Shown piece after piece: positions 1 to 64,000 of a stretch of 64,000 nucleotides of DNA; the first letter of the stretch is position 1, and every line of letters begins with the position of its first letter. Origin of the DNA: Verrucomicrobiia bacterium (GTDB taxonomy: Bacteria; Verrucomicrobiota; Verrucomicrobiia; JABWAM01). The stretch is from contig JAQUAF010000007.1 of assembly GCA_028687435.1 (NCBI GenBank), forward strand, positions 62,001 through 126,000, given 5' to 3'. Both the position numbers and the translations under genes were made by a program. The notes beneath the pieces are model-generated. The model searched no databases. It saw only the letters and a list, made by a program, of their open reading frames with translations, and had not been told where the DNA came from.

Positions 1-78
1 GCGATGATGAGGTTTGTCCATGTCATGAGAATCATGAGAATGGTTAGCTTTTTGTTTGTTGCGATCATGGGTTTCCTT

Positions 79-834
79 TTATTTTTCGATGGGGAACCAA
101 TCGGCCCGATTGGCCCACGTTTCTTTTCTTTCATGCCAGCTGACGTGCCCGTCAATCCAGAGATAATTGCCTCCGCCGTGATGCCTTGCGCTGACGGACA
201 ATGCGTCTTCTCCCGCGGCGGCCCAGTTGTAAAGATAAAAAACCCGGTAATAGCGGGTTGTCCCCGCATAATAATCGCTGGTGTCTCCGCACAGGATGGT
301 ATTGACGGGCTGGGCGACCTGGCTCAATTTGACATAGGGCGCTTGCCCGGAAAGCCAGTCGTCGGAATATCCCGCATAACGCGCATTCCAGCCGTAACCG
401 CCATAAAAACCGCCATCTCCGTGCGCTGCGGAACCGCAGGAACTGTTGGACTGTGAGGGGCAGTGAAAAATGCCGTGTTCCAGTTTTGACGAGGTCAGAA
501 GGCTTGATCCGAGCGATAAGGCGATTTGAGTTTTCCATGTTCTGACCCCGTTGGTTGTTTCCGCGGAGCCGGAATGCGGCAGCCAGCTTTCGTTTTCGTT
601 TGCATAAACCATGGCCGCCTGCCCGATGCCGCGCAAATTGTTTATGCATTGAATCTGCCGGGCTTTTTCCCGGGCGGACTTCAGCGCGGGTAACAGCAAG
701 GAGCATAACAGGCCGATGCAGGCGGTGACGGTCAGAAGTTCGATGAGCGTCATGGCATGATCCGCATTTTGAGCCAAGGGTGGAGAGGCGGGCGCCATGT
801 CGTTTGTTTTTTTGTGGGAAAGTTGAGTTTTCAT
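79..834 (-). CDS. Prepilin-type N-terminal cleavage/methylation protein with C-terminal H-X9-DG domain
   Basis: Hydrophobic prepilin helix '[47 protein letters not shown]' and '[13 protein letters not shown]' (H-X9-DG). Likely start ATG at 834; the ORF extends to 855. Confidence 0.85.
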
Positions 835-867
835 GCAGCTCTTAAACTGGCCCAAAATGATGATTCA

Positions 868-3800
868 TCAATCCGGAGCATGTTGGTTTTTTTTCCCGGG
901 GTACAGCAGTTTTTCGATGAGTGTCATGGCCCGTTCGATGGTTTTATCGGCCAGTTCAAGGTCTTGTTTTTCTGTGGCGGTCTTGGCGGCTTCATCTTTC
1001 AGGAGGGTTTGCCCTTCCCGGATCAATGACGGTTCGGTGTTTTTTGTTTCAGCTTGGGCAAGGGCCTTTTGCAGGATATCGAGGTACATATAGTCTTCCA
1101 TGCCTTCCCGCCAGGCTTCCCAGCGTTTGCTGGGGATCACCGCCTCCTTTTGACTGACTTCCGGCGGGGCGTATTTGCGCAGATAAACAACATCCCAGCA
1201 GGCTTTGTCGCCTCGACGGCACATTTTTCCATCTTGCAGAAAATAGGGGATTGATTCGATTTCATTTTCGCGCCAACTGATATCCGGATAGCGCAGGTAA
1301 ACCCAGAAACCTGTCCCGCGCATGCCGTCCCGCCAGGTGAGCCAGGGGATCATCCGGTAATCAGTGTAGGGCGAATTCAATTTTGGGACGCCACCCGGCG
1401 GATTCGCATAGTTCCAATAACCATCGCCTTTTTTTCTCAGCAGGTCGTGGATTTTTGAGTTTTTTTCAAAAAAGAAAAAGTAAGGAGCCCAGAAGTCCAC
1501 ATAAGGGGCAAATTGGACGATTTCCTCATAAGTCGAATGTGCCGTGGGGTTGACAAAGATCCTGATGTTTGGATCGATGGATTTAACGCAGGCGGCTAGA
1601 CGGCGGTGTTTTTCCGAGGTTGTTTCATCCATTAACTGAAGGAAAAAATGGTTGTGATCCAGTCCGCGTTTTTTGAGTTGCGCGACAAAGTCCGGCAACC
1701 AGCGTGAAAAGTTTTTTCGCCATTCCTCATCCAGCGTGTTTTTGCCAAATGCCTTGCAATTCAGCCCCGGGAACGCGAACATTTTTGGCCGCTCAATCTT
1801 GTAAAATGAGAGCAGGTTGTCGAGCCGGCTGTAGTCCGTGCTCATTTCCCCCGAGGAATTGAACTTGGGGTAGGGAACGGTTTCCGGCGGGATGAAATGA
1901 CAGGTGATGTGGTGGGCGAACAGGTCGTCAATGATGGCCCTGAGCAGTTCAGGATCGGAGCGGTAATAGTCCGAGTAATCCCAAACTCCCGTGAAAAGAG
2001 GAACCTCCGAGGCCTTGGCGGGCAATTCGATGGGGTTGACTTTTATTTTCAGGTTGACCGCGCAAGCGGAAAAATTTTCGGGTGACAGAATCAATTTCGC
2101 GACGTAATCGCCGGGTTTTGCCCCCCGGCTGTTTGCGCACACCCAGATCTCCCGGCTGCCGAGGGGAGGGATCCGCAAGGTTTCCACCAAGGGAAGGGCG
2201 TCGTGGGAGATCATTCCGTTGAAGCATTTTACTGGAAAAGCTTCGCGAACGACAACGGAAACACCGGGGGTTTTCACGGAAATATTCACCCGCATTTCTT
2301 TTGGAGTGATGTTGGCCAGAACAAGCGAGGCGTTTTTATGGGCGTTGATTCCCATGGCCAGCTTGATCTCCCGGCATTCGGGAATATCCGGATTGGGGAG
2401 AGGGGATGCCGGGAGCGCCTGCCATGGATTTTTTTCCCATATGAGAAGAGGGGCGCTGTGTTGGATTTGGAAAAAGCACAGTTTAAGTTCTCCCAGCAGG
2501 GAATCATGCTCTTCCAGCGAAACTTTTTCGGACAGGTCCAGCAGTGCGAATAGTTCTTCCTGAAATTTTTTTCGCTCGTTTTCGTCATATTTTGGAAATT
2601 CGCTTTTAAGTTTGCGATATAGTTGCCGGCTTTTGATTTTCACCGCCAGGCTGCTCAATTTTTTTTCGTGCGTTTGCAATAGGTTGGAAAGGAAAAACCA
2701 GTCTTTTCGGTCAATATCCCCTGACATTCCGTTGATTTTATTCTCGATCTTGAAGATAAAAGAGCCTTCCTTTTCCAGTTCGGCGGGGTAATTTTCTCCG
2801 GAAGGAGTGGATGTGGAGCGGGGATGCTGGATTTTGCCGCATTCAACGATGGCATCCTTGATTTGTTTCAGTTCCAGCGCGAGGTTTGCGCGATAGGATT
2901 CAAGGATGATTTTGCCAAAATGGAACGGAGAATGGAATCTGCCATCGGGCCAGCCGCTGTTTTCCTTGAGCTGTTTTTCGCCCCGGTTGACGCTCAGCCT
3001 CCACAGGCTGCCAGCCGGGGGAGGGATGGAGATTCCCATGCCTGCCAGGGGGATGCGCGCTTCGCCCTGCCAGCAATCTTTTCCGGTTTTGGTGACGATT
3101 TCCCAACTGGCGTTCCATTTTAAATCGCGATAGGTGAGATTTTTTGCGCATTTTTCCTCCGCTTTCATGCCGAGGATATTGGCGCCAAAATGGAAATAAT
3201 CGCTGTTGGCGGGATTTGGATCCAGGAAGATCTCGACGCAGTCGTCCGCCCAGACGGGGCTGTCATGCCCGATCTGGATTTTTCGCGTTTTTCCCGGTTC
3301 GGGTTCCTGAAATTTGAATGCCAGATAAAAATAATGATCGTCGTAACAGACGAATGCCTCGCCTTGTTTTTTTGCCGGTTTGCCGGATTTAAAAACCATG
3401 AAAGGCGACAGTTTCAGCGCGTTTTGCCATGCTTCGTCAGCCAAGTTGCCGTCAAGGATGGGGGGCTTGGGGGTTTTAGGCGTTTTTTCGACGGTTTGGA
3501 CAAGCTGAGACAGATAATTTTGTTTGATGATTTCCTCCCTCAAGGCGCAATTGTAAAGCTTCACTTCATCGATGGTTCCCTTGAAAAAGGCGGTTCCCTT
3601 CATGCCGCCGATGAATAACCCGCGTTGATTATTTTGGCGGTTCAAGGTGCCGGAGAAAGGACGGGTGGCCCGTTTCTCGCCGTTGACAAAGATTTTCATG
3701 AAAAAACCGTCCCAAGTCGCGGCCACATGCTGCCTTTTTTCCGTTTCAAACGGCACGGCGAGAATGGAGACGGTCTTTCCGTTGGAAAGCAGGAATTGCA

Positions 3801-4260
3801 GTTGTTCATCCCCAAGATAAAGCGAGTAAACATAACCATTGGGTTTTCCATTGCCCGCGTCACAATTTGAAATAATCCGCCGATTGGGGCCGGATTGTTT
3901 TTCCGGGCACAGCCACATTTCAAGGGTCAGACTATCCTTGAAATTCAGGGCCTCATGATAACCGCAATCCACGAATGCCTTTTGACCGTCGAAATAAAGC
4001 GCCCCGCCGCCTTTTTCTGGCGTCCAAGTTGTGCCATGTGTCTTTCCATCAAAACCGTTGCCGCTTTGGTCTTCCAGAATCTCGCCAACGCCATTTCTCA
4101 TGGGCCAGTAGGCGGCGAGTCCTTTTATTTCGGCATGGAGATTGGCCGTTAGGATGAAAAATAACCATGCCGCCTCGATAAGCCGCCATGCGTTGCAGTT
4201 CGTTTTTGTCTTTTTCATTCGCTGTTGTGAAATGGGAGAAGTGGCCCCGAAATTGTCCAA
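868..4260 (-). CDS. Secreted LamG-domain / CBM9-like / DUF4091-like glycan-active protein
   Basis: Signal peptide; LamG-like 'GLAAYWPMRNGVGEILEDQSGNGFDGKTHGTTW...DEVKLYNCALREEII'; C-terminal 'WEAWREGMEDYMYLDIL', typical of DUF4091/GH123-like proteins. Confidence 0.75.
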   Translation of the reverse strand: MDNFGATSPISQQRMKKTKTNCNAWRLIEAAWLFFILTANLHAEIKGLAAYWPMRNGVGEILEDQSGNGFDGKTHGTTWTPEKGGGALYFDGQKAFVDCGYHEALNFKDSLTLEMWLCPEKQSGPNRRIISNCDAGNGKPNGYVYSLYLGDEQLQFLLSNGKTVSILAVPFETEKRQHVAATWDGFFMKIFVNGEKRATRPFSGTLNRQNNQRGLFIGGMKGTAFFKGTIDEVKLYNCALREEIIKQNYLSQLVQTVEKTPKTPKPPILDGNLADEAWQNALKLSPFMVFKSGKPAKKQGEAFVCYDDHYFYLAFKFQEPEPGKTRKIQIGHDSPVWADDCVEIFLDPNPANSDYFHFGANILGMKAEEKCAKNLTYRDLKWNASWEIVTKTGKDCWQGEARIPLAGMGISIPPPAGSLWRLSVNRGEKQLKENSGWPDGRFHSPFHFGKIILESYRANLALELKQIKDAIVECGKIQHPRSTSTPSGENYPAELEKEGSFIFKIENKINGMSGDIDRKDWFFLSNLLQTHEKKLSSLAVKIKSRQLYRKLKSEFPKYDENERKKFQEELFALLDLSEKVSLEEHDSLLGELKLCFFQIQHSAPLLIWEKNPWQALPASPLPNPDIPECREIKLAMGINAHKNASLVLANITPKEMRVNISVKTPGVSVVVREAFPVKCFNGMISHDALPLVETLRIPPLGSREIWVCANSRGAKPGDYVAKLILSPENFSACAVNLKIKVNPIELPAKASEVPLFTGVWDYSDYYRSDPELLRAIIDDLFAHHITCHFIPPETVPYPKFNSSGEMSTDYSRLDNLLSFYKIERPKMFAFPGLNCKAFGKNTLDEEWRKNFSRWLPDFVAQLKKRGLDHNHFFLQLMDETTSEKHRRLAACVKSIDPNIRIFVNPTAHSTYEEIVQFAPYVDFWAPYFFFFEKNSKIHDLLRKKGDGYWNYANPPGGVPKLNSPYTDYRMIPWLTWRDGMRGTGFWVYLRYPDISWRENEIESIPYFLQDGKMCRRGDKACWDVVYLRKYAPPEVSQKEAVIPSKRWEAWREGMEDYMYLDILQKALAQAETKNTEPSLIREGQTLLKDEAAKTATEKQDLELADKTIERAMTLIEKLLYPGKKNQHAPD

Positions 4261-4264
4261 TGAA

Positions 4265-4320
4265 AATTATGATGCATTTTATTTTAATGATATAATAAAT
4301 GATCATAATTGAAAAGTCAA
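4265..4320 (-). promoter_or_regulatory. Predicted sigma70 promoter with flanking 9-bp inverted repeat upstream of the 868..4260 gene
   Basis: Minus strand TTGACT-N17-TATTAT (4320..4292); AATTATGAT (4265-4273) / ATCATAATT (4302-4310) inverted repeat. Confidence 0.55.
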
Positions 4321-4795
4321 ATGGGGTTTTGCTGCGCCAGTGATTTCGGAACGTTGTCTGTTTTTGCCATCTTTCGGGTTGGCATCATTTTTTTAGGGGC
4401 GTCCGGCGGATCAACACCTGATCCGGTCCGGCCCCACCGCCTGTTGTGAAGACACCACACCCGTGGCGGATAACCGCAAAAACTCAAATTGACTTTCAAA
4501 GAACAGTTTACCCATAACACACTCCCTTGACCGCTTCGCGAGCCTGCTGTTGGGCCTCCGGGGCTTTGAGCGGGAATTTGCGCATCCGTCCCCCCCCAGG
4601 CACTGGGTCAGGTAATAAAAGGGGCCGTACAAATGGCCCTGCAAACACCGGCAGTTGGCGATCCTCAAAAAAACGTTCCGAAATCGCTGTTCAGGGCTGT
4701 CCTTCAGGGCGGGGGCCAGTTTTCTTTTTCCGTGCTGTTTTGGAGGTCGAACGGATAGGCGTCCGCGAAAGGTTTTTGGTCCCGTCCGAGAAAAC

Positions 4796-5140
4796 CGGCG
4801 AAACTGGACTGCGGCTTATGCCTCCCGAATCTGGCACACGGAAGCGCTTCGCGTTTTGGACCGCACCCGGCTCTCCTCCGCCATCGACGACTCGCAGGTG
4901 GTTCAACTGCGCCGCGATATCGAACTGATTCATGGCGTGTTTCATATTGTTGCCGTTACCGAACGGGTCCTTGCCCGCGCCGGAGAATCATTCCCAACCG
5001 TAGTCGGAACACTCGACGCCATTCACTTGGCCACCGCCATGCAGATTCGCGACACCATGGGGGTGGATGCATTTCTTACACACGACACCCAGTTGGCTGC
5101 TGCTGCGGCGGCCTCGGGTTTCACTGTTCAAGGCGTTTGA
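4796..5140 (+). pseudogene. Truncated PIN-domain (VapC-like) toxin, C-terminal part
   Basis: 'ALRVLDRTRLSSAIDDSQVVQLRRDIELIHGVFHIVAVTERVLARAGESFPTVVGTLDAIHLATAMQIRDTMGVDAFLTHDTQLAAAAAASGFTVQGV' resembles the PIN C-terminal half; no PIN N-terminus in frame. Confidence 0.6.
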
Positions 5141-5202
5141 CTGGAATGGCGCGCGCAATATAAACGGTTTGTGTTTCTTCGGTGAATCTGGCATCAAATG
5201 GG

Positions 5203-6359
5203 GCATGAAATCCAAGACGCGGTGCATCGGCATCCTGACATCGGGAGGGGACTGTCCAGGCTTGAACGCGGCCATCCGTGGCGTGGTGAAGGCGGTGAAG
5301 GGGGATTACGGGATGGAAGTGGTCGGCGTGCTGGATGGTTTTCGCGGGTTGATCGAAAACCGGACCATGCCCTTGGAGAGCAACATGGTCAGCGGCATTC
5401 TCACGCATGGAGGGACGATTTTGGGCACGAGCCGCGACAAGCCCTCCAAGATGCAGATGGGCGGGCAGGTGATGGACATGACGGCCACGGCGGTGGAAAA
5501 CGCCCGCCGGCTGGGGATCGATTGCCTGGTCTGTCTGGGCGGGCGCGGGACGCAGAAGAACGCCTACCATCTTTTCAAGGAAGGCCGATTGAATGTTCTG
5601 ACGCTTCCCAAGACGATCGACAACGATGTGGCCGAGACGGACACCACCTTTGGTTTTGACACCGCGATGAACATCGCCACGGAGGCGATCGATCGTTTGC
5701 ATACCACGGCCACGAGTCATCAGCGGATCATTGTCTGTGAAATCATGGGACACAACGCCGGATGGCTGGCGTTGGGATCCGGCATTGCCGGCGGGGCGGA
5801 TGTGATCCTGATCCCGGAGATCCCCTATGATTTGAATGTGGTGGCGGATCATTTGTTGCGCCGTCATCGTTCCGGCAAACGGTTTTCCATCATTGCAGTG
5901 GCGGAGGGGGCGATGTCCAAAGAGGAGGCCATGGAGAAAAAGGATGAATCCAGGAAAGTGAAAAAACACCATGGCAGGGAGGAGAAAAAGGCGAAGAAGA
6001 CTGTTTCAGCCTTGCACCGGGTGGAGGCGCGTTATCATCTGGTGGAGGAATCCAAGGCCAGCCGCCTGGCCAGGCAGTTGCAGGCCCTGACGGGAATGGA
6101 AGCCCGGGTGACATCCCTTGGCCATGTTCAGCGCGGAGGCGCTCCTTCGGCGTACGACCGTTTGCTTTGCACCAATCTGGGCACTCACGCGGCGCGGTAT
6201 CTGGCGGCTGGGACTTACAATGTGATGGTGGGCATCAAGGGGGCCGGTTGCGTGCCGGTGTCGCTGGGGAAGGTTGTTGAGCAAAGAAAAATCGTGCCGA
6301 TGGATCACACCTGGGTGACCAGCGCGCGGCTGGTTGGAACCTGTTTGGGGGACGAGTGA
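5203..6359 (+). CDS. pfkA: 6-phosphofructokinase
   Basis: 'IGILTSGGDCPGLNAAIRG', 'LPKTIDNDVAETDTTFGFDTA', 'SLGHVQRGGAPSAYDRLL'. Active-site GGDG motif reads GGRG. Start taken as MKSKTRCIG. Confidence 0.9.
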
Positions 6360-6373
6360 TTATGAATTTAAAA

Positions 6374-6580
6374 CACAGCCATCCCATAATTTCGTGAAAC
6401 GGCCAATTTTTCATTTTTGTTCAGAGGAGAAGGAAGCAAAATGCCAAAAGCTGAGATTAAGAATCCGGAGATTGCTTCACCCCCTGTTGCCCTGGGTTCG
6501 CAATGACATTTTAGGAGGTCATTGCGAGGTTTGGGAAAAAGGGACCGAAGCAATCTCTGAAAAATTATGGGATGGCTGTG
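6374..6580. repeat. Nested inverted-repeat element downstream of pfkA
   Basis: Outer arms CACAGCCATCCCATAATTT (6374-) / AAATTATGGGATGGCTGTG (-6580); inner arms 'GAGATTGCTTC..CGCAATGAC' / 'GTCATTGCGAGG..GAAGCAATCTC'. Confidence 0.75.
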
Positions 6581-7087
6581 AATTTAAAATTTAAAATTGG
6601 AAATTTAAAATTGGAAAATGCGCGGGCAATGGAGAAGGGGAGGCGAGGCGAGGCCCAGTGTTCACGGTTCAAAGGGTGGAGAGTGATGGCATGCCTGTTG
6701 GGGGTGGCGATGTTGGGCGCTTGCGGGTGCGCGAGGGAGATGTCGCGGGGTTCCGCGGCATTGCTTTATTCCATTGCCGATCCCCTGGAGGTGAGGCGCA
6801 GCGACATTGGCAAGAACATCCAACTGAAGCTGGATCAGAAAGTGCTGTTTTGCATGGCCAAAGGCGACGAGGATGCGGGCGTGGAGCGCGGCCGGTGGGA
6901 ATTGGCGGATTTTGACAAACGCACCCTGCTTTTGCTCAGTGAATACCCGCGGGTGGAGGCCGGGTGTTGGGGATTGCTTTTGCAGGCCAGATCGCTGGGA
7001 TCGGGGGAAGTGGTGTTAAAATTCATTCCCGATGACGAGAGCAAGACGCCGAAGGAAGTGAAATTTGAGATTTCCATTCGAAAGTGA
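6572..7087 (+). CDS. Hypothetical lipoprotein
   Basis: ORF with lipobox-like 'LLGVAMLGACGCA' and a beta-rich C-terminus; directly upstream of pssA. Confidence 0.6.
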   Translation: MAVNLKFKIGNLKLENARAMEKGRRGEAQCSRFKGWRVMACLLGVAMLGACGCAREMSRGSAALLYSIADPLEVRRSDIGKNIQLKLDQKVLFCMAKGDEDAGVERGRWELADFDKRTLLLLSEYPRVEAGCWGLLLQARSLGSGEVVLKFIPDDESKTPKEVKFEISIRK

Positions 7088-7100
7088 GAAACGGAATTTT

Positions 7101-7976
7101 ATGAGTCAAAATGTCAAGCTGCCCGATGCCCGGCCCGATGTCCGGCCCGATGTCCCGAAGGTTTATCTGCTGCCGAATCTGATGACGGCCGGCAATCTTT
7201 TTTGCGGGTTCATGGCGATCCTCCAGATCATTCAGGGCAATCTGGAGCAGTTCCAGGGAAACGAGCACTGGCTTGCGCGTTATGAGATGAGTTTGATGTT
7301 CATTCTCGGAGCTTTTATTTTTGATTTGCTGGATGGCCGCCTTGCCCGGCTGGGCGGGAAGGAAAGCGTGTTTGGCAAGGAGTTCGATTCGCTGGCGGAC
7401 CTGGTGTCGTTCGGGCTCGCGCCCGCGTTGTTGGTGGCGAAAATCATCCTGGTTGATTTGCCGGAAAACTTTCGCTGGGTGGGCTGGCTGGTGGCTTTCA
7501 TTTATCTGTTGGGCGGCGCCATGCGCCTGGCTCGGTTCAACATTGTGGCATCGCAACCCCAACCGAACGGGAGCAAGGATTTTCTCGGTTTTCCCATCCC
7601 TGCCGCAGCCGGGCTGGTGGCATCCATCACGCTGCTGCTCTTGCAGTTTTATGCCGCGGAACCTTATGCCGCGGAACGGGAAATCGGGGCATGGAAGCAT
7701 CTGCTGCCGGGATTGCTGCTGTTTTTGTCCTTCATGATGTACAGCAAGATCAAATATCCCAGTTTTAAAACGATCGACTGGCGCGCCAAGCGTTCGGTGC
7801 CGCAATTGCTTTGCACGGTGATTGTGGTCATTGTGGTGGCCAAGACTTGGCGTTATTCGCTGGCGGTGGTTTTCCTGGCGTATCTGATCTATGGTTTTGT
7901 CCGTCCGTTTGTTTCCAAGAAAATCCGGGAGGAAATCGAGGAGGAGGAAGAGGAGGGCGAGACTCCGGCGCGGTGA
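7101..7976 (+). CDS. pssA: CDP-diacylglycerol--serine O-phosphatidyltransferase
   Basis: 'YLLPNLMTAGNLFCGFMAI', CDP-alcohol phosphotransferase motif 'DLLDGRLARLGGKESVFGKEFDSLADLVSFG'. Confidence 0.88.
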   Translation: MSQNVKLPDARPDVRPDVPKVYLLPNLMTAGNLFCGFMAILQIIQGNLEQFQGNEHWLARYEMSLMFILGAFIFDLLDGRLARLGGKESVFGKEFDSLADLVSFGLAPALLVAKIILVDLPENFRWVGWLVAFIYLLGGAMRLARFNIVASQPQPNGSKDFLGFPIPAAAGLVASITLLLLQFYAAEPYAAEREIGAWKHLLPGLLLFLSFMMYSKIKYPSFKTIDWRAKRSVPQLLCTVIVVIVVAKTWRYSLAVVFLAYLIYGFVRPFVSKKIREEIEEEEEEGETPAR

Positions 7977-8043
7977 GGCGCTGGTATCAGGCTGAAGACT
8001 GAAGGTTGATGGCTGAAGGCAGTCAGAAATTGAATCAATTTTT

Positions 8044-8754
8044 ATGACGGCAAATTTTAATTCTTTCATGCGGTTGAGGCGCCTTATGCCTTCAGTCTTC
8101 AGTCTAATAGTCTTCAGCCTTCTTTTGGTTGGGGGATGCCAGGTGGCGCCGAAACGTTCGGATGCGCCCCTGACCGTCCGGGAACAGGAATTCGTGGATA
8201 TGGCGCGGATGGATCCCTCGATCCGGCTGGATTTGAGATATGCCACGACCAATAATTTTACCGGGAAAAAGGTTTATCCGATGGCCCGTTGCCTGTTGCG
8301 GCGTCCGGTGGCTGAACGCCTGAGCGAGGTCCAGCGAGAATTGAAGGCAAAGGGATTGGGACTCAAGATATGGGATGCCTACCGTCCCATTTCCGTGCAG
8401 GTGATTTTTTGGAAGATCATGCCGGATGAGCGCTATGTTTTGCAGCCGGTTTTCGAGAATGGGAAACCGGTGAAGGGATCCAAGCACAATAGGGGGGCGG
8501 CGGTGGATGTGACGCTGGTGGACGCCCGGGGAAGGGAAGTGGAGATGCCGACGTTGTTTGATGATTTCAGCGAGCGCGCGGGGCGGGATTTTCAGGGCAA
8601 TTCGCCTGTTGCCCGGCGCAATATGAAGCTTTTGGAGGAAGCCATGGTCCGGCATGGTTTTGTCGGTTATCCGACCGAGTGGTGGCATTTTGACATTGAG
8701 GATTGGGAACGCTATCCGCTGGCGGATGTTCCCTTGAAGGCGGAAAAACGCTGA
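8044..8754 (+). CDS. D-alanyl-D-alanine dipeptidase (VanX/DdpX family)
   Basis: 'MDPSIRLDLRYATTNNFTGKKVY', 'GSKHNRGAAVDVTLV', 'YPTEWWHFD'. True start may be the internal ATG at 8068. Confidence 0.88.
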   Translation: MTANFNSFMRLRRLMPSVFSLIVFSLLLVGGCQVAPKRSDAPLTVREQEFVDMARMDPSIRLDLRYATTNNFTGKKVYPMARCLLRRPVAERLSEVQRELKAKGLGLKIWDAYRPISVQVIFWKIMPDERYVLQPVFENGKPVKGSKHNRGAAVDVTLVDARGREVEMPTLFDDFSERAGRDFQGNSPVARRNMKLLEEAMVRHGFVGYPTEWWHFDIEDWERYPLADVPLKAEKR

Positions 8755-9771
8755 TTGCGTGAGATTTTCGGGGCCGGGGAACCGGCCGCTGGCGGCATGC
8801 CGGCGTACCGGAGGCTCGGTCCTTTCCTCAAAGGGACGTATGGCAGTTGTGTGGAGATTTCAACGATTTTCATTTTGGCCATGACAACCATTTTTTGGTT
8901 TTTCCGACCTGGGAACGCGGACATCTTGTCCGCATGGCCGATCTTGTTCGCACACGGAGCGGGCAGGATGACCGCCTGCGATGGTTTGATGTTTGGACTC
9001 GATGATGATGATACGGTGGCGGAGTTGAAATGCCTAATGGATAAACAGCGGCAGCCTGGCCTGTTTCGAAGCCGGGATGATGAGATAAACATGCGCCGGA
9101 AGAATTTGAAATGATAAATGAGCGTCATTCGCGGCTGGCCCCTGCGGCGAATGAGGCTGATGAAAATATTTTCGGAAAATCCACCCCTGCCCCCGCGGAT
9201 GTCCCACCCCATGAATATAATGGAAGCTGAAAAATCAAGATTTTCAAAACCTTCAGCCTTTTAAAAAACATGATCCACCTGAAATGTCTTTTGATTTTCT
9301 TATTGTATTTGTTCGCATCAACAGTCATCGCCTTTTCCAATTTCCTGATTGTGATGATCAACTTGCTTCGCCAATTGTTGAAACTCAAGGGGCTGCTTGA
9401 GCTTAAAATCGTCAAATCAGACCCCGAATTGTGGCATGCTTACCGGGGGTGTTGCATTCAGAACAAAGGGGGGAAGACTGAATTCGCGGAGACCAGCCTA
9501 TGAAAAAACGTTCCGGCCAGTTGATCTGCTCCCCCACCGATCTGATCCGTTGCCTTGCCTCGCCGTTCGCGTCATGGATGGACCGTTTTCATCTGGAAAA
9601 TCCCGAGCGGTCATCCCGGATGAAGAGTCGGAGGACGGGAAACTCATTGCTCAGATCACCTCGTCATGTTTTCCAAAACCGAGATGCTCGAACAGTTTGT
9701 CGAAACCGACTGTGCCGCGTTGCCGCATGGGAGCAGCGCCATCCAAACCCATCCTCACTTAAAGGCCAGCC

Positions 9772-12015
9772 ATGATCTGCTACGCTCATACGGCTCAAAA
9801 GCCGGACGGCAGCCCTGATGGTGATCAGACCAAGTGGCAGCCGCTGGCGGAGCATCTGCGTGGTGTCGCCGCGCTGGCCGGGGAGTTCGCCCGCCCATTG
9901 GGGCTGGAAACGGAGGCGGAATTGGCGGGGTTGTTGCATGACTTGGGAAAGTACTCTCAGCGGTTTCAGGAGCGCTTGCGCAATCCTAAAATTCATGGCA
10001 TTAAGCATTGGGCATTTGGCGCGGGACAGGCGCAAGCCATGAAAGCGGCACAAACTGCCTATGCTGTTGATGGACATCATACCGGCTTGCCTGCTTTCGG
10101 TGACTGGCGTCAGACACTTTTGAAGTTGGCCGATACCAATCTGGTTTTTGAATTGACCGGTTGCAGGGAGTCGCTTTCGGATTTACTGGCCCGTTTTTAT
10201 GCCGACCGCCTCGTTTTTCCATCGATTCCTCCTGTGCCTGGCAAAGACCATTTTGCCAACGCCTTGCGCACCCGGTTTCTTTTTAGTTGTCTTGTCGATG
10301 CCGACTTTCTCGATACAGAAAGGCATTTTGACGCGGAAACCGGGGGTCGGCGCGCTGTGCCGCCGCTGCAGGCTGAACAAAATCTCGAAATTCTTTTGGC
10401 TCATCTCAATGCCAAGTCAACCGAAGGTCCGATCAATCGCCTCCGGCGGCAATTACTTGCGGATTGTTTGACGGCTGCCGAGAAACAGCCCGGACTATTT
10501 ACTCTCACCGCGCCCACTGGCAGCGGCAAAACACTTTCTTCGCTTGCCTTTGCCTTAAAGCATATCGCTGCGCATAATGCCAACCTGCCTGTTGACGATT
10601 CGCGGCGATTTCGACGCATTATTGTGGTCATTCCATACACCAGCATTATTGAGCAAACGGCGCGGGTGTGCCGGGAATTGTTTGAACCGATTTTTGGAAC
10701 GGATTATGTTTTGGAACATCACAGCGCAGTTGCTCCACGTGAATTCAGCGATGACATTGGCAGGGATGCCGAGGAAGAACGTTTGCGCCGTGCCCGTTTG
10801 GCGTCGGAAAATTGGGCCGCGCCGATCATCGTTACCACCAGCGTCCAATTCTTTGAGAGCCTTTTTAATCACAAACCGTCAGGTTGCCGCAAACTTCACA
10901 ACATGGCTCGTTCGGTGGTGATTTTTGATGAGGTTCAAACCCTTCCGTCCCGACTTGTGCCATCGCTTCTCTCGGGAGTTAAACTGCTCACCCGGGATTA
11001 TGGTGTCACGGCGGTTTTTATGACTGCCACCCAGCCCGCCTTTGCCGCCGCGAAGGCGGCCTTGCCCTACGTCTGGAACCCTGTGGAAATTTCTTCCAAT
11101 CCCAATGCCATGGCTGATCTTATGCAACGGACGCGGATAGAATTGCCGGAACCGGAGCAAAAGCTTTCATGGTCTGAACTGGCCGCAAAACTTGTGGCGC
11201 AATCGCAAACACTTTGCGTGGTTAACACCACCAAAGACGCAAGGGAACTGTTTCGTCTTTTGCCAGCGGAAGATCGGTTCCATCTTTCCGCCCGGATGTG
11301 TCCGGCGCATCGGCAAATGAAATTGCGGGTTATTCGCGAACGGCTGGCCGAGGGGATGCCATGCCGGCTGGTTTCCACACAATTGATCGAGGCCGGCGTG
11401 GATGTGGATTTTCCCGTTGCTTTTCGCGCGCTTGGGCCGCTCGATTCGATCATTCAAACGGCGGGGCGTTGCAATCGTGAAGGACGTCACTGCCAACCCT
11501 GTCCGGTGGTTGTTTTTCGAACAACGGAAGGCAACGCTCCGCCCGGCGCATATCGGACAGCTGTTGCCAAAACCGAGGAATTTCTTTTTCACCATCCGAA
11601 CGCCCCCTTGCATCAGCCTGAAGTTTATCGTCAGTATTTTGCCGAACTTTACGGTTTGCTGGGACCGCAATCCGTCGAAGATGATCCGGTGTTTGTCGCG
11701 AGCAAAGCTTTTGATTTTCCGAAAGCGGCGGCCGAATGCCGGGTGGTTGGGGAGGAAACCCTCGGTGTTCTGGTAAAGTGGGAAGATGGCATTCAATTGA
11801 CTGAGAAGCTTCATCGACAAAAGCATTTTACCGCGGACGAGTGCCGTCGCGCCCAGCGTTTTTCCATCAACCTTTACCAGGGTGAATTTCAAAAAGCTCT
11901 GGCGAATGGCTGGTTGATTCAACCTGCCCCAGGATGGGACTTTTATGTTTGGAATTCACATTACGACGAAGATTTGGGCGCTTGCCATCCGGAAAGTGTT
12001 GACTTGGTTGTTTAA
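9772..12015 (+). CDS. cas3: CRISPR-associated helicase/nuclease Cas3 (HD + DExH), type I-C
   Basis: HD 'LAGLLHDLGKYSQRFQ', Walker A 'LTAPTGSGKTLSSLAFALKH', 'VIFDEVQTLP', 'VSTQLIEAGVDVDFP'. Confidence 0.95.
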   Translation: MICYAHTAQKPDGSPDGDQTKWQPLAEHLRGVAALAGEFARPLGLETEAELAGLLHDLGKYSQRFQERLRNPKIHGIKHWAFGAGQAQAMKAAQTAYAVDGHHTGLPAFGDWRQTLLKLADTNLVFELTGCRESLSDLLARFYADRLVFPSIPPVPGKDHFANALRTRFLFSCLVDADFLDTERHFDAETGGRRAVPPLQAEQNLEILLAHLNAKSTEGPINRLRRQLLADCLTAAEKQPGLFTLTAPTGSGKTLSSLAFALKHIAAHNANLPVDDSRRFRRIIVVIPYTSIIEQTARVCRELFEPIFGTDYVLEHHSAVAPREFSDDIGRDAEEERLRRARLASENWAAPIIVTTSVQFFESLFNHKPSGCRKLHNMARSVVIFDEVQTLPSRLVPSLLSGVKLLTRDYGVTAVFMTATQPAFAAAKAALPYVWNPVEISSNPNAMADLMQRTRIELPEPEQKLSWSELAAKLVAQSQTLCVVNTTKDARELFRLLPAEDRFHLSARMCPAHRQMKLRVIRERLAEGMPCRLVSTQLIEAGVDVDFPVAFRALGPLDSIIQTAGRCNREGRHCQPCPVVVFRTTEGNAPPGAYRTAVAKTEEFLFHHPNAPLHQPEVYRQYFAELYGLLGPQSVEDDPVFVASKAFDFPKAAAECRVVGEETLGVLVKWEDGIQLTEKLHRQKHFTADECRRAQRFSINLYQGEFQKALANGWLIQPAPGWDFYVWNSHYDEDLGACHPESVDLVV

Positions 12016-12039
12016 TCATTCAGTTTATCCTTTATCCAA

Positions 12040-12762
12040 ATGAATATGCATGTGTATTTGCGTGTCTGGGGAGATTTGGCCTGTTTCACCCGCCCGGAAA
12101 TGAAAGTTGAACGGGTGAGTTACCAGGTTCTGACGCCCAGCGCAGCCCGCGGAATTTTGGAGGCCATTCTTTACCGCCCTCAATTTCGCTGGGCTATCCG
12201 CCGGATTGCGGTGAAGAAACCGATCCGATTTATTTCCTTTCGCCGCAACGAGGTGAAATCCCGCCTGTCGCCGCGCAATCCGGAACCCCTCCTGGCTGAT
12301 GAAGACCGCACTCAACGCAACACCCTTGCCTTGCGAGATGTGGAATACGTTATCGAGGCTGGGTTGCGCCTCACCGCCTTGGCTGGCGAACGCCGCAAGC
12401 CGCCGGCAAACCCGGAAGATCAGGAGCCTGATTCAGAGCAAAAATACTTCGCGATGTTTCGCCGCCGCGCGGAAAAAGGCCAGTGCTTTGTCCAACCCTG
12501 TTTTGGCTGCCGCGAATTTCCCGCCCACTTTGAATTGGTTGATGAATCGGCCATGCGGATTCATCCCGGCCAAAACCCCGACACGGACCTCGGCTTGATG
12601 CTTTACGATGTGTTTGATCTCGATGTGGCGCATGAGCAGAAACCCGGCAAAATGGAGCAGCCCCGTCCGCGCATCACCTTTTTTCCCGCCACGCTCAGGG
12701 ATGGGGTGATAAAGGTGCCGGATTGGACTGAAATGAAGACACAATTCGGAGGCGCCGCATGA
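12040..12762 (+). CDS. cas5c: Cas5c (Cas5d), type I-C
   Basis: 'SYQVLTPSAARGILEAILYRPQFRWAIRRIAVKKPIRFISFRRNEV' and 'GCREFPAHFEL'; position between cas3 and cas8c. Confidence 0.93.
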   Translation: MNMHVYLRVWGDLACFTRPEMKVERVSYQVLTPSAARGILEAILYRPQFRWAIRRIAVKKPIRFISFRRNEVKSRLSPRNPEPLLADEDRTQRNTLALRDVEYVIEAGLRLTALAGERRKPPANPEDQEPDSEQKYFAMFRRRAEKGQCFVQPCFGCREFPAHFELVDESAMRIHPGQNPDTDLGLMLYDVFDLDVAHEQKPGKMEQPRPRITFFPATLRDGVIKVPDWTEMKTQFGGAA

Positions 12763-14546
12763 TGTTGCAAGCTCTCATCGCTTACGCGGAGCGCGAAAAC
12801 CTCGGCGATCCGGATTTCGAAACTGTGGGGGTGCGCTGGTGGATTCCAATAACACATCAGGGAAAATTGGCAGGTCCTCCAATCGAGCTTTTCAACGATG
12901 AAGATACCCGAAAACCCAAACGTGTTCGTCGACCGTTCACCCGAAATGATGAGGTCGGGCATGGTAAAGCCCATTTTCTTGCGGACAACTTGGAACGCGC
13001 ACTTGCTTTCTTTGATTTGCAGAGTGCAGGGCAGTCAGCAGCCAGACATAATCAGCATCAATACTTTAAGAGTCTGTTGGTCGAAGCCGCCGCTGCTTGT
13101 CCGAACGAAGCTCCAAAACTTCAAGCCATTTTGTCTTTCCTAAACGACAAGGAACAAATTGACCGGCTTCACGTCGTGTTGCGTGAGCAAAAGCCCAATT
13201 CCAGCGATAACATGACTTTTTTAGTAGATACTGCAGATCTACTGAAATCCGAGGAGATCATTAAATTCTGGCGCAATCGTCGAGCAACAAAGAGAGCGGC
13301 GCAAGCTTGCAAACCAAAGATGTGTCTTGCTACCGGACGGCTTGCAGAAGCTGTGCAAACGACCGAACCAATCAAAGGTGTTCCGGGAGGTCGCACCAGC
13401 GGTGATCGCTTGATTGCTTTTAACAAGGAGTGTCCCGCATTTAACTCCTTCGGTTTAGAACAGGCTCAAAACGCACCACTTTCCGACGAAGCGGCAAACA
13501 AATTCCGTGGGGCACTAGAGGTTTTGATTGAGAAAAGTCGAAAACAGGGACTCGCCTTCTATTACAAGTCCAGCAGCGGAGGAGGAGGACACATCCACCT
13601 TCACTGGACCCGCCAGTTTATCGAGTTCGACCCCTTGGAACCTGTGGTGAGTGCAGATCCGGAAATCATCAAGAGGCTTTTCGCATCCGTTCATCGCGGC
13701 AAACAAGTTGTTGGTGTGGATAATAATGCATACTATTGTCTCAGCCTCTCTGGTAATCGCGGACGTATTGTTGTTCGTGATTGGCTGGAGTCAAGTGTGT
13801 TCGAAGTGGAATGCCACGTTGCGGATTGGTTTCGATCGTTGTCCATCATTAATTTCGACGGAGTTACAGTTCGCCGTGACTTTGGTCTCTGGTCTTTACT
13901 TGCCGTTTTGGTTCCGCGTAAAGATGGCAAGCCTGACTTTGAGAAATTGGCACCGCAAGTTGCTACACAAGTTTTGTTTGCGGCGCTTCGCGGCACTCCG
14001 TTGCCTCAACCTGCACTTGCCGCAGCCTTGCGCCGCCAACAAGTGGAGTTTCGAAAATCTGACGATGAATTCGATCCCAAATTTAACCCGGCGCGCATTG
14101 CTCTTATCAAGGCGTATCTGATTCGCTCTGCCAATTTTAACCTGAACCAAAAGGATTGTATGACTGAATGCCTGAATCCCGAATCCCGCGACCCAGCTTA
14201 CCTCTGCGGTCGTTTGTTTGCGGTTTTTGACCGCCTGCAATATCTTGCTCTCCAAAACGTGAATGCCGGCGTGGTTGAGCGTTACTATGCCAGCGCCAGC
14301 ACCACCCCGGCATTGGTCATGGGCCGGCTTTTTCGCAATGCCCAATTTCATTTGGCCAAGGCGAACGGTGGCATCGCCGAAAATATCCGCAAGGATTTTG
14401 AAATGATCGCCAACGCCTTGGGTGAAAAATTTCCGCCAACGCTTACATTGGAAGAGCAAGGCTGTTTTGCCCTCGGCTATTACCATCAGAAAGCCGAGTA
14501 CCGCCGCCGTGCGGCTGAACGCAAAGAGGATGAAGCCAAAAATTGA
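12759..14546 (+). CDS. cas8c: Cas8c (Csd1), type I-C large subunit
   Basis: Position between cas5 and cas7, ATGA overlap with cas5, C-terminal 'LCGRLFAVFDRLQYLALQ..VVERYYASASTTPALVMGRLFRNAQFHLAK' typical of Csd1. Confidence 0.93.
   Translation: MMLQALIAYAERENLGDPDFETVGVRWWIPITHQGKLAGPPIELFNDEDTRKPKRVRRPFTRNDEVGHGKAHFLADNLERALAFFDLQSAGQSAARHNQHQYFKSLLVEAAAACPNEAPKLQAILSFLNDKEQIDRLHVVLREQKPNSSDNMTFLVDTADLLKSEEIIKFWRNRRATKRAAQACKPKMCLATGRLAEAVQTTEPIKGVPGGRTSGDRLIAFNKECPAFNSFGLEQAQNAPLSDEAANKFRGALEVLIEKSRKQGLAFYYKSSSGGGGHIHLHWTRQFIEFDPLEPVVSADPEIIKRLFASVHRGKQVVGVDNNAYYCLSLSGNRGRIVVRDWLESSVFEVECHVADWFRSLSIINFDGVTVRRDFGLWSLLAVLVPRKDGKPDFEKLAPQVATQVLFAALRGTPLPQPALAAALRRQQVEFRKSDDEFDPKFNPARIALIKAYLIRSANFNLNQKDCMTECLNPESRDPAYLCGRLFAVFDRLQYLALQNVNAGVVERYYASASTTPALVMGRLFRNAQFHLAKANGGIAENIRKDFEMIANALGEKFPPTLTLEEQGCFALGYYHQKAEYRRRAAERKEDEAKN
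14160..14546 (+). CDS. Candidate internally initiated Cas11c small subunit (in-frame within cas8c)
   Basis: In-frame ATG at 14160 preceded by AAAAGGA; the product corresponds to the helical C-terminal part of Cas8c, as described for other type I-C systems. Confidence 0.45.
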   Translation: MTECLNPESRDPAYLCGRLFAVFDRLQYLALQNVNAGVVERYYASASTTPALVMGRLFRNAQFHLAKANGGIAENIRKDFEMIANALGEKFPPTLTLEEQGCFALGYYHQKAEYRRRAAERKEDEAKN

Positions 14547-14585
14547 CCCCTGAATCATCTTTTCAACCCAAAACCTGAAATCCCC

Positions 14586-15452
14586 ATGAATCCCATCATC
14601 AACCGCTACGACTTCGTTTATCTCTTCGACTGTAAAGACGGCAACCCCAACGGCGATCCCGACGCCGCCAACGCCCCGCGTATTGATCCGCAGGACATGC
14701 ATGGGCTGGTTAGCGATGTGTGTCTTAAACGCAAGATTCGCAATTTTGTACTGCTGGCGAAACAAGCCAAAGAGCCATTTGACATCTTTGTCCAGCAAGG
14801 AGCGGTCTTGAATGATAAAATTCTTGATGCTCACAAGGGGCTTGGTCATGACGTGGACGCGAAAACCAAAAAGGCAACCCGTGAGCAGGTCGGAACTGCC
14901 CGAAACCGGATGTGCCAGCGGTATTATGACGTCCGTGCTTTTGGCGCTGTCATGTCTACCGGCGCCAATGCTGGTCAAGTTCGCGGCCCTGTTCAACTCA
15001 GTTTTAGCCGTTCCCTTGATTCCATTCTGCCGCTGGATTTGAGTATTACGCGCATGGCAGTTACCGATGCCAAGGAAGCCAATGCGCCCAACCAGACAAT
15101 GGGCCGCAAAAATCTCATTCCCTACGGCCTTTATCGTTGCCATGGATTCATCAGCGCCAATCTTGCGGCGGAAACCGGATTTACCGACGATGACCTTGGT
15201 TTGCTTTGGGAAGCCTTGAAAAACATGTTTGATCATGATCGTTCGGCGGCGCGCGGCACGATGGCTCCCCAGAAGCTTGTTGTTTTCAAGCATTCTTCGA
15301 CATTGGGCAACGCCCCGGCGCACAAGCTGTTTGAACGCGTGCAGGTCAAACGCAAAGCGGGTGTGGCGGCGGCGCGGTTGTTTGCCGACTATGACTTTGT
15401 CATCGACCGGGAGGCCCTGCCTGCCGGGATTGAACTGATGGAGTTGATCTGA
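14586..15452 (+). CDS. cas7c: Cas7c (Csd2), type I-C backbone subunit
   Basis: 'NRYDFVYLFDCKDGNPNGDPDAANAPRIDPQDMHGLVSDVCLKRKIRNFV' is a hallmark Csd2 N-terminus. Confidence 0.96.
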   Translation: MNPIINRYDFVYLFDCKDGNPNGDPDAANAPRIDPQDMHGLVSDVCLKRKIRNFVLLAKQAKEPFDIFVQQGAVLNDKILDAHKGLGHDVDAKTKKATREQVGTARNRMCQRYYDVRAFGAVMSTGANAGQVRGPVQLSFSRSLDSILPLDLSITRMAVTDAKEANAPNQTMGRKNLIPYGLYRCHGFISANLAAETGFTDDDLGLLWEALKNMFDHDRSAARGTMAPQKLVVFKHSSTLGNAPAHKLFERVQVKRKAGVAAARLFADYDFVIDREALPAGIELMELI

Positions 15453-15542
15453 CAACTGGAACGGATTGCGGCCTGAACGTGACAACCACGCTTAAAAGGG
15501 ATATGTTTCTTTGAACCAGAAGGTTAAGCACAGGAGAAAGTT

Positions 15543-15773
15543 ATGATATTTCATCGCATTACCGTGGATCCGATCCAGATGGGCGGGGTTGCGTGCATTC
15601 GGCATCTCCGCATTCCCGTGGCAACAGTCGTGGAGATGGTGGCGCAAGGAATGTCCTCACCGGAGATCCTCGCCAACTATCCCGATTTGGAGAAAGAAGA
15701 TATTGGTGAAGCTTTGAATTTTGCGGCTGAGGCGTTGCGCGAAAGGCAATTGCCCGTGCTCCTTTCCGCATGA
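15543..15773 (+). CDS. DUF433 family antitoxin
   Basis: '[58 protein letters not shown]' typical of DUF433; overlaps the next ORF (ATGA). Confidence 0.88.
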
Positions 15774-16144
15774 GATTCCTGGTAGACAATGCGCTTTCCC
15801 CGGCTTTGGCGGAGGGGTTGCGCCGCCTGGGGCACGTGGCGTTGCATGTGCGCGATTTGGGCATGCAGACCGCTTCGGATAACGAGATTTTCGCCTATGC
15901 CGCCAATGAAGAGCGTATTGTTGTTTCAGCAGATACTGATTTTGGGACGTTGCTTGCCTTGCGAAACGAACGGCAACCTTCGGTGATTTTGTTTCGGGGA
16001 CAAACTTCGCGGCGGCCAGAGACGCAGACGGCCTTGTTGGCGGCTAATTTACCCGCTTTGGAAAAAGAATTAATCCATGGTTGCATTGTGGTGATTGAGG
16101 AGCGGCGCATTAGGGTGCGCCTGCTGCCGATTGGTGGAGAATAA
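15770..16144 (+). CDS. DUF5615 family PIN-like toxin
   Basis: '[64 protein letters not shown]' typical of the DUF5615 PIN-like fold. Confidence 0.88.
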
Positions 16145-16168
16145 AAAGCGTTCAGCCTCCGTAGTTTT

Positions 16169-16774
16169 ATGGAAATGATGGCGCTCAGTCTTCTCAACGA
16201 TTTCCTCTACTGCCCCCGCCGGGCGGGCTTGAAGGGGATTGACGGTTATCGGAGCGCCAACGAGCATACGGTCATTGGCACGTTGGCTCATGAGCATGCG
16301 GATTTGCCGGGATACGAGATGGTCAGGGGAGTGAAGTTGTTGCGGGGGTTGCCGGTGTGGTCGGAACGGCTGGGGCTTTCGGGGAAAGCGGACATTGTTG
16401 AGCGGCATCCGGACGGCGCGCTATGCCCGGTGGAGTATAAAAAAGGGAAGCGGCGGCAATTCGACAACGACGATGCGCAACTTTGCGCCCAAGCGCTTTG
16501 TTTGGAGGAGATGTTCAAAATGCGCGTCGAACGCGGCGCCATTTTTCATGCAACCAGCAAACGGCGGCGGGAGGTGGAGTTTGATGTTGCGTTGCGGCAG
16601 TTGACCGAGGAGGCCATCGGCAGGATGCGGCAGACGATTGAAAGGGGAGAGATTTCGCCGGCAGGTTTCAAGCCGGCCTGCAAGGAGTGTTCGCTTTACT
16701 CCATTTGTTTGCCCGAGGTTGCTGTCGAACCCGGCGCCTGGCAGCGAAAGGCGCAAGCCCTGTTTGAGGTTTAA
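16169..16774 (+). CDS. cas4: CRISPR-associated exonuclease Cas4
   Basis: 'SLLNDFLYCPRRAGL', 'GKADIVE', 'CPVEYKKGKRR', C-terminal cysteine cluster 'CKECSLYSIC'. Confidence 0.95.
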   Translation: MEMMALSLLNDFLYCPRRAGLKGIDGYRSANEHTVIGTLAHEHADLPGYEMVRGVKLLRGLPVWSERLGLSGKADIVERHPDGALCPVEYKKGKRRQFDNDDAQLCAQALCLEEMFKMRVERGAIFHATSKRRREVEFDVALRQLTEEAIGRMRQTIERGEISPAGFKPACKECSLYSICLPEVAVEPGAWQRKAQALFEV

Positions 16775-16792
16775 TTCGCAATCAAAGGCGCC

Positions 16793-17893
16793 ATGAACAT
16801 CCAGCAAAACACCCTTTATTTGTTGACGCCCGGCAGCTATGTGAATCGCGATCATCTGACACTGCAGGTGGAGGTTCCGGAATATCCCCCGGATTTGCCG
16901 CGCGAGGAGCGCGCGCCGGACAAGGTCAGCGGCAAACGCAGACTTTCGGTGCCGATTCATCATCTGGAATCCATTTGTGTGTTTGGTCCGTCCACGATCA
17001 GCGCGCCCGCCATGAATTTGTGCTGGGCTCAGGGCGTGGCCGTGAATTTTCTCTCCGAAACCGGCTATTTCCTGGCCCGCTTGACCGGTGTGGCGGATAC
17101 GAGTGTCACCTTGCGCCGCACGCAGTTTCGGGCGGCGGACGATCCAGCCAGGGCGGCCTCCATGGCCCGGCAAATGATCGCCGGCAAGATTCAGAATGGG
17201 CGGAACAGTTTGTTGCGGGCGGCGCGGGAAAACGAAAACGCCGCCGAGCAACAGCAACTCCAGCAGGTGGCGGATGGGTTGGCGCGGCAGATTCGCCGGT
17301 TGGGCGAGTTGAAGATCACGGGCGAGTCCTCGCAGATCGACGAAATCCGGGGAGCCGAAGGCCTGGCGGGGCAGCAGTATTTCTCCGTGTTCACGCTGAT
17401 GTTGAAGCAGCAGCGCGAACACTTTGCCTTTACCGTGCGCAGTCGGCGGCCCCCGCGGGACCGGATCAACTGTCTGCTTTCGTATCTTTACGCCTTGGTG
17501 CGGCACGATTGTATTGCCGCGTTGACCTGCGTGGGGTTGGATCCGTTTGTGGGTTTTTTGCATGTGGACCGTCCCAACCGGCCGTCACTGGCCTTGGATT
17601 TGATGGAGGAATTTCGACCGTGGCTGGCCGACCGGCTGGCGGTGACGCTGATCAACCGGCAGCAGATTTTGCCGGAGCATTTTGTGGAGCGGGAAGGGGG
17701 CGCGGTGGAGTTTGCCGAAGACGGACGAAAGGCGGTGATCAAAGCCTATCAGGAACGCAAACAGGAAACGTTGAGTCATCCGCTGTTGGAACGGAATTTG
17801 CGTCTTGCTCAAATGCCGTGCATCCAGGCCCGGTTGCTGGCGCGTCATTTGCGGGGTGATCTGCCCGGCTATATTCCTCTGACGCCAAAATAG
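16793..17893 (+). CDS. cas1: CRISPR-associated endonuclease Cas1 (type I-C)
   Basis: 'LYLLTPGSYVNRDHLTLQVEVPE', 'DPARAASMARQMIAGKIQNGR', 'GLDPFVGFLHVDRPNRPSLALDLMEEFRPWLADRLAVTLINR'. Confidence 0.96.
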   Translation: MNIQQNTLYLLTPGSYVNRDHLTLQVEVPEYPPDLPREERAPDKVSGKRRLSVPIHHLESICVFGPSTISAPAMNLCWAQGVAVNFLSETGYFLARLTGVADTSVTLRRTQFRAADDPARAASMARQMIAGKIQNGRNSLLRAARENENAAEQQQLQQVADGLARQIRRLGELKITGESSQIDEIRGAEGLAGQQYFSVFTLMLKQQREHFAFTVRSRRPPRDRINCLLSYLYALVRHDCIAALTCVGLDPFVGFLHVDRPNRPSLALDLMEEFRPWLADRLAVTLINRQQILPEHFVEREGGAVEFAEDGRKAVIKAYQERKQETLSHPLLERNLRLAQMPCIQARLLARHLRGDLPGYIPLTPK

Positions 17894-17905
17894 AGGAGGC
17901 GATTC

Positions 17906-18199
17906 ATGGTTATTTTGATCACTTACGATGTCAGTTTGGTGGACGAGAAAGCCGGGCAGCGACGTTTGCGCCGCGTGGCGCAGGCGTGCAAGGATTACGG
18001 CACGCGAGTGCAAAAATCGGTGTTTGAGTGCCAGGTGGGCGGCCAGGAATGGGCCTTGTTGCGGGATCGCTTGTTGAGCGAGATCAAGGAGGAAGAGGAT
18101 TCCTTGCGGTTTTATTTTCTGGATGAACGGGCGGCGGGGCGGACCGAGCATCATGGCGTGGCCAAGCCGCTTAATCTGACGGAACCCCTGATTGTGTGA
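17906..18199 (+). CDS. cas2: CRISPR-associated endoribonuclease Cas2
   Basis: 'MVILITYDVSLVDEKAGQRRLRRVAQACKDYGTRVQKSVFEC'. Confidence 0.96.
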   Translation: MVILITYDVSLVDEKAGQRRLRRVAQACKDYGTRVQKSVFECQVGGQEWALLRDRLLSEIKEEEDSLRFYFLDERAAGRTEHHGVAKPLNLTEPLIV

Positions 18200-18387
18200 A
18201 AAACCCGTCGCGAACCCCAAGTGACAGCCTTTGCGCCGGGGGTTCGCGGAACGGTGCAACCCCTTGGGAAACAGACAGTTGGGCTTGTTCTTTGACATTG
18301 ATCGAATGTTTGGCCCAATTGTTGGCTGACAGGTTCGCGAAAAGGTGGTTATAAAGTGTTGCGGCCAAGGGGGAACCCGAGGCCGTC

Positions 18388-18555
18388 ATCGCCCCGGGCG
18401 AAAGCTCGGGGCGCGGATTGAAACATTGGAAAAAGTTTGCCGCTGGAAACCCTGGCCAAGATCGCCCCGGGCGAAAGCTCGGGGCGCGGATTGAAACCTG
18501 CACATCACCTATCACAAGGCGGCGATGACCTATCGCCCCGGGCGCAGATTGAAAC
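18388..18555 (+). CRISPR. Short CRISPR array: 2 intact 37-nt repeats + 1 degenerate 24-nt terminal repeat, 2 spacers
   Basis: ATCGCCCCGGGCGAAAGCTCGGGGCGCGGATTGAAAC at 18388-18424 and 18461-18497; degenerate ATCGCCCCGGGCGCAGATTGAAAC at 18532-18555. Spacers 18425-18460 (36 nt) and 18498-18531 (34 nt). 3' GGATTGAAAC as in type I-C repeats. Confidence 0.93.
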
Positions 18556-18934
18556 GTGGCACTTTTTTGGTCGTGACCAACACTGTTTGATCCAGATATT
18601 CAAGATGTCCCCAGATCAGGCCCTGATTGAGTTTCCATGCATTTTTCGGGAGTTCCGCCAAGCCGCTGCGATGTCCCAAGAGCGCCGAGGCCTCAAAAAA
18701 GCAGACTCTTTTGGCAAGGGGACGGATGTGCGCCAGTCCAATTTTCGGAGGCCCCAGTCGGCTGCTGGGCCATGCCAGCATCATGGTGAAACGCCTTTCC
18801 GGCGATGAGTGGATTAGTTTGTTGTCTTCCAGCAGGGTGATCAAGTGTTGCCTCAATAAACCGGCTTGTTTATCGGCAAATTCCAACATCGCCTCGTATT
18901 CTTCGCGTTCAAGCTGCGTCAGGGCCTCCGCCAC
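18530..18934 (-). CDS. Hypothetical protein; its C-terminus reads through the degenerate CRISPR repeat
   Basis: 134-aa ORF with a helical N-terminus 'MAEALTQLEREEYEAMLEFADKQAGLLRQHLITLLEDNKL'; no family recognised. Confidence 0.3.
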   Translation of the reverse strand: MAEALTQLEREEYEAMLEFADKQAGLLRQHLITLLEDNKLIHSSPERRFTMMLAWPSSRLGPPKIGLAHIRPLAKRVCFFEASALLGHRSGLAELPKNAWKLNQGLIWGHLEYLDQTVLVTTKKVPRFNLRPGR

Positions 18935-18989
18935 GATTCCGGACGGCCAGACGCCGACGCTTGGTCCGCCCCGCCGGTTTTTCCAGCGG

Positions 18990-19278
18990 TAAACATTTTG
19001 CGGAAAGCTTCGGGGTGTTTACCGGAGGGAAAAGCCATGAGGTCAGGATCCGCTTCGATTCCTTTGCCGCCCATCTGGTGCGCGAACGCAAATGGCATGC
19101 CTCGCAGAAGATCAAGGAATTGGCCGCGGACGGGATTGAGTTGACGTTGCGGTTGAACAACCTCCATGAGGTCGAACGATGGATCCTCAGTTGGGGCGAA
19201 CACGCGCGGGTTGTGGCGCCCGAAATTCTCCGCCGGGATATCGTTAATACCCTCAAGGCGATGATGGGGCGGTATTGA
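18990..19278 (+). pseudogene. Truncated WYL-domain transcriptional regulator (C-terminal fragment)
   Basis: 'VFTGGKSHEVRIRFDSFAAHLVRERKWHASQKIKELAADGIELTLRLNNLHEVERWILSWGEHARVVAPEILRRDIVNTL' matches the WYL/WCX C-terminus; no HTH upstream. Confidence 0.7.
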
Positions 19279-19326
19279 TCCGCGTCGGTGGCGGGGTTGA
19301 ATGAACATGGATGGACAGGATTTTAT

Positions 19327-19607
19327 TATGCGGTTGAGGCGCCTTATGCCTTCAGTCTTCAGTCTGATCATCTTCAGCCTTCTCTTGGTTGGGGGATGCC
19401 AACGCTGTTTGATGATTTCAGCGAGCGCTCGGGCCGTGATTTTCGAGGCGGTTCATCCGACGCATGGCGCAATATGAAGCTTTTGGAGGAAGCCATGGTC
19501 CGGCATGGTTTTGTTGGTTATCCGACCGAGTGGTGGCATTTTGACATTGAGGATTGGGAACGCTATCCGCTGGCGGATGTTCCCCTGAAGGCGGAAAAAC
19601 GCTGATG
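19327..19607 (+). pseudogene. Truncated, frameshifted copy of the VanX-type dipeptidase gene at 8068-8757
   Basis: Near-identical to 8068-8140 and then 8544-8757, joined at GATGCC. The 409-bp internal deletion is out of frame and removes the SxHxxGxxxD motif region. Confidence 0.9.
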
Positions 19608-19651
19608 GCGAGGGTTCAGGTGCAGCCCTCCACACAAAACAAGGAAGGGGC

Positions 19652-19704
19652 ATTTGACTTTTTAATATTCTAGATTATCTTAGTTAAAAGATAATTTAAG
19701 ATAA
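19652..19704 (+). promoter_or_regulatory. Promoter/operator block shared with 25340-25392
   Basis: TTGACTTTTTAATATTCTAGATTATCTTAGTTAAAAGATAATTTAAGATAATG: -35/-10 plus ATTATCTT/AAGATAAT repeats; about 90% identical to the block upstream of the GntR/LacI gene. Confidence 0.7.
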
Positions 19705-22025
19705 TGATTGCCGGGCTTTCCATAAAACCCTTTGAATCCATTTGCAAGCAGGTTGCGGGGATTTTTGTTTGCGGTTTGTTTTTTGCCGACTGGAACGCCA
19801 TTGCCTGGAGCGGAGAGGTTTCGGATGTGCCAGGCGAAGATCCGGCGCTGATGGGCCATTGGCCGCTTGATGATGCGAAGGGCAAGGTTGCGGTGGACCG
19901 GTCATCGCTTCACAACAATGGCGCATTGGAAAACATTTCATGGACCCAGGGAGGAACAGGTTGGGCGCCGGCATTCAACGGGGTGAACAGCCATATCAAG
20001 GTTCCTCACCAGCCATGCTTCAATCTGCAAACCTCCCTGACGATCGAATCCTGGATCTGGCTGGACAGTGTCAGCGGCGATCAAAGCTTTGTCAGCAAAG
20101 GCCGGGGTGAATGGGGATCGGGTTATACTTTTTTCCAGAGAAACGGAAAACTGGGATTGGGGTTGAATACCACCGTCAAACCGGGTGAAAACAGGAAGGG
20201 ATCTGGTTTTTCGTTGGAAACCGGACCGATTTTAAAAGAACGAACATGGATGTTTGTCGCGGCAACCTATGACGAACATGAACAGGCTGCGAGATTGTTC
20301 GTTGACGGCCAAATGGCGCTGGAGGCCAAGGTTTCCGGCAAAATCACCTACCTTCCCCCCAGCGATTATCCTTATGACACCGTGCCCCTGACATTCAGCG
20401 GCATTGCCACCTACCCTGCGCTTGCCGGACAAGTGAATGGTTTTATGCGTGAAATAAGGATTTATTCCCGGGCGCTTGCCGGGGATGAAATCAGGCGCGA
20501 TTATCAAAAAACGATTCAAATCAAGGAACTCAAGTTGATTTCAAGCAGGGAAATTCTGGATAAAGCGGCGACCTGCGTTTTAAAAATGGATGTTTGCGAC
20601 AAGGATACCGGAGAACCCTTGGCGTCCCGGATTTATATCAAGGATTGCGAGAACAGGTTTTATCTGCCCGGCAATTGTTTTTCGTATGGGAGCGAAAAAA
20701 TGGGATATTTTTATTTGTTCGATGAAAAGGGTGAAATCAAACTGCCGCCCGGCGAGTTTGAGTTTTCAATTTTTCGCGGATTTGAATACGAGCCGGGCAA
20801 TGGAAAATTTTCATTCAAAAAAGACGGTGAACGCCAGTGTCTGAAAGTTGGATTGAAGCGGCTGGTTGATTTCGCGTCAAAAGGCTGGCTGGGAGGCGAA
20901 CATCACATCCAATACATTGGGCATGGGTGCCACAAGTATGACAACACGCTTGGATTGCTAAATGCCTCGCGAATTTGCGCGGCGGAAGGAATGAATTACG
21001 CCAGTTTTGTGCAGGGGTTGGAGATTGACGCCTCCGGTGTTTGTTCCAAATCCTTTATTGCCAGGGGAAACCTTGAGCTTTGTCCGAATCTGGGAGGGCA
21101 TTTATGTTGCGTGAACATCCGCGAAAAACCCCGCAATCAAGCCGGGAGTTTTGGCAATCTTCAGATGATCGATGGGGTTTTTTCGCAAGGCGGTCTTGCG
21201 ATTTATACGCATCCGACTTCCGGGATGGGAGATGTCGGCGACAATACCAGGTCAAGAGAGATGCCTGTGGCGGTGGCCTTGGGCAAAATGCCGGTTTGGG
21301 ATGTATCCTATGGCGCCTTGCGCTCATTTGACCATCAACTGGTGAAAGATTGGTATCGTTATTTGAATTTGGGTTTCAAGCTGGCGGCGGGAGGAAGCAC
21401 GGATGCGTATCTTAACAATCCATCGGTCATGTGTCCGCCCGGCGCCAGCCGAACCTATGTGAAAACAGGGGATTTGTCATGGGCGTCAATTGTGGATGCC
21501 TATCGTCAGGGGCGGACTTTCATCAGCAACGGTCCGTTGTTGATTTTTCAGATCCAGGGAAAGGATCCCGGCGAAACGGTGATTTTGAACGGAAAGGCCT
21601 CCGGTGGAACGCCTGTGCATGTCGAGGGGCGTCATTTGTTTGGATTGGAGCGGATGGAAATCATCCAGAACGGGCGGGTGATAAAAACCATCGCCTGTCA
21701 TGGATCGAAAACTTTCAAGGATGATTTTACCATTGATATTCATGAAACCGGATGGCTGGCTGCCCGTTGCCTTGGGATGAAAAGTCCATTTCTTGGCTGT
21801 CTTGCGCACAGCAGTCCGGTTTATGTTCAATGCGGAACAGAAAAGATCAAGGCAAGCCATGAGGATGCGGAATACTTCGTCAACTGGCTTGAAGAATACA
21901 AACGGTTCATTCCAAAATATTGCGATTATCGAAGGGAAAATATCGCGAAAGCCCGGGAACTCTTTGCTCGAATTGAGGAGGCGATTGGGAAATACCGGTC
22001 TTTGGCGGCGGATGAAAAACATTGA
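19704..22025 (+). CDS. Secreted LamG-domain + PHP/CehA-McbA-like metallohydrolase
   Basis: LamG 'LMGHWPLDDAKGKVAVDRSSLHNNGALEN'; PHP-like 'GWLGGEHHIQYIGHG', 'GGHLCCVN', 'AIYTHPTSG'. Confidence 0.72.
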   Translation: MIAGLSIKPFESICKQVAGIFVCGLFFADWNAIAWSGEVSDVPGEDPALMGHWPLDDAKGKVAVDRSSLHNNGALENISWTQGGTGWAPAFNGVNSHIKVPHQPCFNLQTSLTIESWIWLDSVSGDQSFVSKGRGEWGSGYTFFQRNGKLGLGLNTTVKPGENRKGSGFSLETGPILKERTWMFVAATYDEHEQAARLFVDGQMALEAKVSGKITYLPPSDYPYDTVPLTFSGIATYPALAGQVNGFMREIRIYSRALAGDEIRRDYQKTIQIKELKLISSREILDKAATCVLKMDVCDKDTGEPLASRIYIKDCENRFYLPGNCFSYGSEKMGYFYLFDEKGEIKLPPGEFEFSIFRGFEYEPGNGKFSFKKDGERQCLKVGLKRLVDFASKGWLGGEHHIQYIGHGCHKYDNTLGLLNASRICAAEGMNYASFVQGLEIDASGVCSKSFIARGNLELCPNLGGHLCCVNIREKPRNQAGSFGNLQMIDGVFSQGGLAIYTHPTSGMGDVGDNTRSREMPVAVALGKMPVWDVSYGALRSFDHQLVKDWYRYLNLGFKLAAGGSTDAYLNNPSVMCPPGASRTYVKTGDLSWASIVDAYRQGRTFISNGPLLIFQIQGKDPGETVILNGKASGGTPVHVEGRHLFGLERMEIIQNGRVIKTIACHGSKTFKDDFTIDIHETGWLAARCLGMKSPFLGCLAHSSPVYVQCGTEKIKASHEDAEYFVNWLEEYKRFIPKYCDYRRENIAKARELFARIEEAIGKYRSLAADEKH

Positions 22026-22076
22026 CGGATTGTTTTTGGACAAATAATCCGCATGAAACAACAGCAAGGATGAAGT

Positions 22077-24911
22077 ATGAAAAATAAACAGGATTTCAGC
22101 GGGGTGACAGGCTTGTTTTGCCATCGACAAAGGATTGGGGGGGGATTTCGAATGGGGATTGTTTTGTGCGGAATCCTGGCCATTGTGGCGTCGGCGGTCA
22201 TTGGAGGGGAAAAACAAGCCCCGTCTTTCATTGCGGCTGAGGCGAAAAAGCCCAGTGCGGTCATTCTGCTTGGAAAAAAGGCTTCGCCGGTGGAGGAACA
22301 TGCCGCGGCGGAACTGGCCAAATACATCCATCTGGCCACGGCTGCGCGCTTGGAAATCAAGCGCGCCTTGCCGGACGAACAAGCCGGCAATCTCATTCTT
22401 CTCGGAAGGCCGGAGACGCATCCGCAGATCAGGCAGTTGGCGGAAAAAGGGGCGGTCAAATTGTCGGCGGACAACCCCGGGTTGGATGGCTATATCATTC
22501 AGACCGCTGTTTTGGGGAAAAGGAATTGTCTCGTGCTTGGCGGTTCCATGGATCGAAGCGCTCTTTATGCGGTTTATGATTTTTTGGAGAGGTTTTTGGG
22601 CATCGGTTTCTTTTGGGAAGGTGATCGCATTCCGTCCGTTGACAGCCTGAAGATCGCGCCGGTTGAGATTCGGGAAAGACCCCGCTTTTCACGAAGGTTT
22701 TATTTGCAGGAATGCATCTACGCCTACTCGACCCGGTTGTGGAATCTGGCTGATTGGGCGAAGGAACTCGATTGGGCGGCGAAAAAGCGGCAGAATACGC
22801 TGATGATTCCGGGCGAAAATTGGAATGCGTTCGCCAAAACCGGGGAGATTGTCAAAGAGGCCAAAAGGCGCGGATTCGACTTGGTATTGGCGGGCGAATG
22901 TGAACGGTTTGACAGGGTTTCGGCGGAATTCATGAAAGACAATCCAAGCCATCGTTATGTGAAAATGCAATGGGGCGGCGACCCTTTTTACCATCTGTTG
23001 CATCCAAAAGATCCGATGTATCTCCAGCGCGGAAAGGAGGCGGTAAGGAAAATGTCCGCGCAATATGGCGACGACAATATTTTCTTTTTTTCTCCCTATG
23101 GTGAACAAAAGATTCTCGACGCCAGCCCCGGGCAAATCCGGGATATTCGGATCGGTTTTGCGGACGCCACGGTGGAGATATTGCGTGAAACGGCGCCGCG
23201 TTCAAAATGGACTTTTTGGACCTGGCCGTTCGTTTCGTGCGCCTGGAGCAAGGAGGATGTCAGGCTTTTTCTCGAACATATGCCCAAGGATATGGGGTTT
23301 ATCTGCGATTCAAGCCAGCCGGAAAAATCCCGGGATTATCATTACAAACGGTTCAATTATTTTGAGGGACGCGATTGGCTGCTATCCTTCATTCATCTTT
23401 ATGGAGGCGACGACTATTTGAGCGGCAACCTGGCTCAACTGATTGCCGATGTCAACGATACCCTGCGGGATCCCAAGGCAAAAAATTGTTGTGGAATTTA
23501 CATCTGTCCGGAGATGATTCATTACAACACGGTGTATTTCGATCTCCTGGCCAAACTGAGTTGGAATCCGGCGGCGGTCAATTTGGATGTTTACCTGAAG
23601 GATTATATTGAAAAACGTTATGGGAAAACCCTGGCGCCCGCGATGACAACCGCCTTTGATTGTCTCAAGCAGGCGGTTTACGGGCCGGCGCCGGGCATGG
23701 AAGCCATGTATCAGCATCGCGTTTCGGAATCCGGTTTTCTCAGTTTGTATGTCACCGGCATGGGCAAACAATTGTATGCCAGCGCGCCCATGCAGGCAGG
23801 GCTGTTAAGGAGAGCCCTTGAATCCGCCTTGTCGCAGGAGGAGGCTGGACGGGAGAATGAGTGTTATCGCAAGGATGTGGTGGACATTGCCCGCCAATAT
23901 TTGACCACCCTTTTCAATCTGCACCTGGCCGATCTCAACCGGGCGTACGGCGTCCGGGACCAGAAGGCCGCGCGGGAGGAGTTGGACTGTTTGTGCTGGC
24001 TTTTGGATAAAACAGAGGAAATCCTCTCCAGTTATCCGCGTTACCAATTGCGGGAGATGTTTAGAAATGCCGTGACACCGGCGGAACGCGGAGGGGGGGA
24101 AAAAATGGCCAAGGATCCCATGCTGACCTTTGCTTCCAATGAATGGCTTATCGATTATCCGAGCAAGGATATTTACGAGATGATCAAGTTTTATTACCGT
24201 CCGCGCATGGAACTTTATTTCAAGGCGGTTGAGTCGTCCTTATCAAGCCAGACAGCCATTGACGAAAAGAAGCTGCTGAAAGGTTACCGCCAGATTGAAA
24301 AGGACTGGCTTGCCAAACCGGCATGCGGCAAACAGGATATCTACCGCAATGAAAATACGGTGAAAGTCATTCAACGCATGCTGAGCGAGGCCGGCGCCAG
24401 AAAAGGTTTGATCCGGGACTGGACCCCGATGCCCGCGGAGGAACTCCTTGGCAATCAGGAGCCATCGTGGAAAACAACCGGATGGGAGGAATGCTTCAAG
24501 GATCTGAGCCGCTGGAAAGTGACCCATTACGAAGGCGGACGCTTTGCGGTTGAAGACCAAACGGCCACCCTCCATCCGAGCGCCAGGGGCGCGGTGGTCT
24601 ATGGCGCGGACGTAAAAGCTTCGTTGAAGGAATATCCTGTTTTGTGTTTTCAATTTCGCCAGCCGGGCGATGAGCAGGAAGGCAGCGCCGCATTTGTGCT
24701 TTGGGGGACATGGCGCGATGTTTCCGGGCGCAAGTGGCGGAACCGGATTTACCAGGGCGAGCCCGTGAGGTATAATCAATGGACGACGGTGACTTTGAAT
24801 CTGGGGCAGATTTTGAAATTCGTCGGCGAACCTTCGTCGCTTGAAAGGCTGGAAATCGAAGTCAACGGCGAAACAACCCAATGGAAATTTTTCAAATTGG
24901 GCGCGAAATAG
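22077..24911 (+). CDS. GH89-like (alpha-N-acetylglucosaminidase-type) protein with N-terminal GH67N-like domain
   Basis: 'GRDWLLSFIHLYGGDDYLSGNLAQLIADVNDTLRDP...GIYICPEMIHYNTVYFDLLAKLSWNPAAVNLDVYLKDYIEKRYG' resembles the GH89 core; paralog of 34200..37043. Confidence 0.65.
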   Translation: MKNKQDFSGVTGLFCHRQRIGGGFRMGIVLCGILAIVASAVIGGEKQAPSFIAAEAKKPSAVILLGKKASPVEEHAAAELAKYIHLATAARLEIKRALPDEQAGNLILLGRPETHPQIRQLAEKGAVKLSADNPGLDGYIIQTAVLGKRNCLVLGGSMDRSALYAVYDFLERFLGIGFFWEGDRIPSVDSLKIAPVEIRERPRFSRRFYLQECIYAYSTRLWNLADWAKELDWAAKKRQNTLMIPGENWNAFAKTGEIVKEAKRRGFDLVLAGECERFDRVSAEFMKDNPSHRYVKMQWGGDPFYHLLHPKDPMYLQRGKEAVRKMSAQYGDDNIFFFSPYGEQKILDASPGQIRDIRIGFADATVEILRETAPRSKWTFWTWPFVSCAWSKEDVRLFLEHMPKDMGFICDSSQPEKSRDYHYKRFNYFEGRDWLLSFIHLYGGDDYLSGNLAQLIADVNDTLRDPKAKNCCGIYICPEMIHYNTVYFDLLAKLSWNPAAVNLDVYLKDYIEKRYGKTLAPAMTTAFDCLKQAVYGPAPGMEAMYQHRVSESGFLSLYVTGMGKQLYASAPMQAGLLRRALESALSQEEAGRENECYRKDVVDIARQYLTTLFNLHLADLNRAYGVRDQKAAREELDCLCWLLDKTEEILSSYPRYQLREMFRNAVTPAERGGGEKMAKDPMLTFASNEWLIDYPSKDIYEMIKFYYRPRMELYFKAVESSLSSQTAIDEKKLLKGYRQIEKDWLAKPACGKQDIYRNENTVKVIQRMLSEAGARKGLIRDWTPMPAEELLGNQEPSWKTTGWEECFKDLSRWKVTHYEGGRFAVEDQTATLHPSARGAVVYGADVKASLKEYPVLCFQFRQPGDEQEGSAAFVLWGTWRDVSGRKWRNRIYQGEPVRYNQWTTVTLNLGQILKFVGEPSSLERLEIEVNGETTQWKFFKLGAK

Positions 24912-24953
24912 ACGGGGCTGCATTTTCCAAAATGGGCTGAGATATTCGAATGA

Positions 24954-25299
24954 GGCTCTTGCAAAACTACGATACTTGGCGTTGCAGCGGATTTTTTTCG
25001 CTGGGAAGGCGTGGAGCTTGGGCAATCCCTGCAACGGTGCCGCTTGTGCGGCACAAGCGATCCCGCCACAGCGGGACCGCCAGCGAAAACAAAGACGCGC
25101 AACCCTCTGGGCGACAACCGCTTTGGCCAACTCCGGCGTTGACCTCCTCGACTTCGCTCGGAACCAAGTCGGCAGCTTGTCTCGCCGAAGCGCTTGGGCG
25201 AAGGCGGATCAAAGCCCGCTTTGGGGATTTTCCTGCCTCATCGCCTTGGATTTGGCCAAAGCGGTTCATCGCGCCAAGCATCGTAGTTTTGCAAGAGCC
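24954..25299. mobile_element. Non-autonomous MITE-like element (346 bp)
   Basis: Terminal inverted repeats GGCTCTTGCAAAACTACGAT(A/G)CTTGGCG at both ends; perfect 8-bp target duplication TCGAATGA at 24946-24953 and 25300-25307; no transposase ORF. Confidence 0.88.
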
Positions 25300-25391
25300 T
25301 CGAATGATTAAAAAAATAAGATATTGACATTTAATTGGCTTTTGACTTTTTAATATTTTCGATTATCTTAGAAGAAAGATAATTCAAGATA

Positions 25392-26567
25392 ATGATTGCT
25401 TCGCTTGACATCAAACCCATTGATCCTGTTCACAAACAGATTGAGCGGGCGTTGCGGCAGCAGATTCAGACTGGGAAACTCGAGCCGCAGGAACGGCTGC
25501 CTTCCACCGCAAAACTGGCCAGTCAATGGGGGGTTACGAATACCGCAGTTCAAAAGGCCATGGAGCGTCTGGTTGCGGATGGATTGATTGTGAGGAGCCG
25601 GAAGAGGGGCACCTTTGTCAGGCCGGCCACCGATCAGGTGGTGATCGGAGTTTTATTTGGGACGAGTCTTGCCGACGAACGCTCTCATTTTGCCCGTGCC
25701 ATATTTGATGCCATCCGGCATGAGTCGGAGGAATCGACCGGGCAGCGTTACTGTTGCCGGTTTTACGACCGCTTTGCCGGTGTATCCCGAAAAACCAACA
25801 TTGAGGATTTGCTGGCGTATCAGCAGGTTGTCGTGGATCTGCAAAATTTTTCGTTCAAGGGAATCATTCAGATTCATGGCGGTTTTGGAGATTATGACGG
25901 GGCCAAACTGGAATTTGGCCTGCCAACCGTCCGGCTTGCGTCGCCCCACCCGGAAGCGCGGGCGGATGTGATTTTGGATTTTCGCCGTTTTTCGCGCGAA
26001 TCCATCGAACGCCTTGTCCGCGCGGGGATCCGGCGGATTGCCTATTTGCGGACCTTGGATACCGCCTTGAATACAGACCGGGATTTGGAGGGGATTCAGG
26101 ATGCGGTCAAAGCCCATCCGCAAACAAGAGTGAAGATCGTTTCCATGCCGCACGTGCAGAAAGCCGGGGAGGATTTTGAACAGTCGGTCTATCAATCTGC
26201 GTTGAAAACCATTGGCCAATGGCAGCGTGCCAACCAATGGCCGGAGGCGATTCTGATTTCCGATGACATTGCCGCCCGGAGTGTGGTGTTGGCGTTGATG
26301 CGGAAGGATGTTTCGATGCCGGAGGGGGTGCGATTGGTCACCCTGGCCAACGAGGGCATTCACCATCAGTACGGGCTTCCCGTTGAGCGCTATGAGTTTT
26401 CGCCGAGGGCGGCGGCCCGGGCCTTGTTGTCGGTTTTGTGGAAACGCATCAGGGGGGAGGACGAGGAAAATTTGCCGCTTTGTGTTTCGCGCGGATCAGT
26501 GGAAAATATTGTTGGCAAAGAGCAGGTTGGCAGCAAAGATTCGCTGGACGTTTTACTCCCTAATTGA
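25392..26567 (+). CDS. GntR-type HTH regulator with LacI/PBP-like sensor domain
   Basis: 'DPVHKQIERALRQQIQTGKLEPQERLPSTAKLASQWGVTNTAVQKAMERLVADGLIVRSRKRGTFV' GntR wHTH; LacI-like C-terminal domain. Confidence 0.9.
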   Translation: MIASLDIKPIDPVHKQIERALRQQIQTGKLEPQERLPSTAKLASQWGVTNTAVQKAMERLVADGLIVRSRKRGTFVRPATDQVVIGVLFGTSLADERSHFARAIFDAIRHESEESTGQRYCCRFYDRFAGVSRKTNIEDLLAYQQVVVDLQNFSFKGIIQIHGGFGDYDGAKLEFGLPTVRLASPHPEARADVILDFRRFSRESIERLVRAGIRRIAYLRTLDTALNTDRDLEGIQDAVKAHPQTRVKIVSMPHVQKAGEDFEQSVYQSALKTIGQWQRANQWPEAILISDDIAARSVVLALMRKDVSMPEGVRLVTLANEGIHHQYGLPVERYEFSPRAAARALLSVLWKRIRGEDEENLPLCVSRGSVENIVGKEQVGSKDSLDVLLPN

Positions 26568-27283
26568 GAATGAAAAACACCTTGATTCAGATTTTTACGT
26601 CTTGTGCGGCAAACGTTTTCCTGAGATTTCGGGCGGGGAAAATGAGCGCCCTTAATGTCCATTGGTCATTCCGGAGGGCCTTCACGCTCATTGAGCTTTT
26701 AGTCGTGGTCGCCATAACGGGCATATTGGCCGCGCTGTTGATGCCGGCCCTTTCCAGCGCAAAGGCCAGCGGAAGGCAGATCAGGTGCATGACCAATTTG
26801 AAACAGATCGGCTTGGGGGTGGCGCTTTACGGACAGGAAAATGACGACTGGATTGTGCCGTACAAAGGTGAAATCGGTGATCCGGCCAGTTATTGGAATT
26901 ACCTGTTGGAGAAACATCTTTCATATAGTCGGGAGGTTTTTCATTGTCCGTCCGCGCGCACGACTTGGCCGCCCCCCAACTGGTATTGGCAGGCGCATCT
27001 TTACATCAATTATGGCTACAATTTATATGGTCTTTCGAAAACCATCACCACCGGCACTGCCTGGAAAAAGTTCATGCAAGTGAACGATCCCGCAACGAGA
27101 ATTCTTGTCGCTGATCGGAATGAGGCCTCGCATGGAACCGGATACACCCCTCAAGTAATAAAAGCGCCCAGTGTTTACCAGATTGGCGCCCCGCATCATG
27201 GGGGCGCTGTGATCGTCTTTCTCGACGGCCATTGCTCCTGGACTCCATTCGGGGAGATCAAGGACGAATGGTGGGGATGGTAA
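26564..27283 (+). CDS. Prepilin-type protein with H-X9-DG domain
   Basis: 'RRAFTLIELLVVVAITGILAALLMPALSSAKASGRQIRCMTNLKQIGLGVALYG', 'HHGGAVIVFLDGH'. Confidence 0.9.
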   Translation: MRMKNTLIQIFTSCAANVFLRFRAGKMSALNVHWSFRRAFTLIELLVVVAITGILAALLMPALSSAKASGRQIRCMTNLKQIGLGVALYGQENDDWIVPYKGEIGDPASYWNYLLEKHLSYSREVFHCPSARTTWPPPNWYWQAHLYINYGYNLYGLSKTITTGTAWKKFMQVNDPATRILVADRNEASHGTGYTPQVIKAPSVYQIGAPHHGGAVIVFLDGHCSWTPFGEIKDEWWGW

Positions 27284-27294
27284 AAGGAGGAATT

Positions 27295-30030
27295 ATGCGA
27301 AGATTCGATTTGGCGTTTAAGAAATTCAAAGTTAATTGGAAAAGGCGGTGCGGGAGCCCCGCCCTCCATTTGTCGCGAAATGAATGGAGGGCGGGGCTCC
27401 CGCGCCGCCTTGCCGGTTTTCTGCGCCGAGCAGCCGCCGTGCCTTGGGCCTGGCTTAATTTACACCTATGTTTTTTGCTGGCTGTTTTTGGCGCGGCACA
27501 GGGAAGGGCGGTTTCCATTCAGGCGGTGAGTTATCCCGCCGAATACGAGTATGAGAGCAGGTTTTATCTTCTTGCCGGGGAGTTGAATCCGCTTTGTTTT
27601 TATTTTTGGGGCGACAAAAAGGCTGTTGCCAGGCCGGTTTTGGTGATCGATGCGCCGGAGGGAGTGAATATTGCGTATGCGTTTCATCCCGGCTACTGGA
27701 CCCATCCCGCGATTGAAACATTGGTCAGGAAATCTGCCGGGAGTGGGGGGGGAAACCGGTTTGAGATTCCGTTGAACGAGGAGCTTGTCAAAAAGGGTCT
27801 TCTGGCAAAACAGGGGCCATTCGATCCCGCCTATCTTGCGGTTCTTTTTGATACGGGCTCCAAATCATCCGGAGGAGGCGCATTGAAGTGGCATTTGGAG
27901 GATGCCACCGGCAATGGCGATGAAAAGACTGTTGAATGCGAGATTTTGCCGCCGATCGAGGCGCTGTCGCAGCCTTTTTTCAGCCATTATTTTTACCGGG
28001 CGCATTTGTTGAAGGCGCCGGATGCGGCGGTGAGGAAAAGACTTGGCTCGCTCTATCGCAAGGCTGGCGTGGAGGGATTTGTGGACAATGGACGCAGTTT
28101 GACCCAGGACGCCATGGCTGAAAAAATGAAGGTCTATGCGGAAGCCAGCCTTGGCGGCTGGGGCGGCGCCTGGTGGGGGGTGAAGACCGAGAAGGCCTGC
28201 AAAGACAGGCAGTTGAAACCCGGGGATATTTTGATTGTGATGAAGGATGGCCGCCAGTCGAAGGCAAAAAATGCGATCTGCCAGAGCTGGCTGATCGATC
28301 AGGCTGAATATGTGATCGGCGAAATGCAAAAGGGCATTTTGAAGCCTTATTACTTTGAAAATCTGACAACAGGTTTTCTCAACGACTATGAATTGGATAT
28401 ATTCAGTGACATTGCATGGAAACAGAGTTGTTTTTGCGCCCGTTGCAAGGAGACGTTTGTCCGGCGATGCAAGATGAATATCCAGCCCCAAGGGCTTTCT
28501 CCCGGGGATCTGCTGGGAAAATATCGCAAGGAATGGCTGGATTTTCGTTACTGGCAGAATGGAGAGATGATGCGTTTGTATGCCAGGGCGGTCCGCGGTC
28601 TGGATCCAAAGTTGAAAGTGGCGATTTGTTCGGTGGGGGTGCCGTTTGACCGGGAAAAAACCTATCATCCGATCGATCCCGCCGAATACGATGATTGCGT
28701 GGATGAACACTGGCCCATGTTTTACACGCAGTCGCCCAATTATTATCGCGAGATGGACCATGCGGTGAAACATTTGAAAAAGCCTGTCATTCCCTGCGTC
28801 AACACCTGTTTTCCGCTGGGAGAGCACAATGCCTGGCCCCCTGAATTGCTTTTTCTGAACATCATGGCCACCGCTTCAACGGGAGGCCGGGGCGCGTGTT
28901 ATTTTGTGGGGGATTCCAGCATGGACGCGCGTTATTACCATGCCATTGGCGATGCCAACAAACTGCTGAAGGTCGCGGGGAGATTTTATCAAAATGGACA
29001 GCGGTGCGACGAACAGGCTGTTGTCCGCCCTCTTTTGGTCAAGGAATTTGGCAAAGGAGAGTCGAAACGGGGTTTTCCGGATCTGAGAGAGTTTGTTTTT
29101 CATAATGTGCGCCGGCTTGACGGCGAATGGCTGATCACCCTTTTCAATTACAATGTGGAAAATGCCGCCTTTGTCGAGTTGTCGTTTCCCAAGCTTGCGG
29201 GAGGCGCTTATGAGATGGCCGACGCGGCCGGAGGGCGGGTGTTTGTAAAAACGGACGCTCAAGCATGGGATGGCGGCGATTTGAACAAGGGAGTTTTATA
29301 TAAGATTCCGCCGCGCGGGGTTTGTTGTCTGGTTGTGAAACCGGGCGGCGCAAAGGCGTCCGCTGGAACGGCGCAGGCCCGGGATACGGAGAATTCTTTC
29401 CGGGAGGAATTCTGCCGGCTGCAAAGGACGGAGACAAAGGACGATCCCCAGGGACTGATTGGATCCTGGTCTTTTGAAAAATCCGATGAAAAGATTGTTG
29501 TTCTCAAAGGGGCGAAGGAGGCGGATGGGCTTGCCGGGAAGGGATTGGCTTTCGATGGAAAGAAAGCGTATGCCGAATTGGTTGTGGAAGGTCTGGCGGA
29601 TCGTCTGCGGGACGCTTTCAGTCTCGAATTGTGGGTCTATCCCGAGTCGCTCAAACAGTGCATGTGTTTTATTGGAAAAAAGGGATCTCTTAGCATGGAC
29701 TGGTTCCAGCCCACGCAGGTGTTGCCCTGTGGCATTCGGCACCTCGGACAACGCCGGTGGATGGACGCAAAGCTTGTTCCGGCGGTGAACCGGTGGAACC
29801 ATTTGGTTTTCACCTATGGCGGCGGTTATTTAAGATTGCATCATGATGGCAACGAGGTGGACGCCTATTATGTGGGAAAACTGTCCATCGATCGTTCGGA
29901 CGCCCCGCTGACATTGTCGTCGGCAGGCGCTCCGTTTCACGGCCGCATCGATGAGGTTCGAATTTACGATCGCAGGCTGAAAGGAGAGGAAGTATGGCAA
30001 CATTACATCAAGTCAGCGCCGCAGTTCTGA
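27295..30030 (+). CDS. Secreted putative glycoside hydrolase with C-terminal LamG domain; N-terminus encoded by a repeat element
   Basis: SD AAAGGAGG then ATG at 27295; C-terminal 'LIGSWSFEKSD...FHGRIDEVRIYDRRLKGEEV' LamG. Confidence 0.68.
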   Translation: MRRFDLAFKKFKVNWKRRCGSPALHLSRNEWRAGLPRRLAGFLRRAAAVPWAWLNLHLCFLLAVFGAAQGRAVSIQAVSYPAEYEYESRFYLLAGELNPLCFYFWGDKKAVARPVLVIDAPEGVNIAYAFHPGYWTHPAIETLVRKSAGSGGGNRFEIPLNEELVKKGLLAKQGPFDPAYLAVLFDTGSKSSGGGALKWHLEDATGNGDEKTVECEILPPIEALSQPFFSHYFYRAHLLKAPDAAVRKRLGSLYRKAGVEGFVDNGRSLTQDAMAEKMKVYAEASLGGWGGAWWGVKTEKACKDRQLKPGDILIVMKDGRQSKAKNAICQSWLIDQAEYVIGEMQKGILKPYYFENLTTGFLNDYELDIFSDIAWKQSCFCARCKETFVRRCKMNIQPQGLSPGDLLGKYRKEWLDFRYWQNGEMMRLYARAVRGLDPKLKVAICSVGVPFDREKTYHPIDPAEYDDCVDEHWPMFYTQSPNYYREMDHAVKHLKKPVIPCVNTCFPLGEHNAWPPELLFLNIMATASTGGRGACYFVGDSSMDARYYHAIGDANKLLKVAGRFYQNGQRCDEQAVVRPLLVKEFGKGESKRGFPDLREFVFHNVRRLDGEWLITLFNYNVENAAFVELSFPKLAGGAYEMADAAGGRVFVKTDAQAWDGGDLNKGVLYKIPPRGVCCLVVKPGGAKASAGTAQARDTENSFREEFCRLQRTETKDDPQGLIGSWSFEKSDEKIVVLKGAKEADGLAGKGLAFDGKKAYAELVVEGLADRLRDAFSLELWVYPESLKQCMCFIGKKGSLSMDWFQPTQVLPCGIRHLGQRRWMDAKLVPAVNRWNHLVFTYGGGYLRLHHDGNEVDAYYVGKLSIDRSDAPLTLSSAGAPFHGRIDEVRIYDRRLKGEEVWQHYIKSAPQF
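27344..27409. repeat. REPIN-like palindrome copy A (in coding sequence)
   Basis: GGCGGTGCGGGAGCCCCGCCCTCCATT-TGTCGCGAAATG-AATGGAGGGCGGGGCTCCCGCGCCGCC. Confidence 0.92.
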
Positions 30031-32294
30031 TTTTTTTTGCGACAATCATTTTTCCGGCATGGACCCGTGCTGAAACGCGGGGATCCGGGGGGCTGATTGG
30101 CCATTGGCCATTGGACGAGGGGGAGGGGGAGGTGGCTCATGACCGTTCGGCGAATGTCAACCACGGAAAGATCAAGGCCGGTTATTGGCGCAAGGATGCA
30201 ACAGGCACAGCATTGGAATTTGACGGGAACGACACTTACATTGTAATGCCCCACAAACCTTGCTTGAATATCCGCGATGAATTGACCATCGAGACATGTG
30301 TTTGTCCTGTTTCGGTCCAGGGCAAGATTAGCTTTTTCAACAAAGGCACGGGCAATTTTCCCTCGGGATACAATTTTCTGATTAATGATGGCAAACTGGG
30401 TTTTTTGGCAAGGACCGAGCGGGCAGGGGGAGCCAAAAGAGGGTTTAAACATTACGAATTATACACCGACACAGTGGTTGTGCCGGTTGACAAGTGGACC
30501 CATGTGGCAGTGACTTACAGCGCGGCCGCAAATGAGTCGGCATTGTACGTGAATGGACGTTTGATAAAAAAGGCGCCGGCGGCGGGAGGGATTCTGAACC
30601 TTGAGGAGTATCAAAATTTGCAATGCGCGGTCAGCGGCATGTCGCTTGTGCCGCATTACAATTATTATCATTTGGAGGGATTTCTGAGGGAATTGAGGGT
30701 TTATGACCGGGCCTTGTCTCCGGAAGAGGTGGCGGGGAGGCATGAGGAGAATTCCGGGATCTTGAAGCTGTCCCGATTTAAAACCCATGCGGAAGAGGTC
30801 GAGGCTTCCTTGACCGCGAGGGTTGACGGATGTGTTGTTGATGCGGGGGGGCAGGGATTGAACGCAAAGGTTTATTTGCAGGGGGCTGACGGGAAATATT
30901 ATGCGCCCAAGGATTCCTTTGCCTATGGAAACGAAGGGCATAAATTTTTTTACGCCTTTGGATCTTTTTCTGCCGCAGTTCCGCCTGGAGGCGCAACTCT
31001 TCTGGCCGGGCAAGGGTTTGAGTGGTTGCCCAAAAAGGTTGCGGTTCCGGCGGGCAAGGCGGAGAGGGTGGAAATCAAGCTGGAGCGGCTGGCGGACATG
31101 TCCGCCCTGGGATGGTATTGCGGCGAGGACGAGCTTCAGTATTGCGCTGCGCATGGCAAGGGCAGATCCCGGGACTATTTCCGGCGGCTGGCTGGCGGTC
31201 CCATGCCGGAGGGTTTTGTCAACGCCTGCCGGATTTGCCAGGCCGAGGGCTTGAACTGGGTCAATTTCACCAGCAATATTCGTTATTGGAGCAAGCAATG
31301 GGACGACAGGATGTATGGAGCGGTTGACACCGCGCGGTTTACCGCCCGGCATGGACGCGAATTGAGGGGCGAGTATGGAGGAGACATTATTTGCGTGAAT
31401 GTTCCGGACCAGAAGGCGGAGGGAAACAATCAGCTCGAACAGTTGCAAAAGTCTCTTGCCGAGGGGGGCGCCGCGAATCTTGCCGATGGCGGGCATGATA
31501 TCGCCAATCCGCGGGCTTACCTGACCGCGAGATTGTTTCCGATCTGGGTGATGTCAGGCCGGGTCAGGCTGTGGCATCATGCGTTTCTGCCTTTTGGTTC
31601 CCAAGGGATGTCGGACAGTTATCGACTGCTGAACATGGGATTCAAGGTTGCGCAGGCTGCGGGAACGGATCTTTACATGATTTTTTCCAAAGGGGAGATG
31701 AAACCGGGAAGTCCCCGGACCTATGTAAAACTGAAGAATCTGACATGGCCGGAAATCGCCGATGCCTATCGGAACCAGCGGTTGTTTGCCACCGAGGGGC
31801 CGTTGCTCATGTTTACCATCAATGGCAGGGATATGGGGGAAACCCTGGAGATCGGGAAAAACGGGCCTGAGCAGATCCAATGCAAACTGGAAGCCTGTTC
31901 AATTTACGGAATGGAAAAAGTGGAGATTGTTCAGAACGGGAAAGTGGTCAAAACCTTTTTTCCAAAGGATGGGCGGATCAAAGAGGAATTCTCATTGACT
32001 CCCGATGGCGCCTGTTGGATTGCCGCCCGAGCCTATGGAAAAAAAGGTGATTTTGCTGGCGTTCAGGCGCACAGTGCGCCAATTTACGTCCAGTATAAGG
32101 ATCAGGGCATCCAACCGGCGGCGGAGGACATCCGGTATTTTAAAAAGTGGATGGAAACTCTTCGCGCCGTCACGCCCGGATTTGAAAAGAATTTCAAGGG
32201 AAAAACCGATTGGATTTATTCCTTGATTGACGAGGGGGATGCGATTTTGAAATCCTTGGAGGGATCGCCACGGCGTTGGACGGCGAACCCCTGA
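29994..32294 (+). CDS. Secreted LamG + PHP-like protein, probable pseudoenzyme paralog
   Basis: LamG 'LIGHWPLDEGEGEVAHDRSANVNHGKIKAGYW'; paralogous to 19704..22025 and 37883..40177, but metal-binding-like motifs altered (GEDELQ, GGDIIC, no THP). Confidence 0.7.
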   Translation: MATLHQVSAAVLIFFATIIFPAWTRAETRGSGGLIGHWPLDEGEGEVAHDRSANVNHGKIKAGYWRKDATGTALEFDGNDTYIVMPHKPCLNIRDELTIETCVCPVSVQGKISFFNKGTGNFPSGYNFLINDGKLGFLARTERAGGAKRGFKHYELYTDTVVVPVDKWTHVAVTYSAAANESALYVNGRLIKKAPAAGGILNLEEYQNLQCAVSGMSLVPHYNYYHLEGFLRELRVYDRALSPEEVAGRHEENSGILKLSRFKTHAEEVEASLTARVDGCVVDAGGQGLNAKVYLQGADGKYYAPKDSFAYGNEGHKFFYAFGSFSAAVPPGGATLLAGQGFEWLPKKVAVPAGKAERVEIKLERLADMSALGWYCGEDELQYCAAHGKGRSRDYFRRLAGGPMPEGFVNACRICQAEGLNWVNFTSNIRYWSKQWDDRMYGAVDTARFTARHGRELRGEYGGDIICVNVPDQKAEGNNQLEQLQKSLAEGGAANLADGGHDIANPRAYLTARLFPIWVMSGRVRLWHHAFLPFGSQGMSDSYRLLNMGFKVAQAAGTDLYMIFSKGEMKPGSPRTYVKLKNLTWPEIADAYRNQRLFATEGPLLMFTINGRDMGETLEIGKNGPEQIQCKLEACSIYGMEKVEIVQNGKVVKTFFPKDGRIKEEFSLTPDGACWIAARAYGKKGDFAGVQAHSAPIYVQYKDQGIQPAAEDIRYFKKWMETLRAVTPGFEKNFKGKTDWIYSLIDEGDAILKSLEGSPRRWTANP

Positions 32295-32328
32295 TTTATG
32301 TTAAGGAATTTCAATGTTTGCTGGAAAA

Positions 32329-32396
32329 GGCGGTGCAGGAGCCCCGCCCTCCATTGTCTGCACGGAAAAAATGGAGGGCGGGGCTCCCGCACCGCC
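32329..32396. repeat. REPIN-like palindrome copy B
   Basis: GGCGGTGCAGGAGCCCCGCCCTCCATT ... AATGGAGGGCGGGGCTCCCGCACCGCC. Confidence 0.92.
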
Positions 32397-32532
32397 CCAT
32401 CAGTAATGGCCGCAAAAAGGCACAAATCCAAAGTTGAAGCAGGATGCCGATGGATTCCCGCATCCGCGGGAATGACGGGGGAAAACCGTTGAATCACTAA
32501 TCAAAATGAAAACAAAACAAAAACAAATTGTT

Positions 32533-33453
32533 GGAAATTTAAAATTCATGAAGGCAGCCGGTTCTTTTCGGCTGGGGTTGTTTGTCATTTTTACGGCGGC
32601 TTTGGCGGTTGTCCTGTCCGCCGCGCCCATTCAGCATGTGGTCGTTGTCAGCATGGATGGGGCGCGTCCGGACACGGTTCTCTGGGCCAACACCCCAAAC
32701 GTGCGGGAAATCGCGTCCAAGGGCGCCTACACGTGGTGGGCTCAAACCATCATGCCCAGCATCACCCTGATTTCCCATTCATCGATGTTGACGGGAAGCC
32801 AGCCTGCCAAACATGGCATTACCTGGAACGATCATCAGCCGGCCAAGGGTTTTGTGAAGACCAGCACCTGTTTTGAAATTGCCAAAAAGGCTGGAATGGG
32901 CACGGCCATGGTTGTGGGCAAGATCAAGTTGCATCACATTGCCAAACCCGACACGGTGGATCAATTTGAGGAGATCAAGGGAGGAGCCATTCCCATTGCC
33001 ACCAAGGCTGTGGAGATTCTGCAGAATACGGCGCCGGCTATTCTTTTCGTTCATTTTCCCGATCCGGACGCAGCCGGACATCCCAATGGATGGGGGAGTG
33101 CGCCGTTTCTGGCCGCTGTTGAAAACTGCGACAAGGGATTGGGCCTTTTGCTGACCGCCATTCGCGATCCCAAGTTGGAGGGAAACACCATTTTGATTGT
33201 CACCGCCGACCATGGGGGACACAAAAAGGGGCACGGTTCCGCCGATCCCCGCGACACGACCATTCCGTGGATTTGTTACAGTCCAAATCCCAATCTGATC
33301 ATTGCCGGGCAGATTGACGGGCGCGTCAGCACGTGCGACACCGCCGCCACGGCTGTTGCGGCCCTCGGGTTGACGCCCGATTCCGCATGGGACGGCAAGG
33401 TCGTGCCCATTTTTCCGGCGTCATCCAATGCGTCCCAGCCAGCGGCGAAATAA
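32533..33453 (+). CDS. Type I phosphodiesterase/nucleotide pyrophosphatase (alkaline phosphatase superfamily)
   Basis: 'HVVVVSMDGARPDTVLWANTPNVREIASKGAYTWWAQTIMPSITLISHSSMLTGSQPAKHGI', 'FPDPDAAGHPNGWG', 'TADHGGHKKGHGS'. ORF begins at 32506; exact start uncertain. Confidence 0.85.
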   Translation, partial: GNLKFMKAAGSFRLGLFVIFTAALAVVLSAAPIQHVVVVSMDGARPDTVLWANTPNVREIASKGAYTWWAQTIMPSITLISHSSMLTGSQPAKHGITWNDHQPAKGFVKTSTCFEIAKKAGMGTAMVVGKIKLHHIAKPDTVDQFEEIKGGAIPIATKAVEILQNTAPAILFVHFPDPDAAGHPNGWGSAPFLAAVENCDKGLGLLLTAIRDPKLEGNTILIVTADHGGHKKGHGSADPRDTTIPWICYSPNPNLIIAGQIDGRVSTCDTAATAVAALGLTPDSAWDGKVVPIFPASSNASQPAAK

Positions 33454-33468
33454 ATTTTGCCGCACCAG

Positions 33469-33841
33469 GGGCTTGCGCAAAAATAACTTCACATTTTGGC
33501 AAAGGCGCCGTGCAGGCAGATGCCAGGCGCGAGGAGGGAGAATATCCCTTGTGGATCTTCGACCCTTCGGCAGGCTCAGGACTTGCCCCTCGGGCAAGCC
33601 GACGACTTGTCCCGAGCAAAGTCGAGGGGGCAACGCCGCAGATGCCTGCACGCCGCCGAGCCCCTATGGGCTGGGGCTCTATACCCTTTTGGTCCGCCAA
33701 AGGCGGATTGCTCGGATATAGGTATCCACTTTGGGATATGCTCGGGACGAGTCCTGAGCTTGCCGAAGGGCTCGCCGCTTGCGCCTTGCCAAAAGGGTAT
33801 AGTTCTCCCAGCAAAATGTGAATTTATTTTTGCGCAAGCCC
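33469..33841. mobile_element. MITE-like inverted-repeat element (~373 bp)
   Basis: Ends GGGCTTGCGCAAAAATAACTTCACATTTTG / CAAAATGTGAATTTATTTTTGCGCAAGCCC; interior nested repeats 'CCCTTCGGCAGGCTCAGGACTTG..' / '..GAGTCCTGAGCTTGCCGAAGGG'; no clear target duplication. Confidence 0.72.
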
Positions 33842-33859
33842 TAGGCACGAGAGTTGGTT

Positions 33860-34143
33860 TTATTTGGTGATGATATTGCTTGAGGCGGGTTTTTCCTGCC
33901 AGGCGGCATGGCCGTCGATGAAAAGGAGATTTGCGCCTCCCGAATGACGGTAGCCGATGCCTGCCTGCGTTTCATTGACGGTTGAAATTTGCGAGGAACT
34001 GTTGCTCCAGGAGGCCACAAAAAAAGCATCCCCAACCAACAGGGTTTTTTCGGGATTGCTGACTTCGGAAAGGGCACAGCCTGCATAAAGCGAAGCGTCG
34101 GAACGGGAATCGTCTTTCAGTTTGTAGTTCAAGGCATAGACCA
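33860..34143 (-). pseudogene. 3' fragment of prepilin/H-X9-DG gene, duplicate of 37217-37499
   Basis: 'YALNYKLKDDSRSDASLYAGCALSEVSNPEKTLLVGDAFFVASWSNSSSQISTVNETQAGIGYRHSGGANLLFIDGHAAWQEKPASSNIITK' nearly identical to the C-terminus of the 37217..37876 product; N-terminal prepilin part missing. Confidence 0.9.
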
Positions 34144-34199
34144 TTGGAATTTTGTCTTTTTGTTTTGAATTTCGGATTTCAATATGCGGATTTTCAGGT

Positions 34200-37043
34200 T
34201 CACCCACGCGTTTTCGATCCCAGTTTAAAGAACTCCCACTGGGTTGTTTCGCCGGAAACCTCAATTTCCATCCTCTCCAATATGGCAGGGGTGCCGATAA
34301 ACCGCAAGAGTTGCCCCAAATTCAAAGTCACCGTGGTCCACTGGTTGTACCTCACGGGTTCTCCCTGGTAAATGCGGCTTCGCCATTTGCGGCCGGAAAC
34401 ATCGCGCCACGTTCCCCAAAGGACGAATGCCGTGCTGCCTTCCCGGGCTTCGCCTAGCTGGCGAAACCGGAAACACAAAATGGGATTTTCCTTCAGCGAA
34501 GCCTTGGTGTCGATTCCATGGACCACCGCCCCTTTGCCGCTTGGATGGAGTGTGGCCACCTGGTTTTCAACCGTGAAATGGCCGCCGTCATAATGCGTCA
34601 CTTTCCAGCGATTCAGATCCTGGAAGCGCTCCTCCCATCCGGTGTTTTTCCATGATGGTTCCTGATTGCTGATGATTTCCTCCACCGGCAGGGGGGGCCA
34701 GTCTCTGAGCAGACCGCTCTTGGCGGTGATATCGCTCAATGCGCGTTGAATGATTTTTATCGCGTTTTCATGGCGGTGGATATCCGCGCTTTCACAGGCG
34801 GGCTTGGCGAGCCATTCCTTTTCGATCTGACGATAACCTTTCAGCAATTTTTTCTCGTCAATGGCTTTCTGGGTGGATAAGGATTCTTCAACCGCTTTGA
34901 AATATAACTCCATTCGCGGACGGTAATAGAATTTGACCATCTCATGAATATCCTTGCTGGGATAATCAATGAGCCATTCTTTGGTGGCAAAGGTCAGCAT
35001 CGGATCCTTGGCGATGGTTTCAGCTTTGGTTCGTTCCGTTGGGGTGGCGGCATTTCTTAACATCTCCCGTATTTGATAAGGCGGATAACTGGAGAGGATT
35101 TCCTCGACTTTGTCCAACAACCAGCGCAAGGAGGCCAGCTCTGCCTGCACCGCCTGCTGATCCCGGGCGCCACAGGCCTGGTTGAGATCGGCCAGGTGAA
35201 GATTGAACAGGGTGGTCAGATATTGCCGGGTGATGTCCACCACATCTTTCCGGTAACATTCATTTTCCCGTCCCGCCTCCTCCTGTGACAAGGCGGATTC
35301 AAGAGCCTGCCGGAGCAGCCGGACCTGCATGGGGGCGTTGGCATACAATTGTTTGCCCATGCCGGTGATGTATAAACTGGAAAAACCGGATTGCGAAACG
35401 CGATGCTGGTACATGGCTTCCATGCCGGCCACCGGCCCGTAGACCGCCTGCCTGAGGCAGTCAAAGGCGGCCGTCATCGCGGGCGCCAGGATTTTTCCGT
35501 GGCGTTTTTCGATGTAATCTTTCAGGTAGGCGTCCAGATTTACCGCGGCAGGATTCCAACTGAGCCTGGCCAGCAGATCGAAATAGACGGTATTATAATG
35601 AATCATCTCCGGGCAGATATAAATGCCGGCGCAATTTTTTGCTTTGGGATCGCTGATGGTCTCATTGACATCGGCGGCCAGTTGCGCCAGGTTGCCGCTG
35701 AGATAATCATCGCCGCCATAAAGATGAATGAAGGACAGCAGCCAATCGCGGCCCTCGAAATAGTTGAACCGTTTATAATGATAATCCCTGGATTTTTCCG
35801 GTTGGCTTGAATCGCAGATAAAACCGATGTCCTTCGGCATATGTTCAAGAAAACACCTGACGTCTTCCTTGCTCCAACTGCACGAGACGAAAGGCCAGGT
35901 CCAAAAGGTCCATTTGGCCTGGGGCGCTGTCTCCCGCAGGATTTTCACCGTGGCGTCCGCAAAACCAACCCGGATTTCCTGAATTTGTTTCGGCGTGGCG
36001 TCAAGAATCTTTTGTTCCCCGTAGGGCGAAAAGAAGAAAATGCTGTCATCACCATATTTGGCGGTGGTTTTTTTCACCACATCCTTTCCGCGTTGAAGAT
36101 ACAATGGATCCCGCGGATGCAACGCATGGTAAGGCGGATCCGCGCACCACCGCATCTTTACATAATGATGATCGGGATTTTTTTGCATGAATTCCGGTGA
36201 AACCCCGTCGAACCGTCCGCACTCGCCCGCCAGTACCAGGTCGAATCCGCGCTTTTTGGCCTCCCTGACAATCTCCCCGGTGGTTATAAACACATTCCAG
36301 TTATCGCCCGGAATCATCAGCGTATTTTGCCGCTTCTTCGCGGCCCAATCGAGTTCTTTGGTCCAGTCAGCCAGATTCCACAAACGCGTTGAGTAGGCAT
36401 AGATGCATTCCTGCAGATAAAACCGCCTGGCGAAGCGGGGTTTTTCCCGGATCTCCACCGGGGCGATTTTCAGGCCGTCCGTTGGCGGAATGCGGTCGCC
36501 TTCCCAAAAAAAACCGATCCCAAAAAATCTTTCCAGAAAGTCATAAACCGCGTAAAGAACGCTTCGCTCCATTGAACCGCCGAGAACAAGATAAGTTCTG
36601 TTTTCAAAAGCAACGGTCTGGATGACATAACCGTCGAGTCCCGGATCAGCCGCCGACATTTTCAACGCGCCTTTTTCAACCAGCTGCCTGATGAGGGGAT
36701 TCGTTTCCGCCCGGCCAAGGAGAATGACGTTGTTGGTCTGCTCATTTCGCGGAGCGCGTTTGATTTCCAAACGGGCTGCCGTGGCCAGTTGAATGTACTT
36801 GACCAGTTCCGCGGCGGCATGTTCCTCAATCGGGGAGGCTTGTTCACCCAGAATGACGACAGCCTTGGGGGTTTTCGCCCCGGCCACCAAAAAAGACGAG
36901 GAGGGGGCTTCATTGCCCATGACCGTGAACGCTAGGAGGAGCAATGCACCGCCCAAGGCAAAACCCTTTTGGAATTGCGCCACAGCCATTTGCCAGGGCG
37001 AAAACGGTTGAATCCGCCATTTGAAATATTGCGTGTTTTTCAT
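34200..37043 (-). CDS. GH89-like (alpha-N-acetylglucosaminidase-type) protein, paralog of 22077..24911
   Basis: Highly similar along full length to the 22077..24911 product (by eye). Confidence 0.65.
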   Translation of the reverse strand: MKNTQYFKWRIQPFSPWQMAVAQFQKGFALGGALLLLAFTVMGNEAPSSSFLVAGAKTPKAVVILGEQASPIEEHAAAELVKYIQLATAARLEIKRAPRNEQTNNVILLGRAETNPLIRQLVEKGALKMSAADPGLDGYVIQTVAFENRTYLVLGGSMERSVLYAVYDFLERFFGIGFFWEGDRIPPTDGLKIAPVEIREKPRFARRFYLQECIYAYSTRLWNLADWTKELDWAAKKRQNTLMIPGDNWNVFITTGEIVREAKKRGFDLVLAGECGRFDGVSPEFMQKNPDHHYVKMRWCADPPYHALHPRDPLYLQRGKDVVKKTTAKYGDDSIFFFSPYGEQKILDATPKQIQEIRVGFADATVKILRETAPQAKWTFWTWPFVSCSWSKEDVRCFLEHMPKDIGFICDSSQPEKSRDYHYKRFNYFEGRDWLLSFIHLYGGDDYLSGNLAQLAADVNETISDPKAKNCAGIYICPEMIHYNTVYFDLLARLSWNPAAVNLDAYLKDYIEKRHGKILAPAMTAAFDCLRQAVYGPVAGMEAMYQHRVSQSGFSSLYITGMGKQLYANAPMQVRLLRQALESALSQEEAGRENECYRKDVVDITRQYLTTLFNLHLADLNQACGARDQQAVQAELASLRWLLDKVEEILSSYPPYQIREMLRNAATPTERTKAETIAKDPMLTFATKEWLIDYPSKDIHEMVKFYYRPRMELYFKAVEESLSTQKAIDEKKLLKGYRQIEKEWLAKPACESADIHRHENAIKIIQRALSDITAKSGLLRDWPPLPVEEIISNQEPSWKNTGWEERFQDLNRWKVTHYDGGHFTVENQVATLHPSGKGAVVHGIDTKASLKENPILCFRFRQLGEAREGSTAFVLWGTWRDVSGRKWRSRIYQGEPVRYNQWTTVTLNLGQLLRFIGTPAILERMEIEVSGETTQWEFFKLGSKTRG

Positions 37044-37216
37044 ATTGTTATTTTAGGGTTTTCGAGGTTCAATGCCAGCCAAAGAACGAGAAATTCACCG
37101 GCGATGAGGTAATTGGAACGCTAAAATCATGGGGCCAACCAAACGCCAATTAGTAATATCCAACGAGACAAGCTTTCCATTCGGATGTGATTAAAGGGAA
37201 GAAGATGTGTGTCGAT

Positions 37217-37876
37217 CTATTTTGTGATGATGCCGCTGGGCGCGGGTTTTTCCTGCCAGGCGGCATGGCCGTCGACGAAAAGGAGATTTGCGCCTCCCGA
37301 ATGACGGTAGCCAATGCCTGCCTGCGATTCATTGACGGTTGAAATTTGCGAGGAACTGTTGCTCCAGGAGGCCATGAAAAAAGCGTCGCCGACCAGGAGG
37401 GTGTTGCCGGGGTTGCTGATTTCGGAAAGCGCGCAACCGGCGTAAAGTGACGCATTGGAACGGGAGGCGTCTTTGAGCTTGTAGTTCAAGGCATAGACCG
37501 GACCTTGGCCCAGAACGGTTCCGACATATTTTTCGGCGGGACACTTGTATATCCTGGTTTTATACTTGTCGGCCAGCACGGTCATGGGTTCGCCAAGGAG
37601 GGGGCCGACTTGGGGCCAAAAGCATTGAAGCCAGTCAGCGGCCCAAAGATTCGGCAATCGCCCGTCATTGTCGGTGGCATAGATGTTAAGGGCTGTGCCG
37701 ATCTGACGCAGGTTGTTCATGCAAACGATTTGACGCGCTTTGTCTTTTGCTTTGGAAATGGATGTCAAAAGCAGCGAAAACAAGACGGCAAGAATGGCCA
37801 ATGTGATGAGAAGTTCGACAAGCGTAAACCCTGTTTTGATGGGGCGCTGAAATTTTTCCGACAAGCAGGTTTTCAT
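37217..37876 (-). CDS. Prepilin-type protein with H-X9-DG domain
   Basis: 'KTGFTLVELLITLAILAVLFSLLLTSISKAKDKARQIVCMNNLRQIG', 'HSGGANLLFVDGH'. Confidence 0.9.
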   Translation of the reverse strand: MKTCLSEKFQRPIKTGFTLVELLITLAILAVLFSLLLTSISKAKDKARQIVCMNNLRQIGTALNIYATDNDGRLPNLWAADWLQCFWPQVGPLLGEPMTVLADKYKTRIYKCPAEKYVGTVLGQGPVYALNYKLKDASRSNASLYAGCALSEISNPGNTLLVGDAFFMASWSNSSSQISTVNESQAGIGYRHSGGANLLFVDGHAAWQEKPAPSGIITK

Positions 37877-37882
37877 TTTATT

Positions 37883-40177
37883 TCAGGGGTTCTGCCGCAT
37901 TGTCCACAAACGCGGCGATTTTGACAATGATTCATAAACCGCGCGGGCTTTGTCAATATTTCGCAATAGACCATCGGCCTGCGCCATGGAAGCCTTGTTT
38001 TGCCTGGCGATTTCCGGAAGAACTTTTTTATATTTATCAAGCCAGTCGATGAAATAATTTATGTCTTCCGGGAAGGGGATCATGGGGTGTTTTCCAAATT
38101 GGATATAAACAGGGCTGGAATGCGCCAGTCCGCCGCAGAATCCTTTTTTCCCGAAGACCTTGACGGCCAGCCAGCATGTTTCCTTGATTTCCAAGGGAAA
38201 ATCTTTTTTTAGATCGGAACCGGCGGCCGCCAGTGTTTTTACAGGTGAACCGTTTTTGATGATTTCAACTTTTTCCAGACCGGCCAGGGAGAAGGCTTCC
38301 AGATTCAATCTTAGCGTTTCCGGATGGTCTCCCGGGAAAACCAGAGTTTCGCCGATCGTCCTTTCGTTGACAGTAAAGGAGAGCAAGGGGCCGCTGGTCA
38401 CAAAGGTGCGCCCTGCGCCATAGCTTTTCACCACCTCAGGCCATGTGAGCGAATCAAGCTTGCAATAAACCCGGAAGCTTCCCGGTTTGCCATTGGCGTT
38501 GAGATAAGTGTCGGTGCCGGCTGTTGCCGTCACCTTGAACCCCATGTTTAAATACCGATACCAATCCCGCATGGCGGCGTTGACATCTCCCCAGCAAAAG
38601 ACGTCCCATGCCGAGACTTTTTCCAGCGCAATTCCCAAGGGAAGCTCCCTGGCAACGCAGTTGTCGGATGCATCTTCCACCGCGCCGCTATAGGGGTGGG
38701 TAAAGAGTCCGATTGCGCCGTTGGCGCGGAGATCATCCAGAAAATCCATATTGTCAAAGATCCCCTTCTTCAGCGTTTTTTTTCCTCCTGGACAATTCAG
38801 CGCGCAAATATGACCGCCTGCGCAAGAGCCCCCTTCCCATCCGGAATAGGCGATAAAATCCTTTGCCGCAGTCAGGCCGGTGTAATGGGGGCCGGTTTTC
38901 CAAGTCATGGCCGTGACAAAATTGACGAAATTCAATCCCTCGGCCTGGCAGACCATGCAGGCGTTGATGAATCCCCTCTCCGCTGTTTCAGGGGTGTTGC
39001 CAAACAATGAATCCAGTTTTTTCTTGGAATGTCCCAATGCATGAACATGGTGTTCTCCGCAAAACCAGCCTTTTTTCGGAAAATCGACCAGTCGTTTCAA
39101 ATTGATGACTGTATTTTGAGTTTCTTCTTGGGTCAACGAGACGCTCAGTCGCTCCGGACGGTACTCGAATCCCCGGCTGACGGTGATGGTGAAAGTTCCT
39201 GGCGGAACTTTTTGCGAGAATTCGCCAAAGGCGGAAAAATACCCATTTTTGGCGCTGCCGTAGATGGGACCGTCCGATGGGACGTAGTTTTGCTCTTTTC
39301 CTTCAATGACAACACGGCAATTCAAGGGGGTTCCGGTCTCTTCGTCTTTTACCAGCGCATGGATTTTACAGGTCAATTTTTTTTCCAATCTTTCATCCTC
39401 ATGCTCGACCTTGAAACAGCTGATGGGGCGGTTTTCATGATAATCATGATCAATTTCATCCGGAGAAAGAGCCCGCCCATATAAATTGACTTCGCGGATA
39501 AAGCCATTGAATTGGAAACAGGCGCCAGGGGCCGCCGATGCCGTGCCTATGGCGGCAGGCAGCCTGGCGTCCTTGGGTTGATAAACCACCCCGCCTTCGG
39601 CCTGCGTTTCATGCACTGCCTTTCCATTGTGGTAAAAAACAACCTTTCCTTTTTGCGAATCGTAGGTGACAGCCACGGCAGACCACGTTTTTTTCATCAA
39701 GAGCGGTTTTGTGAAAAGGAAATACCCTTTGGCATTTGTTTTTAATCCCGGTTTTTTTTCGGTGGCCATCTGCAGGGACAATTTGCCATCTTCCTGCAGA
39801 AAGATGAATCCGGATGAAAAATGCTGCCGGCCTTTGCATAAGATGGCCTGTTCGCCGGAAGTGTCTGTCAGGTTGATCCATGCGGACAGGGTGAGGGCCT
39901 TCTCCACATTGAGGTCATCCTGATGGGGGATGATGATATAACGCGATGGAGCGAGATATAAGAAAGCGGATGTTTTTTCCAAAAACCAGCCGGGTTCGGT
40001 CAGTTTGCCGTGATGATGTCCTGCGTTATCATGGATCGCAAGACCTTGACCTTCAGACAACGGCCAGCGGGCAATCAAACCATTGAGTTTTTCCCCATTT
40101 GCAACCATCGGGATCATCAAAAAGATGGGCGCAAACCGCAGAGGGAGGAATGCGGCGGTGATGGCCATTTTTTTCAT
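37883..40177 (-). CDS. Secreted LamG-domain + PHP/CehA-McbA-like metallohydrolase
   Basis: LamG 'LIARWPLSEGQGLAIHDNAGHHHGKLTEPGWF'; 'GWFCGEHHVHALGHS', 'GGHICALN', 'GLFTHPYSG'. Confidence 0.72.
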   Translation of the reverse strand: MKKMAITAAFLPLRFAPIFLMIPMVANGEKLNGLIARWPLSEGQGLAIHDNAGHHHGKLTEPGWFLEKTSAFLYLAPSRYIIIPHQDDLNVEKALTLSAWINLTDTSGEQAILCKGRQHFSSGFIFLQEDGKLSLQMATEKKPGLKTNAKGYFLFTKPLLMKKTWSAVAVTYDSQKGKVVFYHNGKAVHETQAEGGVVYQPKDARLPAAIGTASAAPGACFQFNGFIREVNLYGRALSPDEIDHDYHENRPISCFKVEHEDERLEKKLTCKIHALVKDEETGTPLNCRVVIEGKEQNYVPSDGPIYGSAKNGYFSAFGEFSQKVPPGTFTITVSRGFEYRPERLSVSLTQEETQNTVINLKRLVDFPKKGWFCGEHHVHALGHSKKKLDSLFGNTPETAERGFINACMVCQAEGLNFVNFVTAMTWKTGPHYTGLTAAKDFIAYSGWEGGSCAGGHICALNCPGGKKTLKKGIFDNMDFLDDLRANGAIGLFTHPYSGAVEDASDNCVARELPLGIALEKVSAWDVFCWGDVNAAMRDWYRYLNMGFKVTATAGTDTYLNANGKPGSFRVYCKLDSLTWPEVVKSYGAGRTFVTSGPLLSFTVNERTIGETLVFPGDHPETLRLNLEAFSLAGLEKVEIIKNGSPVKTLAAAGSDLKKDFPLEIKETCWLAVKVFGKKGFCGGLAHSSPVYIQFGKHPMIPFPEDINYFIDWLDKYKKVLPEIARQNKASMAQADGLLRNIDKARAVYESLSKSPRLWTMRQNP

Positions 40178-40197
40178 GTTAGAATAAACGCTTTGTC

Positions 40198-42804
40198 TTA
40201 AGGCGGGCTTTGATCATTTCTGATTTCAAAGCTTTGGTTGATATGAATGGATTCGCCCGGTTTCAGCTCCCGCACGGGCGACCATAATTCAAGCGAGAGA
40301 CAATTTTTGTCCGGATAGATCCGGCAGTGAAGCTCCTCCGCCTGCGAGGGATCAAACCGGTTCAAAACTTCAATGTTTAAATGCCTGTTGCAAACCGACC
40401 ATTGTCCGTTTGGATGGCGGGCTGGTTCGGATTTTTTGAATTCTTTTGACGCCAAAATTTTTTCCGACTTCCATTGCCCGTCGGCGGCCATCCAGCGCAG
40501 CTCGCAATCGGCCGGATTGCCCAGGTCAAACAGGGACTGTGTTCTGATCAAACCGGTTATTGGCGTCATCGGCTTTTTCTTGGGGCAGGTTAGAGAGGTG
40601 TTGATATGAAGGATTGGTTTTTCGCGATCCAGGGAATATTTTCGCGAAACGACGCCGCCCTCATAATATGCGGTTGACAACTCCGCCTCGCATTTGCCGG
40701 TCATATTGATTTTATACGGCTGGGCTGGAGTGAAATGACGGCTATATTCCTCATATCCGCCGGTGAAAAACCTCTTTCCATTGCATCCCTCGCTTTCATG
40801 GAGGAACTGGCGTTTGGTTCGTTTGTCCAGCCAGCGGAATATTCTGCCGCCGGCCTCCGGAACGATTTCAATCAATTGCGTTGGATTTTCCAATACAACC
40901 GTTTTAAAGTCCGTTGGCGCCAGAAGATTGGTTTTTATCCATTCGGCCGGAGCAAAGGGTTTTTCGCATTCCCTGACATTTTTGACGCCGAATTTTTGAA
41001 CATCGGCGTAAAAATTTTCCAGAAGCCCCTCGTAAGATTTGCCAATGGCCGTGGAACAGAGGCGGTTTTCCCGCCGTTGGAGGTCTTGTGCGGGCGCAAC
41101 GCAAAGCCTGGCATAGGCTGGCCACATGCGCAACTGTTGAAGTCTTTTTGAAAACACCGCGTTTCCGCAAACCAGCTTTTCCGCCCGCCCCAGTTCGCGA
41201 TCGCATCGGTCAAGCAGATCAAGCGTTAAAAATCCGGAGGGATGATCCCCGATTTTTACATGAAATTGGCGCGCCTCAACTTCATCGTGGATCAGATCGT
41301 AATATTTGCGCACATGCGAGGCGGCCCCGCCGTAATAATTTTCAAGGAATTCGTTCATGGCCGCGCTTGGATCGCATCCGGGATTCCACAGGCATTTTGC
41401 GATGAGATAGGATCGAAGCCATGCGCTTTCCCCGCCGATGCCGGGCCGGGTTTCATTTTCAGGATAAGTTCCCTGCTCCAGAATGCCCTTGGCGCGGTGG
41501 TTGATGAAGAAGTTGATGTTTGGCGAGATGACACGCAGATTGGGAAAAGGCGCCAGATAATGGCAAAAATCAATGGTGTAATCCCAAATGTAAAGACGGC
41601 CGCAAATTTTGGCCCAATCGATGACATCCTTCACGAAAGTTTGATTGAAAGGGCAGACTTCATGCGGATGGGCGAAACAACATTCGATTGAACAAAGGCG
41701 GATGATGACATTCGGGCGCGGGCGCACGAGTTTTGGCGGTTTGCGCGTGTATTGATAGGCCAGTGTTTCAATGGAAACACGGGGAAATTCGTCCTTGATC
41801 ATGTCAGCCACCTGATTGACAAAACGCAATAAAACTCCGCTTTGGCCGTCTTCCTCACCGGCAATTTTTGAACAGGCCGGGCATGTGCAGAACCCCCCCA
41901 AAACATCATTTTGAGAAAGGGGAATAATGTTAATGTCCGGTTCCTGTCGAAGAAGATTTTTTATGGCTTCGACGGTGAGTTTTGCCACTTCAGGGTTGCT
42001 TAGACACAGTTGAGACTTTTTTCCGGCTTCGCGCTTGCCGTTTATTTCCGAGAAATATTCCGGGTGTTCCTTGAAATATTTGGATGGAGGGACAAACACA
42101 TAGAAGGTGTGGACAAACAGTCCCTTGGGGTATTTGATTTTGCCCCCCATCCCTTCATTGTTTTGCAGAAAATGACCATTAATGCGATTCCGTGCGCACC
42201 ACAGGTTGTCGCCGCGCGTTTCCGCGAATGTGACCGTGCGGGATTCCAGGGTGGGTTTGATCCGTTCGTCAATGGAGGGGATGACGATGGGATTGAGTTT
42301 TGGGATTTTGACGCAATCCGAGGCGAACCAACGGCAGCCGAGATATTTTTCCAGAAATTCATAGACCGCATACATGCTGCCGCGAGGACGCCCGCCGGCA
42401 AGGATCAAATTTCCATCGATGGTTCGAATGATGAACTCCTCAGAGCCCATGCGGCTGAAGTCGACATCGGGCGCCAAACGGGCGGCGGAACGGCTGTTTC
42501 CGACCAGGATTTTGGGGCCATTGATCTGCGAGGAATCGCCGGCAACATTGAATTTCGCGCCCGAGATTTTTTCCAGATGCTCCTGCAATTCCCGGGCGGC
42601 AAACTTTTCCGTTGGAGTGGCGTCGGAGGAAATGACAATGGTTGTTTTAGCCGAAATTTGCATGAGTGGCGGATTTTCCGCCGACAGAAGAAATCCGGTA
42701 GGGCAACCGCCAAATGTCAGGAAAAAGAGAGATGCTGCCAGCCAGCGCATAGGGTGTCTCATAATTCCACCTCCTCCCGGCCGACGGTGGCGACGGCCAG
42801 GCAT
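40198..42804 (-). CDS. DUF4838-family protein with GH67N-like N-terminal domain
   Basis: 'IVISSDATPTEKFAARELQEHLEKISGAKFNV', 'RGSMYAVYEFLEKYLGCRWFASDCVKIP', 'PLSQNDVLGGFCTCPAC'. Confidence 0.78.
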   Translation of the reverse strand: MPGRRHRRPGGGGIMRHPMRWLAASLFFLTFGGCPTGFLLSAENPPLMQISAKTTIVISSDATPTEKFAARELQEHLEKISGAKFNVAGDSSQINGPKILVGNSRSAARLAPDVDFSRMGSEEFIIRTIDGNLILAGGRPRGSMYAVYEFLEKYLGCRWFASDCVKIPKLNPIVIPSIDERIKPTLESRTVTFAETRGDNLWCARNRINGHFLQNNEGMGGKIKYPKGLFVHTFYVFVPPSKYFKEHPEYFSEINGKREAGKKSQLCLSNPEVAKLTVEAIKNLLRQEPDINIIPLSQNDVLGGFCTCPACSKIAGEEDGQSGVLLRFVNQVADMIKDEFPRVSIETLAYQYTRKPPKLVRPRPNVIIRLCSIECCFAHPHEVCPFNQTFVKDVIDWAKICGRLYIWDYTIDFCHYLAPFPNLRVISPNINFFINHRAKGILEQGTYPENETRPGIGGESAWLRSYLIAKCLWNPGCDPSAAMNEFLENYYGGAASHVRKYYDLIHDEVEARQFHVKIGDHPSGFLTLDLLDRCDRELGRAEKLVCGNAVFSKRLQQLRMWPAYARLCVAPAQDLQRRENRLCSTAIGKSYEGLLENFYADVQKFGVKNVRECEKPFAPAEWIKTNLLAPTDFKTVVLENPTQLIEIVPEAGGRIFRWLDKRTKRQFLHESEGCNGKRFFTGGYEEYSRHFTPAQPYKINMTGKCEAELSTAYYEGGVVSRKYSLDREKPILHINTSLTCPKKKPMTPITGLIRTQSLFDLGNPADCELRWMAADGQWKSEKILASKEFKKSEPARHPNGQWSVCNRHLNIEVLNRFDPSQAEELHCRIYPDKNCLSLELWSPVRELKPGESIHINQSFEIRNDQSPP

Positions 42805-43670
42805 TGGTCGGCGCAGCCGTAGTAAACGAAATATTTGTCGCCAAGCGGAACGGCGCCGCTGGTGTAAACCACATTGGGGACAAAACCCTTTTTTTCATAT
42901 TCCATTTCGGGCTCGAGAATGGGCTCATCCTGGACTTTGATGACTTTTGACGGATCATTCAAGTCCAGCCATGCGATTCCAAGCCGGTACACGTCGTCGC
43001 GGTCCCGGGCGTGAAAGAACAGGATCCACGAGTTTTTTCCTTTGATCGGGGGGGCGCCAATTCCGATTTTCTTGTCGGTCCAATGGTTGAATTTTCGCGT
43101 CATGACGATTTTTGAACCGTGCCATGTTTTCAAATCCTTTGAATAAGATACCCAGATGTTGGGCATGATCCGGTGGAACAAGACATATTCATCGTTGATT
43201 TTTTCCGGCAGCAGGCCGGAGGTTCTCTGCGACACGTGTTCCATCAGAAGCCCGTGTTTTTCAAAGCGGATAAAATCCTTGGTGGTGGCCAGGGCGAGCT
43301 GGTCTCCATAAAGAGAGGTGACGACATAGACGATGTAATAGGTGTCGCCGATTTGGGTGATGCGTGGATCCTCGACCGCGTTGATCTGCGGAAGTCCCTC
43401 ATTGTAACGATCGATGACCGGCAGATCATTTCTACTGTCGAGATGGAAACCGTCGGAACTGGCGGCCAGGCCGATCCTTGCCACCGGCCATGTGGGGCAG
43501 CTTTTGCGATAGTCATCGCCCTCGGCGCGATAGAGAAGTTGAACCTTTCCGTTGAATATGGCGGCGCCGGCATTGCTGACATGCTGCGATTCCCAATTGT
43601 GCGCCGGATTCGCGCGCATGATCGGATTGCCTTCGTAACGTTCAAGTTTGATTGTTTTTTTCATAACCAT
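42759..43670 (-). CDS. GH130 family beta-mannoside phosphorylase/glycosidase
   Basis: 'LERYEGNPIMRANPAHNWESQHVSNAGAAIFNGKVQLLYRAEGDDYR', 'RIGLAASSDGFHL', 'VEDPRITQIGDTYYIVYV'. Confidence 0.85.
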   Translation of the reverse strand: MVMKKTIKLERYEGNPIMRANPAHNWESQHVSNAGAAIFNGKVQLLYRAEGDDYRKSCPTWPVARIGLAASSDGFHLDSRNDLPVIDRYNEGLPQINAVEDPRITQIGDTYYIVYVVTSLYGDQLALATTKDFIRFEKHGLLMEHVSQRTSGLLPEKINDEYVLFHRIMPNIWVSYSKDLKTWHGSKIVMTRKFNHWTDKKIGIGAPPIKGKNSWILFFHARDRDDVYRLGIAWLDLNDPSKVIKVQDEPILEPEMEYEKKGFVPNVVYTSGAVPLGDKYFVYYGCADQCLAVATVGREEVEL

Positions 43671-44538
43671 TATTGATGTTTTCCAGAATCTTTTTGGCTT
43701 TCAAAATATCTTTTTGCTGTTGCGGGCCTGTAATTTCCCGTTCGATGATCATGGGACCGCGATAGCCATGGCGGCGAAGTTCTTCCATCAGGCGTGGAAA
43801 ATCGACCTGACCATCGCCGAGAGGCGTTTCCACGCCCATATCGCCGTCTTTTACAGGTCGGCAGCCGTCTTTGGCGTGCACGCCCTTGATCCAGGGATGC
43901 AATTCCTTGACGGCCAGAAGGGGATCGTCCATGCCGTAAAGAAGCAGATTTGCCGGGTCCAGGTTGACGCCGATGTTGGGTCTGCCAATGTCGAGCAAGA
44001 CTTGTTTCAATACTGCCACGGTTTCCTGTCCGGTTTCGAAAAGAAAGATTTGTCCATTTGATTCGCAAAATTCGACAAACGCGCGCAAGGCGGTTGCGAT
44101 GTCCTTGTAAGCGGCGCATTGAGTATTGGGGGGGATGAAACCGACATGGGCAATGAGTGTTTTGACTCCGATTTTGTTGGCCCAGTTGGCGATCATACAG
44201 GCCCGGGCCATTCGCGGGGCGCGGGTTTTTTCGGGCATAAAACCGACTGTGCCGGGTCCTTGAGTCTTGTTCCAGACCTGGTTTTTAAAGGAGAGAAAAA
44301 CCGCATGGACCTGGATGCCGTTTTTTTTCATGGCGGTCCGGGTTTTCCGCGTCAGGTTTTCCGCGTTTTCACCGAACAGATAATCATCGGGAGGACAAGC
44401 GAGCTGGCAAATCTTGAATCCCGTTGATTGAACCCGTTCGAATGCTTCCAATGGATCATTTCCCAGGCGAACCAGCATGCCGATGGGCAGGGGGGTGACT
44501 GGTTTAAGTTTGTGTTTTTTTGTGGTGGTTTTGGCCAT
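43642..44538 (-). CDS. Sugar phosphate isomerase/epimerase (AP endonuclease 2-like TIM barrel)
   Basis: 'NIGVNLDPANLLLYGMDDPLLAVKELHPWIKGVHAKDGCRPV', 'GDGQVDFPRLMEELRRHGYRGPMIIERE'. Start at MAKTTTKK; the longer ORF translates a palindrome. Confidence 0.85.
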   Translation of the reverse strand: MAKTTTKKHKLKPVTPLPIGMLVRLGNDPLEAFERVQSTGFKICQLACPPDDYLFGENAENLTRKTRTAMKKNGIQVHAVFLSFKNQVWNKTQGPGTVGFMPEKTRAPRMARACMIANWANKIGVKTLIAHVGFIPPNTQCAAYKDIATALRAFVEFCESNGQIFLFETGQETVAVLKQVLLDIGRPNIGVNLDPANLLLYGMDDPLLAVKELHPWIKGVHAKDGCRPVKDGDMGVETPLGDGQVDFPRLMEELRRHGYRGPMIIEREITGPQQQKDILKAKKILENINNGYEKNNQT

Positions 44539-44602
44539 GGCATGGATGGGGTTTGCGGTTCTAGGTTCCAGGTTCACGGTTTGGGAATTTTCGAGGCAGC
44601 AA

Positions 44603-44670
44603 GGCGGTGCGGGAGCCCCGCCCTCCATTTTTGCCGTGCAGACAATGGAGGGCGGGGCTCCCGCACCGCC
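44603..44670. repeat. REPIN-like palindrome copy C
   Basis: GGCGGTGCGGGAGCCCCGCCCTCCATT ... AATGGAGGGCGGGGCTCCCGCACCGCC. Confidence 0.92.
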
Positions 44671-44687
44671 AATGATAGAGATATGCT

Positions 44688-45632
44688 TCATTGGTTCCTT
44701 AGGTTGACGCGTATGCGCCGTGGGGGAGAGGGGATTAATTGATTATAATAGGCGTTGTGAGTCATCAATTTCAGGCCGCATTGGCGGGCGTGAATGAGGA
44801 ATTTTCGGGTATGTTGAAGTTTTGGATCGGCGTAGATGCTGGTCCAGTCATGCTGGACATGCGACCAGCAGAGACCGTGTCTGGCGGCGAAACGCGCCTG
44901 TTTTTTCAGATGGGCGAGATATCGATCCCATTGTTCCCAGCCATGCGCCCGCCGCCATTGGGCGTCCATCCAGCCCTGGGCCGGCAGTTCGAGGATGCCG
45001 GGAAATCCCTGCCGCTGATACCAGAAGGGTTGGATGCTCCAATCCAGAGGGCAGTAATCGTTGCTGTTGCGCCCGTAAGAGCGGGTGTAACAAAGGCCGG
45101 CGTCTTTTACCAATTGCAAAATGTCGGGACGATCGGCAAAACCGCGATAATAAAGGTAGGGGGCGGTCATTCCCCGGCATTTGATGCCCAGATGTTTTTT
45201 CAACAGGCCGATGGGTTTGGCGATTTCATTTTCGATTTTGTGGAATGGGAGTCCTGGCAGATAAACCTTTTCAGGGCTTTCTTCCACAATGGTTTTCAAT
45301 GGATAATGCGAAAAGGTGTGATGGGCGATTTCGAAGAGGCCGGAGGCAAGGCATTTCTCAAGCCATGGGATGTTTTCCCTTATTTTGCACCCGAGGATGA
45401 AGATGGTTGCCGGCGCATCGAGGGATTTGTGCATTTCGATCGCCGAGCGGAAGAATATTTCCGTGGTGTCCGGGGGAAGGGTTATCCCGGCCCATTTGAG
45501 TCCGGGGACGCGGCCTGGGAGATGTTCGACATCGTAACCGAGCAAGAGAGTTCCGTTCATTCCATTAGGTTGTTTAGGCTGTAGGCTGTTAGGTGAAGGC
45601 GCTTCCGTCTTCGCCAAGGCTTCGACGGACAA
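44688..45632 (-). CDS. Polysaccharide deacetylase-like protein
   Basis: 'LLLGYDVEHLP', 'ATIFILGCKIRENIPWLEKCLASGLFEIAHHTFSHYPL' NodB-like. Start likely at or near MNGTLLLGYD. Confidence 0.78.
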   Translation of the reverse strand: MSVEALAKTEAPSPNSLQPKQPNGMNGTLLLGYDVEHLPGRVPGLKWAGITLPPDTTEIFFRSAIEMHKSLDAPATIFILGCKIRENIPWLEKCLASGLFEIAHHTFSHYPLKTIVEESPEKVYLPGLPFHKIENEIAKPIGLLKKHLGIKCRGMTAPYLYYRGFADRPDILQLVKDAGLCYTRSYGRNSNDYCPLDWSIQPFWYQRQGFPGILELPAQGWMDAQWRRAHGWEQWDRYLAHLKKQARFAARHGLCWSHVQHDWTSIYADPKLQHTRKFLIHARQCGLKLMTHNAYYNQLIPSPPRRIRVNLRNQ

Positions 45633-45664
45633 GAAGGCGTTGAGAGAGATGTTAATTTAATGGT

Positions 45665-46435
45665 TTAAAGGCTGATATCCTGGGTATGGATGATGACGCA
45701 GTCGGGGTGGCGGATGAGGGCGGTGATGGGAATTTCGGGGGTGATGACGCCCTGTTTCAGGGCTTTCAAGGGAGAGGATTGTTCTTTAAAGCAGGCCAGG
45801 ACCAGGATTTTTTTTGCATGGAGGATGGTTTTCATTCCCATGGTCACCGCCTGTTTGGGGACGCGATCAAGATTGCCGTTTGCCGTCAAATCCGCATTGG
45901 TTTTGATGGTCAATTCTTTCAGATCCACGACCCGCGAGGGAAGGGTCAGGAAATTTTCCACTGAAATTTCATGCCGGGAAATCGGCTCGTTGAAAGCGAT
46001 GTGGCCATTGAAGCCAACGCCCAAAAGTTGAAGATCAAGGCCGCCTGTTTTTTGGATGTCATCGTCGTATCGGACGGGATTTTTTGGATCGGGAAAAAAC
46101 ATCCGGTCTTTGGAGAAACCGAGTTTTGGCGACAACAGCGAATAAAACTTTTCGCGCATATAGCGGCGGTATCCCAAGGGAAAGTCATTGGCGACAGCGC
46201 CGCCATCCGGCGCCAGGTATTCGTCAAGATTGTAAGTGGACAGGCGGGAAAGATCTGTTTGGTCCTGATTGAGCGAGCGGGCAAGCTCTTCGTACAAGCC
46301 GATCATGGTTTGGCCGGTTGCCATGCCGAGGCGGGCGGGCAGTCCCTTTGCGGACTGTTCCTTGATCAGCGTAAACATAAGGGAGGCGCCCTGTTGGCAC
46401 ATGGTTTGGTAATTATCGGTTGATATCCAGAGCAT
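45665..46435 (-). CDS. nagB: Glucosamine-6-phosphate deaminase
   Basis: 'GLPARLGMATGQTMIGLYEELA', 'STYNLDEYL', 'LGVGFNGHIAFNEP', 'VTMGMKTILHAKKILVLACFKEQSSPLKALKQG'. Confidence 0.9.
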   Translation of the reverse strand: MLWISTDNYQTMCQQGASLMFTLIKEQSAKGLPARLGMATGQTMIGLYEELARSLNQDQTDLSRLSTYNLDEYLAPDGGAVANDFPLGYRRYMREKFYSLLSPKLGFSKDRMFFPDPKNPVRYDDDIQKTGGLDLQLLGVGFNGHIAFNEPISRHEISVENFLTLPSRVVDLKELTIKTNADLTANGNLDRVPKQAVTMGMKTILHAKKILVLACFKEQSSPLKALKQGVITPEIPITALIRHPDCVIIHTQDISL

Positions 46436-46477
46436 AGGGGTAGGCTGTTAGGCGAAGGCACTTGGGCACTGGGGCAC

Positions 46478-47371
46478 TCAGGCACTGAGAGGACGGTTGG
46501 GATTTTGTTTGGTTTGGGGAACTGCGACCCAGGAATCGGGGTGGTTCAGGGCTGCGAGGCCGGCCTCGAAGATGGCGATGCATTCCAGGGTTTCCTCCCG
46601 CGGGATGGGGGAAACGCCGGTGGCGAAGAATTTCAGGATGTCATCAATCATGCGCGGGAAAAAATCATCCATGGAATTGATGGCCACTCCTTTGTCTTCG
46701 CCGTGTTGAATGGTGAGTTGAAAAGGCTGGTTTGCGGTGAGATTCATGACGCCGCGCCGTCCGTCGGCATAATCGACGATCATGACGGTGGATCGTTGAT
46801 TGCCGCATTGCATGACGCTTTGGGCGCCTGTTCCCAGCGCCATGACCAGCATTTCGATCTGGTGGATTCCATAGTTGAGGAAGCCGCGAATGACGCCGGA
46901 GCCCCGGGCGGCGGCAAAGTGGATTTTTTCATTTTTCAGCGCAGCCAAAGCCTGCTCAAGCGCGGAACCATATCGCAGGGCGGAGCAGGACATCAAGGGG
47001 GTGTGGTGGCGGTCGGCTTTTTCAAAAAGCCGTTGGGCGGCCGCGAGGGTGGTGGTGAAAGGCTTGTCCAGATAAACGGGCTTGCCGCTTTGGAGCGGAA
47101 GGTCGGCCAGGCGTTCATGGAATTCCGGCCAGCCTGGCGCCAGCACAAAGATGGCGTCGCATTGTTCGACCACTTCCCCGATGCTTTTGGCCGGTTTGAC
47201 GGAGAACTCCCCGCACCATTGGGCCAGATCCCTTTTGCCTTCCAATGGTTTTTCCTCCCATGCCAGAGCCACATCGTATTCAGCCTTGCGGGCGCTGTTG
47301 CGGATCCACTGCGGATAGTTATTCGCGTGCCACTCGTCAATGTAATAGTCGATAAAACCGATTTTTTTCAT
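46478..47371 (-). CDS. Gfo/Idh/MocA family oxidoreductase
   Basis: 'CDAIFVLAPGWPEFHERLADLPLQSGKPVYLDKPFTTTLAAAQRLF'. Confidence 0.78.
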   Translation of the reverse strand: MKKIGFIDYYIDEWHANNYPQWIRNSARKAEYDVALAWEEKPLEGKRDLAQWCGEFSVKPAKSIGEVVEQCDAIFVLAPGWPEFHERLADLPLQSGKPVYLDKPFTTTLAAAQRLFEKADRHHTPLMSCSALRYGSALEQALAALKNEKIHFAAARGSGVIRGFLNYGIHQIEMLVMALGTGAQSVMQCGNQRSTVMIVDYADGRRGVMNLTANQPFQLTIQHGEDKGVAINSMDDFFPRMIDDILKFFATGVSPIPREETLECIAIFEAGLAALNHPDSWVAVPQTKQNPNRPLSA

Positions 47372-47444
47372 ATCTTAGGTTTTTAGGCTGTTTTGGGGAA
47401 GGCGCTTAGGAGCCACGCTCTCCATAATTTTTGCGATTGAATAA

Positions 47445-47470
47445 ATGGAGGGCGGGGCTCCCGCACCGCC
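47445..47470. repeat. REPIN-like copy D (right arm intact, left arm degenerate at 47408-47425)
   Basis: ATGGAGGGCGGGGCTCCCGCACCGCC. Confidence 0.85.
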
Positions 47471-47477
47471 ATTTTAT

Positions 47478-48467
47478 TTACCGAAGCCGGATGGTTTGTT
47501 CGTTTTGAATGGATTGGATGATGGCCAGGGCGGTTTCCAAGCTTTGCATTCCGTTTTCGATGGTAACTTTGGGCTGGCGTTTTTTGGCCGCGCTTTCGAC
47601 AAAATCCTTCATTTCCTCGAGAAAGGGCTTGTCCGGGGCATCGGCGGGACGTTTCAGTGTTTCCGTTGGACGATCTTTCAAGGTCAGGTTAAGGACATCC
47701 GGATTTCCCCAATCAAAGGAGATTTGCCCTTTGTCGCCATGGATATCCATGCGATCGATCCCTTCGCCGACGCGCAACCAACCGCCCTCGACCCTGCCGA
47801 TCACACGGTTGGAATAAAGGAGGGTGCTGGAAAAATAATCGGCGGGATCGGGCAGCGTTGGGGATAGAAGCCAGCCTTCGGCGCTGACGCGGTCCGCTGA
47901 TCCAAAATACCAATGCAGCAGATCGAGCGAGTGGGCCATCATGTCGAGGATGACTCCGCCGCAGGCGTCAAAATCGGCAAACCAGTCGCCCCGTTGACGG
48001 CGGTAGACGCCCAGGATGAGCGAGACCCGTCCGATTTGCGGGATGCCGATGACCTTTTCGTCGATCATTTTTTTGATTTGCCGGCAGGCCCAGGCATAAC
48101 GCCGGACAAACCCCACCGCGAAGGTCACCTGGCTTTTCTTCCATGCGGCGATCATTTCCCGGCCTTGTTCCAAGGTTCTGGCCAGGGGTTTTTCGCAAAA
48201 GACATGTTTTTTTCTTTCCATGGCCTGCAAAACCAACTGATGATGTCCGGGGGTCGGAACACAGATCAGAACAGCGTCAACAGAGGGATCATCAAGCAAT
48301 TCCACGCCGTTTGCATAAGTTTTGCAATCCAGCTTGGAGGCCAGTTTTTTTGCGTTTTCGGGAAGCGGATCGCACACTGCCACCACTTTTGCGGCTTCAA
48401 TTTTGAGGAGGTTTTCCGCGTGGAGCTGTCCCATGCGGCCGGCGCCGATGATTCCAAGTTTTATCAT
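47478..48467 (-). CDS. Gfo/Idh/MocA family oxidoreductase (inositol 2-dehydrogenase-like)
   Basis: 'IKLGIIGAGRMGQLHAENLLKIEAAKVVAVCDP', 'VFCEKPLARTLEQGREMIAAWKKSQVTFAVGFVRRY'. Confidence 0.88.
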   Translation of the reverse strand: MIKLGIIGAGRMGQLHAENLLKIEAAKVVAVCDPLPENAKKLASKLDCKTYANGVELLDDPSVDAVLICVPTPGHHQLVLQAMERKKHVFCEKPLARTLEQGREMIAAWKKSQVTFAVGFVRRYAWACRQIKKMIDEKVIGIPQIGRVSLILGVYRRQRGDWFADFDACGGVILDMMAHSLDLLHWYFGSADRVSAEGWLLSPTLPDPADYFSSTLLYSNRVIGRVEGGWLRVGEGIDRMDIHGDKGQISFDWGNPDVLNLTLKDRPTETLKRPADAPDKPFLEEMKDFVESAAKKRQPKVTIENGMQSLETALAIIQSIQNEQTIRLR

Positions 48468-48643
48468 GATGTTGGTGAGGGGGTTGGGTTGTGAGACTGT
48501 TAGACTATTAGGCTGAAAGGCTGGATTTAGGGGAGGATGGGTTAATAGGTTCACGGTTCACGGTTTTTGGGGCAAGGGGCAGTGTCGTCGCGATCAGGCG
48601 CGACTTAATTTAATGTTAAGGAATTTCAAAGTTTGGCGAAAAA

Positions 48644-48706
48644 GGCGGTGCGGGAGCCCCGCCCTCCATTTGCTGCGAAATGATGGAGGGCCGGCCTCCC
48701 GGCCTG
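48644..48706. repeat. REPIN-like palindrome copy E (hybrid right arm)
   Basis: GGCGGTGCGGGAGCCCCGCCCTCCATTTGCTGCGAAATGATGGAGGGCCGGCCTCCCGGCC. Confidence 0.85.
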
Positions 48707-48840
48707 TCCCGCCGTAGTCCGATGAGAGACGAAGGCGGAACGGCTCTGGGCGGTCGTATTCCGCCTTTGAGTGATTGTTTTTGCATCGAGCGTTGAACGT
48801 CGAGCTGTCCCGTCCCGTCGTGGCGGGACGGGGGCGGGAG

Positions 48841-49926
48841 TTAAATTAGTTCGGCGAACCATTCCAGGATATCCTGTCTGGGGATGCCGTCGCAGGAGGG
48901 GGAGGCTGCGGTTCGGGGGGAGAGCATGATGATTTTTTCCGCGCCGGCCTGGCGGGCGGCCGCGGCGATTCTTTTTTCCAGTGTTTCCTTCAGGTTTGCG
49001 ACGGGGCGGCAGTCCACTTCCATGCCGAAGGCGGCTTCGCCGGTTGCCAGGACCAGGTTTTCCGGTTTTGGCAATTCCCGGAAACAGTCGCCGGCGGTCA
49101 GGCGCAAGAGCTGCCGGGCGGCGGCGGCCGGTCCCTGCGGATCGCTGGCGAGTTCCGAATCAGCCAGGGTGACCGTCCGGGTTTCCTTTTTAAGCTGGAT
49201 TTTTTTCTGTTGCGCCAGTTGGAGGAGGTATTCCGAAACATGGAACACCTTGATTTTCGGCTCGAGGGCCAGGCCCCAAGAGGGGAATTCATTTTTTAGC
49301 GCCAGACAAGCCAAAATGTCGGGCGTGACCACGACGGAGCAGGAGGTTTTGCTGATTTGAGCGTGAAGGATGGAGGCGTTCTTTTTTGCGTCATCGACAT
49401 ATCCCAAAAGCTGCAGGATTTTTCCATGGTCCGGTTCCCGCTTGAAAGTCTGGAAAGGAATGCCTGCCGCGGACATGATTTTTGAAAAATGTTTCAAGAT
49501 TTCCCCCGCGCGGGGATGGGGCTGGACGCCAAGATAAAAAAGGACGTCCGCTTTTTTTTCCGGCAGGTCCTGTTGGGAGAAATCCTGCTGTTGCAGGAGC
49601 GATTGCCGGATGGTCCGGGCCCATGCGGGCGGCTGGCCGTTGGAGGCGATTTTTTCACGTGTCGCGATGACCAGCGCGGGCATGTCGAATTTTCCCTCGC
49701 ACCACTGTTTGCACGCGCCGCAGAGTGTGCAATTATAGATGGTTTCCGTGAGGCTGGGATCATAAGCCGTGTGTTGTTCGCGCACGTTGAAGAGAGCGAG
49801 CGCGCGTCCCCGGGGGGTGTTGGATTCGGTTGCGGTGACCAGTCCCGAGGTGCAGGCATGGCGGCACATGAAACAATAGCGACAGGCGTCAATGGTGGCG
49901 TTGCAATCTTTATTTTGCGTTTTCAT
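48841..49926 (-). CDS. (Fe-S)-binding protein, glycolate oxidase iron-sulfur subunit-like
   Basis: 'CRYCFMCRHACTSGLVTATESNTPRGRAL' and 'NCTLCGACKQWCEGKFDMPALV' 4Fe-4S clusters; adjacent to a GlcD-like gene. Confidence 0.82.
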   Translation of the reverse strand: MKTQNKDCNATIDACRYCFMCRHACTSGLVTATESNTPRGRALALFNVREQHTAYDPSLTETIYNCTLCGACKQWCEGKFDMPALVIATREKIASNGQPPAWARTIRQSLLQQQDFSQQDLPEKKADVLFYLGVQPHPRAGEILKHFSKIMSAAGIPFQTFKREPDHGKILQLLGYVDDAKKNASILHAQISKTSCSVVVTPDILACLALKNEFPSWGLALEPKIKVFHVSEYLLQLAQQKKIQLKKETRTVTLADSELASDPQGPAAAARQLLRLTAGDCFRELPKPENLVLATGEAAFGMEVDCRPVANLKETLEKRIAAAARQAGAEKIIMLSPRTAASPSCDGIPRQDILEWFAELI

Positions 49927-50061
49927 GGTGATTCAGGGGAAAAGTTCAGAGGGTCAAAGGTTTACGGTTGAGGCCAGGCTGAAGACTGAAGGTGCTGTTG
50001 TTGCGTTTTTTTAGTTCAGGAATTTCAATGTTTCCGGATGAAAACGAAATTGCGACAGTCT

Positions 50062-50173
50062 CTGGATTCCCGCATTCGCGGGAATGACGGAAGGGGAGCA
50101 TGTCATTTTCAATATCCCGATTTTTTTGCATGTCCATTTCATTATCGTCATTCCCGCGAAAACGGGAATCCAG
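50062..50173. repeat. BIME-like pair of inverted REP units
   Basis: CTGGATTCCCGCATTCGCGGGAATGACGG (50062-50090) and CGTCATTCCCGCGAAAACGGGAATCCAG (50146-50173); a related single unit lies near 32450-32480. Confidence 0.85.
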
Positions 50174-50209
50174 TTGGTTTTGCGTCAAGCTGCCGCGCTC
50201 CGGCCCGGC

Positions 50210-51652
50210 TTAATTTATTCCCAGCCCCATTTTTCCGGGGTTCATAATGTTGTTGGGGTCCAGGCTTTTTTTGATGGCTTCGAGGGCGAAGAAAGCCTCG
50301 CCGTGGAGTTCCTTCATCAGGCGCCCCAGTTTCAAGCCGATGCCATGGTGTTCATTAAGCACCCCCCCGTTTTCCATGGAAGCCCGCAAGGCCAGGTTCC
50401 AAATGCGATTGTACAAGGCCAGCGCTTCGTGCGGATCCGCGGGCGGATTGTCGATGATGAATCGCGCATAAAGCATGCAGCCCCAATCATACCAATGGGA
50501 AAAATGCCCGATGTAGGTGGCTTCGGGAAAATTGGTTTCAATGGTTTTTTTCATTGCGGTGTAAACATTGCCGATTTTGTCGAAGGTGGCCACGGTGTCG
50601 AGGGTGCCGAAGGCCTGTGGCATGTGGAACATGTAGGGGGGGAAAAAGAACTTGTAGCGATGATTCCACCATTCCTGTCCCATTTCGGTTCCCAGGTTTT
50701 CGCCCTTCATCTCATCGCACAAGCGGACGGCGCTTTTCATTTCCAGGTCAACCATGTCCTCGTCGCCGTCAAAGCCGAACACCAGATAGGCGCCCTGCCG
50801 GTCGATGCCCAGGACGCGTTTGATGAGCCTCTGGGTTTCGGCTTCGTCGTAGAGGCGGATGACGCAGGGGCGCAGGCGTTTGCACATGATATTTTTTCCG
50901 GCTTCGAGGCCCTGGCGCAGGTCGGGGAAGAGGAATGCCTGGAATTTCCTGACCTCGGGGATGGGATGGATTTTTAGGGTGGCCCTGGTGACGACTCCCA
51001 GCGTGCCTTCGGAACCCAGGAACACCTGGTTGAGATCCGGACCGGAAGCGTGTCGCGGGACCGGCAGGGTGTTGATGATTCTTCCATCGGGGAGTACCAC
51101 TTCCATGGAGATGATCATGTCCTCGATTTTTCCATATTTGGTGGACAAGACGCCGGTGCCGCGGTGCGCGATGAAACCGCCGAGGGTGGCGCAGGTGATG
51201 GAAGCGGGGAGATGCATGGTGGAACCCCCCTTTTTTTCAAGCTCCCATTCCAATTGTTGCATGTTGATGCCGGTATCCACGGTGACCGTCATGGCGGTTT
51301 TGTTGACTTCATGGAGGACACATATCTTTTTCATGTCCATGACAATGCCCCCGCAAACCGGCAGCGCGCCGCCTTGGGATCCCGATCCCCCACCCCAGGG
51401 AGTGACCGGAATTTTATAAGTGTTGGCGATTTTGAGTATTCGCGAAACTTCCTGTGTTGTCTGGGGATAGACGATGAAGTCGGCCTGGGGGGTTTTTTGG
51501 CCGCGATCATGCCATAACTCGGCGACCCAATAATAATCGACCGCGTGAGCCAGTTTGTCCACCGGCGATTGTGAAATATCCTCGGGACCGACGATGTCTT
51601 CCAGTTCCGAGCGGATCATGTCGAAAAAATAAGATTCTCGATTTGTTTTCAT
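50210..51652 (-). CDS. FAD-binding oxidase, glycolate oxidase GlcD-like
   Basis: 'PVTPWGGGSGSQGGALPVCGGIVMDMKKI', 'DTGINMQQLEWELEKKGGSTMHLPAS', 'MNPGKMGLG'. Confidence 0.9.
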   Translation of the reverse strand: MKTNRESYFFDMIRSELEDIVGPEDISQSPVDKLAHAVDYYWVAELWHDRGQKTPQADFIVYPQTTQEVSRILKIANTYKIPVTPWGGGSGSQGGALPVCGGIVMDMKKICVLHEVNKTAMTVTVDTGINMQQLEWELEKKGGSTMHLPASITCATLGGFIAHRGTGVLSTKYGKIEDMIISMEVVLPDGRIINTLPVPRHASGPDLNQVFLGSEGTLGVVTRATLKIHPIPEVRKFQAFLFPDLRQGLEAGKNIMCKRLRPCVIRLYDEAETQRLIKRVLGIDRQGAYLVFGFDGDEDMVDLEMKSAVRLCDEMKGENLGTEMGQEWWNHRYKFFFPPYMFHMPQAFGTLDTVATFDKIGNVYTAMKKTIETNFPEATYIGHFSHWYDWGCMLYARFIIDNPPADPHEALALYNRIWNLALRASMENGGVLNEHHGIGLKLGRLMKELHGEAFFALEAIKKSLDPNNIMNPGKMGLGIN

Positions 51653-51772
51653 GGAGTAAATCAGGTTGTTTAGGCTGTGGATGTGATGTGAAGGCGCTGA
51701 GGCACTTGGACACTAAGGCACTGAGAAAGGATTCAATTTGGTGTTCGGAAAATTCGGGTTTCGCTGAGAAAA

Positions 51773-51799
51773 GGCGGTGCGGGAGCCCCGCCTCCATGT
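51773..51799. repeat. REPIN-like half-copy F
   Basis: GGCGGTGCGGGAGCCCCGCCTCCATGT. Confidence 0.8.
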
Positions 51800-51830
51800 T
51801 TTAGAGATGGAAAACGGGTGGAGGCTTGTT

Positions 51831-53303
51831 TCATTGTCCGTAAAAGGGGGCGAGAGAGGCCTGCATTTTCCGGTATTTATCGAACAGGGCGGAATATTGT
51901 TTGTGGAGATCGGGGTTGGGCGTGAGTTTTTCGGATGTTTTCAAGGTTTTTTGGACGGCCGCGCGGACATCCTTGAAAATCCCGGCGCCGACTCCCGCGA
52001 GAAGCGCGGCGCCGAATGATGCGTCGCATTGTTCCGGCACATGAATATCCTGGCCGAATACATCGCAGACGATTCGCCGCCACAAACGGCTGCGCGCGCC
52101 GCCGCCGATGAGGATGAATTTTTTGATGTCGATCCCCAGCGCATGGATGGGTTGCAAACAATCGCGCAGGGAAAATGCGACTCCCTCCATCAAGGCGCGG
52201 CAAAGGTGTCCTTGGGAGTGGGACATATGCAGGCCGGTAAAGCTTGCCCTCAAATGGGGATTCCAATAAGGGGATCGTTCCCCAAGCAAATAGGGGTGAA
52301 AGATCAATCCTCCGGATCCCGCGGGTATTTTGTCGGCCAATTGTTCCATGGTTTCGAAGGAGAGATTCAAAACATCCCGAAGCCAGCGTTGGGCGGATGC
52401 CGCGGAATTGGTGGCGGAGACGGTGTACCAGAGATCGGGGATGATGTGGGAATAAGTCAGGGTTTGGGGATGGGGGCAGGGGCGGGCCGTCATGACATTG
52501 ACATTGCCGGCGGTGGCGAGTTTCAAAACGCAATCTCCCGGTTCCAATGCGCCAGCGGCATAATCCTCAATGGCTGAATCCGAACTGCCAGCGATGACCG
52601 GCGTTCCCGCGGGAAGGCCGGTTTTCCTGGCTGCCTCCGGTGTTATTTTCCCGATGATGTCGGTGGGTTGATGGAGGGGGGGGAGGACATTCACCGGGAG
52701 GGGAATCATGGAACACAGGACATCGGACCAGACCGATTTTTTCATGTCAAAGAGCAGGGTTCCCTGGGCATCGATGACGTCGGTTCCCCAGACATCCGTG
52801 AGGGAATAGCGCAGGTAATCCTTGACGAACAGGATGCGGCGTATTTTCTCAAACGCGCGTGGCTCGTTGTTTTTGATCCAGAGGAGTTGGGGCAGGGTCC
52901 ATGTGGGGCTGACTTTTTGAAAGCCGATGTCAAAGATGGCGCGTCCATGATTTTGTTCGAGACATTCCGTTTCCCGGACGCTTCGTTGATCGGTCCACAT
53001 GATGACCGGGCGGATGACGCTCATTTTTTCGTCGAGCAGCACGGCATTGTGGGTTGAGGCGGAAATCGCGACGCATAAGACCTGGCACAAATCGACATCA
53101 GGATGGGCGGCTGCGTTTTTCAACGCCTCAAGGAAAGCCTGGATCCAGTCCGCGGGATTTTGTTCGGACCACCCGGGGAGAGGGTGATGGGAGGAATATT
53201 CCCGGCTGGCATGGTGGACGATGACGCCCTCGCTGTCCGTAAAGGTGACTTTGCAGCCACCGGTGCCCATATCAATGCCCAATAAGAGGGTTTTTTTCAT
53301 CAA
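51831..53303 (-). CDS. FGGY carbohydrate kinase (xylulokinase-like)
   Basis: 'LLLGIDMGTGGCKVTFTDSEG', 'PVIMWTDQRSVRETE', 'IAGSSDSAIEDYAAGALEPGD', 'LIGGGARSRLWRRIVCDVFGQDIHVPE'. Confidence 0.9.
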   Translation of the reverse strand: MMKKTLLLGIDMGTGGCKVTFTDSEGVIVHHASREYSSHHPLPGWSEQNPADWIQAFLEALKNAAAHPDVDLCQVLCVAISASTHNAVLLDEKMSVIRPVIMWTDQRSVRETECLEQNHGRAIFDIGFQKVSPTWTLPQLLWIKNNEPRAFEKIRRILFVKDYLRYSLTDVWGTDVIDAQGTLLFDMKKSVWSDVLCSMIPLPVNVLPPLHQPTDIIGKITPEAARKTGLPAGTPVIAGSSDSAIEDYAAGALEPGDCVLKLATAGNVNVMTARPCPHPQTLTYSHIIPDLWYTVSATNSAASAQRWLRDVLNLSFETMEQLADKIPAGSGGLIFHPYLLGERSPYWNPHLRASFTGLHMSHSQGHLCRALMEGVAFSLRDCLQPIHALGIDIKKFILIGGGARSRLWRRIVCDVFGQDIHVPEQCDASFGAALLAGVGAGIFKDVRAAVQKTLKTSEKLTPNPDLHKQYSALFDKYRKMQASLAPFYGQ

Positions 53304-53489
53304 ATTTTAGGGAATGTCAGGGATTGAGCGGAGGTGAAATTCACATCGATGGACAGGATAAACAGGATTAATTCCGGGCAAGCCCTTGGAGAGTCAAACC
53401 ATCCCGTGCATCCTGTTCATCGATGTTTAGTCTGTCAATTTCAGTGTGATCAGATTGATGCGTGTGCATGGATGATGGAAGCGGATGAT

Positions 53490-54278
53490 TCATGGGGCAA
53501 GGGCATCGCGGTATTGGTCGTCCACCTTTGATTTGAAAAATCTTTGTGGACCGGCCAGCATCCAGAGGATATAAACCGAGTCCATGGGGGAGGCGGAAAC
53601 CGGGTGATAGCCCTCGGGAAGGGCGATGGTGTCGCCGTTGCGGACGACAAACGCCTCGTCACGGGTTTTGTCGTCGTTATAAACCAATTGAACGCCAAAA
53701 CCGTTTTCAGGCTTGAGTCTGAAGTGATAAATTTCGTCCATTTCAACTTCCTCCGGCAGGTTGTTGACATCGTGCCGGTGGGGGGGGAAGGCCCATTGCC
53801 CGGGTTCCAGGAAAGTTTCGCCCACGAAAAAATTTTGTGAGTCAACCTGATCTCCCAGGATAAAATGGGCCTTCCGGCTCCAGCATGAGCGGCCGATCTT
53901 TTTTTCGATCACATTTTCCGGGGTGATCAATGTCGGACGGGTTTGCCGGTCGCAAGGCGCTTCGCAAATGGCGCACTCCATTTGGGTGAGCGCTTTTACC
54001 GTCCATGACGTTCGGGGCGGAAGGTAAATGGCGGATGGTTTTCCTGAAAAAATGTCCTTGCGGGAACCGATTTTTTTAAAACAAAAATCGTTGCCGGTAA
54101 AACTTGCCTGGCCGGAGAGGATGACAATGACGGTTTCATTGTTGTCCGTTTTGGCGGAGAATTCCCCGTCTGGTTCGAGACGAAGGATGCCAAATCCCAG
54201 CCGTTTCAATTCGCATTCCGAGGGGGTGACAATCCTCTGCCAGCCTGTTTGATTTTTGGATGTTTTTTTGAGGTTCAT
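53490..54278 (-). CDS. 5-deoxy-glucuronate isomerase/KduI-IolB-like cupin
   Basis: 'LGFGILRLEPDGEFSAKTDNNETVIVILSGQASF', 'FPPHRHDVNNLPEEVEMDEIYHFRLKPENGFGVQLVYNDDKTRDEAFVVRNGDTIALPEGYHPVSASPMDSVYILWMLAG'. Confidence 0.88.
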   Translation of the reverse strand: MNLKKTSKNQTGWQRIVTPSECELKRLGFGILRLEPDGEFSAKTDNNETVIVILSGQASFTGNDFCFKKIGSRKDIFSGKPSAIYLPPRTSWTVKALTQMECAICEAPCDRQTRPTLITPENVIEKKIGRSCWSRKAHFILGDQVDSQNFFVGETFLEPGQWAFPPHRHDVNNLPEEVEMDEIYHFRLKPENGFGVQLVYNDDKTRDEAFVVRNGDTIALPEGYHPVSASPMDSVYILWMLAGPQRFFKSKVDDQYRDALAP

Positions 54279-54308
54279 GGGTTGAAATTCAAAGTTGGGT
54301 GGAAAAGA

Positions 54309-54335
54309 GGCGGTGCAGGAGCCTCGCCCTCCATT
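54309..54335. repeat. REPIN-like half-copy G
   Basis: GGCGGTGCAGGAGCCTCGCCCTCCATT. Confidence 0.8.
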
Positions 54336-54993
54336 ATTTTTTTTCGATGGCGGCCCAGTCTTTTTTGAATTTTTCAATTCCGAGATCGGTCATGGGATGA
54401 TAAAGCAATTGTTCGAAGACGGGGAAGGGGACTGTGGCGATATCCGCGCCGCACAGGGCGCAGTCCATGATCCAGCGCGGGTTGGTGAGGCTGGCGGCGA
54501 TGATTTTTGTCGTGATGCCGTAGTTTTTGAATATGGCGGCGATGTTTCTTATCAGCAGCATGCCGTCCTGCCCGATGTTTTCCAGCCTGCCGACAAAAGG
54601 ACTTACATAAGCGGCGCCCGCCTTGGCGGCCAGGAGCGCCTGGCTGGCGGAGAAGATCAGGGTGACATTGGTGGGGATGTTTTTTTCCCTCAATTGTTTT
54701 GCGGCGATCAAGCCATCCCTGCTCATGGGAAGCTTGATCACAATGCTTTTGTGGATTTTTGCGAGTTGTTCCCCTTCCTTGACCATTCCGGCTGCGAGAG
54801 GACTCAGGGCCTCGGCGCTGACGGGGCCGCATCCGCAGGCGCAAATTTCCTTCAGGATTTCATCCGAGGTTTTGCCGTATTTTTTGATTGATTGGGCCAT
54901 CAGGGTGGGATTGGTGGTGACGCCGTCGATGACGCCCAAGAGGGAGGCTTGACGGATGTTTTCGGGGTCGGCTGAGTCAATGAATAACTTCAT
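54334..54993 (-). CDS. Transaldolase / fructose-6-phosphate aldolase-like
   Basis: 'MKLFIDSADPENIRQASLLGVIDGVTTNPTLMAQS', 'VIKLPMSRDGLIAAKQL', 'NVTLIFSASQALLAAKAGAAYVSPFVGRLENIG'. Confidence 0.92.
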   Translation of the reverse strand: MKLFIDSADPENIRQASLLGVIDGVTTNPTLMAQSIKKYGKTSDEILKEICACGCGPVSAEALSPLAAGMVKEGEQLAKIHKSIVIKLPMSRDGLIAAKQLREKNIPTNVTLIFSASQALLAAKAGAAYVSPFVGRLENIGQDGMLLIRNIAAIFKNYGITTKIIAASLTNPRWIMDCALCGADIATVPFPVFEQLLYHPMTDLGIEKFKKDWAAIEKK

Positions 54994-55007
54994 GGTAATG
55001 GTGTGTT

Positions 55008-55784
55008 TTATGCCAATTCGAGGTTTATGCCGGCCTTTTGCAGTTCTCCGGCTTTTTCAGGGGCCAAATCGTGATTGGTAATAACAGCGGAGAATTTTTC
55101 CAGTGATTCCACTTTGAAAAGGCTTTTCAGATCGTATTTGGAGCTGTCAACCAGACAAAAGGTTTGGCGCGCTGATTTGATGGCGGTTTTGAGGATTCCC
55201 AGGAGCGATTCATGGGAGGTGGTGAGACCTGATTGGAGGGAGAAACCCGCTCCGGAAACAAAGGCTTTGGTAAAATGGAGCCGATGGATGCAATCGCTGG
55301 CGACATATCCCAGAAACGCCTCGATTTCCACATCGAGGGCTCCGCCGGTGGAGATGAATTTGATGGATGATTGAGGCTGCTTGAAAAGAGACAGAAGAGG
55401 GATGGAATTGCTGACAATGGTGAGTTTTTCAGGTTTCAGACGCAAAAGTTCCGTCGCAAAGAAATAGCTGGTTGATGAAGCGTCGAGAAAGAGCGAGTCG
55501 CCTGGTTGAACCAAGGTTGCCGCCTTGATTGCGATAGCTTTTTTGAGTTCGATGTTTTGATCCGTTCGTTTTTGGTAGTTGAGAACGACTTTTTCCGACA
55601 ACACCTCAATGCAGCCGTAGCTTTTCCGAATGTGTCCCTCTTCTTGCAGGATGTTCAGATCGCGGTGAAGAGTGGCGCTGGAACCGTTAATTTGACGTTT
55701 GATCTCATCAATTCCATGCAACGGTTTTTGTCGCAGGAGGGTCAGCAAATCGTTTCTTCTAACAATGGGGTTCCGGGAATTCAT
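55008..55784 (-). CDS. DeoR-family transcriptional regulator
   Basis: HTH 'RNDLLTLLRQKPLHGIDEIKRQINGSSATLHRDLNILQEEGHIRKSYGCI', 'LFLDASSTSYFFATEL', 'STGGALDVEIEAFLGYVA'. Confidence 0.9.
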   Translation of the reverse strand: MNSRNPIVRRNDLLTLLRQKPLHGIDEIKRQINGSSATLHRDLNILQEEGHIRKSYGCIEVLSEKVVLNYQKRTDQNIELKKAIAIKAATLVQPGDSLFLDASSTSYFFATELLRLKPEKLTIVSNSIPLLSLFKQPQSSIKFISTGGALDVEIEAFLGYVASDCIHRLHFTKAFVSGAGFSLQSGLTTSHESLLGILKTAIKSARQTFCLVDSSKYDLKSLFKVESLEKFSAVITNHDLAPEKAGELQKAGINLELA

Positions 55785-55798
55785 ACAAGATTTCTCAT

Positions 55799-55826
55799 AA
55801 TATATCAAAAAAACTCATTGTGTCAA
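55799..55826 (-). promoter_or_regulatory. Predicted sigma70 promoter of the deoR-led catabolic operon
   Basis: Minus strand TTGACA-N16-TATATT. Confidence 0.6.
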
Positions 55827-55988
55827 TCGAAAACTCAAAAAAGTTCAATGAATTCTCTCTAACCCGCATGTTTCTACTCAAAAGATGAACTATGTGTGAT
55901 CGAGCCAAAATGATCGAGACATGCGGCGACCATGGCGGGTTAAAAAAAGGCCATGGTGTTCACGAATGTTTTGTTTAAACGGGCAGGC

Positions 55989-56330
55989 TCAGGCGAGCAG
56001 TTGCTGTCGGGCTCGATGGATCCATGCTTCGTTTTTTGGGAATTGGTCGAAGTCCTTGAACTCGCGGAACAGGGGGGATCGGGGATCGGTTTGCAGGGTT
56101 TGGAGAAGGGCGTAGTCCTGAAGGGATTCGGCGAACACTTCCCATCGGATGGAGTCGATGGGGCGGCCGTTGGGGCCGGGGTAAACAACGGAGGTGTCGC
56201 CATAAGCCCAGCCGGGGAATCGTCCGCCGTCAGTGACGGTCAGCCGGCGTTTGCCCGGGTGGATGTCGCGGGGCGCTTTGAGGGTGATCCAAAAGACGGA
56301 GGTTAAAGGGGTCACGGTTAATTTTATGTT
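55989..56330 (-). pseudogene. Fragmentary DUF4091/GH-type protein (internally deleted)
   Basis: 'TSVFWITLKAPRDIHPGKRRLTVT' joined to 'YPGPNGRPIDSIRWEVFAESLQDYALLQTLQTDPRSPLFREFKDFDQFP': an N-region-like piece fused directly to the C-terminus, upstream edge abutting a repeat. Confidence 0.5.
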
Positions 56331-56356
56331 TAAGAAATTCAATGTTTGGCGAAAAA

Positions 56357-56461
56357 GGCGGTGCAGGAGCCCCGCCCTCCATTTGTCGCGAAATGAATGG
56401 AGGGCGGGCCGTCGCCTCGCTGTAGTGGCTTTGGCCACGCAAGCGGGGCTCCCGCACCGCC
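56357..56461. repeat. REPIN-like palindrome copy H, interrupted in its right arm
   Basis: GGCGGTGCAGGAGCCCCGCCCTCCATTTGTCGCGAAATGAATGGAGGGCGGG-[~36 nt]-GGGGCTCCCGCACCGCC. Confidence 0.88.
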
Positions 56462-56542
56462 TTGCCGGTTTTCTGCGTCGTGCGATTGTCTCGCCGAAGC
56501 GCTTGGGCGAAGGCGGATCAAGCCGCCGCGCTCCGGCCCGGC

Positions 56543-56839
56543 TTAATTTGAGCCGGTTTCGGAGCGGATTTGATCTTTTTTGGATTCCATTTCGTCGCGC
56601 AGGGATTGGATTTCGGTTTTGAATTGTTTTTCCAAGGAAGCGTTTGCCTCTTCGTCGCCTTTTTCACGTGCTGCCTGGATTTTTTCGCCGAACCACAGTT
56701 CTTTTTCAGCGATTTTTGCGCGATAAACCTTGTCGATTTCGGCGAGGCGCGCTTTTTGTTCGGAGGAAAGCTTGACCGGAGTTGCTTGGGGATTGGCTTT
56801 GTTGAGCCGTTCGATGGCCAGTTCGTAAGCGGATTTCAT
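56543..56839 (-). CDS. Small charged hypothetical protein
   Basis: 'MKSAYELAIERLNKANPQATPVKLSSEQKARLAEIDKVYRAKIAEKELWFGEKIQAAREKGDEEANASLEKQF', helical; adjacent to a ROK gene. Confidence 0.65.
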   Translation of the reverse strand: MKSAYELAIERLNKANPQATPVKLSSEQKARLAEIDKVYRAKIAEKELWFGEKIQAAREKGDEEANASLEKQFKTEIQSLRDEMESKKDQIRSETGSN

Positions 56840-56864
56840 GGGGATGAGTTTGAAGGATTGCCGG

Positions 56865-57818
56865 CTACTTTTCCAGTCCGATCGCCTGGGCGGCGAGCAA
56901 CAGGGCGCCGGTGGGCATGACAGCCTCCCCCAACTTGGGGAGGGAAATCTGATAGGAGCCGCGGAAGACATCCATGACCAAGTCATTGGTCCAACGGCGA
57001 ATGTCATCGAGAAGGGGTTGGCCCAAGAGGCTGATTCCGCCGCCGATGATGAGGATTTGGGGGTGAAAGAGATGGATGGCATGGGAAAGTCCCAAGGCCA
57101 GGTGAAGTGTCAAGTCCCGCCAGATTTCCAAGGTTTGAGGATCGCCCAAGTTGCGGGCGGCGAGGAGACAAGCGGCTTCGGGACTGGATTGGGGATGGGT
57201 TTTGAGCAATTCCGCCAGTTTGCCATCGGGAGAGGTTTCCGCGGCATGACGAAGCCGTGCGTCGATGGACCATCCGGCGCAGAGTTGTTCCAAGGCGGGC
57301 CATTGGGCGGGAGGATGATTGGGGAGAGGGATGCGGAGGTTACCGATTTCGGCTTCGCCGGGCGACGCGCCATGGTAGATTTTTCCATCTACGATCAATC
57401 CGCCTCCGATGCCGCTGCCGACAGTCATGTAAAAGACCGGGTTATGACCACGACCGGCGCCGCAGACGGCTTCCGCGAGGGCGGCGGTGTTGGCGTCGTT
57501 TTCCACCCGCACGGGGACATGGAATTCCTTTTCCAGATATCCGGCGAGGTCGAAGCGGTCCCATCCGGAAATTTGATGTGATTTGACGATGTGGCCCGTG
57601 TTCCAATCCACGGGACCGCCGAAGGCCGCGCCAATGGAGGAGAAAGGCTGGAGTTGTTTCAATCCGTCGAGGATTTGTTTTTGGATGCCGGCGGCGCCAT
57701 GTTGACGCTCAACGGCGAAGCGGCGGGTTTCATGGACTTTCCCGGATGCGGAACCGACCGAGACTTGAATTTTGGTGCCGCCGATTTCAACCCCGGCAAG
57801 AGGAGGGGTGTTTTTCAT
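56865..57818 (-). CDS. ROK family kinase/glucokinase
   Basis: 'LAGVEIGGTKIQVSVG', 'VRVENDANTAALAEAVCGAGRGHNPVFYMTVGSGIGGGLIVDGKIYHGASPGEAEIGNL'. Confidence 0.92.
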   Translation of the reverse strand: MKNTPPLAGVEIGGTKIQVSVGSASGKVHETRRFAVERQHGAAGIQKQILDGLKQLQPFSSIGAAFGGPVDWNTGHIVKSHQISGWDRFDLAGYLEKEFHVPVRVENDANTAALAEAVCGAGRGHNPVFYMTVGSGIGGGLIVDGKIYHGASPGEAEIGNLRIPLPNHPPAQWPALEQLCAGWSIDARLRHAAETSPDGKLAELLKTHPQSSPEAACLLAARNLGDPQTLEIWRDLTLHLALGLSHAIHLFHPQILIIGGGISLLGQPLLDDIRRWTNDLVMDVFRGSYQISLPKLGEAVMPTGALLLAAQAIGLEK

Positions 57819-57823
57819 GGAAA

Positions 57824-58393
57824 TCAGCGTCGTTTTTTCTTTTTGGAAAGGCTTTCCTTGTGCAATTCGGCAAGGGCGGGTTCCAAGGGTTTTTTGACGG
57901 CGTCCTCCATGCGATCCACGATCAGGACTCCGTTGAGGTGGTCCATTTCGTGTTGGACGGCGCGGGCGAGGAGCCCGAGCGCGACGAATTGGATGGGGAA
58001 TCCGTCGAGGTTCATGGCGGACACATGGACCGTGGAGGCTCTTTTAATGCTGGCGCTGATGTCTGGAAAACTAAGGCAGCCTTCGTCGCAAAATTCCTCA
58101 CCCTCGGCCCGAATGATCTCGGGATTGAGGAGAATGAGGGGCATGGCTTCGTCCAGTGGGACATCGCGACCGCCTTGGATGAATTGCGAGGGATTTTCGC
58201 TTCCGCGCACGTCAATGACCAAGAGTTGGAGGGCTTGTCCGACCTGTTGGGCTGCCAGTCCGAGGCCGCGGGCCTTGTACATGGTTTCGATCATGTCGTG
58301 GGCCAGACGCCGGATGCTGTCGGTGACCTTCTGGATCCGGGCGCCTTTCTGGCGCAGGATGGGATGGCCGTAATGGAGGATGGGGAGGATCAT
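57824..58393 (-). CDS. def: Peptide deformylase
   Basis: 'GLGLAAQQVG', 'EGCLSFPD', 'QHEMDHLNGVLIVDRM'. Confidence 0.95.
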   Translation of the reverse strand: MILPILHYGHPILRQKGARIQKVTDSIRRLAHDMIETMYKARGLGLAAQQVGQALQLLVIDVRGSENPSQFIQGGRDVPLDEAMPLILLNPEIIRAEGEEFCDEGCLSFPDISASIKRASTVHVSAMNLDGFPIQFVALGLLARAVQHEMDHLNGVLIVDRMEDAVKKPLEPALAELHKESLSKKKKRR

Positions 58394-58480
58394 GAACTTT
58401 GTCTTATTTAGCGATAAGGGTGGGGCGAGGCAAATCTTTTGGTTTGGTTTGAAGAGCCTCATTTGTGAAGCCTGAAGTAT

Positions 58481-58508
58481 TTGACAAACCGAAAGTCTGC
58501 TGTATTTT
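58481..58508 (+). promoter_or_regulatory. Predicted sigma70 promoter for the GntR/LacI gene at 58520
   Basis: TTGACA (58481-58486)-N16-TATTTT (58503-58508), only ~11 bp before the ATG. Confidence 0.5.
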
Positions 58509-58519
58509 ATAGAAAAACT

Positions 58520-59593
58520 ATGAAAAGCGTCAAAGAGGGCCCGATTTATCGTCAAGTCGAGCAGTTTCTCAGGGATCAAATTGAGGCTGGGTTGGTTGCG
58601 CCGGGGGACAAGCTTCCCAGTGTGAGTCAGCTTTGCGAGCAATTTGGAGGGATCCATCATCTCACGGTGCGTCAAGCCATCAAAAATCTGGCATTGGAAG
58701 GATTGGTGCGTCCGATCCAAGGGCGCGGGCTTTTTGTGGCTGAACAAAAAATCCGCAATTCTTGCATCGCGTTGGTTGTTCCCTCGGTGGATGACGCGAT
58801 GGCTTCCCGCATGATCAAGGGCATTCAAACGGTTTTTAAGGAAGCCAGGGTCAATTCGTTGATCATGGATTCGGAATGCAATCCCAAAAAGGAGGCGGAG
58901 AACATTCGTCAGATTCAGGATCTTCCCCTGCAAGGGGCCATTATTTTTCCCATTCCGCTGCCGCATATTATCCGGGAAATCATCAAGCTTCACATGGATG
59001 GGTTGCCGTTTGTTTTGGTTGACCGTTTTTTTCCCGGCATCGAGCTGCCATCCGTCACGGTTGACAATTACCGCGGGGTTTATGAATTGACCGCGCATTT
59101 GATCCGGCGCGGACACAAGCGGTTTGCGTGGGTGGGGCGGACCTCCATTTCCACGACAGGAGAAAGGTATGAAGGTTTTCGCGATGCGCTGAACGATCAC
59201 CAGATTGCCTGCCAGCAGAGGTATGTCAAAAAGCTGGAATCCTTGACGGTCAATGTTTCCGCCATGGAGGCGGCATGCGCGGCGGTGAAGGAGATTCTTG
59301 GCGAGAAGACAAGGCCGGACGCCATGGTATTTGCGAATGATTCGCTGGCCTTGATGGGAATGGAGGAGATCAAGCGCAAGGGAGTGCGGATTCCCGAGGA
59401 CATCGCGGTTGCTGGATTTGACGACATTGAACGGGCTGGGCTGGCGGTTCCATCTCTTACCACTGTCCGGCAACCTGTTGAAGCAATGGGGGGCGAAGCC
59501 GCCCGTTATTTGCTGGAGCAGTTAAGCGGCAGAAAGACGCCGCCAAGGCGGATTGTTTTGCCGGTGGAACTGGCGGTTCGGAACAGCGGTTGA
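58520..59593 (+). CDS. GntR-type HTH regulator with LacI-type sensor domain
   Basis: 'PIYRQVEQFLRDQIEAGLVAPGDKLPSVSQLCEQFGGIHHLTVRQAIKNLALEGLVRPIQGRGLFV' and 'ALVVPSVDDAMASRMIKGIQ..PEDIAVAGFDDIERAGLAVPSLTTVRQP'. Confidence 0.93.
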   Translation: MKSVKEGPIYRQVEQFLRDQIEAGLVAPGDKLPSVSQLCEQFGGIHHLTVRQAIKNLALEGLVRPIQGRGLFVAEQKIRNSCIALVVPSVDDAMASRMIKGIQTVFKEARVNSLIMDSECNPKKEAENIRQIQDLPLQGAIIFPIPLPHIIREIIKLHMDGLPFVLVDRFFPGIELPSVTVDNYRGVYELTAHLIRRGHKRFAWVGRTSISTTGERYEGFRDALNDHQIACQQRYVKKLESLTVNVSAMEAACAAVKEILGEKTRPDAMVFANDSLALMGMEEIKRKGVRIPEDIAVAGFDDIERAGLAVPSLTTVRQPVEAMGGEAARYLLEQLSGRKTPPRRIVLPVELAVRNSG

Positions 59594-59620
59594 TAAAAAC
59601 ACATGATGCGAGGGGTGAAA

Positions 59621-62600
59621 ATGAAGAAGGGATCAATTTTAATTTTCGAGTGTTTATTGCTGGTTGCCTGTGGAATGAAAACTCCATTGCCTGGAATGAC
59701 GGAAATGAATGATGCCGTATTTTGTCTGGGATGCGCCGCAACAGGGGGCGGGCCGGAGGATCAGTCGCGTTTCAAGCGGGCCATTGCGAAAAACAATGCG
59801 GTCATGGCGGATGACGGCGCCATGGGGAGGGCCTTGGAGTTTGAGGAAGGGGCCTTTGTGAGAGTTGACGATCACGATGCCTTGAATCCCTCCGCCGGGA
59901 TCACCCTGGCGGCGTGGGTCAAGCCGTTTCCGGGCTATGGCGAGATGATGCCCCGAATCCTTTTCAAGGTGCGGGGCGAGGCCGGATATGCCTTGTATCT
60001 TTGCCCCAGAGTTTATCCGGCCGGGGAAGGTGTGATCAAGGCGGCGTTTGCAATCAACGGAAAAATTGTCGAGGTTGCCACGGATGCCGGCATTCCGATC
60101 AACAAATGGTCGCATGTGGCGGCGAGTTACGATGGCCAGGCCATCCGGCTGTTCATCAATGGGGAGATGAAGGTTTTCGATCCGCGCAAGGGCGCCTTGA
60201 CCCCGGCGCTCAAGTCGCCGTTGTTTATTGGCGGAAACGGGGATCGGGAGAACAGCAGGAGTTTTTTTGGATTGCTGGATGAGGTTTGTGTTTTGGGGAC
60301 GGGTTGTCAGGATGTTTCCCGGATCATCAAGGCTGGGAAAAGAGAGAAGCTGCTTTTTGAAAAAGACGGCCCGGCGAGGGTGAACGTGTTTTTTTCGGGA
60401 TTGCCGGCGGCTGCGAAGACTGCGGGAGGGGAGGACAGGGCGCGTTTGAGCGATATGTTCAGCATTCCGGTGCGATGGGACAGCGGCAATCCGCTGAGTT
60501 TCATCAACGATTACAGCGTCCAACTTGCGCTGGATGAAAAGGCCAACAGCCTGGTGTTGGAGTATGTCGCCTCGCCGGTGCTGTCGAATCGGAATAAAGT
60601 CGTTGTCATGGAGCCCGACAATCTGGAGGTTCTGGAGAAAAATCCCTCCCTGAGGTTGATTGCCGGGGTGATGCCGTGGTGGAATGGCGGACTGAAGACC
60701 AGGAAGGGGCTGCCTCTGAAAATCCATCCTGATTTTCTGAATGAGTTCATGATCACCCATGAGGGGGTGTCCGTGAAAGACACAGGAGGCGAGTTTTCGA
60801 TGCTTTCATTTTGGGGATCGGCCACCCGGCAATTTGCCAGGAATTGCATTCTTGACCGGATTGGAAAATACAAGGGGGTGAAGCAGGTGATCGGGTGGAC
60901 GCTGCCTTCGTTTCAAGGCGACGCGAATTATCAGGGCGGCACGAAGGAGGATATCGTGGATTACTCCTCATGGTCGCAGGCCAACTACCGCCGCTGGTTG
61001 CGGGTGGAAAAGCGATATGATCTCGATGGGTTGAACGCCAAATACGGAACGGCGTTCAAGTCATGGGATGAGGTGACGCAGCCCCAGCCCAGGAAAAGGG
61101 TTGTTGATTTGAGGCCGGCATGGAAGGAGTTTCAGGAATTCCGCCGTTGGACGGTGAAGGAATGGTACAGGGAACTGATCTGTCTTGCCCGCAAGGAGGA
61201 TCCTTCCCGGAACGTTTTCCGGCTTTATGTGGCCGGGGGGATTCGTCCGGACATTGTCTGCATTTACGAGGATTATTTTTCGTTGCTCGACGAACTGGGA
61301 GTCTATGGATATGTCGAGAACACCTGCGGCGACAATGCGAGCGCGATGATGGTCAAGCACTGTTCCCTGTTTTACAAGCATGGCCTTTCGAGCTGCGAGC
61401 CCGGCGATTTTTACAAAACCATGTACCAAGCCATCCGTTTTGGTTACGACATGGCGTTTTTGAAATGGATTCCGCCTTATATCGGGCAGTCCCGGAGTCC
61501 GTTGAATTTCGACAAGATCGGCAAATACCGTCCGGCTTTCAGCGGTTGCACGGGGGGAATGCCCGTTTTGTCCGAAAAAAGGGTGGGATTGCTGTATTCC
61601 TATCATACGGCGTTTTCCTCTCTTCTGATTCGGGATCAAGGGGCGGACATGCTGAACTTTGCGTTCGAACAGGAGTATCCGTTTGTTTATCTGAGCGATT
61701 TGATGCCCCTGGATGATTTGATGAGCCATGACTGCATTGTGGCCGCGAACGCCCTGATTCTTCCGGAGGGGGTTGTTTCGCGTTTGGAATCCCATGTGCG
61801 CGAAGGCGGAAGGCTTGTTCTCCTGGGCGGCTCGGGCTTTTTTTCAACCCAGGACACGGATGAAACGCATCCCTCATTCAGGTTGATTCGTGAATTGGGA
61901 TTTGAAGGGGAACTTTTCCGGGAAAGGAAACATGCCGGAAGGGTGAGGGTGACTCAAAAGAATGATTTGTTTTCCAGTCCGGGATTCAACCTGCATTCGG
62001 GCTGGCGCATGAAACCCTCTTCCTCCTGGGCGCATGAAGCGTGGGCCAATTGGGAGGATGGCTCGCCCTCGATCATCAAATGGTCTCATGGAAAGGGAGA
62101 GGTGATTTTGGTTGCGGGAACCCCGCCACTGAGGGTGTTTGGGGATATGATGGTCAAAGCCGGGTGCGGGAAAACGGTGGAGAGTTCCGATTATGAAATC
62201 AAGGGCGGCGTCGTGGACAAAGGAGGGGACCGCATGGTGGTTTTATTCAACAGCTCCGACAAGGAGCGGGAGGCGAAGGTTGCTTTTTCGGGGCATCCCT
62301 CGCAATCCCTGCATATAACGGATTTGAAAACTGGCGAAACCTGTCCACTCCCGCGCAAATCATCAGACGGGGGGATGTCCCTGTGTTTGGAGCCAAAGGA
62401 ATGCCGGGTGCTCAGAATATCCGGCAAACTTTCACCCGGCGGAGGAGGAATCCAGACCGTTGACGGGAACAAAACGGTGGCGGCCAATCCGGTTTCGCGT
62501 CCGGACGGGAAGGACAAGGTGTTGCGTTTCACCGGGGAATTTGATCATCCGGAAAAAGGCGCGATTTTCTTTTACCTTCGCGGTTTCAATCCGCCATTGG

Positions 62601-63076
62601 ATATCCGGAACAGTTTTTTGGAATATGACATCTGGCTTCCGGAAAACCATGCGGGATACGAGGCGGCGGTGATGTTGACGGGGAACATGCATGCCGCGAA
62701 AGCCACGCTGCCTTTTCTGCCGGGAGTCACCCATGATGTGACCCCGGGCATTTTCAAGAATCGCGTTGCCGGAGGAAAATGGGAGCATGTGAAAATTGAC
62801 CTGTCAAAATTTCAGGGCAAACAGTCGCCTGCGGTTTTGCTGACCGTTGACATTGTTGATGAAAAAGCGCTTGGCGGTTCGTGGCAGGCGTGTTTCAGGA
62901 ATCTTGCGCTGACGAATGGGGATGGCGGTTTGTCGATTGATCTTTTGAGGGATCAAGTGACGGCGCCTTATGATCGGGCGCGTCTCCGGGAAGGATACTG
63001 GCCCGGCACTTTTTGCTGGAGCAGGAGAAGGTGGTTTAAGGATGCCAGCGCCCGATTTGAATCGTCCGGTTTCTAG
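59621..63076 (+). CDS. Secreted LamG-domain protein with GH42/beta-galactosidase-like TIM barrel
   Basis: N-terminal lipobox-like 'LLLVACG', LamG 'AAWVKPFPGYGEM..NKWSHVAASYDGQAIRLFINGEMK', 'WSQANYRRWLRVEKRYDLDGLNAKYGTAFKSWDEV', typical of GH42-like proteins. Confidence 0.7.
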   Translation: MKKGSILIFECLLLVACGMKTPLPGMTEMNDAVFCLGCAATGGGPEDQSRFKRAIAKNNAVMADDGAMGRALEFEEGAFVRVDDHDALNPSAGITLAAWVKPFPGYGEMMPRILFKVRGEAGYALYLCPRVYPAGEGVIKAAFAINGKIVEVATDAGIPINKWSHVAASYDGQAIRLFINGEMKVFDPRKGALTPALKSPLFIGGNGDRENSRSFFGLLDEVCVLGTGCQDVSRIIKAGKREKLLFEKDGPARVNVFFSGLPAAAKTAGGEDRARLSDMFSIPVRWDSGNPLSFINDYSVQLALDEKANSLVLEYVASPVLSNRNKVVVMEPDNLEVLEKNPSLRLIAGVMPWWNGGLKTRKGLPLKIHPDFLNEFMITHEGVSVKDTGGEFSMLSFWGSATRQFARNCILDRIGKYKGVKQVIGWTLPSFQGDANYQGGTKEDIVDYSSWSQANYRRWLRVEKRYDLDGLNAKYGTAFKSWDEVTQPQPRKRVVDLRPAWKEFQEFRRWTVKEWYRELICLARKEDPSRNVFRLYVAGGIRPDIVCIYEDYFSLLDELGVYGYVENTCGDNASAMMVKHCSLFYKHGLSSCEPGDFYKTMYQAIRFGYDMAFLKWIPPYIGQSRSPLNFDKIGKYRPAFSGCTGGMPVLSEKRVGLLYSYHTAFSSLLIRDQGADMLNFAFEQEYPFVYLSDLMPLDDLMSHDCIVAANALILPEGVVSRLESHVREGGRLVLLGGSGFFSTQDTDETHPSFRLIRELGFEGELFRERKHAGRVRVTQKNDLFSSPGFNLHSGWRMKPSSSWAHEAWANWEDGSPSIIKWSHGKGEVILVAGTPPLRVFGDMMVKAGCGKTVESSDYEIKGGVVDKGGDRMVVLFNSSDKEREAKVAFSGHPSQSLHITDLKTGETCPLPRKSSDGGMSLCLEPKECRVLRISGKLSPGGGGIQTVDGNKTVAANPVSRPDGKDKVLRFTGEFDHPEKGAIFFYLRGFNPPLDIRNSFLEYDIWLPENHAGYEAAVMLTGNMHAAKATLPFLPGVTHDVTPGIFKNRVAGGKWEHVKIDLSKFQGKQSPAVLLTVDIVDEKALGGSWQACFRNLALTNGDGGLSIDLLRDQVTAPYDRARLREGYWPGTFCWSRRRWFKDASARFESSGF

Positions 63077-63816
63077 CCGGCAAGCGAGGTAAGGTGGGCG
63101 TGGCTTTGGGTAAGGGCCTGGAAAATGTCGCTGCCGCAGCTGTCGAATTCCACCACCAGCCAGCGGAGGACTTCGGGATCGGCGGCGGGAAGGACCTTGG
63201 CGAAGTTCATTTTGCCGCTGCCGAGGGCCACGTTGGGCTGGTCTTTGACAAAGGTTCCGTCCTTGATGTGCAGGAGGGGGGCGCGTTTCTTGAATTTTGC
63301 CACTTGTTCGGCCGGATCGTTGGCACCGAAATTGGCGGCCCAATAGGTGTCGATTTCAAAAAGGACATTGGGCGACATTTCCGCAAAGTGATCGATGGCC
63401 AGCCGTCCATTGACCGGCGCGTATTCCCACCAGTGGTTGTGAAGGAACAGCTTGAGACCGTGTTTTTTGAGGGCGGCGTGCATGGTGTTGACCTGATCCG
63501 CGGCACGCCGGATTTCGTCCATGTTTTTGAAGGAATCGGGGCCGAAGCCGCAACAGACCATGTCCAGCCCAAGGATGCCGGCGATTTCCACGGATTCGCT
63601 GACGTTGTCGGGCGTGACCCATGGGCGGTGGCTGGAGGAAATGACCATGCCGAGGTCCTCGATGGTCTTGTGAACCTCGCGGATTTTGTGGCCGTAGAAT
63701 CCGGCGGGTTCAACGCCTTTGAAGCCGATGGCGGCCACTTTTTTCAGGACGCCGATGAAGTCTTTGGCGCATTCGTTGCGAAGGGAATACAGTTGGACGG
63801 AGATGGGGGTGGGCAT
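63073..63816 (-). CDS. Sugar phosphate isomerase/epimerase (TIM barrel)
   Basis: 'PISVQLYSLRNECAKDFIGVLKKVAAIGFKGVEPAGFYGHK', 'LHNHWWEYAPVNGRLAIDHFAEMSPNVLFEIDTYWAANFG'. Confidence 0.9.
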   Translation of the reverse strand: MPTPISVQLYSLRNECAKDFIGVLKKVAAIGFKGVEPAGFYGHKIREVHKTIEDLGMVISSSHRPWVTPDNVSESVEIAGILGLDMVCCGFGPDSFKNMDEIRRAADQVNTMHAALKKHGLKLFLHNHWWEYAPVNGRLAIDHFAEMSPNVLFEIDTYWAANFGANDPAEQVAKFKKRAPLLHIKDGTFVKDQPNVALGSGKMNFAKVLPAADPEVLRWLVVEFDSCGSDIFQALTQSHAHLTSLAG

Positions 63817-63864
63817 AGGTTGATTAGGTTGAAGGTTGAAGGTTGAAGGCTGAAGGCTGAAGAC

Positions 63865-63893
63865 GGCGGTGCGGGAGCCCCGCCCTCCATTTT
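63865..63893. repeat. REPIN-like half-copy I
   Basis: GGCGGTGCGGGAGCCCCGCCCTCCATTTT. Confidence 0.8.
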
Positions 63894-63898
63894 TCTGA

Positions 63899-64000
63899 TC
63901 AGAGGTCCACCTGACCGGGGATGAGGCCGAGGGGAAGGGGGGCGGGGCGGTCGCAGGTGGTTTTGATTTCCACGGCCTGCCGGGTGACGGAGGATTCCTC
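63899..64000 (-). CDS. Partial CDS, C-terminal end (truncated by window edge)
   Basis: Open frame '...EESSVTRQAVEIKTTCDRPAPLPLGLIPGQVDL*' entering from the window edge. Confidence 0.5.
   Translation of the reverse strand, partial: EESSVTRQAVEIKTTCDRPAPLPLGLIPGQVDL

Follow-up and report, generated by a model that had tools for sequence, protein, structure and literature searches.

REPINs of REP/RAYT systems are high-copy inverted doublets of REP sequences that form hairpins, are overwhelmingly extragenic and accompany a RAYT gene with copies of these REPs on both sides (Bertels and Rainey 2011, PMC3116915). The commonest REP tag in the literature is GTAG; degenerate variants (GYAG, GYRG, GTRG and GTMG) are reported in some families, and GTGG in O. 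terrae. REPs inside genes have been described in several species, with GTAG-type cases most numerous in Opitutus terrae (Verrucomicrobia); the segments that they encode comprise 20-82 residues and some are N-terminal (Di Nocera et al. 2013, PMC3733652). In Rickettsia, palindromic elements (RPEs) occur in frame within genes. Nearly half of the first-reported RPEs were located in genes (PMC10969869), RPE sequences end in CGTC, and expression in vivo is reported for Rickettsia conorii proteins that RPE-1 decorates at the N-terminus (PMC3733652). In bacterial autotransporters, long signal sequences can work (PMC2805444).

We analyzed a window of 64,000 nt from a draft genome of a Verrucomicrobiia bacterium (GCA_028687435.1, contig JAQUAF010000007.1, positions 62,001 to 126,000), in which a palindromic repeat lies in frame at the 5' end of a gene for a predicted exported protein, here called the host gene. 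The repeat resembles REPINs in its high-copy inverted doublets, its hairpins, its overwhelmingly extragenic placement and a RAYT gene flanked by the same sequences, but it carries GGAG instead of GTAG, its core sits within a longer mosaic unit (left flank, tail, second hairpin) and the copy considered here is intragenic. With the intragenic GTAG REPs it shares a doublet inside an open frame, in some cases N-terminal; unlike them, it parts the n-region of a signal peptide from the h-region with no downstream ATG, and the genome has very few intragenic copies. RPEs are likewise palindromic repeats in frame within genes, although their descriptions set them apart from the present family, which has GGAG rather than CGTC, has an associated RAYT and almost always avoids genes. 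The parallel with autotransporters is a long N-terminal extension ahead of a normal Sec hydrophobic core. Their extensions have a common domain organisation, whereas the extension of the host gene is a mobile repeat with no known role.

Intragenic REPs, those of Verrucomicrobia included, are already published, and the host-gene case is probably a new member of that kind. What is less usual is the position between the n- and h-regions and the absence of a fallback ATG. Judging from the sequence, we consider it probable that an existing gene received a REPIN in frame within its signal-peptide region, just past codon 3 (or 7), and that translation from the ATG at 27295 reads through it.

Host gene and its start region

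The features of the locus, in window coordinates, are:

26564-27283, plus strand: upstream gene, N_methyl, DUF1559-type prepilin-like; its start may be 26642
27285-27290, plus strand: Shine-Dalgarno sequence (SD) AGGAGG, 4 nt 5' of ATG 27295, read from the sequence
27295-27303, plus strand: start codon and putative original n-region codons M R R, based on the sequence and the empty-site reconstruction
27295-30030, plus strand: host gene, predicted exported glycoside-hydrolase-like protein of 911 aa with a C-terminal LamG_3 domain, based on Pfam, coding score, structure model and fold search
27304-27462, plus strand: whole REPIN-containing element (probable extent), 159 nt, 53 codons without a stop, delimited by the conserved family flank and tail; left end 27304 to 27316
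27342-27411, unstranded: REPIN palindrome of two inverted REPs, arms 27342-27370 and 27383-27411, loop 27371-27382, based on inverted repeat, fold and arm matches
27437-27453, unstranded: second, smaller hairpin in the element tail, family CCGGGCCTTGGGCCCGG with two changes in the host-gene copy, based on tail alignment
27463-27510, plus strand: putative original hydrophobic core and cleavage region (HLCFLLAVFGAAQG-RA), based on hydropathy and the empty-site reconstruction
27468-27470, plus strand: out-of-frame ATG, 5 nt past the element and followed by T6; a rival start if one T is extra
29994-32294, plus strand: downstream gene, whose first 37 nt are shared with the host gene

The upstream gene ends with a TAA at 27281-27283. 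Because ATG 27295 starts 11 nt after this stop and the downstream gene overlaps the host gene, the three genes form an apparent operon. From ATG 27295 the frame is open for 911 codons to 30030, the whole palindrome and tail included. The initial annotation had described a strong SD/ATG at this position opening a frame through the left flank, the palindrome and the tail; the arrangement is as claimed and the peptide that it quoted is exact. Its further statement that no in-frame ATG follows the element is confirmed, as the first Met past residue 1 lies in '..LTQDAM', ~270 codons on. AGGAGG at the proper spacing is found in 22 of 881 high-confidence ATG genes (2.5%). Across 190 palindrome-orientations of the repeat family, an upstream ATG is open through the palindrome in 112 and a strong SD accompanies two of those starts. 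Only ATG 27295 combines a strong SD with continuation into a long gene.

The host gene also has in-frame non-ATG candidate codons, TTG 27370, GTG 27439 and TTG 27475, and many N-terminal REPs may be start mis-annotations (Di Nocera et al., PMC3733652). The element could accordingly be transcribed while the functional protein is initiated without an ATG, either inside the element or past it (GTG 27439 or TTG 27475), the 27295 start being unused or minor. However, a properly spaced SD is found at none of these codons, TTG 27475 would shorten the hydrophobic core, and the frame from the strong SD/ATG at 27295 continues uninterrupted into the gene. We consider a non-ATG start very improbable.

Codon use of the host gene 3' of the element is coding-like. 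LamG_3 is found at the C-terminus of the protein (8.9e-20, Pfam). The 637 residues ahead of it were modelled from an alignment of five sequences only, with a mean pLDDT of 72, and a fold search with this model found a resemblance to barrel glycoside hydrolases, such as dextranase, GH123 and beta-galactosidases. The TM-scores are low, so we name the protein glycoside-hydrolase-like and nothing beyond that. In its nearest paralogue (32%, contig C43) the common domain lies mid-way in a larger protein, which is uninformative on the start.

Anatomy of the element

The two arms of the palindrome are 29 nt each and 97% complementary, with a 12-nt loop, and the region has a predicted fold of -105 kcal/mol (z = -6.4 vs shuffles). 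Complete copies of the family run from a left flank like TTTAATTTAATGTTTAGGAATTTCAATGTTTGG through the palindrome, TTGCCGGTTTTCTGCGTCGAGC, variable modules and often the CCGGGCCTTGGGCCCGG hairpin to the end, TTAATTTA. The host-gene copy has every one of these modules. Its tail is identical to the family tail at 50 of 53 positions, and its left flank matches the family from ~27304, where the first 12 positions are 7/12 identical, a score that 1.1% of random 12-mers attain. The element likely extends over 27304-27462 (159 nt), with 27316 as an alternative left end and thus a 12-nt uncertainty. A search for a target-site duplication at the element ends returned only chance-level 4-nt matches.

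As the length of the element is a multiple of three and no stop is in frame, ribosomes would be expected to read through. The main hairpin of the predicted fold begins ~45 nt 3' of the start codon, so initiation at 27295 should stay unmasked. Among 66 complete copies, 50 have the reading frame used in the host gene open (the other five frames are open in 16 to 42), and the open frame of the host-gene element is therefore weak evidence by itself. There is no support for the idea that selection has kept the element's frame open, since several frames often are. We also rejected codon usage as proof that the element is translated, because its score (-0.02) is neutral, neither coding-like nor clearly non-coding.

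Signal peptide and empty site

When the flanks are joined without the element, the protein begins with MRRHLCFLLAVFGAAQG-RAVSIQ (cut 27304/27462) or, at the alternative cut (27316/27459), with MRRFDLALHLCFLLAVFGAAQG-RAVSIQ. Based on hydropathy, both joined versions are normal-looking signal peptides with a hydrophobic core from residue 4. The traits of a Sec signal peptide (basic n-region, hydrophobic core and small cleavage-site residues) are present by hydropathy and composition, and are best without the element. When the element is present, this start moves to residue 54, which is near the 99th percentile for N-terminal hydrophobic segments genome-wide (median 10).

The initial annotation had read the locus as an RPE-like insertion in frame that created the long basic n-region of the signal peptide. 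In-frame insertion is the best-supported explanation, and the parallel with RPEs holds in the sense of 'works like', with the element itself classed as a REPIN of a REP/RAYT system (see below) rather than as an RPE. As to the n-region, removal of the element leaves an ordinary signal peptide at either cut, so the gene would already have had a basic n-region that the element extended. We favour the view that the element lengthened an existing signal peptide, parting MRR from the hydrophobic core, and created neither the peptide nor its basic n-region. The annotation had further suggested a comparison with orthologues lacking the element. No element-free orthologue was found among the 57 nearest relatives, 384 genomes of the class, a wider contig collection and plasmids, and the direction of change is thus inferred, not observed.

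The insertion is supported by the strong SD/ATG, the lack of a later ATG, the canonical empty site, the 911 intact codons and the REP/RAYT origin of the element. A RAYT transposase would have moved the non-autonomous REPIN into the gene between the n-region and the h-region. Ribosomes from ATG 27295 would traverse the element and would have to unwind the main hairpin. The resulting precursor would consist of MRR, ~53 element-coded residues and the original hydrophobic core, so that the core would be preceded by a long basic extension. The core would probably still engage the Sec machinery, and signal peptidase would cut off the extension near AQG/RA, which would leave the mature enzyme unchanged. 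We infer in this way the insertion as an event, the start at 27295, the retention of export and an unaffected mature protein.

Export may be impaired by the late h-region. In that direction, the REPIN could have inserted in frame and be translated yet harm export, as a recent harmful or neutral hit in a gene heading to decay. The near-identity of the palindrome with the family consensus may point to a recent insertion; the n-region is of unusual length, and another copy in the window adjoins a decayed GH123 gene. Against this, the 911-codon frame is intact and long signal sequences work in autotransporters (PMC2805444), and we give such damage only a faint chance. It is also rather improbable that the element-coded basic, Trp/Leu-rich stretch (RRLAGFLRRAAAVPWAWLNL) is in use as an extended n-region that alters export targeting or timing, a mobile REPIN having been recruited into a secretion signal.

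The in-frame insertion with export retained would be a clean example of a small mobile repeat entering a protein that is not broken by it. High tolerance is expected at the signal peptide, because its residues are removed after export. The locus would also offer a simple test case for the tolerance of Sec to a 50-residue repeat-coded extension.

A repeat family of the REP/RAYT type

The REP arm has 335 matches in the 5.97-Mb draft genome (up to one mismatch), with 0 for the reversed control, and 95 inverted REP pairs occur in 2.61 Mb. Outside this genome, the 384 genomes of the class contain only weak partial matches to the repeat. A RAYT gene is located on contig C73 (L012 1378-1884, minus strand). 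It matches the NCBIfam model NF047646, REP-associated tyrosine transposase, with 90.2 bits (cut-off 80), is above the Pfam Y1_Tnp cut-off and resembles the solved TnpA-REP structure (PDB 4er8, 4.1e-8). The family palindrome is present on both sides of the gene, and its product is likely the mobiliser of the repeat family. The high copy number, inverted doublets, extragenic placement and RAYT with flanking palindromes fit a REPIN of a REP/RAYT system.

The tetranucleotide 5' of the palindrome is GGAG in this family, not GTAG. We did not find GGAG among the tag variants in the literature that reports GTAG and its degenerate forms, and the repeat is therefore filed as REPIN-type with a variant tag rather than as a GTAG REP. 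With the host-gene copy, the known intragenic REPs would come to include a REPIN whose RAYT can be identified.

The RAYT frame on C73 opens at an ATG inside its own flanking palindrome (MEGGAPAPP...), and the repeat may contribute the start region of this transposase. A degenerate Y1_Tnp fragment with one internal stop lies near another REPIN (L011 ~1314-1740, contig C154) and is perhaps a decayed second RAYT.

Distribution of the repeat in the genome

Genes were called over 2.61 Mb (44% of the genome) using a simple codon model with repeats scored as neutral. This sample was partly chosen for known copies, so its copy density is not a genome average. Out of 192 copies in the sample, which is 87% coding, 173 lie outside called genes, 6 overlap a call partially and 13 are inside a call; most of these 13 were examined in detail and the rest were taken from the census listing. 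The census led us to reject the idea that the family generally inserts into genes in frame, with one convincing case in 192 copies. The other copies in frame with the 5' end of intact-looking genes all have an ATG 3' of the element, usually at a clear protein start, as in an aspartokinase-like protein (L081) and a lipoprotein (L104). Only the host-gene copy (27344) has both an intact gene and no ATG after the element.

These placements bear on the strongest rival to the insertion, in which the element is untranslated and lies just 5' of the gene. The true start would then be ATG 27468, with one extra T in the T6 run, either a sequencing error or a real frameshift; with one T fewer the gene would begin with MFLLAVFGAAQG. 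In its favour, an element stops 0-25 nt short of a gene's ATG in at least nine other loci, and every other N-terminal fusion to an intact-looking gene can be resolved by an ATG after the element. However, a start at 27468 requires a frameshift, makes the right-frame AGGAGG/ATG at 27295 a coincidence, lacks an SD ahead of it and yields a signal peptide whose core is preceded by no basic residue. For these reasons we rank it below the insertion and regard it as unlikely. If true, it would be a useful warning on start-site annotation near REPs.

Full-length elements often end within ~25 nt 5' of a gene's ATG, as seen among 39 tail copies (for example L146 12366, L074 15842 and L133 17874). Through such positions, many 5' leaders would contain an element, with a possible effect on translation. 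Another protein with predicted export (MLVWVFLLACAGGTGAGA; L205 266-1459, contig C86) has its ATG immediately after the terminal TTTA of a REPIN tail. It has two possible starts, since a further ATG 5' of the element also opens a frame through it. An open frame at L072 1336-1728 takes its C-terminal tail and stop from a REPIN (GGAGAPPSVYFDKPMEGGAPAPP...).

A sub-family of REPINs has an extra module (GGCCGTCGCC...GTGGCTTTGGCCACGC) in one arm and forms longer nested hairpins (L043, L044, L046, L047 and window 56355-56440). The chimeric REPIN at window 55992-56550 (minus strand), in which part of one arm is swapped for a second module, lies next to what is left of a GH123 gene, a C-terminal piece with no start. 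This remnant, beside the copy at 56357, covers only profile positions 285-324 of 324 and is not an intact gene.
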